Source: Xanthobacteraceae bacterium
Lineage (GTDB): Bacteria > Pseudomonadota > Alphaproteobacteria > Rhizobiales > Xanthobacteraceae
NCBI GenBank assembly: GCA_019241285.1
Contig: JAFAXD010000300.1
Span: 1-41,072, forward strand
Direction of reading: 5' to 3'
Length of the DNA: 41,072 nucleotides
Positions 1-41,072 of this stretch are shown in pieces; the stretch's first letter is position 1, and the number at the start of each line of letters is the position of its first letter. The position numbers and the translations under genes were made by a program. The notes beneath the pieces are model-generated. The model was not told where the DNA came from and made no database searches. It saw nothing but the letters and a program-made list of their open reading frames with translations.

Positions 1-1
1 G

Positions 2-718
2 TTCGCGCTCGCTTCAGCCCGAATGGCGTTCGCAATCGAGGTCGATCCAGCCGACGAGAACCGGCGCCTCCTGCTGCAGATGAAGAACGAGCTCAGCTCC
101 GATCCCGGCACGCTCGCCTTTCGCATCACGTCGCATAAGGCCGCGCCCGGGCAGAGCGCTGGAACAGTCTCGTTCGAGCAGCATCGGCCCGGGGTGAGCC
201 CGCACGAATTCACGCAACGCCAGAGCCGCTCCTTCAACTCGGCGAAGGCTGAGGCAATCGGGTTCCTCCGCGATCTGTTCGGTCACGAGATGCGAGTACC
301 GGTACGTGATATCGAGGTTCAGGCGCGCGCCTTTGGACTGCTGAAGCCAAATCAATCGATCTCGCAATGCCGCCCATTGCGCGACGCGCGTATTACGCTT
401 GGGCTGCAGGCGGTCCGCACGGGGTTTGCCAAGGACGGGTCCTGGAGCTGGGCCATGCCCGGGGCGCCGACGGAGGAACGAGCGGAGGCGCAGCCCAAGC
501 AGGAACGAACCCGGCCCGTTGCCGAGATGCCGGAAGAGCCACCAGCGCATCAACCGCCAGTGCCTGAACTGCAGCTCTCGGCGGGGCAGGGATCAGCAGC
601 TGCCGATCCGGCCGGACCGAGCCCCGGGGCGGATCCGGAAATGGCCGGCATGGTGGCATGCCCGCCGCTGCAACCGGCGCCAACACAGACCAGCGAGGTC
701 GCGGACCAAACAGGATAA
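2..718 (+). CDS. AAA family ATPase (RepA-like), C-terminal part
   Basis: The frame is open from base 2 through the first ATG at 23, so this is the 3' end of a longer gene cut by the window edge. The visible ~238 residues match the tail of RepA/AAA_25-type hexameric ATPases found on plasmids, prophages and islands: a segment like 'LKNELSSDPGTLAFRI', then a small winged-helix-like domain ('EAIGFLRDLFG' ... 'LLKPNQSISQCRPLRDAR') ending 'GSWSWAMP', and finally a long Pro/Ala/Glu-rich disordered tail. The Walker motifs would lie outside the window. Such proteins usually act in replication or mobilisation of accessory elements, so the left edge may touch a mobile island. It ends 10 bp from the convergent ankyrin gene. 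Family assignment is moderately sure; the tail is not informative. Confidence 0.6.
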   Translation, partial: FALASARMAFAIEVDPADENRRLLLQMKNELSSDPGTLAFRITSHKAAPGQSAGTVSFEQHRPGVSPHEFTQRQSRSFNSAKAEAIGFLRDLFGHEMRVPVRDIEVQARAFGLLKPNQSISQCRPLRDARITLGLQAVRTGFAKDGSWSWAMPGAPTEERAEAQPKQERTRPVAEMPEEPPAHQPPVPELQLSAGQGSAAADPAGPSPGADPEMAGMVACPPLQPAPTQTSEVADQTG

Positions 719-727
719 CGGCAGGAT

Positions 728-1885
728 CTACTCTGCAGCGCCGAGCGCGCGCAAACATCCAGCGATTTGTTCGTTGGCTTTCCCACCGGCATGAAGCGCC
801 CAGCCCAGCGGTGTGCTGTGCCAGATGGTGTCGCGGATATCGAGCCGCGCGCCGCGCTCGACCAGGAGCCGCACCACCGCCTCGTGCCCTCCCAGGACGG
901 CCTGGTGCAACGCGGTCGCGTGCGCGTGGTGACCCTCGTGATTGTAACGATTGGGATCCTCTCCCGCGTCGAGCAACAACCGAACAATATCACCGTGTCC
1001 ATGCTGTGCGGCGAGGGAAAACGCGCGATGGCGCGCTTGCGCGTCGGCGGATGGAAGGAGACTCGCAGCCTCGGCCACGCGCCCCAGTCCGGCGGCGGCG
1101 GGTAGATCGATGCGCGCTCCGTAGCTCGCCAAAGCGTTGGCCGCGTCGACCATTCCGAAGGTCAGCGCCGTCACGAGTGGTGCTCCCCATTTCCTGGTGC
1201 CGTGTCCTTCGAGGGCGGCGCCGAAAGACAGCAGCAGCTCAATGAGCGGAACCTGAAGCCCCGCCTCAGCCGGATGACTGCTCGAGACGAGCAATGTCAT
1301 GGTGGTGCATTCGGCGCCGTACATATCGGCCAGCGCGTCAGGCTCGGCGCCCGCCGCGAGCAGCGCACGGGCGATCTCGACGGCGTTGGGCGGCGTCTTC
1401 TGCCGGTACGCTTCGACGCCGTTCGCGGCGACGTAGTGAAGCAGCGTGGCGCGGTGTATCGGCGGGTCGAAATAGCAGACGCGGCTGGAACGGGCGTAGA
1501 CGAGAGCAGGATCACGACGGAGCGCGTCTTCCAGCACGGAGGCGTCGCCATCGACGACGGCCTGGGCGGCGGATTCGAATTCGAAGATGGGGCCGCCTAG
1601 CGTGACTGCGTCGACGTAGTCGACAAGCGTGCCCCAATCCAGAAAGTCGTAGAAGCGGGCGATCGTCAGGCGGGCATCGTCGAGCGAGAGGGGAGCGTCG
1701 CGGATTTCGGAGTCGGAAATGAATTTCGGACGCCATTTGATCTTCTCGTCGAGGAAGCGGGGATGCTTCCGATGCAACAAATCAATGGCAGCGGGATCAG
1801 CCGCACGATGTGCGGCCAGCAGGCGTTCGGCCTGCTGCTCGTATGCGGAAAGGGGCGAGCGAAATGGGAGAGCCAAGAGCTCCAT
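728..1885 (-). CDS. Ankyrin repeat domain protein
   Basis: A 385-residue protein with no signal peptide. Residues 1-110 form a non-repeat N-terminal domain ('HRAADPAAIDLLHRKHPRFLDEKI'). From about residue 115 come degenerate ankyrin repeats, clearest near the C-terminus: 'AFSLAAQHGHGDIVRLLLDAGEDPN' and 'TALHQAVLGGHEAVVRLLVERGARLD', with the usual helix-turn-helix and Gly-Ala loop pattern. Ankyrin repeats mediate protein-protein contacts; the partner is unknown. Related soil-bacterial proteins carry the same N-terminal domain. It stands alone, convergent with the AAA ATPase fragment and separated by 134 bp from the LysR gene. The repeat assignment is firm, the role is unknown. Confidence 0.8.
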   Translation of the reverse strand: MELLALPFRSPLSAYEQQAERLLAAHRAADPAAIDLLHRKHPRFLDEKIKWRPKFISDSEIRDAPLSLDDARLTIARFYDFLDWGTLVDYVDAVTLGGPIFEFESAAQAVVDGDASVLEDALRRDPALVYARSSRVCYFDPPIHRATLLHYVAANGVEAYRQKTPPNAVEIARALLAAGAEPDALADMYGAECTTMTLLVSSSHPAEAGLQVPLIELLLSFGAALEGHGTRKWGAPLVTALTFGMVDAANALASYGARIDLPAAAGLGRVAEAASLLPSADAQARHRAFSLAAQHGHGDIVRLLLDAGEDPNRYNHEGHHAHATALHQAVLGGHEAVVRLLVERGARLDIRDTIWHSTPLGWALHAGGKANEQIAGCLRALGAAE

Positions 1886-2019
1886 GAGGGGATCTTACCG
1901 TGAGCTGATAGGGAAACATGCAGGAAAGAAACCGTTCAGATACTGGCGCTGATTGAAAAAGTGAAACACCTGATCAAGGCAATAGTAGGAGCCCACCTCG
2001 GACCCGCGCGGATACGTCG

Positions 2020-2889
2020 CTATCGGATCCGTAGATCGCGCTTTTCCGAAACTGCGGCCGCGACAAAATCCATCACGGCGCGCACCGCGGCAGCTCTGCG
2101 CAGGTCGCGGTGGACCAGCAGCCAGATCTCACGCGCGAACGGCGGTACGCCGTCGCCAATCCGAACCAGATCTTGGTCCCGGTCGCCGATGAAGCGGGGC
2201 AATCCCGCCACACCGACACCGGCCCGCACGGCGATCAGATGCTCGTCGATATGGTTGAGTTCGCAAGCCACCGGGCGATCGAGGGCAATGCCAAGCAACC
2301 AGCGTTGTTGCGGCATGTCGGCGTAGTTCTGATCGAAAGCGATGAACTGCCAGCGTGTCGGCGCGTCCAGATGGGCATAGGAGCGGTGCGCGTAGAGACC
2401 GAAGGCCATCACTCCCAGCTTGCGGGCCATGCTTCCCGCTTCCCGCGGGCGAATGAGCCGAACCGCAACATCGGCTTCGCCACGGCTGAGCGATACCTGC
2501 TGCCCCTGGGCGGACAGCGACAACCGGATATCCGGGTATTCGGCGCGGAAGCGGGCGAGCTGCTCGACGAGCAGATGCGTCACCAGAACCGGTGGCGCGC
2601 TGAGCGTCACGCGACCAACAAGCGGCGCATGGGCGGCCTTTGCCAAGCGAGCGATGCCGTGAGCGCCAGCTTCCATGTCCTTGGCGCGCTCCAAGACCTG
2701 TCGGCCGACGGCTGTGAGGCGGCACGATCGCGGCAGGCGATCAACAAGCCGAACCTCAAGCGCAGCCTCAAGTGCGCCGAGCCGACGGCTGACCGTCGCA
2801 TGGTCCACTTTCAAATTGCGTGCAGCGGCGGACAGCGTGCCGAATTGCGCCACGGCCAGGAAATGCCGGATGTCTTCCCAATCGATCAT
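2020..2889 (-). CDS. LysR family transcriptional regulator
   Basis: 289 residues, the usual LysR length. The N-terminal winged helix-turn-helix is clear ('GTLSAAARNLKVDHATVSRRLGALEAAL', residues ~18-45), followed by the linker helix and a periplasmic-binding-like effector domain from ~90 ('VTLSAPPVLVTHLLVEQLARFRAEYPDIRLSL'). It is divergent from the Gfo/Idh/MocA oxidoreductase at 2991, 101 bp apart, the classic arrangement for a LysR regulator and its target. A perfect 10-bp inverted repeat covers its own start codon, which suggests autorepression. The effector is unknown. Confidence 0.92.
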   Translation of the reverse strand: MIDWEDIRHFLAVAQFGTLSAAARNLKVDHATVSRRLGALEAALEVRLVDRLPRSCRLTAVGRQVLERAKDMEAGAHGIARLAKAAHAPLVGRVTLSAPPVLVTHLLVEQLARFRAEYPDIRLSLSAQGQQVSLSRGEADVAVRLIRPREAGSMARKLGVMAFGLYAHRSYAHLDAPTRWQFIAFDQNYADMPQQRWLLGIALDRPVACELNHIDEHLIAVRAGVGVAGLPRFIGDRDQDLVRIGDGVPPFAREIWLLVHRDLRRAAAVRAVMDFVAAAVSEKRDLRIR

Positions 2890-2922
2890 ATGTGCGAAAT
2901 CTCAAGGATCACTCGCACATAT
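2888..2922. promoter_or_regulatory. Inverted repeat, probable LysR operator
   Basis: The arms 'atatgtgcga' (2888-2897) and 'tcgcacatat' (2913-2922) are perfect 10-bp inverted repeats 15 bases apart. A further 'tcgcata' half-site follows at about 2932-2938. The left arm overlaps the LysR start codon. Position and symmetry fit a LysR box serving both divergent genes; binding is inferred. Confidence 0.5.
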
Positions 2923-2990
2923 ACCGAATTTTCGCATAGAGCGCACGGACGCATCTTGTCGGCGGAGCAACGCCAAGGAGACCAGACCAC

Positions 2991-4124
2991 ATGCCGGGAC
3001 AACGCTTCGGAGTCGGGATCGTCGGCGTGGAGCCGGGAAGAAGTTGGGCCGCACGGGGCCATGTTCCGGCGCTGCGCGCTCTCGCTGACAGCTTCGAGAT
3101 CATCGGCGTTGCCAACACAAGCAAAGCCAGCGCCGAGGCGGCCGCCGCGGCGATCGGGGTGCGGAGAGCCTTCGCCGATGTCGCCGAGCTGGTTTCGGCG
3201 CCCGAGGTCGACGTCGTCACCGTTGCGGTGAAAGTGCCGCCTCACCTCGAGATCGTGAAAGCGGCGATCAACGCGGGCAAACACGTGTATTGCGAATGGC
3301 CGCTTGGCAAAAGCCTCGCCGAAGCCGAGCAGATGGCTGCGCTCGCGCGGGCAAGACGAGTGTTGGGCGTGGTCGGAACGCAAGCGCGTGTCGCGCCGGA
3401 GATCGAGTATCTGAGACAGCTGATCGCCGACGGCTTTGTCGGCGACGTTCTGTCGACCACACTGGTTGCGCGGGGCGGCGCCTTGCAGGGAGGTGGCAGT
3501 ATTCCGACCAAGAAAACGTGGGCCTATTTGTTGGACCGTTGCAACGGGGCCACCTTGCTGACGATTCCGGTGGGTCACACGCTCGCGGCGCTCAGGGACG
3601 TGTTCGGTGAGGTTGCAGAAGTATCTTCGGTGTTGGCCGTCCGCCGACCAACGGCACTCGCCGCCGATACAGGGGAAATCCTGCCAGTAACGGCTCCAGA
3701 CCAAGTGTTGGTCTGCGGCCGATTCACCTCCGGCGTACCCATCTCAATCCACTATATTGGCGGCGCGGCGCGGGACGGCGACGGCCTGTTCTGGAACATC
3801 CACGGCAGCAAGGGCGAGATCCGGGTGTCGGGTCCATCCGGCCATACGCAGATGGTGCCGCTCTCGCTCAGAGGCGCGCGCGGTGAGGAGAAGATGCTGA
3901 CGGCACTGGAGGTTCCGATATCATACCGCCTCGGCTGGCCAAATGATGTGGAGGCGGGTAACGTCGCCCGCCTCTATTCCAGGATGGCTCGGGACCTGCG
4001 GGAGGGCACTCGGACCGCGCCGAGCTTTGATGACGCAGTGGGTCTGCATCAGATCATCGCGGCGATTGAGACAGCAGCCGAAACCGGAGGCCGCGTCGTA
4101 CTGAACTCATTCCGACAGGCGTAG
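2991..4124 (+). CDS. Gfo/Idh/MocA family oxidoreductase, Gal80-like
   Basis: 377 residues. The N-terminal Rossmann half begins 'FGVGIVGVEPGRSWAARGH' and the C-terminal half is the alpha/beta domain of the family. Where typical members have the EKP motif carrying the catalytic lysine, this protein reads 'CEWPLGKSLAEAEQM', so Lys is replaced by Trp. The same EWP form is known from Gal80-like proteins, which bind NAD(P) but do not use that lysine. It may therefore be a sensor or an unusual dehydrogenase. The ATG has a good ribosome site ('caaggaga', about 10 bases upstream). The divergent LysR gene is its likely regulator. Confidence 0.8.
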   Translation: MPGQRFGVGIVGVEPGRSWAARGHVPALRALADSFEIIGVANTSKASAEAAAAAIGVRRAFADVAELVSAPEVDVVTVAVKVPPHLEIVKAAINAGKHVYCEWPLGKSLAEAEQMAALARARRVLGVVGTQARVAPEIEYLRQLIADGFVGDVLSTTLVARGGALQGGGSIPTKKTWAYLLDRCNGATLLTIPVGHTLAALRDVFGEVAEVSSVLAVRRPTALAADTGEILPVTAPDQVLVCGRFTSGVPISIHYIGGAARDGDGLFWNIHGSKGEIRVSGPSGHTQMVPLSLRGARGEEKMLTALEVPISYRLGWPNDVEAGNVARLYSRMARDLREGTRTAPSFDDAVGLHQIIAAIETAAETGGRVVLNSFRQA

Positions 4125-4191
4125 TGCCCATTTCCGAAGTTCGTGATACATGGCGGCATTCTCCGAGACGGACGTCGGAAAATTATTGCCC

Positions 4192-4551
4192 ATGAGTCTC
4201 TGCCGTATCGCCGTGATTTGCAGCTGTGTGATCCTGTCGGGCTGCGCGTACGTATCGAACGGCTCAACGCCGATTGCGTCCTGGTCCGGAAAACGCCCGA
4301 TTGACGACGCCGTTGATTGTGTGAAGCGCGCGCTTGATTACGATTTTCGGTCGGGACGACCATTGCTGCCTGACATTAGCCATCACGTCGATATGGTTGA
4401 GCAGGGCCGGGTCTACGATATTTCGCCGATGGTGGGACCCTACCACGCTCGTGTCAGATCAGATGGTCCGGACGCAACGACCATCGAGCTGTTCATGCCG
4501 TCGATGATCTATAATGCGCAAGTTCGGGATTCCTTGGCAAAATGTCCATGA
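4192..4551 (+). CDS. Small putative lipoprotein
   Basis: About 119 residues from the internal ATG at 4192; the ORF can also start at 4150, which would add 14 residues ahead of the signal peptide. The 4192 start gives a textbook lipoprotein signal: 'MSLCR', a hydrophobic stretch, then the lipobox 'LSGC' with the acylated Cys near residue 18. The mature part has no recognised domain; it contains two further cysteines (in 'DCVKRALDYDF' and at the C-terminal end 'AKCP') that could form a disulfide. It follows the oxidoreductase by about 70 bp on the same strand. Function unknown. Confidence 0.6.
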   Translation: MSLCRIAVICSCVILSGCAYVSNGSTPIASWSGKRPIDDAVDCVKRALDYDFRSGRPLLPDISHHVDMVEQGRVYDISPMVGPYHARVRSDGPDATTIELFMPSMIYNAQVRDSLAKCP

Positions 4552-4562
4552 TGGCGGGGCCG

Positions 4563-5051
4563 TCAGTTCACCGGACATTCCTTGATCACATCGGCCAGCG
4601 CGCGCTTTGCCTCGTCAGCCTTGAAGGTCCACGCCTCCGTGGAGCCGGCATTGGACGTGACCCGAAACGTGAACTCGTTGGAAGCGGCGATTTGAGCGAC
4701 CACGCGTTTGGGAGTTGCGACATGCATTCCCGTGTCGCTGAGACCGATCGCATAGGTGTTGATTGAATCGTTCTGGTCGGCACGGAACTGAACCGCATAC
4801 GTCGCGTCCGGGCTCATCGGACCGGGCCCGACAGGCGTCGGCTTGGTCAGTGCGATTGACAGGTCGTGGTCCAGGCACTGAACCGCGACTGCGCGAGGCG
4901 GCTTCACAAGCAGGGCGATGACACGCGATCCCTTGCTATCACGCTGCGTGCTGACCACCCAATCTCCGACGCTGCGCTTGGCTTCCTCGGCGGCCGCACC
5001 GGTTACCAACAACACAACCCCGGCCAACATAGAACCGATCGCGCGATTCAT
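4563..5051 (-). CDS. Secreted hypothetical protein, VasI-like pattern
   Basis: 162 residues with a cleavable signal peptide ('MNRAIGSMLAGVVLLVTGAAA', likely cut before 'EE'). The mature chain has two conserved-looking cysteines (in 'VQCLDHDLSIAL' and the C-terminal 'IKECPVN') and the layout 'W-VS', 'FRADQND', 'F-FRV', 'TWTFKADEAKRALADVIKEC'. This resembles the VasI/type VI-associated periplasmic family, whose small beta domain ends in a helix and Cys, but no type VI genes are nearby. It is convergent with the lipoprotein gene, 11 bp apart. Treat the family resemblance as tentative. Confidence 0.6.
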   Translation of the reverse strand: MNRAIGSMLAGVVLLVTGAAAEEAKRSVGDWVVSTQRDSKGSRVIALLVKPPRAVAVQCLDHDLSIALTKPTPVGPGPMSPDATYAVQFRADQNDSINTYAIGLSDTGMHVATPKRVVAQIAASNEFTFRVTSNAGSTEAWTFKADEAKRALADVIKECPVN

Positions 5052-5137
5052 CGCCTCTCCGAAGGTTCGACACGAGCGGGCGCAATAGCGCGCAAGCGAT
5101 GACGCTGAGCGAATCCAGGTGACTTTATCGGATGACT

Positions 5138-5902
5138 TTATAGATCGCCGGCCGCGCTGATACGCGGGTGTTCTTGCTTGGGCCCCAGCACCACCACAGG
5201 CGCACCCATCTGCACCCGCCGATAGAGATCGATCACATCCTCGTTAGTTAGCCGGATGCAACCCGACGAAATTGCATGCCCAATATATTCGGGCTGGTTC
5301 GTACCATGGATGCGAAACAGCGTGTCCTGGCCGTCCGCATAGAGGTAGAGCGCCCGCGCACCCATCGGATTGCTGGCGCCGCCTTCGACATAGTCGGGAA
5401 GGGGACCCAGCCGCTGCTTCTCGCTAGCGGTCGGCCTCCATCCCGGCCATTCGGTTTTGCGGCCGACGGTGGCAACGCCGGACCAGGCCAGCGCACCTTC
5501 GCCGACGGTCGCGCCGTAGCGGACCGCCTTTCCATCGGGCAGCACGTAGTAAACGTAGCGAGCGTTGGTATCGACCAGGACGGTGCCAGGTGCTTCCATG
5601 CGGTGGTAGTCGACCACCTGACGCTTATAGGCGGGCGCAATATGCGCCTGCTGGTAGGGCGCGTTCGCCAGTTCCTGCCGATCGCGCGCGGTGAAATTGG
5701 GGTCGTTCGGGACGACACGGGGAGCAGGCGACCGCGGGCGGCCGAACAGCGCCTCGAATATGTTTTGCGCAGAGCCTGTGGCCACAGAAGTGAGGAGCGT
5801 CGTGGCCGTCATGCCGGTCACGAACATGTACTTGACGCCACGGCGCAAGCCGGTCTGGCGACGGTTTGACAAAGCGAAGGGCCCCCCGACCCGGGCGCCC
5901 AC
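5138..5902 (-). CDS. L,D-transpeptidase (YkuD domain)
   Basis: Up to 254 residues from a GTG at 5902; an ATG at 5827 would leave 229 residues and place the hydrophobic signal 'MFVTGMTATTLLTSVATGSAQ' at the very N-terminus, so the start is uncertain. The YkuD catalytic region is clear: 'FRIHGTNQPEYIGHAISSGCIRLTNEDVIDLY', with His and the nucleophilic Cys in SSGCIRL. These periplasmic enzymes make 3-3 peptidoglycan cross-links or attach envelope proteins to the wall. The family is abundant in Hyphomicrobiales. It stands alone, 86 bp downstream of the VasI-like gene's start. Confidence 0.9.
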   Translation of the reverse strand: MGARVGGPFALSNRRQTGLRRGVKYMFVTGMTATTLLTSVATGSAQNIFEALFGRPRSPAPRVVPNDPNFTARDRQELANAPYQQAHIAPAYKRQVVDYHRMEAPGTVLVDTNARYVYYVLPDGKAVRYGATVGEGALAWSGVATVGRKTEWPGWRPTASEKQRLGPLPDYVEGGASNPMGARALYLYADGQDTLFRIHGTNQPEYIGHAISSGCIRLTNEDVIDLYRRVQMGAPVVVLGPKQEHPRISAAGDL

Positions 5903-6033
5903 GATATCGCGAGCGCATCACGTTCAAATAACCTGCGCTGGCCGGCGGAAATATGACTTAAGCGTGCCGAGAGTAAGGTGTTTGGAACTAATTGCTGGAC
6001 GTGTGACCGGAGTTCCTGAGGATTGCGCGAGGC

Positions 6034-6609
6034 TCAGGCGCCGGGGCTGTTTTGTTGCGTTCCGTAAAGACGCATGGCGATCGACATGGAGAGCATGCCG
6101 AGCAGAACGCCTCCGATGACCTGCAAAATCGGATGGTCGAGCAGGCTGCGGTAGCGGAGATAGCCAATCGTGAAGAGCGCGACGAACGCGACCAGGACGC
6201 CGATGAGGTACGCGTTGTATTGCGACTGTAGCGTCCCATAGAGACGGGTCGCCAGGTACATGCAGAGCATGCCGAACAGAACGCCGCCGAAAGCATGGAG
6301 TGCGGGATAGCCGGGCCTGCTGCCGTGGGTGAAGTAGCCGATGATGAAGATCAATATCCACGTGAGAAGGACAGCGATCACGTAGCTGCCGAGCTGTGAC
6401 GCGAAAAATTGCGACGTGAGGCTCATGGTCAGGTCCTTTCCGATCAGCAGCCAGAGTTTCGTCTTCGACGCCGTCGCGTCTTCGAGATCGGCAAAGTTTT
6501 GCAGCATCTCGGCGCGATGGCGCTGCAGGAATTCCGGCGGGTAGAGCTCCAGCAGTCGCGCATAGAGCCGGAGCGACCAGGACGCTTCGTGCGGCGCGGG
6601 GCCGGTCAT
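6034..6609 (-). CDS. Four-helix membrane protein with permease-prefix-like N-terminus
   Basis: 191 residues from the ATG at 6609, chosen over the ORF-track start at 6750 because that would run through the PadR gene. Residues ~10-50 ('LYARLLELYPPEFLQRHRAEMLQNFADL') match the cytosolic prefix found in front of some ABC permeases that pair with PadR regulators. Four membrane helices follow, and they form an internal duplication: a copy ending 'GGVLFGMLCMYLATRLYGT' is repeated as 'GGVLLGMLSMSIAMRLYGT' about 58 residues later. The start lies 4 bp after the PadR stop, so the two are one operon. Function is unknown, probably envelope stress or drug related by context. Confidence 0.75.
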   Translation of the reverse strand: MTGPAPHEASWSLRLYARLLELYPPEFLQRHRAEMLQNFADLEDATASKTKLWLLIGKDLTMSLTSQFFASQLGSYVIAVLLTWILIFIIGYFTHGSRPGYPALHAFGGVLFGMLCMYLATRLYGTLQSQYNAYLIGVLVAFVALFTIGYLRYRSLLDHPILQVIGGVLLGMLSMSIAMRLYGTQQNSPGA

Positions 6610-6613
6610 GGCG

Positions 6614-6931
6614 TCACGTGCTCCCGATATGGCGGCGCGCAACAAGCGCCACGCGTGACAGCCGCTCCGTCTCCGCGCGCAACGTTGTTTGACCAAGCGC
6701 CGTGAGCTTGTAGTAGATGCGGCGCGGGTCCTGGGTGTTGCTCTTGGCAACCAGGCCCGCCTCGATCATCCGGTCGAGCGAGCCGTACAGCGTTCCAGGA
6801 CCCATTTTTACTGCATCCCCCGAGTCCGCCTTGACCTGCTGCATGATGTCGTAGCCGTGGCGCTCCTTGCCGTATAAGGCGAGCAGAATGTGGAATACGG
6901 CGGGTGTCAGCGGCAGCGGCGACTTGCTCAT
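6614..6931 (-). CDS. PadR family transcriptional regulator
   Basis: 105 residues, typical of short PadR proteins. The winged helix is evident: 'TPAVFHILLALYGKERHGYDIMQQV' followed by the beta-wing motif 'GTLYGSLDRMIEAGLV' and 'RRIYYKLTALGQ'. It is the first gene of an operon with the membrane protein, 4 bp apart. A 19-bp palindrome lies just upstream of its start, so autorepression relieved by a ligand is the likely control, as in other PadR systems. Confidence 0.92.
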   Translation of the reverse strand: MSKSPLPLTPAVFHILLALYGKERHGYDIMQQVKADSGDAVKMGPGTLYGSLDRMIEAGLVAKSNTQDPRRIYYKLTALGQTTLRAETERLSRVALVARRHIGST

Positions 6932-6941
6932 GCGCGCATGA

Positions 6942-6960
6942 TATATCCGTAACGGATATA
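6942..6960. promoter_or_regulatory. PadR operator palindrome
   Basis: The sequence 'tatatccgt-a-acggatata' is a perfect 9-bp inverted repeat around one base, 10 bases upstream of the PadR start codon. Its size, symmetry and place fit a dimeric PadR site that blocks the padR-membrane protein operon. Confidence 0.6.
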
Positions 6961-7055
6961 GTCAATGACGGCAAAAAAATCTGAAATCCGGTGTCGGATC
7001 GGCTAAGTCGCGTTCGTCCTTTGAGGGTGAACAACAATTCGTGGGGTAAATTCGT

Positions 7056-7499
7056 ATGTCCAATACCGTACGCTTACACCGTGTCCTGGCAACCAGCCCG
7101 GAGAAACTCTATCGCGCGTTCCTCGAAGCAGACGCGCTCGCGAAATGGCTGCCGCCCAACGGGTTTGCCTGCACGGTGCACCATTTGGATCCGAAGGTCG
7201 GCGGCACATTCAAAATGTCGTTCCGCAACTTCACGACGGGCCAAGGCCACACGTTCGGCGGCGAATATGTCGAGCTCGTCCCGGGTGAACGCCTGCGCTA
7301 CACGGACAGGTTCGACGATCCGAACATGCCCGGCGAGATGCAGGTCACGGTCAGCTTGAAGAAAGTATCGATGGGCACCGAGTTGGAGATCGTGCAGGCG
7401 GGCGTGCCGGACGTTATTCCGGTCGAGGCTTGTTATCTCGGTTGGCAGGAGTCGTTGCGAAACCTGGCGAGGCTCGTGGAGCCTGAGATCAATCAATAG
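7056..7499 (+). CDS. SRPBCC (AHSA1-type) domain protein
   Basis: 147 residues, a single START-like fold of the AHSA1/CalC type: 'HRVLATSPEKLYRAFLEADALAKWLPP' at the N-terminus, 'GGTFKMSF', 'GEYVELVPGERLRYTDRF', and the closing helix 'EACYLGWQESLRNLARLVEP'. Members bind hydrophobic ligands or act as stress-related domains; no substrate can be assigned. The divergent PadR gene is 124 bp away, and the PadR palindrome lies in this shared region, so co-regulation is possible. It ends before a hairpin with an A-tract. Confidence 0.88.
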   Translation: MSNTVRLHRVLATSPEKLYRAFLEADALAKWLPPNGFACTVHHLDPKVGGTFKMSFRNFTTGQGHTFGGEYVELVPGERLRYTDRFDDPNMPGEMQVTVSLKKVSMGTELEIVQAGVPDVIPVEACYLGWQESLRNLARLVEPEINQ

Positions 7500-7521
7500 C
7501 CCATCACTATCGGCCAGGGTC

Positions 7522-7561
7522 AAAAAAAAACCGGATCGCGCGTAAATTTTCGCGATCCGGT
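7522..7561 (-). terminator. Hairpin with T-tract on the minus strand
   Basis: The arms 'ccggatcgcg' (7531-7540) and 'cgcgatccgg' (7551-7560) are perfect and extend one A-T pair outward. Nine As lie immediately upstream on +, so on the minus strand this is a strong intrinsic terminator. It follows the SRPBCC gene on +, where it lacks a U-run and would be weaker. No minus-strand gene leads into it. Confidence 0.6.
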
Positions 7562-7631
7562 CAATTCAAATATGGGGCCTAAATAAAGAACTTCAAGAAT
7601 TGCAAGCGGCTCACTTTGCTCGTACTTCCTC

Positions 7632-7649
7632 GCCCCTCTTTTGGGGGGG
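7632..7649 (+). promoter_or_regulatory. Possible Shine-Dalgarno-masking hairpin
   Basis: 'cccctc-tttt-ggggggg' can fold into a short stem whose 3' arm is the G-run serving as ribosome site for the ATG at 7653. The pairing would hide the site completely. Folding is by eye and no regulator is known. Confidence 0.3.
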
Positions 7650-7652
7650 ATC

Positions 7653-9155
7653 ATGCCAAATAGCACTGGTGTGTTGATCGTGGGGGCCGGACCGACAGGC
7701 TTGATGTTGGCCGGCGAGCTGGCCTTGGCTGGCGTCGACGTGACCATCGTCGAGCGGCGCGCGAGCCAAGACCTCATTGGGGCGCGAGCAGGAGGCCTGC
7801 ATGCGCGCACCATCGAGGTGCTCGACCAGCGTGGACTAGCTGATCGATTTCTCGCCCAGGGACAGGTCGCCCAGGTCGCGAGCTTCGCCAGGACCCGGTT
7901 GGACATCAGCGATTTTCCCACGCGACACCCCTACGGGCTCGGGCTGTGGCAGAATAAAATCGAGCGCATCCTGGCCGATTGGATCGGCGAACTCGGCGTG
8001 CCGATCTATCGCGGACGCGAGGTGGCAGGTTTTGCGCAGGACGACACCGGCGTCGACATCGACCTCGCCGACGGCCAGCGTTTACGGGCGGACTATCTCG
8101 TCGGATGTGACGGAGGACGCAGTCTGATCCGTAAGGCAGCCGGCATCGATTTTCCTGGTTGGGACCCAACGATCAGCTGCCTGATCGCCGAGGTCGAGAT
8201 GGCCGAGCAGCCGAAATTGGGCATCCGCTATGATGCCATCGGCGCCCATGCCTTCGGCCGGTTGGAGTACGAGCTCCGCGACGGCGAGGTGGTCTTCAAA
8301 GATGACGGGCCTATTCGCGTCATGGTAACCGAACAGCAAATCGGACAAAGTAGTGAGCCCACCCTGCGCGATCTCAGCGACGCGCTGGTCGCCGTCTATG
8401 GGACGGACTACGGGATCCACAGCGCCACCTCAATCTCCAGGTTCACCGATATAACGAGGCAGGCAGCCTCCTACCGGAATAGGCGCGTGCTGCTGGCCGG
8501 AGACGCCGCGCACGTGCATTTCCCGGTTGGGGGACAGGGTCTCAATCTCGGTGTGCAGGATGCGGTGAATCTGGGATGGAAGCTGGCCCAGGTGATCAAG
8601 GGCATGTCGCCGGACAGCCTCCTGGATACCTACCACGCCGAGCGCCATCCGATCGCCGCGCGCGTGCTGCGCACCACGATGGCGCAGACCCCGCTGCTGC
8701 GCAGCGATGACCGCCTCGACGCCTTGCGCGAGAGCGTGTCCGAGCTGTTGCGCATGGACGAGCCGCGCAAGCGATTCGCCGCGATGATGTCGGGGCTGGA
8801 CATCCGCTACGACCTTGGCGACGGCCATCCGCTGGTCGGGCGCCGCATGCCCGATCTCGACCTCGTCACCTCGATTGGCGCGGTGCGAGTCTTCAGCCTT
8901 CTACACGATGCGCGCCCGGTGCTACTCAATCTCGGCGAGTCGGGACGTTTCGACATCACGCCATGGGCGGATCGGGTGCAGTCATTCGACGTCAAACACG
9001 ACGATGAGTGGGTGCTTCCCGTGCTTGGCACAGTTCCAGCCCCGACCGGCGTATTGATCCGACCGGATGGCTATGTGGCTTCGGTCGGAGAGCGCAACCA
9101 TACAGGTCTCGCCGATGCGCTAACCACTTGGTTCGGGGCACCGCGACCGACGTAG
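7653..9155 (+). CDS. FAD-dependent aromatic monooxygenase (PheA/TfdB type)
   Basis: 500 residues from the ATG at 7653, preferred to the in-frame TTG at 7641 because the G-rich ribosome site lies between them. All flavin hydroxylase signatures are present: 'VLIVGAGPTGLMLAGELALAG' for ADP, the DG motif 'LVGCDGGRSLIRKAAGI', and 'VLLAGDAAHVHFPVGGQGLNLGVQDA' for the flavin ribityl chain. The C-terminal ~120 residues look like the thioredoxin-like domain of phenol hydroxylases. The class hydroxylates phenolic or polyketide rings and includes antibiotic-inactivating enzymes such as Rox. The gene faces the LysR gene tail to tail; a methyltransferase and an MFS exporter follow. The substrate cannot be read. 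Confidence 0.9.
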   Translation: MPNSTGVLIVGAGPTGLMLAGELALAGVDVTIVERRASQDLIGARAGGLHARTIEVLDQRGLADRFLAQGQVAQVASFARTRLDISDFPTRHPYGLGLWQNKIERILADWIGELGVPIYRGREVAGFAQDDTGVDIDLADGQRLRADYLVGCDGGRSLIRKAAGIDFPGWDPTISCLIAEVEMAEQPKLGIRYDAIGAHAFGRLEYELRDGEVVFKDDGPIRVMVTEQQIGQSSEPTLRDLSDALVAVYGTDYGIHSATSISRFTDITRQAASYRNRRVLLAGDAAHVHFPVGGQGLNLGVQDAVNLGWKLAQVIKGMSPDSLLDTYHAERHPIAARVLRTTMAQTPLLRSDDRLDALRESVSELLRMDEPRKRFAAMMSGLDIRYDLGDGHPLVGRRMPDLDLVTSIGAVRVFSLLHDARPVLLNLGESGRFDITPWADRVQSFDVKHDDEWVLPVLGTVPAPTGVLIRPDGYVASVGERNHTGLADALTTWFGAPRPT

Positions 9156-9168
9156 CGCGCCTTCCAGA

Positions 9169-10140
9169 TCACGAGCTATTTGCTCGTGCGCGATCTTGCA
9201 CGATTCTCCGGCGCTCGCGGCGCGGCCCATCGGCGCTTCGGTATTTGATGTGCTCGATGAAGGCGCGCAGCTTGGGCAGGAGCTGACGTTTGCTCGGGTA
9301 GTAGAGGAAAACACCCGGCGTCGTGATGGCAAAGGATGGGAGCAGCGCTTGCAATTGCCCATTGGCGATCGGCGCTCGGGCGAGGGGGTGTGGCACCTGC
9401 ACCAGCCCCAAGCCTTGCATCGCCGCTGCGAGAAGGGTCGGCACGTCGTGCGCGATGAGCGGTCCAGCGACGATGACCTCGAGCGTCTTGTTGCCGTCAA
9501 CAAAGCGCCACGGGGCTATCGAGCCGTCCGCGCGGCGCAGGCGAAGGCAGGCGTGATCGCGCAGATCATCGATGCGCTCCGGCCGCTTGCGCGCGCGCAG
9601 ATAATCCGGGCTGCCGACCACCACCAAAGGGAACGGTGGCGTCAGCCGCACGACCACCATATCGGGGGCGATGAACTCGCCGAGACGAATGCCGGCGTCG
9701 AAGCCTTCTGCCGCGATATCCACCGACTCCTGGGTTGCGGCAATTTCCAGCTCGATCTCTGGATAAGCCTGGTGGAAGGAGGCGAGTATCGGCTCCAGCA
9801 GCAGCGTGACGACGGGTCGGGGTACCGTGATCCGCAACAGTCCGGTCGGACGCTGCCCCAGGTCGCGGGCGACTTCGCTCGCGGCTACGAGCTCCTCGAA
9901 GGCGGGCTTTGCCCGCAACAGGAAGCGCTCTCCGGCTTCGGTCAGGCCGACACTGCGCGTGGTGCGGATGAAGAGCGCTGCGCCGATGCGCGTCTCCAGC
10001 GCGCGCACGGCTTGGCTGATCGCTGATGGCGTGACACCAAGCTGCGCCGCCGCTCTGCGAAAGCTGCGGTGCTGAGCAACGCTCAGGAACGCCTCGATGC
10101 CGTCCAGCGCGCCTTGTCTGACTGTGAAGTTTTGCTTCAT
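9169..10140 (-). CDS. LysR family transcriptional regulator
   Basis: 323 residues with an N-terminal helix-turn-helix ('RSFRRAAAQLGVTPSAISQAVRALETRIGAALF', residues ~25-57) and a standard effector domain ('GLLRITVPRPVVTLLLEPILASFHQAYPEIEL'). The C-terminus is extended by an Arg-rich tail ('DGPRRERRRIVQDRAR'). It lies tail to tail with the monooxygenase (13 bp) and 87 bp divergent from the methyltransferase, so the methyltransferase-MFS operon is its most likely target. Confidence 0.92.
   Translation of the reverse strand: MKQNFTVRQGALDGIEAFLSVAQHRSFRRAAAQLGVTPSAISQAVRALETRIGAALFIRTTRSVGLTEAGERFLLRAKPAFEELVAASEVARDLGQRPTGLLRITVPRPVVTLLLEPILASFHQAYPEIELEIAATQESVDIAAEGFDAGIRLGEFIAPDMVVVRLTPPFPLVVVGSPDYLRARKRPERIDDLRDHACLRLRRADGSIAPWRFVDGNKTLEVIVAGPLIAHDVPTLLAAAMQGLGLVQVPHPLARAPIANGQLQALLPSFAITTPGVFLYYPSKRQLLPKLRAFIEHIKYRSADGPRRERRRIVQDRARANSS
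9170..9188. terminator. Short hairpin at convergent gene ends
   Basis: 'cacgagc-tattt-gctcgtg' is a perfect 7-bp inverted repeat at the very end of the LysR gene and just past the monooxygenase stop. It lacks a U-run, so it is at best a weak bidirectional terminator. Confidence 0.3.
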
Positions 10141-10227
10141 AGCCTGAAAATATTATCGCGGATAGTAGCTCGCAGGAAGCGCCCGTATGTGTGTGGCGAA
10201 GCCACGAAGCTTGAGAGGAATGCTGCA

Positions 10228-11061
10228 ATGACCGATGTTCTTGATCGTGTGCGCGATCACTATCGCGCGACCGGCCTGGCCGAGCGGCTCAAGACTGCGC
10301 TTGCTGCGCTTGCCCCGGAAGATCAACAACTCACCTACCAGCAACTGGCCGGGCTCGACCAGTTTCACACCCGCGGGCTCGCTGCCACCGCCGAGCTTGG
10401 GAAGCTCGTCGGGATCACCACGGACATGTCGGTTCTCGATGTCGGATCGGGAGTTGGCGGGCCCGCGCGCTTTCTGGCGGCGACCTATGGCTGCCGGGTG
10501 ACCGGCATCGACCTCAGCGAGCCGTTCGTCGAGGCCGCGCGTTATCTGACGCAGCGGACAGGACAGAGCGAGCGGGTGTTGTTTGAGGCCGCGAGCGCGC
10601 TCGACCTGCCGTTCGACGACGGCCAATTCGATGTGGTGTTGCTGCAGCATGTGGTCATGAATATCGCCGACCGCGCGCGGCTCTATCGCGAGATCCGGCG
10701 CGTCCTCAAGGCGGGTGGTAAGTTTGCGACATTCGATGTGGTGTTGAACGGGCAAGCCGAGCCACATTATCCGGTCCCGTGGGCGCGAACGCCGGACACG
10801 AGCTCTCTTCTAACGCCAGCAGCGACGCGCGATGCAATCGAGGCGGCCGGTTTCCGCACGCTCGTTTGCCAAGACGACACCGAGGCTGGCAAAACCTGGG
10901 CCGCGCAATTGCGTGCAGCGTGGCCACCGCCTTCGCCAAATCTCGGCATCGTGATGGGGCCGGACTTCGCGCAGCTGGCGATGAACCTCGGACGAAATCT
11001 GATGGAGGGCAGGGTCGGTATACTCACCGCGGTGTTCGAGGCTATGTCCACGCAGACCTGA
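10228..11061 (+). CDS. Class I SAM-dependent methyltransferase
   Basis: 277 residues from the ATG at 10228, preceded by 'gagaggaa'; the ORF-track start at 10069 would run through the LysR start and its promoter. The methyltransferase-11 fold shows 'VLDVGSGVGGPARFLAATYGCRVTGIDLSEPFVEAAR' (motif I and post-I, residues ~70-110), 'DLPFDDGQFDVVLLQHVVMNI' and 'EIRRVLKAGGKFATFDVV'. Proteins of this layout methylate small metabolites. It forms an operon with the MFS gene 15 bp downstream and is divergent from LysR. Confidence 0.9.
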   Translation: MTDVLDRVRDHYRATGLAERLKTALAALAPEDQQLTYQQLAGLDQFHTRGLAATAELGKLVGITTDMSVLDVGSGVGGPARFLAATYGCRVTGIDLSEPFVEAARYLTQRTGQSERVLFEAASALDLPFDDGQFDVVLLQHVVMNIADRARLYREIRRVLKAGGKFATFDVVLNGQAEPHYPVPWARTPDTSSLLTPAATRDAIEAAGFRTLVCQDDTEAGKTWAAQLRAAWPPPSPNLGIVMGPDFAQLAMNLGRNLMEGRVGILTAVFEAMSTQT

Positions 11062-11076
11062 AGGAGGGCCGCTCTC

Positions 11077-12357
11077 ATGCACGCCGACGATCGCCGCGCG
11101 TGGATCGTGGTGGGGCTGCTGTTCACCTTCATGGTGATCAATTTCGCCGACAAGGCGGTGATCGGGATTGCTGCGGTCCCGATCATGCAGGAGCTGGAGC
11201 TCGGCCCGCGGCAATTCGGTTTGATTGGTTCGAGCTTCTTCTTGCTGTTCGCGGTCTCTTCGGTCACGACCGGCTTTCTGGTCAACCGGGTGCAGACGCG
11301 CTGGGTGCTGCTGGCGATGGGGCTGATCTGGGCGCTGACCCAGTTTCCGATGATCGGCTCCGTCGGGTTCGAAGCCTTGGTGGCTTGTCGCATCGCGCTC
11401 GGGGCAGGCGAAGGTCCCGCATCACCTGTGGCGCTGCATTCCGCCTACAAGTGGTTCCCCAACGAACGGCGTACGCTGCCGACGGCCATCATCGTCAATG
11501 GCGGTGCGATCGGCGTCGTGGTGGCGCTGCCGCTGCTCAACTGGGTGATTGTGCGTTGGACGTGGCACTGGGCGTTCGGCTTGCTCGGCCTCGCCGGCCT
11601 CGTGTGGTGCGCCTTGTGGCTCGCGTTCGGCCGCGAAGGGGCGCTGGACAACGGGAGCGCAACGGCGAGCGATCCGGCGCAATCATCGGTGCGGATCGGC
11701 TATGGTCAATTGTTGTTGAGCCCCACGATCCTGGCGTGCTGGGCGGCATCGTTCGGTGCCAACTGGGCTTTGTCGCTCGCGCTCTCGTGGCTAGGCGCGT
11801 ATTTCGTCAAGGGTCTTGGGCTTGCGCAGAGTTCGATCGGGTTCCTGGGAGCGCTGAGCGCCGGCAGCACCGCGATGGCGATGCTGGCGGCTGGTTGGTA
11901 TTCACAACGGCTGCTGGCGCGCAGCTTCTCGAGCAGACTGGCACGCGGCATCCTCGCCAGCTTGAGCGTCGTTCTTGGCGGCGCTGCGCTGACCCTGCTG
12001 CCCTACGTTCCGGGCATATCCCTCAAGATTGCCCTCGTCACGCTCGGCGTGGCGCTGCCGTCAGTGATCTACGTGATCAGCAATGCAATCGTCGCTGAGA
12101 TCACCCCGCCGGCGCAACGCGGCGCACTGCTCGCGATCAGCACCGCCGTGGCGAGCTCAGCCGGTCTGCTCGCACCTTATGTGATGGGCAGCGTCATTGA
12201 GAGCGCTGCGACTCCGCTCGACGGGTTCCACACCGGCTTCTTCATGTGCGGGGTTATTTTGTTGGTCGGTGGCGGCATCGCCATGGCCCTGATAAATCCT
12301 GAGCGCGAGACAAAACGGCAGTCGACGAGGCTACGCCCGCTCGCCGCGCCGGTTTAA
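11077..12357 (+). CDS. MFS transporter
   Basis: 426 residues with about twelve hydrophobic helices. The N-terminal half carries 'MVINFADKAVIGIAAVPIMQEL' and 'GEGPASPVALHSAYKWFPNERRTLPTAI', the pattern of the anion:cation symporter (phthalate/hexuronate permease) branch rather than of DHA drug exporters. That suggests uptake or exchange of an organic anion, though export is possible. A strong ribosome site 'aaggaggg' overlaps the stop region of the methyltransferase, so the two are co-translated. The 3' end overlaps the convergent TetR gene by 27 bp. Confidence 0.9.
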   Translation: MHADDRRAWIVVGLLFTFMVINFADKAVIGIAAVPIMQELELGPRQFGLIGSSFFLLFAVSSVTTGFLVNRVQTRWVLLAMGLIWALTQFPMIGSVGFEALVACRIALGAGEGPASPVALHSAYKWFPNERRTLPTAIIVNGGAIGVVVALPLLNWVIVRWTWHWAFGLLGLAGLVWCALWLAFGREGALDNGSATASDPAQSSVRIGYGQLLLSPTILACWAASFGANWALSLALSWLGAYFVKGLGLAQSSIGFLGALSAGSTAMAMLAAGWYSQRLLARSFSSRLARGILASLSVVLGGAALTLLPYVPGISLKIALVTLGVALPSVIYVISNAIVAEITPPAQRGALLAISTAVASSAGLLAPYVMGSVIESAATPLDGFHTGFFMCGVILLVGGGIAMALINPERETKRQSTRLRPLAAPV

Positions 12358-12996
12358 GCGCGTCACCCGTTCGCGCCGAATGACCGTGTCGATCAGCGCG
12401 GAGACGCGCTCCTGCGGAAAAGGCGTGCCCGTCATCAACCGACAAAAGAAGATGGCGCCGAGCAGGGCGAAAGCTGCAAGCTCCGGATCAATACGAGCCG
12501 GAAAGTCTCCCGAAGCAACGCCATTGGCGATCAAAGCAATGGTCGGTTTGCGTGCCTCGGCCTGGAACTGGTGATGAAACCTGCGCACGGCACGATCCCG
12601 CTCCGCGCCGTCAATGAGAGCCGGAAGACAAGCCGAGAACGGCGAGTCCGCAACCACATCGGCGACGTGGCGCAGAATACGCTCGAGCTTCTCACGCGGC
12701 GAGCCGGTCACTAGCTCCGGGTCGCGCTGTTGTTGGAGCAGCTTGAACGCGTCGGCGATCAGCGCGATCTTGTCCGGCCAATGGCGGTAGATCGTCGCTT
12801 TGCCGACGCCGGCGCGCCGCGCGGCAGACTCGATGGTGAGCGCGCCGTAGCCCACATCGCTGAGCTCGTCGAGCACCGCCTGGAGAATGATTTGGCGCGA
12901 GCGCTCGATCCTCGGGTCGACCGCGGGCTTGCGTCGCGTCCGCGCGTTTTGCCGCTTCGATGAGAATGAGCGCCGCGCCGGCTGCCGCTCAGGCAC
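12331..12996 (-). CDS. TetR family transcriptional regulator
   Basis: About 221 residues from a GTG at 12996; the ORF track fuses it with an upstream frame that is antisense to nothing real but lies over the VOC gene, so that long version is rejected. The chosen GTG overlaps the VOC stop by 8 bp, implying translational coupling. An Arg/Lys-rich N-terminal arm precedes the helix-turn-helix 'LSDVGYGALTIESAARRAGVGKATIYRHWPDKIALI'. The C-terminal ligand domain is of the TetR_C_11-like kind ('FSACLPALIDGAERD'). It likely represses its own VOC-tetR operon. Confidence 0.85.
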   Translation of the reverse strand: MPERQPARRSFSSKRQNARTRRKPAVDPRIERSRQIILQAVLDELSDVGYGALTIESAARRAGVGKATIYRHWPDKIALIADAFKLLQQQRDPELVTGSPREKLERILRHVADVVADSPFSACLPALIDGAERDRAVRRFHHQFQAEARKPTIALIANGVASGDFPARIDPELAAFALLGAIFFCRLMTGTPFPQERVSALIDTVIRRERVTRLNRRGERA

Positions 12997-13411
12997 GACC
13001 GGCTTTCGAACCCGAGCCCGGGGCGCGATACGCCGCCGTATTGCCCTCAAACAGTTCGACCAGGTTCCCCGATGGGTCTTCGAGCAGGATCTGCTTGCCG
13101 CCGGTGCCCTGGATGACGTCGCTGCGGAAGCGACAGCCTGCCGACTTGAGCGCGGCGATCGTCGCGTCCAACTGCTCGACGAGGAGATGGATCCGGTTCC
13201 ACCCACCGGGTTTTTGCTCCTCGCCGGACGGCATTTTCGCTCCGCCGCCGACGCCGGGGGAGGGCTTGGTGAGATAGAGATGCATGTCGCCGCGCGAGAT
13301 CTCGGCAAAGCCCGGGGCCGGGTGCATCTCGACTTTGAAACCGAGATGCCTGGTGTAGAAGTCGATCGCGGCGCTGACGTCGTTGACGATGTAGCGGAAA
13401 CAAGCGGCCAT
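12989..13411 (-). CDS. VOC family protein (glyoxalase/bleomycin resistance type)
   Basis: 140 residues. The paired beta-alpha-beta-beta-beta units of the VOC fold are seen: 'FRYIVNDVSAAIDFYTRHLGFKVEMHP' and, after a Gly-rich loop ('GVGGGAKMPSGE'), 'WNRIHLLVEQLDATIAALKSAGCRF' ending 'EDPSGNLVELFEG', whose Glu is the usual metal ligand. It is the first gene of an operon with TetR and has a good ribosome site ('aaggaga'). Probable role: binding or converting a toxic small molecule sensed by the TetR. Confidence 0.88.
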   Translation of the reverse strand: MAACFRYIVNDVSAAIDFYTRHLGFKVEMHPAPGFAEISRGDMHLYLTKPSPGVGGGAKMPSGEEQKPGGWNRIHLLVEQLDATIAALKSAGCRFRSDVIQGTGGKQILLEDPSGNLVELFEGNTAAYRAPGSGSKAGRA

Positions 13412-13451
13412 GGCTCGTCTCTCCTTCGTTCATTTCGTCGGCTATGTGTAG

Positions 13452-13480
13452 AACGTATCCGTTTCACAGCGATACGTCAA
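13452..13480 (-). promoter_or_regulatory. VOC-TetR operon promoter with embedded operator
   Basis: Read on the minus strand, 'TTGACG' and 'TACGTT' lie 17 bases apart, a good -35/-10 pair. A perfect inverted repeat 'acgtatc'...'gatacgt' (13453-13459 and 13471-13477) overlaps both elements, so a TetR dimer bound there would block RNA polymerase. Confidence 0.55.
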
Positions 13481-13571
13481 CGTTTCATAATAGTGACTGG
13501 CGAGCCTTATTGCCGCCGACGCAAAAGGCTGATCTATCGAAAAGGATCGGCGCCGGAACCGGAGGTAATGC

Positions 13572-13916
13572 ATGACTGAGACGCAGCGCTTCGTCGATCC
13601 CGATGCGGCCGGGTGGATCGCAATTGATTTTTTGCCGGGCGTCACTCTGCTGCCGCTCGCTCAGCCTGTGCAGGACGGGTCGATCCACCGCACGCGACTG
13701 GTGCAAGGCACGGTCATTCCGGTCCACACGCACCCGGCAGATGAATACGTCATGGTGTTGAGCGGTACTGTTGAGACCGGCGGCCGACGATGCGGCGCCG
13801 GCACTTTCTGGATCACCCCAGCGGGGACCCGGCAGGGTCCCCACGTCGCCGTCACTGACGCTGAGCTTCTGACCGTCCGTCTTGGCGCGATGGGACCGTT
13901 CGGCGAGCAGGAATGA
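13572..13916 (+). CDS. Cupin domain protein (ChrR-like)
   Basis: 114 residues, one cupin barrel. Motif 1 is 'VIPVHTHPADEYVMVLSGTVE' with the metal-binding H-x-H and Glu; motif 2 is weaker ('GPHVAVTDAELLTVR'). The size and the 'HTHPADEYVMVLSG' form match the ChrR-type cupins. No anti-sigma N-terminal domain is present, so it is probably a stand-alone metal-binding enzyme or sensor. It is divergent from the VOC-TetR operon and may share its control region. Confidence 0.8.
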   Translation: MTETQRFVDPDAAGWIAIDFLPGVTLLPLAQPVQDGSIHRTRLVQGTVIPVHTHPADEYVMVLSGTVETGGRRCGAGTFWITPAGTRQGPHVAVTDAELLTVRLGAMGPFGEQE

Positions 13917-13928
13917 CCCCGCGATGCG

Positions 13929-14447
13929 TTACGTCATGCGCATCGGAATGGCGCCGAAGAAATCACGTTTGCCGATCTCGACGCCGCAATGGCGCAGGAT
14001 GTCGTAAGCGGTGGTGAGGTGGAAGTAGTAGTTCGGCAGCACGAAGTGGTTCAGATAGTCCGCACCTTTCATGTGTCCCTTGTTGGTTGGGCCGAGCGGA
14101 AAGATGATTTCACGCTCGGCTGAGTCGTCGATTTTCTTCGCGTCGAGCGTCTTCACAAAAGCCATCGTCTTGGCGATGCGCGCTTTGAGATCGGCGATCG
14201 TCGTCTCGGTGTCCTCATAGCGCGGCGGGTCGATGCCGGCGAGCCGCGCGCCGCCGTTTTTCGCCTGGTCGCAAGCGCTCTGCACCTGCCGGGTCAATGG
14301 GAACATATCGGGGAAAAGGCGAGCATTGAGAAGCACCGCGGGATCGATCTTCTTGCCTTCGCAGTAAGCCGCGGCCTTGTCGAGGAGCACGGACAGCGCG
14401 TTGAGACTGATCTCGAAAACCGGAATTGACGCGTTGGACAGCGACAT
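13929..14447 (-). CDS. DUF1993 domain protein
   Basis: 172 residues, spanning the whole DUF1993 family: 'VFEISLNALSVLLDKAAAYCEGKKIDPAVLLNARLFPDMFPL' at the N-terminus and 'YLNHFVLPNYYFHLTTAYDILRHCGVEIGK' near the end. The family is a four-helix bundle related to DinB-like proteins; its biochemical role is unknown. It is the second gene after a cupin (48 bp gap), and convergent with the ChrR-like cupin 12 bp away. Confidence 0.88.
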   Translation of the reverse strand: MSLSNASIPVFEISLNALSVLLDKAAAYCEGKKIDPAVLLNARLFPDMFPLTRQVQSACDQAKNGGARLAGIDPPRYEDTETTIADLKARIAKTMAFVKTLDAKKIDDSAEREIIFPLGPTNKGHMKGADYLNHFVLPNYYFHLTTAYDILRHCGVEIGKRDFFGAIPMRMT

Positions 14448-14495
14448 TGTGGGTAACCTCGTTTCGGTGAGCGAATCCGAATCCGACGTGGAGGC

Positions 14496-15056
14496 TCAGG
14501 CGCGCTTCCATGCACCGGCGGCCACCAGTTCGTCCATCGCTTGATCGGTGAACTCGGCCTTCGGGGCGTTGCCGCCGATCACAAACATGAGAATGGCTTG
14601 CGCATCGGGATCACCGTCCGTGATATTCTCGAACCGCCGTGCAACACCCGGCGGGAAGGACACGACATCCAGCGGTCCGACGTCGACGTAATCGGTCTCG
14701 CCCTTCTCGTTCTCCCAACTGCATCGCCAGCGGCCGGTCATCGGGATGAAGGTTTCGTTGGTGTCGTGGTTGTGCATCATCGGACCGTTGCCGGGCTTGG
14801 CGCGGCAGTAACCGAGGTTGAAGCCTTCCGAAATCGGGATGGCCGCGAGCCGCGACGCCTCATCACCGACCGGTGAGGTCACCGCATCGCCTTCGCCTTG
14901 CGGTGGCTGGAAACCGATGACGTTGTAGAGGGTGCGAATGCAGCCCTTCATGTTGCTATCCGGCAGGCCACCGTCAGAGCCTTTCAGATCCTTGAAGCGG
15001 GCGACGCGCTTCATCATATGCGCGCGAGCAAGCCCGGAGCGCGGCAGCGTTTCCAT
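14496..15056 (-). CDS. Cupin domain protein
   Basis: 186 residues from the ATG at 15056, which has a strong ribosome site ('aagggagg'); the ORF-track start at 15128 lacks one. The cupin core contains 'MMHNHDTNETFIPMTGRWRCSWE' with H-x-H and Glu, then 'VDVGPLDVVSFPPGVARRFEN'. The N-terminal ~70 residues are an extra segment. It heads an operon with DUF1993 and is divergent from the LCMT-like methyltransferase. Substrate unknown. Confidence 0.8.
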   Translation of the reverse strand: METLPRSGLARAHMMKRVARFKDLKGSDGGLPDSNMKGCIRTLYNVIGFQPPQGEGDAVTSPVGDEASRLAAIPISEGFNLGYCRAKPGNGPMMHNHDTNETFIPMTGRWRCSWENEKGETDYVDVGPLDVVSFPPGVARRFENITDGDPDAQAILMFVIGGNAPKAEFTDQAMDELVAAGAWKRA

Positions 15057-15160
15057 GGTGATCCTCCCTTGGTATCGCGCGCAGGGTGACACAATCATCC
15101 GACTGAGAATAGCCGCAATACCGGTCACACCGTCCTGCTACTTGTCAGTAAGGAGCGGAA

Positions 15161-16036
15161 ATGAACGTCATGCCGGATCATCATCAACCCGCAGCACCCG
15201 AGAGTACCGCAGCACGCGTCGCCCTGTGGCGCGCCCTACATGTCGAGATCGATCACCCGCCGCATGTGCTCGATGACGTGATCGGTCTCAAGTTGCTCGC
15301 TCCCGATCCGGACTGGCGCCGTCGCGGCGACATGGATCCGCAGTTCACCCGGCCGTTCCGCGCGTCGATCGTGGCGCGGGCGCGATTCATCGAGGACCTG
15401 GTGCTGGAACAGGCCGGCCGCGGCGTCACCCAGTACGTAATCCTTGGCGCCGGGCTCGACAGCTTCGCACAGCGGCGGCCGGAGAGGGCGTCGGGCTTGC
15501 GTATATTCGAGATCGATCAGCCAGGTCCGCAGGCCTGGAAGCGCCAGCGCCTGATCGAGCTTGGCTTCGGCGTGCCCGACTGGCTGCGCTTCGTGCCGGT
15601 CGATTTCGAGGCGGGTGGTTCCTGGCATGACGGCCTCATGCGCGCCGGCTTTGATACCGGCAAACCAGCGATCGTCGTCTCCACGGGAGTGAGCATGTAT
15701 CTCAGTAAGGAGGCGAATGCTGCGACGCTGCGCCAGGTCGCGGCGCTCGCGCCCGGATCGACCCTCGCCATGACGTTTCTGTTTCCGCTGCAGCTGGCGG
15801 ACCCCGAGGTCCGCCCGGGGCTCGAGATGGCGGAGAAGGGAGCGCGCGCCAGCGGCACGCCATTCCTCAGTTTCTTCACGCCGGCGGAGATCATCGCGCT
15901 CGCCCGCGCAGCTGGCTTCGTAGCTGCGTGCCATGTCTCGGCAGCTTATCTGACGCAGCGCTATTTCGCGGGCCGCAGCGATGGTCTGCGACCGCCTAAC
16001 AATGCTGAGGAGTTGCTCGTGGCAACAACGCGGTGA
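15161..16036 (+). CDS. LCMT-like SAM-dependent methyltransferase
   Basis: 291 residues. The sequence 'RPFRASIVARARFIEDLVLEQAGRGVTQYVILGAGLDSFAQR' is the signature of the leucine carboxyl methyltransferase-related family widespread in mycobacteria, Streptomyces and rhizobia. Further family marks are 'IFEIDQPGPQAWKRQRL' and 'IVVSTGVSMYLSKEANAATLR'. Members are often in natural-product or lipid contexts; the substrate here is unknown. A good ribosome site 'aggagcgg' precedes the ATG. It runs tail to tail with the sigma factor gene. Confidence 0.92.
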   Translation: MNVMPDHHQPAAPESTAARVALWRALHVEIDHPPHVLDDVIGLKLLAPDPDWRRRGDMDPQFTRPFRASIVARARFIEDLVLEQAGRGVTQYVILGAGLDSFAQRRPERASGLRIFEIDQPGPQAWKRQRLIELGFGVPDWLRFVPVDFEAGGSWHDGLMRAGFDTGKPAIVVSTGVSMYLSKEANAATLRQVAALAPGSTLAMTFLFPLQLADPEVRPGLEMAEKGARASGTPFLSFFTPAEIIALARAAGFVAACHVSAAYLTQRYFAGRSDGLRPPNNAEELLVATTR

Positions 16037-16066
16037 AGATGGTTGATCGGCAGATGGCCCGGCTCG

Positions 16067-16942
16067 TCAATGCACGGTATTGGCCAGGTGCCGCAGTTTG
16101 TCGGGATTGCGCGTGACATAGACTGCAGCCACGCGGTCATCCTCGATCTCGAGCGCGGTGGTCTGGAGGATGCCGCCGCCCTCGATCGTGATAAATCCCG
16201 GGAGCCCGTTGATCAGGCCGTAGCGCACCAATCGAGACTTGTTGATGGCAAAGATCGCCGCGAACCGCGCGAACAGTTGCATGACAGCCTCCACTCCAAT
16301 GACCGGTGCTCCGTGCGCGCTCGCCTTGCCGCCGCCATCCGCGTAGGTGGTGACGTCAGCCGTGAGCAGCGCGCGCAAGTGCTCCATCTCGCCGTTGCGG
16401 GACGCCGCAAAGAAGGCTTGCGCGATTTCCAAGCCGCGTTCCTTCGGCACTGGATAACGCGGACGGTTGGCACGAACGTGCGTCCGGGCGCGACTTGCCA
16501 GCTGACGGCAGGTCGCTGGTTCGCGCTCGATCGTGGCGGCGACCTCATCAAAGTCGAGCCCGAACACGTCGTGCAGCAGGAAGGCAGCGCGTTCCAACGG
16601 CGACAGTCGCTCCAGCGCCATCAGCAGCGGCAGCGTGACATCGTCGGGCTCATCCTCGCCCGGTTCAACAATGGGCTCCGGCAGCCAAGTCCCGACGTAG
16701 GTTTCGCGCTCGCGCCGGACGGACTTCAATCGGTCGAGACACAAGCGCGTGACGATGCGGCGCAGAAATGCGGCGGGTTCGCGCACCTTCTCCCGATCGA
16801 CATCGAGCCAGCGCAGGAACGCGTCCTGCACCACGTCCTCCGCGTCGGCAACCGAGCCCAGCATCCGATAGGCGGCGCGGACCAGCGCCGGCCGCAGCGG
16901 ATCAAACACCGCGGCGGCCTCCTGGCTCGATGCGGATGCCAT
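16067..16942 (-). CDS. sigJ: ECF41-type RNA polymerase sigma factor
   Basis: 291 residues from the ATG at 16942. Sigma region 2 ('LVRAAYRMLGSVADAEDVVQDAFLRWL') and region 4 ('LSPLERAAFLLHDVFGLDFDEVAATI') are followed by a SnoaL-like C-terminal domain of ~100 residues. That domain has the two hallmarks of ECF41: a DGGG motif in 'TYADGGGKASAHGAPV' and 'NPDKL' at the end. In this group the extension both holds back and assists the sigma factor, in place of an anti-sigma. The start overlaps the oxidoreductase stop as TGATG, so the genes are translationally coupled and share the ECF41-like promoter upstream. Confidence 0.95.
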   Translation of the reverse strand: MASASSQEAAAVFDPLRPALVRAAYRMLGSVADAEDVVQDAFLRWLDVDREKVREPAAFLRRIVTRLCLDRLKSVRRERETYVGTWLPEPIVEPGEDEPDDVTLPLLMALERLSPLERAAFLLHDVFGLDFDEVAATIEREPATCRQLASRARTHVRANRPRYPVPKERGLEIAQAFFAASRNGEMEHLRALLTADVTTYADGGGKASAHGAPVIGVEAVMQLFARFAAIFAINKSRLVRYGLINGLPGFITIEGGGILQTTALEIEDDRVAAVYVTRNPDKLRHLANTVH

Positions 16943-18162
16943 CAAGCCGCCTGTCCTGAGACGTTGGCCGGCGCCGCATCCAGCCGGCCGGCGCGTGCGG
17001 CCAAGTTGGTGTTGGAGGCCGCGAGCAATGCCTCAGCGTTGCCATCGGCGGGCGGATAGATCACTTGCGTGTTGATCAGCCGCTTCATTGCCTTGCCCTC
17101 GCTGCCGGTTTTCTCGACGCGCCGCTCCCAGCCTTGGGTGACGACCGCGCCGGAGCGGCCGAGATCGAGGCAGGTCACGTAGCGCAGTTGCGTATAGGGT
17201 AGCGGCGGCATGCCAAGCAGGTCGCGCGCCGCATTCTCGCCGGCAACACGACCGAGCTGTCCGGCGTGCTGGCAGGACTGCAAGGTCCGGTGCCCGTCGC
17301 CAGTATCCGCCGCCGCGGCGTCGCCAGCGACGAACACATCAGGGGCGGCCGGCGCTCTCAGGTTCATATCAACAATGACGCGGCCAAGCTCATCCCGCGC
17401 GCCCGAGAGCTGCGCCGCGAACGGCGAGGCGGCCATCCCGGTTGCGAGCACGACCGCATCGGCCGCAACAACGCTGCCATCGACGAAACTCACACGGTCC
17501 GCCGCCAGCGCCTGGATCGTGGCGCCGAGGCGCAGCTCGACGTGGGCGGCCGCCAACGCCGCCGCGATGACCGGCCGCGGTCGGGGTCCGAGCTCTGGTC
17601 CGATGGTCGCGGACCGGTCGATCAGCACGATGGTCAGTCGCTCGGCCGCGCCAACGCCGCCGTGCACCACGAGGCGGTCGCGCAGCTCAAGCGCGAGCTC
17701 AATGCCGGTGAAGCCAGCGCCGACCACGGCGATGGTCGGATTTGTGATTTCGCGGGCGATCTCGCGCAGGCGCCGGTCAAAGGCGACGGCCTCCGCCTGG
17801 GTATCAACCGAAAATGCGCCCTCGGCACCGGGCACCGGTGGCCGGCGCATGCGGCTGCCGGTCGCGACGACGAGGCGGTCGTAGGGGAGGTGGCCGCCAT
17901 CGGCAAGCGTCACGGTTTTACCCGCAGTATCGAGGCCGATCGCTTCGCCGCGCGTGAAGCCGATATCAACCTTGTGCAGCAGCGGCGGCACGGCGACTGC
18001 GAGCGTCTCGGGCCGCGCTTCGTAGAGCCGCGGCCGGATTTCGAGCATCGGCTCGCGCGAAAGCAGCGTTATCCGGGCTCGCGCGCCGGCAACGCGTCGC
18101 GCCGCGACCGCCGCCCAGAAGCCGGCGAAGCCGCCGCCAACGACCAGGATATTCTCAGACAT
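16942..18162 (-). CDS. NAD(P)/FAD-dependent oxidoreductase (NDH-2-like)
   Basis: About 406 residues from the ATG at 18162, which has 'gggag' 8 bases ahead; an ATG at 18183 is also possible. The FAD site 'ILVVGGGFAGFWAAVAARR' opens the protein, the NAD(P)H site 'IAVVGAGFTGIELALELRD' lies near residue 145, and 'DVFVAGDAAA' closes the FAD pocket. The layout is that of type II NADH dehydrogenase-like flavoproteins; no C-terminal membrane anchor is apparent. Oxidoreductases are one of the three partner classes typical of ECF41 loci. The redox partner is unknown. Confidence 0.92.
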   Translation of the reverse strand: MSENILVVGGGFAGFWAAVAARRVAGARARITLLSREPMLEIRPRLYEARPETLAVAVPPLLHKVDIGFTRGEAIGLDTAGKTVTLADGGHLPYDRLVVATGSRMRRPPVPGAEGAFSVDTQAEAVAFDRRLREIAREITNPTIAVVGAGFTGIELALELRDRLVVHGGVGAAERLTIVLIDRSATIGPELGPRPRPVIAAALAAAHVELRLGATIQALAADRVSFVDGSVVAADAVVLATGMAASPFAAQLSGARDELGRVIVDMNLRAPAAPDVFVAGDAAAADTGDGHRTLQSCQHAGQLGRVAGENAARDLLGMPPLPYTQLRYVTCLDLGRSGAVVTQGWERRVEKTGSEGKAMKRLINTQVIYPPADGNAEALLAASNTNLAARAGRLDAAPANVSGQAA

Positions 18163-18204
18163 GTCACGCACTCCCATGCTCATCTCCGTGGTTTTCGCCG
18201 AGAT

Positions 18205-18231
18205 GACGATTGGCGAGGACGATTTGTGACA
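18205..18231 (-). promoter_or_regulatory. ECF41-dependent promoter
   Basis: On the minus strand 'TGTCACA' (18225-18231) and 'CGTC' (18205-18208) are separated by exactly 16 bases. These are the published -35 and -10 elements recognised by ECF41 sigma factors. It lies about 20-40 bases ahead of the oxidoreductase start, so the operon is very probably autoregulated by the sigma factor it encodes. Confidence 0.75.
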
Positions 18232-18264
18232 TGGGGCGCAAATTTCTTTTCGGAGGGCGGCGGA

Positions 18265-18783
18265 CTATCGACCTGCCTCCCACGCTCGGCCCATGAACCG
18301 TGCTTTGCCGCCCGCAAGAACGTGCAGCGCGCGTTCGAGATTGCGTTGCTGCGCCTGTGCCGACTTCAGTCGGACGAGGTAGCGGAGGATCTCCTTCTGC
18401 CGGCTGGGTGCCAGGTTGTTCCAACCTCGTCGCGCGGACGGATTGCGCTTGAGCGCACTGCCGAACCAACCCGGCATGGGATGAAGCGGACCGCCGCTGT
18501 AAGCGTCATCAAATACGATCGTTACACTCACAACGTCACCAACGCCGGTCGCCGACTCGTTACGCACCCTCTCATGCAGATAAAGAAAGAAGCTGCCGTC
18601 GCCCGCCGGCATCATGTTGATGCGCCAGGGGACGTCCGGCTTGCCGTTGACCTGAATGCGCACGGGCAGCGGCTTGCGCCAATCCGGCTTCAACCTCGCG
18701 GCTCGCTCAGCGCTGACCGCGACGTACGGATTGATGCCACGGATTTCGATCGGCGCGCGGAAGCGAAGCTTCGGACTCTGCAT
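18265..18783 (-). CDS. YdeI/OmpD-associated family protein (DUF1905)
   Basis: 172 residues. The N-terminal half is a DUF1905 beta-barrel ('FRAPIEIRGINPYVAVSAE' and 'VNGKPDVPWRINMMPAGDGSFFLYL'). The C-terminal half carries the OmpD-associated helical motif 'WNNLAPSRQKEILRYLVRLKSAQAQQRNLERALHVLAGGK'. These proteins have been linked to stress and bacteriocin tolerance, with no known catalysis. It is 81 bp upstream of the ECF41 promoter on the same strand. Genes of this kind often surround ECF41 loci. Confidence 0.88.
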   Translation of the reverse strand: MQSPKLRFRAPIEIRGINPYVAVSAERAARLKPDWRKPLPVRIQVNGKPDVPWRINMMPAGDGSFFLYLHERVRNESATGVGDVVSVTIVFDDAYSGGPLHPMPGWFGSALKRNPSARRGWNNLAPSRQKEILRYLVRLKSAQAQQRNLERALHVLAGGKARFMGRAWEAGR

Positions 18784-18871
18784 GCTCGGCCCATTCAGAT
18801 GACTGCCGGGACGTTCCGTTCACCAGAATTGGGTCCGAGCTGTGACGCGAGACGCCGGCCGCGCCCTCCGC

Positions 18872-19075
18872 TCAATTCGCAAAACAGCCGGCGTGGTCGA
18901 GATCGGCGAGGAGGCCCCGCTGCTTGGGTTGCCAGCCTAGCCGCTCCTTTGTTTGCTCGTTCGCGGCGGGCATGTCCATCTGCGCGAAATGGACGAACCA
19001 GCCAAAGTGACCGGCCGCTTGCTCAGGGGAGATGTCTGCGGCACCGGTGGCTAGCGATCTAAGCCTAACTAACAC
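18872..19075 (-). pseudogene. C-terminal remnant of an SDR/epimerase-like oxidoreductase
   Basis: A 67-codon ORF whose last ~50 residues ('AAGHFGWFVHFAQMDMPA' ... 'TKERLGWQPKQRGLLADLD') match the C-terminal end of NAD-dependent epimerase-like SDR proteins, where 'HFGWL...D.PASS..TRERLGW.PT.PGL..DL' is typical. The Rossmann core is absent, and upstream sequence does not continue the family. It is therefore a truncated remnant. Its place next to an ECF41 locus fits the epimerase partner class of that group. Confidence 0.65.
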
Positions 19076-19124
19076 AACCCGCGCCGGCGCCCCTCCGGGT
19101 AAACATCAAGAAGGGGCCGAACAG

Positions 19125-19582
19125 TCAGGCCCTGCCGACGCGACCGCGCCGCGGGTCCGGGCCGGGATCGCGCCCGGCGGCAACGACAGCCAGCCGCCCG
19201 ATGTAATGGGCCCAGCCGGCGTCATGGTCGGCGCAGAGCCCGGCATTGGGAATGCCGGTGTGCGTGAGGCGCAGCAGCGTTCCATCCGGCTGCTCGAGCA
19301 GATCGATTTCGATCAGGCTCGATCCCGGCGGCATGACGTCGCTGCCTTCCCAGCCAAACTGTAGGCGAGACGGTGCACGGGCACGACCTCGCGGAATGCG
19401 CCGCGGGCGCAACGCGCTCCCGTGACATTGACGAGGTAGATCCCGCCGGGCTGCGGTTCGACATTTGCCTCCGTCCCCATCCAGCGCAGGATCTTCTCCG
19501 GGTCGGTGAGGAGGGCGAACACGGCAGCGGGCGGGGCGGGGACATGCGTCTCGCGGCGGACGACCAGAGCCTCTTGTTGCAT
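19125..19582 (-). pseudogene. SRPBCC (AHSA1-type) gene with a frameshift
   Basis: The first ~75 residues ('ETHVPAPPAAVFALLTDPEKILRWMG' to 'VVPVHRLAYS') and the last ~75 ('FGWEGSDVMPPGSSLIEIDLLEQ' to 'HDAGWAHYIGRLAVVAAG') are two halves of one SRPBCC protein in different frames. They join at about 19360, within 'tacagtttggctggg'; one extra base there would restore 'YS-FGWEG'. It is a single-base deletion, either real or a sequencing error in a T-run. The remainder of the protein is well conserved, so the lesion is recent if real. Confidence 0.8.
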
Positions 19583-19686
19583 TGGTCTCTCTCGTGGTTG
19601 CGATGGTGTGGGGCCTCGCTTGAAGATAGACAGGCAAGGCGGGCGACGCCATCGCCGCGGGATGGAAGGACAGAGGCGGTAACGGG

Positions 19687-20757
19687 ATGACTCGCGGCAT
19701 GGATCTGCCCGCGCCTCTCGCTTGGCTGGTGGATGAGGCCAATGATGCGCGTGCTCCCGACCAGTTCCTCGCCGAGCTTGGCGCCAAGCTCCTGGCCGAC
19801 GGTCTCCCGCTGGCTGGCGGTGCGCTGACGCTCGCCGTGCCGCATCCGATTATCGCTCACCGGACCTGGATGTGGCGCGCCGAGACCGGAGCGGTGATCG
19901 AGGCACTGGGCTTCGCGAGCGGCCCGTTCAGCCAGGCCGGGCACAAATGGTTGGCCGAGCTCGGCCCGGTTCACAGCAATACGATAGGCTCGGCGGCGGA
20001 GAGCCCAGTGCTGGGCTGGGCGGGCAACCGGGGATTCACGGCGGATGAAACCGCCCGGTTGAACGAGGTGGCGCGGTTCGCCGCCGCGCCGCTGGCAGCG
20101 TTAACGGCGCGCGCGGCGCTGGGCGCGCTGCTCGAGGCTTATCTCGGCCGTCGTAGCGCCGCCCGGGTGCTGGCCGGGGCGCTCCGCCGCGGCACGGGAG
20201 AAACCATCCGCGCCGCACTGCTGTTTGCCGATCTGCGTGACTTCACGGTCATGTCTGAGGCGACGGAGCCCGCGGTCATGATCGCGGTCCTCGATGCCTG
20301 GTTCGACCGCGTCGCGGGGGCCGTACACGCCTTCGGGGGCGAGGTGCTGAAGTTCATCGGCGACGGCATGCTGGCAATTTTCCCGGTGACCGGCACACCG
20401 TCCGAGGCGTGCGAAGCCGCCTTGCGCGCCGTCGCCGCCGCGCGTGCCGGCATGGCCCATCTCAATGCCGGGCGGCAGCAGCAAGGTCTGCCGACGCTGT
20501 CGTTCGGCGCCGCCCTACATCTCGGTGAGATCCTGTGGGGCAATATCGGTTCAAGTGACCGGCTGGACTTCACCGCCATCGGCCCCGCGGTCAATCTGGT
20601 CAGCCGGCTGGAAGGGCTGTGCAAGCTGCTCGGCCGATCGGTGCTGATTTCGGGCGCGGTCGCCGCCGAAACCAAGACTCCTTTAGTGCCGTTCGGTAAT
20701 CACGAATTGCGCGGGATCGCCGCGCCCTGCGCGGTCTTCACGCTGCCGGATGCGTAA
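19687..20757 (+). CDS. Class III adenylate/guanylate cyclase
   Basis: 356 residues with no membrane helix. The C-terminal cyclase domain (~175-356) has both metal aspartates ('LLFADLRDFTVMSE' and 'KFIGDGMLAIFP'), the lysine in 'EVLKFIGDG' expected for ATP recognition, and the 'AIGPAVNLVSRLEGLCK' segment with the transition-state Asn and Arg. The N-terminal ~150 residues form a sensor-like domain of the kind seen in rhizobial adenylate cyclases. Product is probably cAMP. It stands between the frameshifted SRPBCC gene (divergent) and a VOC gene. Confidence 0.92.
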   Translation: MTRGMDLPAPLAWLVDEANDARAPDQFLAELGAKLLADGLPLAGGALTLAVPHPIIAHRTWMWRAETGAVIEALGFASGPFSQAGHKWLAELGPVHSNTIGSAAESPVLGWAGNRGFTADETARLNEVARFAAAPLAALTARAALGALLEAYLGRRSAARVLAGALRRGTGETIRAALLFADLRDFTVMSEATEPAVMIAVLDAWFDRVAGAVHAFGGEVLKFIGDGMLAIFPVTGTPSEACEAALRAVAAARAGMAHLNAGRQQQGLPTLSFGAALHLGEILWGNIGSSDRLDFTAIGPAVNLVSRLEGLCKLLGRSVLISGAVAAETKTPLVPFGNHELRGIAAPCAVFTLPDA

Positions 20758-20847
20758 CAAATTGTAGCGGGGCCTGTCGGCCTGGAGCATCCACGTTCGT
20801 CCTTGGGACGTGGAGTAAAAACGCACACAGCACAGAAAGGGCAAATC

Positions 20848-21294
20848 ATGGCGGAGCAAGCGACTGCGACCAAGCCGACCAATCCGGTGCAAGCAGCAAA
20901 AGCGGAGGTACGGGGAGGCCTTACGCCGTACCTGATGGTGGATGGAGCCATCAAGGCCGGTGAGTTCTACAAGCGTGCGTTCGGCGCGGAGGTCGCCTCG
21001 ACGGTCCCTCCCGATGACAAGGGCCGGACCATGCACGTGCATCTCTATGTGCACGGCCAATCGTTGATGTTGAGCGATCCCTTCCCGGAGCACGGCTGTC
21101 CGTTCAAGGAGCATCAAGGCTATTCGTTGATGCTTCCGCTCGCCGCCGGCGAGATCGAGAAATGGTGGAAGCGCGCCGTCGATGCTGGCTGCACGGTCAT
21201 CATGCCGCTTGCCGATCAATTCTGGGGTGACCGCTACGGCCAGCTGCGCGATCCGTTCGGCGTCCTCTGGGCGCTCGATGCGCCGATCAAATGA
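20848..21294 (+). CDS. VOC family protein (PhnB-like)
   Basis: 148 residues from the ATG at 20848, chosen because 'agaaaggg' precedes it. The PhnB-type glyoxalase pattern is clear: 'LTPYLMVDGAIKAGEFYKRAFGAEV', 'GRTMHVHLYVHGQSLMLSDPFPEHG', 'EIEKWWKRAVDAGCTVIMPLADQFWGDRYGQLRDPFGVLWAL'. PhnB-like proteins resemble C-P lyase-associated VOC proteins, but no phn genes are nearby, so the activity is unknown. A hairpin follows the stop. Confidence 0.9.
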   Translation: MAEQATATKPTNPVQAAKAEVRGGLTPYLMVDGAIKAGEFYKRAFGAEVASTVPPDDKGRTMHVHLYVHGQSLMLSDPFPEHGCPFKEHQGYSLMLPLAAGEIEKWWKRAVDAGCTVIMPLADQFWGDRYGQLRDPFGVLWALDAPIK

Positions 21295-21300
21295 GCTTGC

Positions 21301-21323
21301 GGCCGGCGGCAACACCGCCGGCC
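21301..21323 (+). terminator. GC-rich hairpin after the VOC gene
   Basis: 'ggccggcgg-caaca-ccgccggcc' is a perfect 9-bp stem with a 5-base loop, 7 bp after the VOC stop. It lacks a U-run, so termination strength is uncertain. Confidence 0.45.
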
Positions 21324-21471
21324 TCCTAGTTGGATAAGTGGACCCTCGCTTCCGACATCGCGATCCAGGCGATCACGGCTTCGGAGAAACCGTCCACGCG
21401 CGTCCACGCGCCCATGTCCCACACCCTGCTGGTACGCGGCGACATTGACCATGTAGCCGCGTGCCTGCGGA

Positions 21472-21837
21472 TCAGAGACTTCCAAGTTCGGCGGCCGATG
21501 GCAGGACTATCTGGATGTCCATGAGTTTATCGATAGCACAAAAGTAGCGTGCTCGGACCTTCGACATCGGATGATCTTGCATAGCGTCGATCTCGGCGGC
21601 ACGCTCGCAGGAATGCTCTTTCCGCAGCGAACTCTGCCGTCGCTCGCAGTTGCCTCGTTTTGCATCGGGATGCGTTTCAGGCCGACGACCCTGACCGGAT
21701 AATCGCCAATGAAACCTCAAGAAGGAACTGATATAGAGATCATCATCGAGCTGCGCCGCCATCCACGCGATTAGAGATTCAGACGGGGATGGCTTTATGA
21801 GGTTGCTGATGATGTTGGTGTCGAGCAGGTAGCGCAT
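21472..21837 (-). pseudogene. Broken PIN-domain toxin fused to unrelated remnant
   Basis: The first ~38 residues, 'MRYLLDTNIISNLIKPSP' through 'LYISS', are a normal VapC/FitB-type PIN start with the first catalytic Asp. The expected 'TIAEIRRGI' and the later acidic residues are absent. Instead the frame runs through 'PETHPDAKRGNCERR', and a neighbouring frame just before it reads 'YPVRVVG'; together these recall a thermonuclease (SNase) domain. The rest is unrecognised. The ATG overlaps the antitoxin stop as TGATG, so the operon once had an intact toxin. An active ribonuclease is very unlikely. Confidence 0.65.
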
Positions 21838-22136
21838 CAGATGTCGATGTTGCGTCCATCGTCGCGCGGCCGGGTCAGGTCGAGATCCGCGCCTACGAGC
21901 GGCGATCGACGGAGCGCGGCGAGTATGCCCCCCTTTCGTGGCGGCTCGCCGGCCAAGGTCTTGCTGACCGAGGCGCGCAGGCGTGACGCGTCGGGGCTAT
22001 TTTCCGCCAAACGTCGCGCCAGCGAACGAATTAGATCGCGGTCGGCCTCGCGACCCAGTACCTCGAACCGCGCAAGGCCGCGTCGTTTCAGTCGAGACCG
22101 GTATTTCTCAGTTGCGGGCTTTTGCGGTGAGTTCAT
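21837..22136 (-). CDS. Antitoxin of a PIN-toxin pair
   Basis: 99 residues from the ATG at 22136. The sequence 'GLARFEVLGREADRDLIRSLARRLAE' followed by 'PPRKGGILAALRRSPLVGADLDLTRPRDDGR' is the pattern of ribbon-helix-helix antitoxins that accompany PIN toxins in rhizobia. The N-terminal part would bind operator DNA and the C-terminal part would wrap the toxin. It overlaps the toxin remnant by TGATG. With the toxin broken, this is probably an orphan antitoxin. Confidence 0.75.
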   Translation of the reverse strand: MNSPQKPATEKYRSRLKRRGLARFEVLGREADRDLIRSLARRLAENSPDASRLRASVSKTLAGEPPRKGGILAALRRSPLVGADLDLTRPRDDGRNIDI

Positions 22137-22222
22137 GGCAGTCTCCAATTCCCGGTAATCTATCCGGGAATCGGGAGGTTCAAGCGCCAATTTGCCCGCG
22201 CAGCAAGTCCGACTGCGCCTGA

Positions 22223-24481
22223 TCAACCCTCGAGCACATCATCGATCCGGATCGGAAAGCGCCGCACCCGCACGCCGGTCGCGTGCCAGACGGCGTTGGC
22301 GACGGCACCGGCACTACCAACAACGCCGATCTCGCCGACGCCCTTGATGCCGAGTGCGTTGACGTGCGGATCGTGCTCATCGACGGTGATGACATCGAGC
22401 GCGCCGACATCCGCATGCACCGGAATGTGATACTCGGCGAGGTTCGCGTTGATGATCCGGCCGGAGCGCCGGTCCGTAATCGCTTCCTCATTGAGGGCGA
22501 ATGATTGTCCCCAGATCATGCCGCCAAACAGTTGGCTGCGCACGAGCTTGGGATTGATGATGCGCCCCACAGCGAACGCACCGACCATGCGGGTTGCGCG
22601 AATTTGGCCGAGCTCCGGGTCAACCTTCACCTCAGCGAACACGGCGCCGTGCGCATACATGGCGTAGTTCGCCTGGGCGGCGGGATCGATCGCACCTTTG
22701 CCACGCGCTTCGAGCTCGTTGACGCCCGCGCGCCGCAGAATATCTGCGTAGCTCTCGCTGCGCGTCTCGTCATCGCGGCGGAACAGCCGGCCGCCGCGGG
22801 CGATGACGCCGGCGTTGCCGGCGCCAAACAGCGGTGAGTGCTGGTCGCGCGTCGCGAGATCGGCCAGTTTCGCAATCACCGCGGCGCCCGCGTCCTGGAT
22901 GGCGCTGCCCGCGGTTGCGGTATGTGCTGATCCGCCGGCAATGCCGGCATCCGGCAGGTCGGAGGTGCCGGCCTTGAATTCGATCTGTTCGAGATCAAGT
23001 CCGAGGCTATCGGCCGCGATCTGCGCAAAAGCAGTCCAGGCGCCCTGGCCCATATCGTGCGTGCCGCTCTCGACCACACCCGTTCCGTCGCTGCGCAGAA
23101 CGGCGCGCGCCTGCGCCTCGAACATCAGCGCCGGAAAGATGGCGGTGCCCATGCCCCAGCCGACCAGCAGGCCGGCGTCATCGCGCATCTGGCGTGGCGC
23201 GAGCGGGCGCTGCGACCAGCCGAAACGCTGCGCCCCCTGGGCGTAGCATTCGCGCAAGCGCTTCGACGAGAATGGTCTGCCGCTCATCGGCTCGACCTCG
23301 GCATAGTTCTTGATGCGGAAGGCGAGGGGATCCATGCGGCAGGCCCATGCAGCTTCATCGAGCACGCTCTCCAGCACGATCGATCCGGTGGCTTCGCCGG
23401 GCGCCCGCATGAATAGCGGCGTGCCGATGTCGAGGCGCACAGCTTCATGCGAGGTGGCAATGGCCGGGCTGGCATAGAGCGGGTGTGACGCGTCTGCCGC
23501 CGGCTCGTAGAAATCATCGAAGGTGCTGGTGGAGATCTTCGCGTGATGCGCAATCGCCGTGAGGGTGCCGTCGCGGTCAGCGCCGATGCGCATGGTTTGC
23601 CGGGTCGCGGAGCGATGCCCGACCGGACCATACATCTGCTCGCGGCCCAGCACGAGCTTCACCGGGCGGCCGACCAGCCGCGCCGCCATGATACCGAGAA
23701 TCTGCGGGCCGACCGCAATTCCTTTCGAGCCGAAGCCGCCGCCAAGAAATGGACTGCGGATATGAATGTGCTCCGGCGCGATGCCGAACAACTCGGCGAT
23801 CCGCGCGCGGGTCATCACCAGCCCCTGGGTCGGCATGTCGAGCGAGAGCGTGTCGCCGTCCCAGGCGGCGACGACCCCGTGCGGCTCCATGGCATTGTGA
23901 TATTGCGCCGGGGTTTCGTAAGTCGCCTCGATCCGCATCGGTGCAGCCGCAAGCGCGGCGTTCGCGTCCCCATGCTGGACCTCCGCCTGGTTGAACAACC
24001 CAACGCTCGGCGGCACATAGCTCTCGTTTGCATCAAGACCGACACGCGCCGGCTCAGCCTCATAACGCGGGGCCAGCAATTTTGCGCCTTGCGTCGCCGC
24101 TTCCAGACTCTCCGCGATCACGACCGCAATCGGCTGGTTGGCGTAACGCACGCGATCGCTGTGCAACAGGTCGAGCCGGAAGGCGAACGGATTCGTTTTC
24201 GCTTCCGGGTCCACGGCGAGCGGCGGCTTGTGCGCCGGCGTCATGACATCAACAATACCGGGATGGTGTTTTGCTGCTTCCACATCAAGGAACGTGACGC
24301 GGCCGCGCGCGATGCTGCTGGTCGCGATAACGGCGTAGAGCATGCCGGGCAGATGATTGTCCGCGGCGAAGCGCGCCGTACCCGTCACTTTCAGGATGCC
24401 ATCGCGGCGGGTGAGCGGTTGCCCGATATTGGAACCGTGACGCACGTGGGCGGGGGCTTGGCTCAGTCTGAGCTCAGGCAT
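22223..24481 (-). CDS. paoC: Aldehyde oxidoreductase, molybdenum-binding subunit
   Basis: 752 residues of the xanthine oxidase large-subunit family. The molybdopterin-cytosine dinucleotide binding loop 'FLGGGFGSKG' lies near residue 255. The catalytic Glu is in 'GVGEIGVVGSAGAVANAV' near the C-terminus. With the FAD and iron-sulfur genes upstream, it forms a three-subunit enzyme that oxidises aldehydes to acids. It overlaps the FAD subunit gene by 8 bp. The length is close to E. coli PaoC. No paoD/XdhC-type maturation gene is in the window, so cofactor insertion must rely on a gene elsewhere. Confidence 0.92.
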   Translation of the reverse strand: MPELRLSQAPAHVRHGSNIGQPLTRRDGILKVTGTARFAADNHLPGMLYAVIATSSIARGRVTFLDVEAAKHHPGIVDVMTPAHKPPLAVDPEAKTNPFAFRLDLLHSDRVRYANQPIAVVIAESLEAATQGAKLLAPRYEAEPARVGLDANESYVPPSVGLFNQAEVQHGDANAALAAAPMRIEATYETPAQYHNAMEPHGVVAAWDGDTLSLDMPTQGLVMTRARIAELFGIAPEHIHIRSPFLGGGFGSKGIAVGPQILGIMAARLVGRPVKLVLGREQMYGPVGHRSATRQTMRIGADRDGTLTAIAHHAKISTSTFDDFYEPAADASHPLYASPAIATSHEAVRLDIGTPLFMRAPGEATGSIVLESVLDEAAWACRMDPLAFRIKNYAEVEPMSGRPFSSKRLRECYAQGAQRFGWSQRPLAPRQMRDDAGLLVGWGMGTAIFPALMFEAQARAVLRSDGTGVVESGTHDMGQGAWTAFAQIAADSLGLDLEQIEFKAGTSDLPDAGIAGGSAHTATAGSAIQDAGAAVIAKLADLATRDQHSPLFGAGNAGVIARGGRLFRRDDETRSESYADILRRAGVNELEARGKGAIDPAAQANYAMYAHGAVFAEVKVDPELGQIRATRMVGAFAVGRIINPKLVRSQLFGGMIWGQSFALNEEAITDRRSGRIINANLAEYHIPVHADVGALDVITVDEHDPHVNALGIKGVGEIGVVGSAGAVANAVWHATGVRVRRFPIRIDDVLEG

Positions 24482-25532
24482 GTTGCAGCACTCCGGGCAG
24501 AACAGAGAATGGCGAGGCGGGAAGGGCGGGAACCCGCGCCGGCGTGCCAGCGGCAGCCAGAGTCAATGCGCGGGCGATGGTCCGACGCGCCAGTTCGATC
24601 TTGAACGCATTGTCCCCGGACGGTTTTGCGTCGGTCAGCGCCGCGGTGGCAGCCTGGAGATAGATGCCAACGGCCGGCGTCGCGCCAATCAGAACCTGCT
24701 CCGCGGCGCGGGCGCGCCAGGGCTTAGCGGCAACACCGCCCAAAGCGAGCCGCGCGTCCGCAATCCGACCTTGCTCGATGCGCAGCGCGGCAGCCGCTGA
24801 GACGATGGCAAACGCGTAGGACGTGCGTTCGCGGACTTTCAGATAGCGCGCATGCGCGGCGAAACTGCGCGCGGCGGGCGGCAGCCGCAGCGCGACGATC
24901 AGGTCGCCCGGCTCGAGCACATTGTCGTGTTCCGGAGTATCGCCGGGAAGGCGATGCAAGTCCTCCAACGCGATATCGCGCCTGCCGCGGCGGCCTTCGA
25001 TCTCAACCACGGCGTCGAGCGTGACCAGCGGGACGCAGAAATCAGAGGAATGCGTGGCGATGCAGGCTTCGCTCCAGCCCAGGATGGCGTGCAGGCGGTT
25101 TTCGCCATCCCGCGCGTCACATCCGGAACCCGGCTGGCGTTTGTTACAAGCACCGGCGACGTCGTAGAAATACGCGCACCGCGTCCGCTGCAGCAGATTG
25201 CCGCCGACCGTCGCCGCGTTGCGCAGCTGCGCCGATGCCCCCGATAGCAGCGCTTCAGCAACAGAGGGATAGGCGCGGGCGAAATCAGGGTCGTGCGCGA
25301 GGTCGGCATTGCGCACAAGCGCGCCGACGCGCAGGCTGCCGTCGCTGCGATGCTCGATGCGATCAAGGCCGGGCAGGTGCGTGACGTCGACGAGGCGATC
25401 GGGATGTGTGATCCCGCCCTTCATCAGATCGATGAGGTTGGTTCCGGCGGCGAGATAGCTCGCGCCTGGCGCGCTCGCGGCCGCGATGGCCTCGGTGACC
25501 GAACGGGGTCTGACGTATTCGAAGTTGTTCAT
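24474..25532 (-). CDS. paoB: Aldehyde oxidoreductase, FAD subunit with 4Fe-4S insert
   Basis: 352 residues from the ATG at 25532; the longer ORF-track start at 25727 lies inside the iron-sulfur gene. The FAD contacts 'LAAGTNLIDLMKGG' and 'ATVGGNLLQRTRC' are in place. A cysteine-rich insertion follows ('CAYFYDVAGACNKRQPGSGC'), as in E. coli PaoB, which carries a [4Fe-4S] cluster unusual for this family. The start overlaps the paoA stop by 4 bp (ATGA), and its end overlaps paoC. These overlaps argue for tight co-translation. Confidence 0.92.
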   Translation of the reverse strand: MNNFEYVRPRSVTEAIAAASAPGASYLAAGTNLIDLMKGGITHPDRLVDVTHLPGLDRIEHRSDGSLRVGALVRNADLAHDPDFARAYPSVAEALLSGASAQLRNAATVGGNLLQRTRCAYFYDVAGACNKRQPGSGCDARDGENRLHAILGWSEACIATHSSDFCVPLVTLDAVVEIEGRRGRRDIALEDLHRLPGDTPEHDNVLEPGDLIVALRLPPAARSFAAHARYLKVRERTSYAFAIVSAAAALRIEQGRIADARLALGGVAAKPWRARAAEQVLIGATPAVGIYLQAATAALTDAKPSGDNAFKIELARRTIARALTLAAAGTPARVPALPASPFSVLPGVLQHA

Positions 25533-26026
25533 GCCGAGCGCCTCTGGTTTGCTTCGCGCAGGCGGTCCTGCGCATCGAGCACCGCCTCGAGAATTCCCGC
25601 ATAGGCGCCGCAGCGGCAGAGATTGCCGCTCATCGCTTCGCGCACGCGCTCCGGATCGTCGCCGGTCTGGCCTTCCTGGATCAGCCCGATCGCGCTCATG
25701 ATCTGGCCCGGCGTGCAGAACCCGCACTGAAAACCGTCATGGGCGATGAACGCGGCCTGCACGGGATGCAACGCATCGCCATGGGCGACACCCTCGATGG
25801 TGAGCACGTCGGCCCCGTCGCAGCTCAGCGCCAACGTCAGGCATGAATTGATCCGCCGCCCATCGAGATGCACCGTGCAAGCGCCGCATTGGCCGCGATC
25901 GCAGCCCTTCTTGGTGCCGGTCAGATGCAGGCGCTCGCGCAGGAGATCGAGCAGCGTGACGCGCGTATCGTCGATCTCGACCTCACGCGGTTTGCCGTTA
26001 ACGGTGAGAGTGATGGAATGACTCAT
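25529..26026 (-). CDS. paoA: Aldehyde oxidoreductase, 2Fe-2S subunit
   Basis: 165 residues. Two [2Fe-2S] clusters are bound by 'GCDRGQCGACTVHLDG' (plant-type ferredoxin) and by 'CGFCTPG' plus 'NLCRCGAY' (helical domain). The E. coli partner PaoA has a long Tat signal, but this protein starts directly at the ferredoxin domain ('MSHSITLTVNGKP'), so the enzyme here should be cytosolic. It is the first gene of the operon and is divergent from the TetR gene. Confidence 0.93.
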   Translation of the reverse strand: MSHSITLTVNGKPREVEIDDTRVTLLDLLRERLHLTGTKKGCDRGQCGACTVHLDGRRINSCLTLALSCDGADVLTIEGVAHGDALHPVQAAFIAHDGFQCGFCTPGQIMSAIGLIQEGQTGDDPERVREAMSGNLCRCGAYAGILEAVLDAQDRLREANQRRSA

Positions 26027-26217
26027 GCAAGTGTTCCAATCGCTGCCATTTGCTATTGTCAGAATTGAATCGGCGTTGCTCGCGCCAGCAGAGCTGGTCC
26101 GGCATTGTTGGTCGATTCATCGTGGTGGTTTGTGGGTGCGGACAACCATACCTGCTGCCGCCACGATCCTTCGATCAGTCGGCGGGTAGAAGAGTGGTCC
26201 CGATGAGGTTTAGTATA

Positions 26218-26232
26218 CGGAGGCTGCCTCCG
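26218..26232. promoter_or_regulatory. TetR operator palindrome
   Basis: 'cggaggc-t-gcctccg' is a perfect 7-bp inverted repeat around one base, 33 bases before the TetR ATG and in the region shared with paoABC. It follows 'tagtata', and the whole resembles TetR-family operators. Confidence 0.55.
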
Positions 26233-26264
26233 CTTTGCAAGAGGCCGCGACGCGGACGATCGAG

Positions 26265-26903
26265 ATGCGACATCAATCTGTCGTGACGGGACGAAAGCCA
26301 CGCGCTGACGCGCTGCGCAACCGCGACCGCGTGCTGGAGGCAGCCAAGGCTGTATTCAGCGCCGGTGGTCCGGATGCGAGTCTTGAAGCGGTGGCCAAGC
26401 GCGCCGGCGTTGGCATCGGCACGCTCTACCGACATTTCCCGACGCGCGAGGCCTTGTTCGAGGCGGTGTACCGGCGCGAGGTCGAGCAACTCACCGAGCT
26501 TGCCGAGCAGTTGAAGGGGGAAGCGGAGCCGGTCGAGGCTTTGCGACGTTGGCTGCGGTCGAATGTTGAATTCGTCGCGACCAAGAAGGGAATGATCGCC
26601 GCCTTGGCGCTCGCTGCTCACGGTATGTCCGAGCTCTACGCTTTTTCGGCTGATCGCCTGACCAAAGCGATCGGGGGGTTGCTGGATCGAGCAATCGCGG
26701 CCGGAGACATCCGCTCCGACATCGGCCCCGAGGACGTGCTGCGCGCGCTTGTCGGGATGTGCTACATGAACGATCAGCCCGGGTGGCAGAAAAGCGTGTT
26801 GCGGTTGTTGGATGTATTTGTTGATGGACTGCGGGTGCGGCACAGCGGCGTGCGACACACGCCAGGTGTGCCGCGCCGTCCCAGCAGTCGCGCACGCAGC
26901 TAG
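26265..26903 (+). CDS. TetR/AcrR family regulator
   Basis: 212 residues from the ATG at 26265; a TTG at 26235 would add ten residues. The helix-turn-helix reads 'ASLEAVAKRAGVGIGTLYRHFPTREALFEAVYRREV', and the C-terminal domain is of the kind seen in SCO/YbiH-like regulators ('FVATKKGMIAALALAAHG'). It is divergent from paoABC across about 240 bp that includes the palindrome, so it is the likely aldehyde-responsive repressor of that operon. That link is inferred. Confidence 0.9.
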   Translation: MRHQSVVTGRKPRADALRNRDRVLEAAKAVFSAGGPDASLEAVAKRAGVGIGTLYRHFPTREALFEAVYRREVEQLTELAEQLKGEAEPVEALRRWLRSNVEFVATKKGMIAALALAAHGMSELYAFSADRLTKAIGGLLDRAIAAGDIRSDIGPEDVLRALVGMCYMNDQPGWQKSVLRLLDVFVDGLRVRHSGVRHTPGVPRRPSSRARS

Positions 26904-26932
26904 CCCGTGGGGCGGCCTAAGGTACTCGCTGA

Positions 26933-27427
26933 TCATTTCTCCGTCGCCGCGGTCACATCAACCTCGATCAGCATGCCGGGCCAGGCGAGTTGGCTGATCG
27001 CCACGAAGGTTCCGGCGGGTTGCGGCAGACCGGCAAAGGCTTCGCCGCGGCACTTCCCGACGTCCGCGAAATACCGGATATCGGTCACATAGGTCGTCAC
27101 CTTGACGACGTCGCTGAGTGAGCTGCCCTGTTTCTCCAGAATGCGCTTGATCTTGTCCCAGGCATAGCGACACTGCGCGCCGACATCGCCGAGATATTTG
27201 ATGGCTCCGCCCGTTGTGGCTGCTTCATCCTCCGCGCCGATGCCGCCCAGGAATAAGAGGCGCCCGGGATTTTTCACCGATACCACCTCGGAGAAGCGGC
27301 CTTTGGCCCATTCACTGTAGTTGAAGTTCTTCTTCTCAAAACTGGTTGAGTCTTCTGCGGCGGCAACTGAAATCGATGCGGCCAAGAGCAGGGATGTTGC
27401 GAGAAGCGCCGAACATGATCGTTGCAT
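26933..27427 (-). CDS. Exported RidA family protein
   Basis: 164 residues with a signal peptide ('MQRSCSALLATSLLLAASISVAAA'). The mature chain is a RidA/YjgF domain: 'GRLLFLGGIGAEDEA', 'QCRYAWDKIKRILEKQGSSLSDVVKVTTYVTDIRYF' and 'FVAISQLAWPGMLIEVDVTAATE'. The arginine that cytosolic RidA uses to bind the imine substrate is not evident at its usual place, so deaminase activity is doubtful. Periplasmic RidA-like proteins are common but uncharacterised. It is convergent with the TetR gene, 29 bp apart. Confidence 0.85.
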   Translation of the reverse strand: MQRSCSALLATSLLLAASISVAAAEDSTSFEKKNFNYSEWAKGRFSEVVSVKNPGRLLFLGGIGAEDEAATTGGAIKYLGDVGAQCRYAWDKIKRILEKQGSSLSDVVKVTTYVTDIRYFADVGKCRGEAFAGLPQPAGTFVAISQLAWPGMLIEVDVTAATEK

Positions 27428-27690
27428 GTGGTTGTCCTGGTGAGGTGAGTGCGAAATCCGCGGTATTTACTGATGGCTACAGCTGTAGAGATTATTCGCT
27501 CCGGACACAAACTTCTTCCTCGACTCCTGAAGGGGCACGAGCTGAGTGGTGCCTTACGCGAAGCGGTCTCACTGCCTATCTCGCGCTACCGGATAGGGAC
27601 CATCCGCGAAACGCGATCGTGATAACCTTTCCGGCGGATCTGGATTGCCAGCGGGCGAAAACCCGTGCCAGCGCGTAAGAGGAGAGTCGA

Positions 27691-28119
27691 ATGAGTGCGC
27701 CAAAGGTGTGGACAGGCGCCTGTCACTGCGGCGCCGTTCGTTTCACGGTGAAACTGGCGGACGGTTTGGACAAACCGCGCCGCTGCAATTGCTCGCTGTG
27801 CCGGATGCGAGGCGCCGTCGTGGTGAGCGCGCGCGTCGGCGAACTGACGATCGATAGCGGCGCGGACGCTCTACAGCTCTATCGCTTCAACACGATGCAA
27901 GCCGAGCACTACTTCTGCTCAAAGTGCGGGATCTATACGCATCACAAACGCCGCTCGAACCGCAACGAGCTCGGCGTCAACGTCGCATGCCTTGCGGGTG
28001 TTAGTCCCTTCGATTTTGCGACGGTTCCAGTTTATGAGGGCGGAAGGCATCCAAGCGACTCGCCTGGGACGCCGGGATCCGAGATCGCAGGGTATCTGCG
28101 ATATGAGAGCGCCAATTAG
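27691..28119 (+). CDS. GFA family (CENP-V/GFA domain) protein
   Basis: 142 residues with the zinc-binding cysteine sets of the family: 'CHCGAVRF', 'CNCSLCRMRG' and 'CSKCGIYTHHK'. The name comes from glutathione-dependent formaldehyde-activating enzyme, but most members have no shown activity. The ATG has a good ribosome site ('aggagag'). 263 bp of non-coding sequence precede it, in which I see no strong signal. It is convergent with DUF763, 6 bp apart. Confidence 0.9.
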   Translation: MSAPKVWTGACHCGAVRFTVKLADGLDKPRRCNCSLCRMRGAVVVSARVGELTIDSGADALQLYRFNTMQAEHYFCSKCGIYTHHKRRSNRNELGVNVACLAGVSPFDFATVPVYEGGRHPSDSPGTPGSEIAGYLRYESAN

Positions 28120-28125
28120 GATCGA

Positions 28126-29382
28126 TCAGCTTATCTTGCGCTGCTGCTGCGGCGGTTCCGGACCAAACACACTGTAACCGCCGTACTCGTGCGAGCGCGC
28201 GCGCTCCTCGGCGAACAGCGCGTCTACCGAAGGTCCGGACGCGTTGCGCTCGAGTTGGCGCGCTTGTTCGTCGAGGCGCTTGATGGCGGCGAGTTCCTCG
28301 GTGTGTCCGAGCTTTGCGTTGCGCACGGCGCGTTTGAGTACATCGATGGTGTGGTCATAGACCTTGAGCGGCACCGGATAGGGATGCCGGTCCTTGCCGC
28401 CGTGCGCGACCGAGAACCGGGCTGGGTCGCTAAAGCGATATGGCGCGCCGTGCACCACTTCGGCGACTTGGGCGAGCGCCCGCACCGTGCGAGCGCCGAC
28501 GCCTGGGACGAGTAGCAACGCGGCGAAATCCTTGGGCCCGCACTCCGCGGCGGCGACCAGGTTCCCGTGCAGCCGTCGGGCAACGATATCCTCCGGCCGG
28601 ACATCGTGATGCGCGGGCATCATGAGATGCGGCAGCGTGAGTTGCGGCTGCGGTGCTTGCGGCTTTGTGCCCGTTCGCTCCAGCTTCGCCAGCTGGCGTT
28701 CAATGCCGTCCGGGCCAAGTTCATCGAGGAGATCGAGTTGGCGTTGGCGCGAGCTCTCGGCGCGCCGATCGGTCAGGTTCACGATGACACCTTGCTCGAC
28801 CCCGTCGATCGCCGCGTGCGGTTCGTCGACGAAGCTGGTGAGGCCTTCGGAGAGCCAATGATAGCGCCGGGCATGGCGGCGATCGCCGTTCATGCCTTGC
28901 TGCACCACGACCCAATGTCCGTCATCGGTGATGATGAACCCGTGCAGATAGAGATCGAACCCATCCTGGACCGCGGCGCTATCGACTTTGGCAACGAGCC
29001 GGCTCGTCCTGGCGAGATCCGCGCCATCAAGACCGACTCGGTCGCCGACCGCGATCAGCTCGTGCGGGGTTTGCCGCGAGTGCTGTCCACGGCCGCCGCA
29101 GACATGGATGCCGAGGTCTGATGAGCGCGGGTTGAGACCGCGCTTCAGCGCGCCGATGACGCTGGTGGTAATGCCGGACGAATGCCAGTCCATCCCCATG
29201 ACGGCGCCGAAGGATTGGAACCAGAAAGGATGAGCCAAACGGCGCAGCAGCTCGTCGCGCCCATATTCGATGACGATCGCCTCGACAATGACCGCGCCCA
29301 GGCGAGTCATGCGCTCGCCGAGCCATTTCGGCACGCGGCCACCATGCAGCGGCAGGTCGGCGCTCCCGGCGCGGCGGGCCAT
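28126..29382 (-). CDS. DUF763 domain protein
   Basis: 418 residues that cover the whole DUF763 family. The N-terminus 'AGSADLPLHGGRVPKWLGERM' and 'GMDWHSSGITTSVIGALKRGLNP' are diagnostic. Near residue 300 a helix-hairpin-helix motif, 'LLLVPGVGARTVRALAQVAEVVHGAP', points to DNA binding. The family is shared by archaea and bacteria and its function is unknown; a DNA repair or processing role has been the usual guess. It is divergent from the toxin-antitoxin pair. Confidence 0.9.
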   Translation of the reverse strand: MARRAGSADLPLHGGRVPKWLGERMTRLGAVIVEAIVIEYGRDELLRRLAHPFWFQSFGAVMGMDWHSSGITTSVIGALKRGLNPRSSDLGIHVCGGRGQHSRQTPHELIAVGDRVGLDGADLARTSRLVAKVDSAAVQDGFDLYLHGFIITDDGHWVVVQQGMNGDRRHARRYHWLSEGLTSFVDEPHAAIDGVEQGVIVNLTDRRAESSRQRQLDLLDELGPDGIERQLAKLERTGTKPQAPQPQLTLPHLMMPAHHDVRPEDIVARRLHGNLVAAAECGPKDFAALLLVPGVGARTVRALAQVAEVVHGAPYRFSDPARFSVAHGGKDRHPYPVPLKVYDHTIDVLKRAVRNAKLGHTEELAAIKRLDEQARQLERNASGPSVDALFAEERARSHEYGGYSVFGPEPPQQQRKIS

Positions 29383-29494
29383 CAGCGTGCACCTATGGGG
29401 AACGCATCGATGGTCTGACGGATCAGCATTTGCCTGCTTACCATGGTTGGAACATATTTAGAACAACCGCCCAACATTCGCTTGTCAAATTGCT

Positions 29495-29512
29495 TACATA
29501 CCCTCATATGTA
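29495..29512 (+). promoter_or_regulatory. Inverted repeat ahead of the antitoxin
   Basis: 'tacata-ccctca-tatgta' is a 6-bp inverted repeat ending five bases before the antitoxin ATG. No Shine-Dalgarno sequence is seen, so the transcript may have a very short leader. Autoregulation by the toxin-antitoxin complex is the usual mode in such pairs. Confidence 0.4.
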
Positions 29513-29517
29513 TCAAC

Positions 29518-29802
29518 ATGACTTACCTCAGCATCCGCGACTTGCAGAAAATCTCGGGAGAGACCATCGGCGCGCTGCCGGGGCCGACGCCCGTCAAGTC
29601 GGGTGACCGGACAGTCGGTCTACTCGTACCCTTGAAGATGGCCGATCCCGATCGGCTCGCCGCAGTTTTGGCGCGAGCGGAAGCACTTGCAAAAGGACGC
29701 GATTCGGCGGCCGAGGATGCGGCGCTCCGCCAGTTCGGGGACGTCGATCCTGTCGATTGGTCGGTCGAAGCCGTGCGTGCTCTGATGGCCGAGCGCACCT
29801 GA
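29518..29802 (+). CDS. Antitoxin, Phd/VapB-like
   Basis: 94 residues from the ATG at 29518; the ORF-track start at 29443 would run through the operator-like repeat. The N-terminus 'MTYLSIRDLQKISGETIG' and 'VKSGDRTVGLLVPL' resemble the DNA-binding part of Phd/YefM-type antitoxins, and the Glu/Asp/Arg-rich C-terminus would contact the toxin. The PIN toxin starts one base after its stop (TGA-C-GTG), so they are co-translated. Confidence 0.75.
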   Translation: MTYLSIRDLQKISGETIGALPGPTPVKSGDRTVGLLVPLKMADPDRLAAVLARAEALAKGRDSAAEDAALRQFGDVDPVDWSVEAVRALMAERT

Positions 29803-29803
29803 C

Positions 29804-30250
29804 GTGCGCTTGCCCACTTCGACACTGGTCGTGGATGCCGCGATCCTGATTGCGGCGGTGCGCGGCAGGAGTTCCGGCGCGTTTATGCAGGCAGCGCACG
29901 CGGCAGCGTTTGTGACGACGGATCGTGTCGTTCATGAAGCACGGCGCCGCATTGAAGACGGCTTGCAGCGGCCCGACCTGTTGCCTGTGCTTGATGAGTT
30001 GACGGCGGAAATGACTGTCATACCCGTAGCAGCATTGATGCCAATACTAGATCAAAGCGAGACCGCGCTGAGGGAGGCCGTCGCCAGCCGAAATGGCTCC
30101 GTCCGGGACGCCCACGTTCTAGCGCTGGCGTGGAGCGTCGATGCTGATATCTGGACAACGGATCGCGACTTCGCCGGAACGGGAATTGCAACCTGGTCGA
30201 CACCGAATTTGATGCGAGGTCTAGCTGAAGCAACAGCACGCCGGTCATAG
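29804..30250 (+). CDS. PIN-domain toxin, VapC-like
   Basis: 148 residues from a GTG start. The PIN acidic residues appear intact: Asp in 'LVVDAAILIAAV', Glu in 'VVHEARRRIED', and the C-terminal group in 'VRDAHVLALAWSVDADIWTTDRDFAGTGI'. PIN toxins are Mg-dependent ribonucleases, typically cutting tRNA or rRNA. In contrast to the broken pair at 21.5 kb this module seems complete. It is convergent with alkB, 20 bp apart. Confidence 0.85.
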   Translation: MRLPTSTLVVDAAILIAAVRGRSSGAFMQAAHAAAFVTTDRVVHEARRRIEDGLQRPDLLPVLDELTAEMTVIPVAALMPILDQSETALREAVASRNGSVRDAHVLALAWSVDADIWTTDRDFAGTGIATWSTPNLMRGLAEATARRS

Positions 30251-30270
30251 ACGTCTCTGCCACGTTATAG

Positions 30271-30870
30271 TCAGAGATCGGGGTCCACTAGTGTCCTGAA
30301 CGTCACCGAGTAGCGCAATGCGTCAACGGCTGGGATGCTGTGCTGCCAGTCCCAGCGCGCTTCGCCGCGGAGAAGGTACGCCGAGCGCGGTCGCACCTGA
30401 AGCGAGGCGCGTTCCCAGCCGTTCCCGTCTTTGCGACGCAGGCGAAGCGTGCACGGTGCGCCGAGCGAGACCGCGATCACGTCGCCAAACATCGGTTTGT
30501 CGCGGTGCCAGCCGATGCCGGCGCCCGGCGCATACTTGTTGATTAGAACCTGTTGCAGGCTCTCCGGCTCGACTGCGGCAAAAGCCGCCGCGCGGGCACG
30601 CACCGGAAGAAGGAACGGCGGAATTTCCTCGCTGTCGCGAAGCTTTGCTCCGGCGTAGTCGTAACGCCATCCGAACCAGGCAACGTGACGCTTGGCGAGA
30701 AAACCGTGGAAGTCGAATGGCTGGAAGGACAGCGCCGCGATGTCACGGAGCAGGGCGGCTTCGTCAGCTGGCGCGATGATCTCCTCTTGATAGGCGAAGC
30801 CCGTGGGCCAAGCGGGAGCTGGCGCAAAGAGGTCGCGCTGCACTGCGGCTGCTGTTCGATGTTGTGGCAT
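30271..30870 (-). CDS. alkB: AlkB-like alpha-ketoglutarate-dependent dioxygenase
   Basis: 199 residues from the ATG at 30870; the ORF-track start at 31125 overlaps the hydrolase gene. The iron ligands are in 'IGWHRDKPMFGDVIAVSLG' (H-x-D) and 'WQHSIPAVDALRYSVTFR', the latter also giving the Arg pair that binds alpha-ketoglutarate and contacts the lesion. AlkB enzymes reverse alkyl lesions such as 1-methyladenine in DNA or RNA. This shorter form, without a long N-terminal extension, is close to the rhizobial AlkB group. It is 43 bp after the hydrolase on the same strand. Confidence 0.92.
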   Translation of the reverse strand: MPQHRTAAAVQRDLFAPAPAWPTGFAYQEEIIAPADEAALLRDIAALSFQPFDFHGFLAKRHVAWFGWRYDYAGAKLRDSEEIPPFLLPVRARAAAFAAVEPESLQQVLINKYAPGAGIGWHRDKPMFGDVIAVSLGAPCTLRLRRKDGNGWERASLQVRPRSAYLLRGEARWDWQHSIPAVDALRYSVTFRTLVDPDL

Positions 30871-30913
30871 GACGAACGTGAAATAGGAACTGGAACGGCA
30901 GGCCGCCACGCGT

Positions 30914-31903
30914 CTACTGCAACGTCTCCCGGAAGAACCGCACCACCTCGGCATCGAAGCGCTGGTGGAATTCGGCGCGATCAAAACCAGCGATCGATTG
31001 GCAAATATCGGGCGCGACCTTGGCCAATTCTGCCGTGCACGGAGTGAGGAAATCGAAATGGTCCGCCTTGGCCACCAGGTGAAACTCAGGCGAGCGAGGC
31101 AGGTTGGCGCGCACGGCATCCGCATAGTCGGGCGCCGGCAGGATGTGGTCGAATTCAGCGCTCCAGAGCTGGATCGGGATCGTCACGGGATCTAAGCCTT
31201 CGCCGCTGAACGTGTAGCCTAACGCGGGGGCGGCAATGACTGCGGCCTTAATGCGCGGGTCCCGGATCGAGGTTGGCGCTGTGGCATCGGCGGCGGCCGG
31301 GGGTGGCGCCATGCCGACGCGCTTGATCAGTGTACACTCGAAATAGTCCGGATGCGCCTCGCAGTGCGGTTTGATTCTCGTGAAATCAGGGGCGCCGCCG
31401 ATATCCGCGAGCACCGTAAAACCGCCGGCGGAGAAGCCAAGCGCGCCGACGCGTTGCGGGTCGATGCGGGCGTGGTCCGGCCACTCGCTGAGCATGTAAT
31501 CGGTCACCCGCTGCAGCTGCGGTGGCCGACGCCGGATCTGCGCCGCGCGACTCTGGTCCTGGTAGTTGTCGCCGGGATGCGTCGGGGCCGCCACGACGAA
31601 GCCGGCGCGCGCAAGCGCCAATGCCGTGTCGATGTGGCTGCCATACCAGCCACCTGTCCCGTGTGAAACGACGATTAGCGGCAAGTGCTCCCCAGCCACC
31701 GGGGCGCCGGGCGCCACGGACTGAACAAGGGTCCCGAGGCGCTGCTCACGTGCAGGCTCCTCGGTCGGATACCAGATGCCGACCGTCATCGGCTGATCGC
31801 CGGGATTAGCGACCTGCACCTCCTGGAAGCCGGCCTCCACGGCTACGGCCCGAGCGGTCCAGAGAACCACACAGGCAGCTGCGAGAAGACCGCGTCGTTT
31901 CAT
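30914..31903 (-). CDS. Exported alpha/beta hydrolase, dienelactone hydrolase-like
   Basis: 329 residues from the ATG at 31903, with the strong site 'gggaggg' ahead. A signal peptide ('MKRRGLLAAACVVLWTARAVA') precedes the alpha/beta hydrolase core. The oxyanion region is 'VVSHGTGGWYGSH', the nucleophile elbow is 'GALGFSAGGFTVL', and the acid and base are likely in 'SAEFDHILPAPD' and 'VAKADHFDFL'. Paired cysteines in 'PHCEAHPDYFECTL' could form a disulfide in the periplasm. The substrate is probably an ester; no more can be said. Confidence 0.88.
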   Translation of the reverse strand: MKRRGLLAAACVVLWTARAVAVEAGFQEVQVANPGDQPMTVGIWYPTEEPAREQRLGTLVQSVAPGAPVAGEHLPLIVVSHGTGGWYGSHIDTALALARAGFVVAAPTHPGDNYQDQSRAAQIRRRPPQLQRVTDYMLSEWPDHARIDPQRVGALGFSAGGFTVLADIGGAPDFTRIKPHCEAHPDYFECTLIKRVGMAPPPAAADATAPTSIRDPRIKAAVIAAPALGYTFSGEGLDPVTIPIQLWSAEFDHILPAPDYADAVRANLPRSPEFHLVAKADHFDFLTPCTAELAKVAPDICQSIAGFDRAEFHQRFDAEVVRFFRETLQ

Positions 31904-32045
31904 CTGAACCCTCCCAGGGTAAACAGCTCCGCACTGATCCATTAGGATGCGTTGCCTCGCTCCGCCAAGACACGACTTCGTGGGCACTGCTTGATGCGAC
32001 CGCGACCACGTGCCAATGACGGGCGATGATAGGTGCGGAGGTCGG

Positions 32046-32393
32046 ATGAGCGTTACGATCTACGGAATCAAGAATTGCGACACGATGAAGAAAGCCTTCG
32101 CCTGGCTCGACAACCATGGTGTTGACTACACGTTTCATGACTACAAGAAAGCCGGCGCGGACCGCCAGCAATTGGAACGCTGGTGCCAGCAGTTGGGCTG
32201 GGAAACAGTCCTGAACCGCGCCGGAACCACCTTTCGCAAGCTGCCGGAGGAGAAAAAGGAAGGGCTCAATGCCGCGAAGGCGATCAAGTTGATGCTCGAG
32301 CAACCGTCGATGATCAAACGGCCGGTGCTGGACACGGGAAAGCGCTTGCTGGTCGGTTTCAAGCCGGACGAATATCAAGCAACCTTGAAATAG
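32046..32393 (+). CDS. ArsC/Spx family reductase-like protein (YffB-like)
   Basis: 115 residues from the ATG at 32046 ('ggaggtcgg' ahead). It has a thioredoxin-like fold: 'YGIKNCDTMKKAFAWLDNHGVDYTFHDYKK' with the single catalytic Cys in NCDTMKKA, as in YffB, and 'KRPVLDTGKRLLVGFKPDEY' at the end. YffB-type proteins are thought to reduce small thiol adducts rather than arsenate. It is the first of three closely spaced genes, followed after 14 bp by a methyltransferase. Confidence 0.9.
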   Translation: MSVTIYGIKNCDTMKKAFAWLDNHGVDYTFHDYKKAGADRQQLERWCQQLGWETVLNRAGTTFRKLPEEKKEGLNAAKAIKLMLEQPSMIKRPVLDTGKRLLVGFKPDEYQATLK

Positions 32394-32407
32394 AACCAGG
32401 AGATTGC

Positions 32408-32998
32408 GTGGACCTTCAGACTCTGGCCGCCTACGACGCGGCCGCAACCGCCTTCGCGGCAGAATGGCACGACCAGCCACCTCCGGCCGACCTGCACGAT
32501 CTGGTGCGGCGCTTCTTCAAACGAGGGCGCACTGCCGATATTGGGGCCGGCAGCGGACGTGAGGTTGCCTGGCTCGGCGCAAACGGATTCGACGCCGTCG
32601 GTTACGAGCCGTCGCGCGGACTGCGCGAGGAAGCGCAACGGCGCTATCCGGCCCTTTCTTTTGCGGACGCGGCACTTCCCGAACTCGCTGGTGTGCCTGA
32701 CGCATCGTTCGACAACGTGCTGTGCGAGACTGTGCTCATGCATCTCGATGCGACGGAGATCGGGCCGGCTGTTATGCGTCTCCTCGCAATCGTCAGGCCA
32801 GGCGGCACGCTGTATCTCAGCTGGCGCGTCACCGAGGGCACCGACCAACGAGACCCGCAAGGCCGCCTCTACGCCGCTATCCAACCCGAGCCGGTGCGTC
32901 GCGCATTGATGAACGCGGCCATTCTGCTGGACGAGACTCGCGTCAGCGCATCGTCCGGCAAACGGATCCATCGCATCGTGGCACGCAAACCAACCTGA
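32408..32998 (+). CDS. Class I SAM-dependent methyltransferase
   Basis: 196 residues from a GTG start at 32408 with 'aggag' ahead; the ORF-track start at 32183 overlaps the ArsC gene and is rejected. Motifs: 'TADIGAGSGREVAWLGANGFDAVGYEPS' (SAM binding), 'DASFDNVLCETVLMHL' and 'LAIVRPGGTLYLSWRV'. The substrate is unknown. It lies 14 bp after the ArsC-like gene and 12 bp before the SDR, so all three form one operon. Confidence 0.88.
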   Translation: MDLQTLAAYDAAATAFAAEWHDQPPPADLHDLVRRFFKRGRTADIGAGSGREVAWLGANGFDAVGYEPSRGLREEAQRRYPALSFADAALPELAGVPDASFDNVLCETVLMHLDATEIGPAVMRLLAIVRPGGTLYLSWRVTEGTDQRDPQGRLYAAIQPEPVRRALMNAAILLDETRVSASSGKRIHRIVARKPT

Positions 32999-33010
32999 AG
33001 GACGCTCTTC

Positions 33011-33787
33011 GTGGATGTCAGCTTGGCCGGTCGCGCCGCCATCGTCACCGGTGGCAGCAAGGGCATTGGGTTCGGGGTTGCCTTCCGGTTCGCACAATCG
33101 GGGGCGGACGTGGCAATCGTCGCCCGCGGTCGTGAGGCGCTTGCGCAAGCGGAGAAACGCATCAGCGACGCGGCAGGCAGGCGCGTCGTCACGGTCGTGG
33201 CTGACGTTGCCAATGCGGGCGATATCAAGCGCGCCTATGATGAAGCGATGCGCGGACTCGGCCGGATCGATATCGTCGTCAACAATGCCGGCACGTCGCG
33301 CGCGGGTCCGTTCGAGAGCCTGACCGACGAGATCATGCAGCAGGACCTCGATCAGAAGTTCTTCGCCGCCTTGCGCCTGACGCGTCTCGCCTGGGAGCAA
33401 ATGAAGGCGCGGCGCTGGGGACGGATCATCAACGTGCTCAACATCGGCGCGAAGGCGCCACGCGGCGGCAGCGCGCCCACCACCATCTCGCGAGCGGCGG
33501 GTATGGCCTTGACCAAGGTGCTGGCCGGGGAGGGCGCACCGCACAACATTCTGGTCAACGCGCTGCTCGTTGGAATCATCGAAGCCGATCAGCACGAGCA
33601 CGCGGCCAAGCGCGCCGGCGTGCCAGTCGCCGACTATCTTGCGCGTTTCGCCAAGGACATCCCGATGGGGCGCGTCGGCAAGCCTGAGGAGTTTGCCAAT
33701 CTGGCCTGCTTGCTGGCCTCGGACGCGGGCTCCTACATTACCGGGACGGCGATCAATGTCGACGGCGGGCGCTCGCCGGTGGTCTAA
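33011..33787 (+). CDS. SDR family protein with altered catalytic residues
   Basis: 258 residues from a GTG with 'gaagga' ahead. The cofactor motif 'VTGGSKGIGFGVAFRF' and 'VNNAGTSRAG' are classical, and 'SYITGTAINVDGG' closes the fold. The active site is not: where the Y-x-x-x-K motif belongs the protein reads 'APTTISRAAGMALTK', replacing Tyr with Thr and Lys with Arg, and the active-site Ser is not evident ('NVLNIGAKAP'). Close rhizobial relatives may share this pattern. It can probably bind NAD(P) but its activity is doubtful. Confidence 0.85.
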   Translation: MDVSLAGRAAIVTGGSKGIGFGVAFRFAQSGADVAIVARGREALAQAEKRISDAAGRRVVTVVADVANAGDIKRAYDEAMRGLGRIDIVVNNAGTSRAGPFESLTDEIMQQDLDQKFFAALRLTRLAWEQMKARRWGRIINVLNIGAKAPRGGSAPTTISRAAGMALTKVLAGEGAPHNILVNALLVGIIEADQHEHAAKRAGVPVADYLARFAKDIPMGRVGKPEEFANLACLLASDAGSYITGTAINVDGGRSPVV

Positions 33788-33865
33788 ATCGTCCAACAAA
33801 GGTGCTTTCCCGGCCGGGGTCCGCGTGGCACAGTTTGGCTAACAATAATCTGAGGCGATCCCAGG

Positions 33866-35194
33866 ATGGCTGAGGCGACGGTCATTCACGGCACGCGTGC
33901 GGCTCCACGCAAGCCGTGGTACACGGTGCTGTATATTCAGGTGTTGATTGCAATCGCGCTCGGCGTTGCCGTCGGACATTTCTATCCGCAAACCGGAAGT
34001 GCCCTCAAGCCGCTCGGCGACGCCTTCATCAACCTGATCAAGATGATGATCGCTCCGGTGATTTTCTGCACCGTGGTGCACGGCATCTCCTCTATGGGCG
34101 ATCTCAAGAAGATCGGCCGAGTCGGCATCAAGACATTGTTCTATTTCGAGGCCGTATCCACTCTGGCGCTTGGGATCGGTCTGCTGATGGGCGAGGTGTT
34201 GCAGCCGGGCGCAGGTTTCAACATCGATCCCGCAAGCCTCGATCCCAAGGCGGTGGCGAGCTATGTCTCGCGGGCCGCTCAGGAAGGGGTCACGAACCAC
34301 CTGATGAATATCATTCCCAACACCTTCGTCGGTGCGTTCGCGGGCGGCGACCTGCTGCAGGTCTTGCTGGTGTCGATCCTCACCGGCTTCGCCATATCCA
34401 GAATGGGCAAGCTCGGTGAGCAGGTGGCGCACGCGATCGACGCGATGGCCAAGATATTCTTTGGCGTGATCGGGATCATCGTCCGCGCCGCGCCGGTTGG
34501 CGCTTTCGGCGCCATGGCGTTCACGGTTGGCGCCTTCGGGGTGGGTTCGCTGTGGAAGCTGATCGAGCTCGTTCTTGTCTTCTATGCCACCAGCATTTTG
34601 TTCATCGTCGTCGTGCTCGGGACGATCGCGCGTGCCGCCGGGTTCTCGATCTTCCGCTTCATCGCCTACATCAAGGACGAATTGCTGATCGTCGTCGGCA
34701 CGTCGTCGTCGGAAACGGTGCTGCCGCAGATGATTCAGAAAATGCAGCGGCTGGGGGCGTCAAAGTCGGTTGTCGGCCTCGTGATTCCGACCGGCTACAG
34801 CTTCAATCTCGACGGCACCAACATCTATATGACGCTGGCGACGTTGTTCCTCGCCCAGGCCACCAACACGCCGCTCACCCTCGGTCAGGAGCTGGGTATC
34901 CTGGCGATCGCCATGATCACCTCCAAAGGCGCATCGGGCGTGACCGGCGCCGGCTTCGTGACGCTGGCAGCCACGCTCGCGATCGTGCCAGACATTCCAA
35001 TTCAATCGCTCGCGATCCTGCTTGGGATCGACAAGTTCATGAGCGAGTGCCGGGCGCTGACCAACCTCGTGGGTAACGGCGTTGCCACCGTGGTGATCAG
35101 CCGCTGGGAAGGCGAACTCGATGCGCAGAAGCTGCACGAAACCATGGCGCATCCTATGACCATCGGCGAAGAGATGGAAACCAAACCGGCGTAA
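33866..35194 (+). CDS. dctA: C4-dicarboxylate:cation symporter DctA
   Basis: 442 residues, the usual DctA length. Signatures of the dicarboxylate/amino acid:cation symporter family are clear: '[21 protein letters not shown]', the serine-rich hairpin '[16 protein letters not shown]', '[24 protein letters not shown]', '[22 protein letters not shown]' and '[25 protein letters not shown]'. It imports succinate, fumarate and malate. No dctBD pair is adjacent, so the usual regulator lies elsewhere. The gene is 78 bp after the SDR and ends in a strong terminator. Confidence 0.96.
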
Positions 35195-35237
35195 GCAGCG
35201 ACGTCTTTCGAGCAAAAACAAATTCGGACCAAAAAAC

Positions 35238-35272
35238 AAACCCGGAAGGCGTTGCTGCCTTCCGGGTTTTCA
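35238..35272 (+). terminator. Intrinsic terminator after dctA
   Basis: 'cccggaaggc-gttgct-gccttccggg' is a perfect 10-bp stem (35241-35250 and 35257-35266) flanked by As upstream and 'tttt' downstream. It terminates dctA and, with the A-run on the other side, probably also the convergent caspase-like gene. Confidence 0.85.
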
Positions 35273-35302
35273 TTTTGCTGATGTGCGCGTCGTTAGCTCT
35301 AA

Positions 35303-38296
35303 TCAATGCGGGCACTTCGGCTGTCCGGGTCCGCCGCACGCGGGCTTGCCGGGGGGCGCCGGCCTGGCCGCCGGCGGAGGCGGAGCCGGCCGAGGCGGCG
35401 GCGGTGCTGCCGCATGCATTGGTGGTGGTGGCGGCGGAGGTGCCGCGTGCACGGGTGGCGGCGGCGGCGCAGCGCGCACCGGCGCGGGAGGCGGGGGCGG
35501 TGGCCGGGCGGCGATCGCCGGCGGCGGAGATGGGGGCTTCGCCGCGGGTGCAGGCGGCGCTGGTGCATGTGAGGGCGCGACATTCGCCAGCGGCGGCGGT
35601 GGCGCATGGGTTTGCGGTGCCGGCGGCTTTGGCGGGATCACGGCTGGCGGCGCGTGCGGCGGCGCCGGAGCTGCCGTCGGCGGCGCATGCCCAGAAGGCA
35701 ATGCTGCGCTCGGCAGCGCGCCTGGCGGCGGCGCGTGTGGTTGACCCGCACCAGCGGGCGGGGCGGGAGGCAAGGTTGCGCTGGGAGTGCCCCCCGGCCC
35801 GGGAGGATGGGGGATCGCAGCGGGCGCCGGCAGCGTGTGGGCCGCGCCAGGCGTCGTGCTCCCGGGCGTGCCGGGATGAACCTGGGGGGCCGCTGCGCCT
35901 GGGCCTGGCAAGGCCGCCGTAGGTGATGTGCCTGGAGCAGGCGGCTGACCCGGCGCCCCAGGCGTCGGCAAGGCGTGACCTGCAGGGGCATTGGCCGTCG
36001 CACTGTTTGCCGGCGCGCCTGGCTGGCCGGGCGCGGGATGTCCTGGTTGTCCGGGGGCTCCAGGTGTCCCAGCGGCTGGGTTGGCGCCTGGTGCCGGGGG
36101 CTGACCGGCCGCTCCAGGAGTTGGCAAAGCATGCCCTGCCGGAGCATTTGCAGTCGCGGTGCTTGGCGGTGCGCCCGGCTGGCCGGGGGCGGGATGTCCC
36201 GGTTGTCCGGGGGCTCCAGGTGTTCCAGCGGCTGGCGTGGCGCCTGGTGCCGGGGGCTGACCGGCCGCTCCAGGGGTTGGCAAAGCATGGCCTGCCGGAG
36301 CATTTGCAGTCGCAGTGTTCGGCGGTGTGCCAGGCTGCCCAGGGGCAGGATGTCCCGGTTGTCCCGGAGCTCCAGGTGTTCCAGCGGCTGGCGGCGCGCC
36401 CGGTACCGGCGGCTGACCGGCGGCTCCGGGAGCCGGCAAGGCATGGCCTGCAGGGGCATTGGCGGTCGCAGTCGTTCCCGGGGCGCCGGGTTGCCCGGGA
36501 GTCGGATGGGTTCCTTGGCCAGGCGCTGCAGGTGCGCCGGGCGCGCCTGGCGTGGTTGGGCCAGTTGCTGCGGTCGGGCCGCCGGTGCGGGCGGCCACGT
36601 TTGCCTTCGCTGCAATCGATGGCGGCAGCGATGGACCGACTGTCGCCGGGGCGGTGGCAGCCGCCGGGGCTGGAGCAGCCGGAGCACCTGGTGCCGGCGG
36701 AGCGGCAGGTGGGGCAGCGGCAACCGCCGAGATCGGTTGTGTCGTGCTCTGTCCACTCGGCGTTTGGATCGTCACGTTGTTAGTGGTGTTGTTGACGATC
36801 ACCGTGTTGTGCACGTTGTTGTAGATGATGTTGTTCGGCGGAGGCGGCGCGATGTAGGGCGGCGGCTGCACATAGGCGGGAACCGGCTGGTAGACCGGAA
36901 TCGGCAGCACGAACAAGCCAACTGGCGGTGGTGGTGGCGGCAGCGCCACCCAGAACGGGGGCGGCGGCGCCAGGAAGACCACCGGCGGCGGCGGCGGCGG
37001 TGCAAACGCAAATACCGGATCATAGAACGCGAGCACCGGCCGATCGACGAACACGACTTCGGCGGGCGGCGGCGGCGGCACGTCATAGGCCATCATCTGG
37101 AACGTGGGCGGCGGCTCGAACGCGGCCGAGAGCTCGGCCAACCGGCGCCGGCAATCGTAAACATGCGGGCCGCGCGGATAGCGGCGCAGATAGGACCAAT
37201 AAGCGTCCGGCGTGTTGGCGATCCAGGTCCGGCGCCAGGTGATTGCCTCGCGGCGCGCCGCGATGATGGCTTGCACGCGCGGCGCCATCGGATCATCCGG
37301 GTAGGCAGCGACGAAATCCAGGTAGCCTTGCAGCGTGTCGCGTTCCAGTGCGGCCGCATAGGCGTCCTGGGAGCCAAGATCACGAATCGGCCGCGTGCGC
37401 ATCTCCTGTACCTGTTGGGCGGGGACCTGCGGCGGCGGTGCATCCGGCGCGCGTTCGAAGAACTGGAACTGGGCGAGGATGTTGGCCGATTGCCATGGGA
37501 CTTCGGCGCCCTTCGTCATTTCATTGACGCGCAGGCGCACCCGGTCAAACACGTCCTTTGGCGACAGGCCGCCCTCGCGAATCATTTCCGCGAGCGCCTG
37601 GGCGTAGGCGCCGTAAGGTCCATCGCCATCTGGCGCTACGGTTCCGGGCGCGGCATTGAATGCGTACAGCATGCCGGGCTCGGCATCGACCAAGGCGAGC
37701 CCGCCGGCGAGCGGCTGGCCAGTTTTCACGAACGGATTGGCGCGGCCGGCGTCCAGCACCACCATGCTGGCCTTGAGTTTGAGCGCGGCAAGCGGGCGCG
37801 TGTAGTCGGTGACCCGCACCGCCTCGAGCGGCACATCGCTTGCCTGCGCAAGCTTGGCATCAATCGGGACGTAATAGTTCTCGCCTTCGAGCTGCACGCC
37901 ATAGCCCGCGAGATAAATGAAGGCGACCGTGTTCGGGCCCGAGCTCTGCGCCTTGCTGAGGAAATCGCGCATTGCCTGGCGCAGCGAGTCTTGATCGAGA
38001 TCGCGCGCGCCGGCGACGTCAAAGCCCGCGGCCTGCAAAGTCTGTGCGATCAGGCCGGCGTCGTTGGCCGCGGTCTTGAGCGCACCTGCCTGATAGCCCG
38101 CGTTGCCGACCACGAGGGCAATGCGCTTTTCCGCACCGTCGGGTGCGGGTGGTGCTGGGGCTGCTGCAGGTGCGGCCGGCGGAGGCGCGGCTTCCACCGC
38201 GAGGTTCTGAGCGGAAGGCCGGGAGTTCTGCGCGGCAACCAAGCCGATCGTCGCGAACACGCCGAGGGTAACCAACAGTCCGAGGTACTTTGTCAT
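35303..38296 (-). CDS. Secreted pseudo-caspase with proline-rich collagen-like tail
   Basis: About 997 residues from the ATG at 38296; the ORF-track start at 38824 would run through the HAMP gene. A signal peptide ('MTKYLGLLVTLGVFATIGLVAA') precedes a short Pro/Ala linker and a caspase-fold domain (~57-280: 'KRIALVVGNAGYQAGALKTAANDAGLI'). The catalytic His motif GHG is GYG ('YLAGYGVQLEGENYYVPID', Tyr ~132) and the Cys motif DAC is DAG ('VVLDAGRANPF', Gly ~184), so it cannot be a cysteine protease. A small helical repeat follows ('LQGYLDFVAAYPDDPM'), then poly-Pro stretches, an Asn-rich segment ('NNIIYNNVHNTVIVNNTTNN') and a collagen-like tail with 52-residue repeats. Likely a scaffold in the envelope. 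Confidence 0.85.
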   Translation of the reverse strand: MTKYLGLLVTLGVFATIGLVAAQNSRPSAQNLAVEAAPPPAAPAAAPAPPAPDGAEKRIALVVGNAGYQAGALKTAANDAGLIAQTLQAAGFDVAGARDLDQDSLRQAMRDFLSKAQSSGPNTVAFIYLAGYGVQLEGENYYVPIDAKLAQASDVPLEAVRVTDYTRPLAALKLKASMVVLDAGRANPFVKTGQPLAGGLALVDAEPGMLYAFNAAPGTVAPDGDGPYGAYAQALAEMIREGGLSPKDVFDRVRLRVNEMTKGAEVPWQSANILAQFQFFERAPDAPPPQVPAQQVQEMRTRPIRDLGSQDAYAAALERDTLQGYLDFVAAYPDDPMAPRVQAIIAARREAITWRRTWIANTPDAYWSYLRRYPRGPHVYDCRRRLAELSAAFEPPPTFQMMAYDVPPPPPAEVVFVDRPVLAFYDPVFAFAPPPPPPVVFLAPPPPFWVALPPPPPPVGLFVLPIPVYQPVPAYVQPPPYIAPPPPNNIIYNNVHNTVIVNNTTNNVTIQTPSGQSTTQPISAVAAAPPAAPPAPGAPAAPAPAAATAPATVGPSLPPSIAAKANVAARTGGPTAATGPTTPGAPGAPAAPGQGTHPTPGQPGAPGTTATANAPAGHALPAPGAAGQPPVPGAPPAAGTPGAPGQPGHPAPGQPGTPPNTATANAPAGHALPTPGAAGQPPAPGATPAAGTPGAPGQPGHPAPGQPGAPPSTATANAPAGHALPTPGAAGQPPAPGANPAAGTPGAPGQPGHPAPGQPGAPANSATANAPAGHALPTPGAPGQPPAPGTSPTAALPGPGAAAPQVHPGTPGSTTPGAAHTLPAPAAIPHPPGPGGTPSATLPPAPPAGAGQPHAPPPGALPSAALPSGHAPPTAAPAPPHAPPAVIPPKPPAPQTHAPPPPLANVAPSHAPAPPAPAAKPPSPPPAIAARPPPPPPAPVRAAPPPPPVHAAPPPPPPPMHAAAPPPPRPAPPPPAARPAPPGKPACGGPGQPKCPH
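35920..36530 (-). repeat. 156-bp tandem repeats in the pseudo-caspase gene
   Basis: An anchor such as 'gcaaagcatggcctg' recurs at 35968, 36124, 36280 and 36436, exactly 156 bases apart. Each unit encodes about 52 residues of the form 'TATANAPAGHALPTPGAAGQ' plus 'GTPGAPGQPGHPAPGQPG'. Three units are nearly identical and the outer edges are degenerate. Such repeats are prone to length change. Confidence 0.9.
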
Positions 38297-38622
38297 ATTA
38301 TGCCCCACGGGAGAGCCCATGCCTATCAGTACACGGCAAGGGCGCTGAATGTTCTCTGAATGGACCGCGTCAACAATGCGGCGAGACGGGGGCATTTGAC
38401 CTCGCTGGACTTGCAAAACTTTTATTTTGTCGCGCGCGGAACCGATTGCCTCTTTGTGCGTTTTCAGCGTCAGCCGGGGTCTTCCTTGGGGCATTCGCGT
38501 ATCCAGGGGAAAGGAAGGCCTGCGCGGCTGCGCGCTGCGAGTAATCCGATGCTCCTGGCGTGCTTCGTCCGGTCCTTTCACCGCCGCCAGATACCTGTCG
38601 GCGATCCGAACCAGGATGCGCA
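38297..38622. other. Divergent intergenic region, pseudo-caspase / poly-HAMP
   Basis: 326 bp between two head-to-head starts. I find no gene. On + a weak promoter-like pair is visible, 'ttgacc' at 38396 and 'tttatt' about 18 bases on, inside a T-rich patch. The two genes may be controlled from here together. Nothing else stands out. Confidence 0.4.
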
Positions 38623-41072
38623 ATGCAATCCCCACCCCAAGCTGCCGAAGTTCCCTCCCATACCGATGCTCCCGCTCTCCACAATCCCGGCAATGGCGCC
38701 AACGGCAAATCCGCCTTCGAGTTGAAGGATCTGCTGCATGCGCTGCAAGCCGTGCGGGTTGGCGATTTTTCGGTGCGCCTTGCCGGCGACCACCTGGGAA
38801 TCGAGGGTAAGATAGCCGACACATTCAACGAGATCGTCACCGCCAACGAGCGGATGGCGCAGCAGCTTGAGCAAATCGGGCAGATCGTCGGCCGTGAAGG
38901 CAAGACGCGCCAGCGCGTACGGCTCGGGCTCTCGAGCGGCGCGTGGGGCGAAATGGAAACCTCCATCAACGTGCTGATCGATGATCTGCTGTGGCCGACT
39001 CGCGAAGTGACGCGCGTGATCGGCGCCGTCGCCCAAGGCGATTTGTTGCAGACCGTAAAGCTCGATGTCGAGGGCCGGCCGCTCAAGGGCGAGTTCCTGC
39101 AATCGGCGATGATCGTCAACACGATGATCAAACAGCTCGGCGTGTTCACCTCGGAGGTGACGCGCGTCGCCCGTGAGGTCGGCACCGAGGGCAAGCTCGG
39201 CGGCCAAGCCCAGGTGCCGGAAGTGACCGGCGTGTGGAAGGACCTCACTGAAAGCGTCAACTCGATGGCCAGCAACCTGACCGCTCAGGTGCGCAACATC
39301 GCCGACGTGACGATCGCGGTCGCCAACGGCGACCTCTCCAAGAAGATCACCGTCGACGTGCGCGGCGAAATCCTGCAGCTCAAGGAAGCCATCAACACCA
39401 TGGTGGACCAGCTGCGCTCATTCGCCTCCGAGGTGACGCGCGTGGCGCGCGAGGTCGGCACCGACGGCAAGCTCGGCGGCCAGGCGATCGTGCCCGGTGT
39501 CGCCGGTACCTGGAAGGACCTGACCGACTCGGTCAATGCCATGTGCGGTAACCTGACCGCACAGGTGCGCAACATCGCGCAAGTCACGACCGCGGTCGCG
39601 CGCGGAGACCTGTCGCGCAAGATCACCGTCGACGTGCGCGGTGAGATTCTCGAACTCAAAGACACCATCAACACGATGGTGGACCAGCTCAACGCGTTCG
39701 CGTCGGAAGTGACGCGCGTGGCGCGCGAGGTCGGCACCGAGGGCAAGCTCGGCGGCCAGGCGCAAGTCCCCGGCGTAGCCGGTACCTGGAAAGACCTGAC
39801 CGACAGCGTCAACTTCATGGCCGGCAACCTGACCGCCCAGGTGCGCAACATCGCCGACGTTGCGACCGCAATCGCCGGCGGCGACTTGTCGAAGAAGATC
39901 ACCGTCAACGTCAGCGGCGAAATCCTGCAGCTCAAGGAAACCATCAACACGATGGTGGACCAGCTCAATGCGTTCGCCGGCGAGGTGACGCGCGTTGCGC
40001 GCGAGGTCGGCACGGACGGGCGGCTCGGTGGTCAAGCCAATGTGCTCGGCGTTGCCGGCACTTGGAAGGATCTCACCGACAGCGTCAACTCGATGGCCTC
40101 GAACCTGACCGCGCAGGTGCGCAACATCGCCGAAGTCTCAACCGCCATCGCCAACGGTGACTTGTCGAAGAAGATCACCGTCGATGTGCGCGGCGAAATT
40201 CTCGAATTGAAGGACACCATCAACACGATGGTGGACCAGCTCAACGCCTTCGCCGGCGAGGTGACGCGCGTTGCGCGCGAGGTCGGCACCGAAGGCAAGC
40301 TCGGCGGCCAGGCGATTGTGCGCGGCGTCGCCGGTACCTGGAAAGACCTGACGGACAGCGTCAACTCGATGGCCTCGAACCTGACCGGCCAGGTGCGCAA
40401 CATCGCCGAGGTGGCGACCGCCGTCGCGCAAGGCGATTTGTCGAAGAAGATCACCGTCAACGTCAGCGGCGAAATCCTGCAACTGAAAGAGACGCTCAAC
40501 ACGATGGTCGACCAGCTCAACGCGTTCGCGGCGGAAGTCACGCGTGTCGCGCGCGAGGTCGGCACCGAGGGCAAGCTCGGCGGTCAAGCCGTGGTCCCGG
40601 GCGTCGCTGGCACCTGGAAGGACCTGACCGACAGCGTCAACTCCATGGCTGGCAACCTCACCGCCCAGGTGCGCAACATCGCCGAGGTCGCGACCGCCAT
40701 CGCCGGCGGCGACCTCTCGCGCAAGATCACGGTCGACGTGCGCGGCGAAATCCTGCAGCTGAAAGAAACCCTCAATACGATGGTCGATCAGCTCAACCGG
40801 TTCGCCGGCGAGGTGACGCGCGTCGCGCGCGAGGTCGGCACCGAAGGACGTCTCGGCGGCCAAGCGAACGTGCCGGGCGTCGCCGGGACCTGGAAGGATC
40901 TGACCGACAGCGTCAACTCCATGGCCGGCAATCTGACCGCCCAGGTGCGCAACATCGCCGAAGTGACGACGGCGGTCGCGCGCGGTGACCTGTCGCGCAA
41001 GATCACCGTCGACGTGAAGGGGGAAATCCTCGAACTGAAGAACACCATCAACACGATGGTGGACCAGCTCAA
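38623..41072 (+). CDS. Poly-HAMP signalling protein (hybrid kinase-like), N-terminal part
   Basis: Open from the ATG at 38623 to the window end, so the ORF track omits it. The stop nearest upstream in frame is at 38542. The first ~174 residues have no signal peptide or membrane helix and contain degenerate HAMP-like sequence ('[17 protein letters not shown]', '[20 protein letters not shown]'). From 39145 a 92-residue unit repeats at least seven times: '[18 protein letters not shown]', '[14 protein letters not shown]', '[12 protein letters not shown]', '[19 protein letters not shown]', 'TINTMVDQL'. This is the tandem HAMP array of Nik1/Os-1-type soluble histidine kinases. A kinase and receiver domain probably follow outside the window; that is inferred. 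Confidence 0.9.
39145..41072 (+). repeat. 276-bp tandem HAMP repeats
   Basis: Units begin at 39145, 39421, 39697, 39973, 40249, 40525 and 40801, each exactly 276 bases after the last, and the seventh runs into the window edge. Identity is high at DNA level. Variation is concentrated at a few positions, such as 'VDVRGE' versus 'VNVSGE' and 'ILQLK' versus 'ILELK'. Confidence 0.95.

Follow-up and report, generated by a model that had tools for sequence, protein, structure and literature searches.

The gene at positions 35303..38296 of the window (the whole stretch of 41,072 nucleotides analysed here, from contig JAFAXD010000300.1 of a Xanthobacteraceae bacterium) encodes a predicted exported Tyr-Gly pseudo-orthocaspase of 997 AA, which is almost certainly a dead orthocaspase of the Rhizobiales Tyr-Ala clade. 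Its best explanation, favoured with moderate confidence, is that of an envelope-exported member of this clade which would bind a basic ligand without cleaving it. The kept fold, the dead site, the pocket acids, purifying selection and the conserved tail ends are computed results. Evolutionarily kept dead proteases are a good hunting ground for binding functions, and members of this clade occur commonly in legume symbionts and in soil bacteria related to them.

The gene is identified by its translation, its PF00656 match and its homologues. It is located on the minus strand, as are all features described below unless otherwise stated, with the ATG at 38296 and the stop ending at 35303. Translation confirmed the coordinates, strand and length given in a preliminary description of this DNA. 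Peptidase_C14 (PF00656) is the sole Pfam domain. It covers residues 57-275 (E 8.7e-34; 117.6 bits for a cut-off of 21.4) in a single stretch, which corresponds to profile positions 1-230 of 233, while an NCBIfam search of the protein identified no domain. The best 30 homologues share 63-74% identity with the window protein over the first 400 AA. The N-terminus (MTKYLGLLVTLGVFATIGLVAA, followed by Q), read by eye from the translation, resembles a Sec signal peptide (predicted for residues 1-22, 38231..38296, with cleavage between VAA and Q). The protein is therefore probably exported, as previously proposed. The opposite strand carries an overlapping ORF of 794 residues (35975-38359), most plausibly explained by the high G+C content of this region. 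The protein was also considered as an anti-phage defence system, a candidate dropped because no PADLOC model matched it at E<=0.01.

Alignment with HC paralogues places Tyr132 (codon 37901..37903) at the catalytic His position, where the window reads LAGYGVQ and the HC paralogue YAGHGLQ, and Gly184 (codon 37745..37747) at the catalytic Cys position (LDAGRANPF versus LDACRDNPF). Both catalytic residues are thus replaced, in agreement with the preliminary description. The latter had also raised the possibility that a His and a Cys might be supplied from other positions. Residues 57-280 include zero His and zero Cys, the only Cys residues of the protein being C382, C987 and C995. Conservation was analysed in 113 distinct homologues scoring >400 bits, or 114 sequences with the window. 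The Cys position is occupied by Ala in 112 of them and by Gly in two (the window and Methylobacterium haplocladii), and never by Cys or Ser. Since none of the 113 homologues keeps the Cys, proteolytic activity among close relatives, another point raised earlier, appears improbable from these alignments. The His position is more variable (Tyr 100, His 8, Gln 3, Arg 1, Val 1, Phe 1). Mesorhizobium homologues (L123, L131, L142, L146, L147, L152, L157, L158, L160, L166 and L168) carry His, Gln or Arg at this position; in Mesorhizobium the His site drifts and the Cys site remains Ala.

The Cys position uses each of the four synonymous Ala codons, and the median pairwise dN/dS is about 0.29, indicating that the loss of the Cys is old and has been maintained. 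Conservation reaches 98% or more at approximately 100 positions within residues 58-399. The exact GYG/DAG pair, for which a search among homologues had been suggested, was found only once more, in M. haplocladii. It therefore represents a small departure from the Tyr-Ala dyad, by replacement of Ala with Gly, and not a separate kind.

The pseudo-p20 domain (approximately residues 57-280; 37457..38128) adopts a caspase fold in an AlphaFold model built from an alignment of 81 sequences (pLDDT 94, pTM 0.92), which supersedes a poor earlier structure prediction from 18 sequences (pLDDT 55.7). Together with the PF00656 match, this model substantiates the well-kept caspase p20-like domain reported initially. 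The PDB structures closest to the model are chains of MALT1 paracaspase (3v4o: TM 0.79 on the target, E 1.2e-13), followed by caspases. The following region (residues 281-400; 37097..37456) is conserved, forms helices in the model and shows a dN/dS similar to that of the p20 domain.

In a sequence alignment with MALT1, Asp79 (codon 38060..38062) and Asp182 (codon 37751..37753) correspond to the D of VDVYEL and the D of LLDMC, respectively. MALT1 cleaves after Arg, and these two Asp residues line its S1 pocket. Both acidic residues are invariant in 113 of 113 homologues, a pattern compatible with a pocket that binds basic peptides and does not cleave them. As a working principle, such binding is a serious, if tentative, possibility; the invariance of the two acids may instead reflect folding. 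A counterpart pair, Asp95 and Asp211, is found in a trypanosome metacaspase (PMC6426788). With Ala or Gly at the Cys position in 114 of 114 sequences and invariant pocket acids, the view that catalysis was lost while the fold was kept under selection is upheld, and "selection for binding, not cleavage", as it was first worded, appears a reasonable inference.

In the tree, the window protein falls among Tyr-Ala members, on the same fork as Methylobacterium sequences including the other Tyr-Gly example (support 90, not starred). A group of 129 rows (SH-aLRT 99) is devoid of any HC member and unites all of the sequences analysed above with remoter ones of the Tyr-Ala, Tyr-Ser, Tyr-Thr and His-Ala types; this is a quick tree with some long branches, on which finer claims are unsafe. 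Compared to the dyad of the Rhizobiales Tyr-Ala group, the Tyr matches and Gly replaces Ala. Klemencic et al. 2019 (PMC6426788) had described pseudo-orthocaspases of Rhizobiales that combine a Tyr-Ala dyad with a long C-terminus. The window protein belongs to this large group as a divergent member, so that the combination first regarded as unusual for the family had already been published. Literature searches found no reported function for the clade, and for the Rhizobiales group they turned up neither a mutant nor a phenotype. We know of no ligand, partner or phenotype for this group.

The prolonged C-terminal tail comprises the 597 residues after position 400 and has no Pfam match. The poly-Pro and Asn-rich regions mentioned in the preliminary description were both found in the translation. 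Its "collagen-like" tail was not: the longest Gly-X-Y run reaches 4 triplets, a length that 198 of 2000 shuffled tails also reached (near chance), no Pfam collagen model matches the protein at E<=1, and none of the homologue tails examined carries a run of more than 6 triplets. A bacterial collagen-like protein is thus ruled out. The stretch concerned (35930..36472) corresponds to a 156-bp tandem repeat detected by Tandem Repeats Finder, with 3.5 copies encoding Pro/Ala/Gly-rich units of 52 residues. Judged from its sequence, the tail appears to be a Pro-rich linker with two conserved end motifs.

The first of these elements, LPxPxFVPIPxxVxPPxYIAPPPNNIIFNNIHNTTVIN (36749..36916), includes the Asn-rich block PPPNNIIFNNIHNTTVIN and is supported by pattern, profile and alignment. 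The pattern occurs in 93 of 98 tails and most of the other five carry a recognisable form. When a profile of the block was run against the window genome, the window gene was the sole significant match, and the remoter subfamilies and HC paralogues compared showed no such block. The second element is a C-terminal Cys pair (C-x7-C-P-H, residues 987-997; 35306..35338). A C-x(2-8)-C motif is located at the extreme C-terminus of 85 of the 98 tails, several of the others being truncated or frameshifted; its two Cys are usually the only ones of the tail, and the pair is also present in some distant subfamily or HC paralogue sequences. Linker length and composition differ between homologues, with 301-865 residues among the tails examined, a few of which are cut or frameshifted. 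In L124 (Bradyrhizobium centrolobii) and G162:C397 the frames are masked, frameshifted or split; these copies are perhaps decaying or misassembled at the tail repeats. No mention of the Asn-rich block or of the terminal Cys pair was found in the parts of PMC6426788 consulted. Both elements offer handles for experiments.

In many Bradyrhizobium-type genomes the pseudo-orthocaspase gene lies between dnaE and rpsB, and in other carriers, including the window, it is located elsewhere. The gene order dnaE, pseudo-orthocaspase, rpsB, tsf, pyrH, frr, uppS, cdsA, dxr was observed at L049, L053, L057, L058, L060 and L064-L074 (dnaE and rpsB were identified by Pfam; tsf, pyrH, frr, uppS, cdsA and dxr were named by reading). 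On its upstream side, the rpsB contig of the window genome (G000:C488, end near 10076) extends only about 145 bases beyond the rpsB match, and a second copy may occupy the dnaE-rpsB site beyond this contig end. The neighbours of the window gene are an SDF-family symporter gene and a divergent multi-HAMP gene. The latter (38560-41070, plus strand) includes seven tandem HAMP stretches and runs past the window end; a gene matching it strongly also lies close to one other homologue (L052), arranged differently. Across the clade, the gene neighbourhood revealed no shared neighbour and no pointer to a pathway.

Besides the window gene, the window genome has three C14 genes, encoding an HC orthocaspase, a Tyr-Ala form bearing TPRs and a Phe-Ala form. 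The intact HC orthocaspase gene is directly upstream of the TPR-bearing Tyr-Ala pseudo-orthocaspase gene, on the same strand (G000:C94:5187-8328; L001, L004), and the two might encode an active/inactive pair.

Following Sec export, the p20 domain of the window protein would be located in the periplasm or on the outer surface, where its retained acidic S1 pocket would hold an Arg- or Lys-bearing ligand uncut. The helical region 281-400 would add a protein-protein surface and the length-variable Pro/Ala linker would provide reach. The Asn-rich block and the terminal Cys pair, which probably closes one disulphide loop, may represent conserved distal attachment or interaction ends. We infer that the protein is exported, that its acidic pocket binds a ligand and that the linker and end modules contribute in these ways. 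Its likely role would be related to stress, as a binding or scaffold protein in the cell envelope. It is also conceivable, but doubtful, that the clade as a whole constitutes a widespread, mostly non-photosynthetic Rhizobiales envelope receptor or scaffold. Its dead pocket would capture basic peptides, and an Asn-rich, disulphide-closed distal module at the end of a long disordered arm would dock to an envelope component.

Other explanations were weighed against that of a ligand-binding envelope protein. The window protein could regulate the active orthocaspase of its genome, as a dimer partner or a decoy, in the way cFLIP-L does for caspase-8. Dead caspases with regulatory functions are known from animals and trypanosomes (PMC6426788) and the window genome does encode one HC orthocaspase, adjoining the TPR-bearing Tyr-Ala pseudo-orthocaspase. 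However, the window gene is on another contig, unlinked to the HC gene, and the same source considers pseudo-variants to be probably independent, many cyanobacteria having a pseudo-variant alone; such a regulatory role is unlikely. If the p20 domain served as no more than a structural spacer, or if the gene were decaying, function would reside in the tail only. The long tail with its conserved ends and the existence of some split or truncated copies (L124, G162) are consistent with this, but the p20 and helical regions are strongly constrained (~100 positions of residues 58-399 at >=98%, dN/dS ~0.29, invariant pocket acids), making it quite unlikely. Residual catalysis of a type other than that of a Cys protease, through Tyr132 or an unlisted group, is extremely unlikely. 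Although Tyr is common at this position (100 of 114 sequences), it can be replaced by His, Gln, Arg, Val or Phe, Ala or Gly occupies the nucleophile position, and the domain is free of His and Cys.

Klemencic et al. 2019 suggested that pseudo-orthocaspases are related to photosynthesis and claimed that among Alphaproteobacteria the pseudo-variants are restricted to photosynthetic organisms; their survey observed them in alphaproteobacterial orders that contain phototrophs (PMC6426788). This was examined for the window clade, a carrier being defined by a match of >=56% identity in the family sample or E <= 1e-85 in the order sample. In the family sample, reaction-centre genes were identified in 7 of 60 carriers compared to 18 of 140 non-carriers (Fisher p 1.0), 53 of the 60 carriers being without them. 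The order sample gave 6 of 37 compared to 54 of 261 (Fisher p 0.66), p-values which are merely indicative in both cases because the samples consist of related genomes. Moreover, the window genome (92.7% complete) has no reaction-centre genes, and Mesorhizobium and Rhizobium are among the carriers. The published claim as worded does not hold for the window clade, for which a photosynthesis-related function is very unlikely. Two prior readings, the collagen tail and the photosynthesis role, are thereby corrected.

As a probably exported, possibly ligand-binding dead orthocaspase, the window protein resembles most directly the Rhizobiales Tyr-Ala/Tyr-Ser group in the available account of PMC6426788. 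They share a p20 apparently without p10 (judged, for the window protein, from its single Pfam stretch), the replacement of both catalytic residues with Tyr at the His position, a kept acidic pocket and a prolonged C-terminus without identifiable domain. It differs in having Gly rather than Ala at the Cys position, and its clade departs from that account by the Asn-rich block, the terminal Cys pair and carriers that are mostly non-phototrophs. The Tyr-Gly dyad is shared with SyOC of Synechocystis sp. PCC 6803 (sll0148), a presumed dead orthocaspase and the one studied Tyr-Gly protein found in the literature, whose knock-out tolerates oxidative stress better (PMC7889975). Unlike the window protein, SyOC is cyanobacterial and the sole orthocaspase of its genome. 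The two dyads probably arose separately, since the window Tyr-Gly sits inside the Tyr-Ala clade (in a tree without SyOC). Within the same genome, the HC paralogue (G000:C94:5187-5861; 35% identity) has the same fold and the same helical region after the p20, but carries His and Cys and a short tail with neither Asn block nor terminal Cys pair. MALT1 paracaspase (3v4o) provides the closest solved fold and two S1-pocket Asp at equivalent places, although it is eukaryotic, active, equipped with death and Ig domains and only 18% identical. Finally, by their description (PMC6426788), cFLIP-L and the trypanosome TbMC4 may be likened to the window protein as caspase folds that lost catalysis and kept a function, both being eukaryotic regulators.
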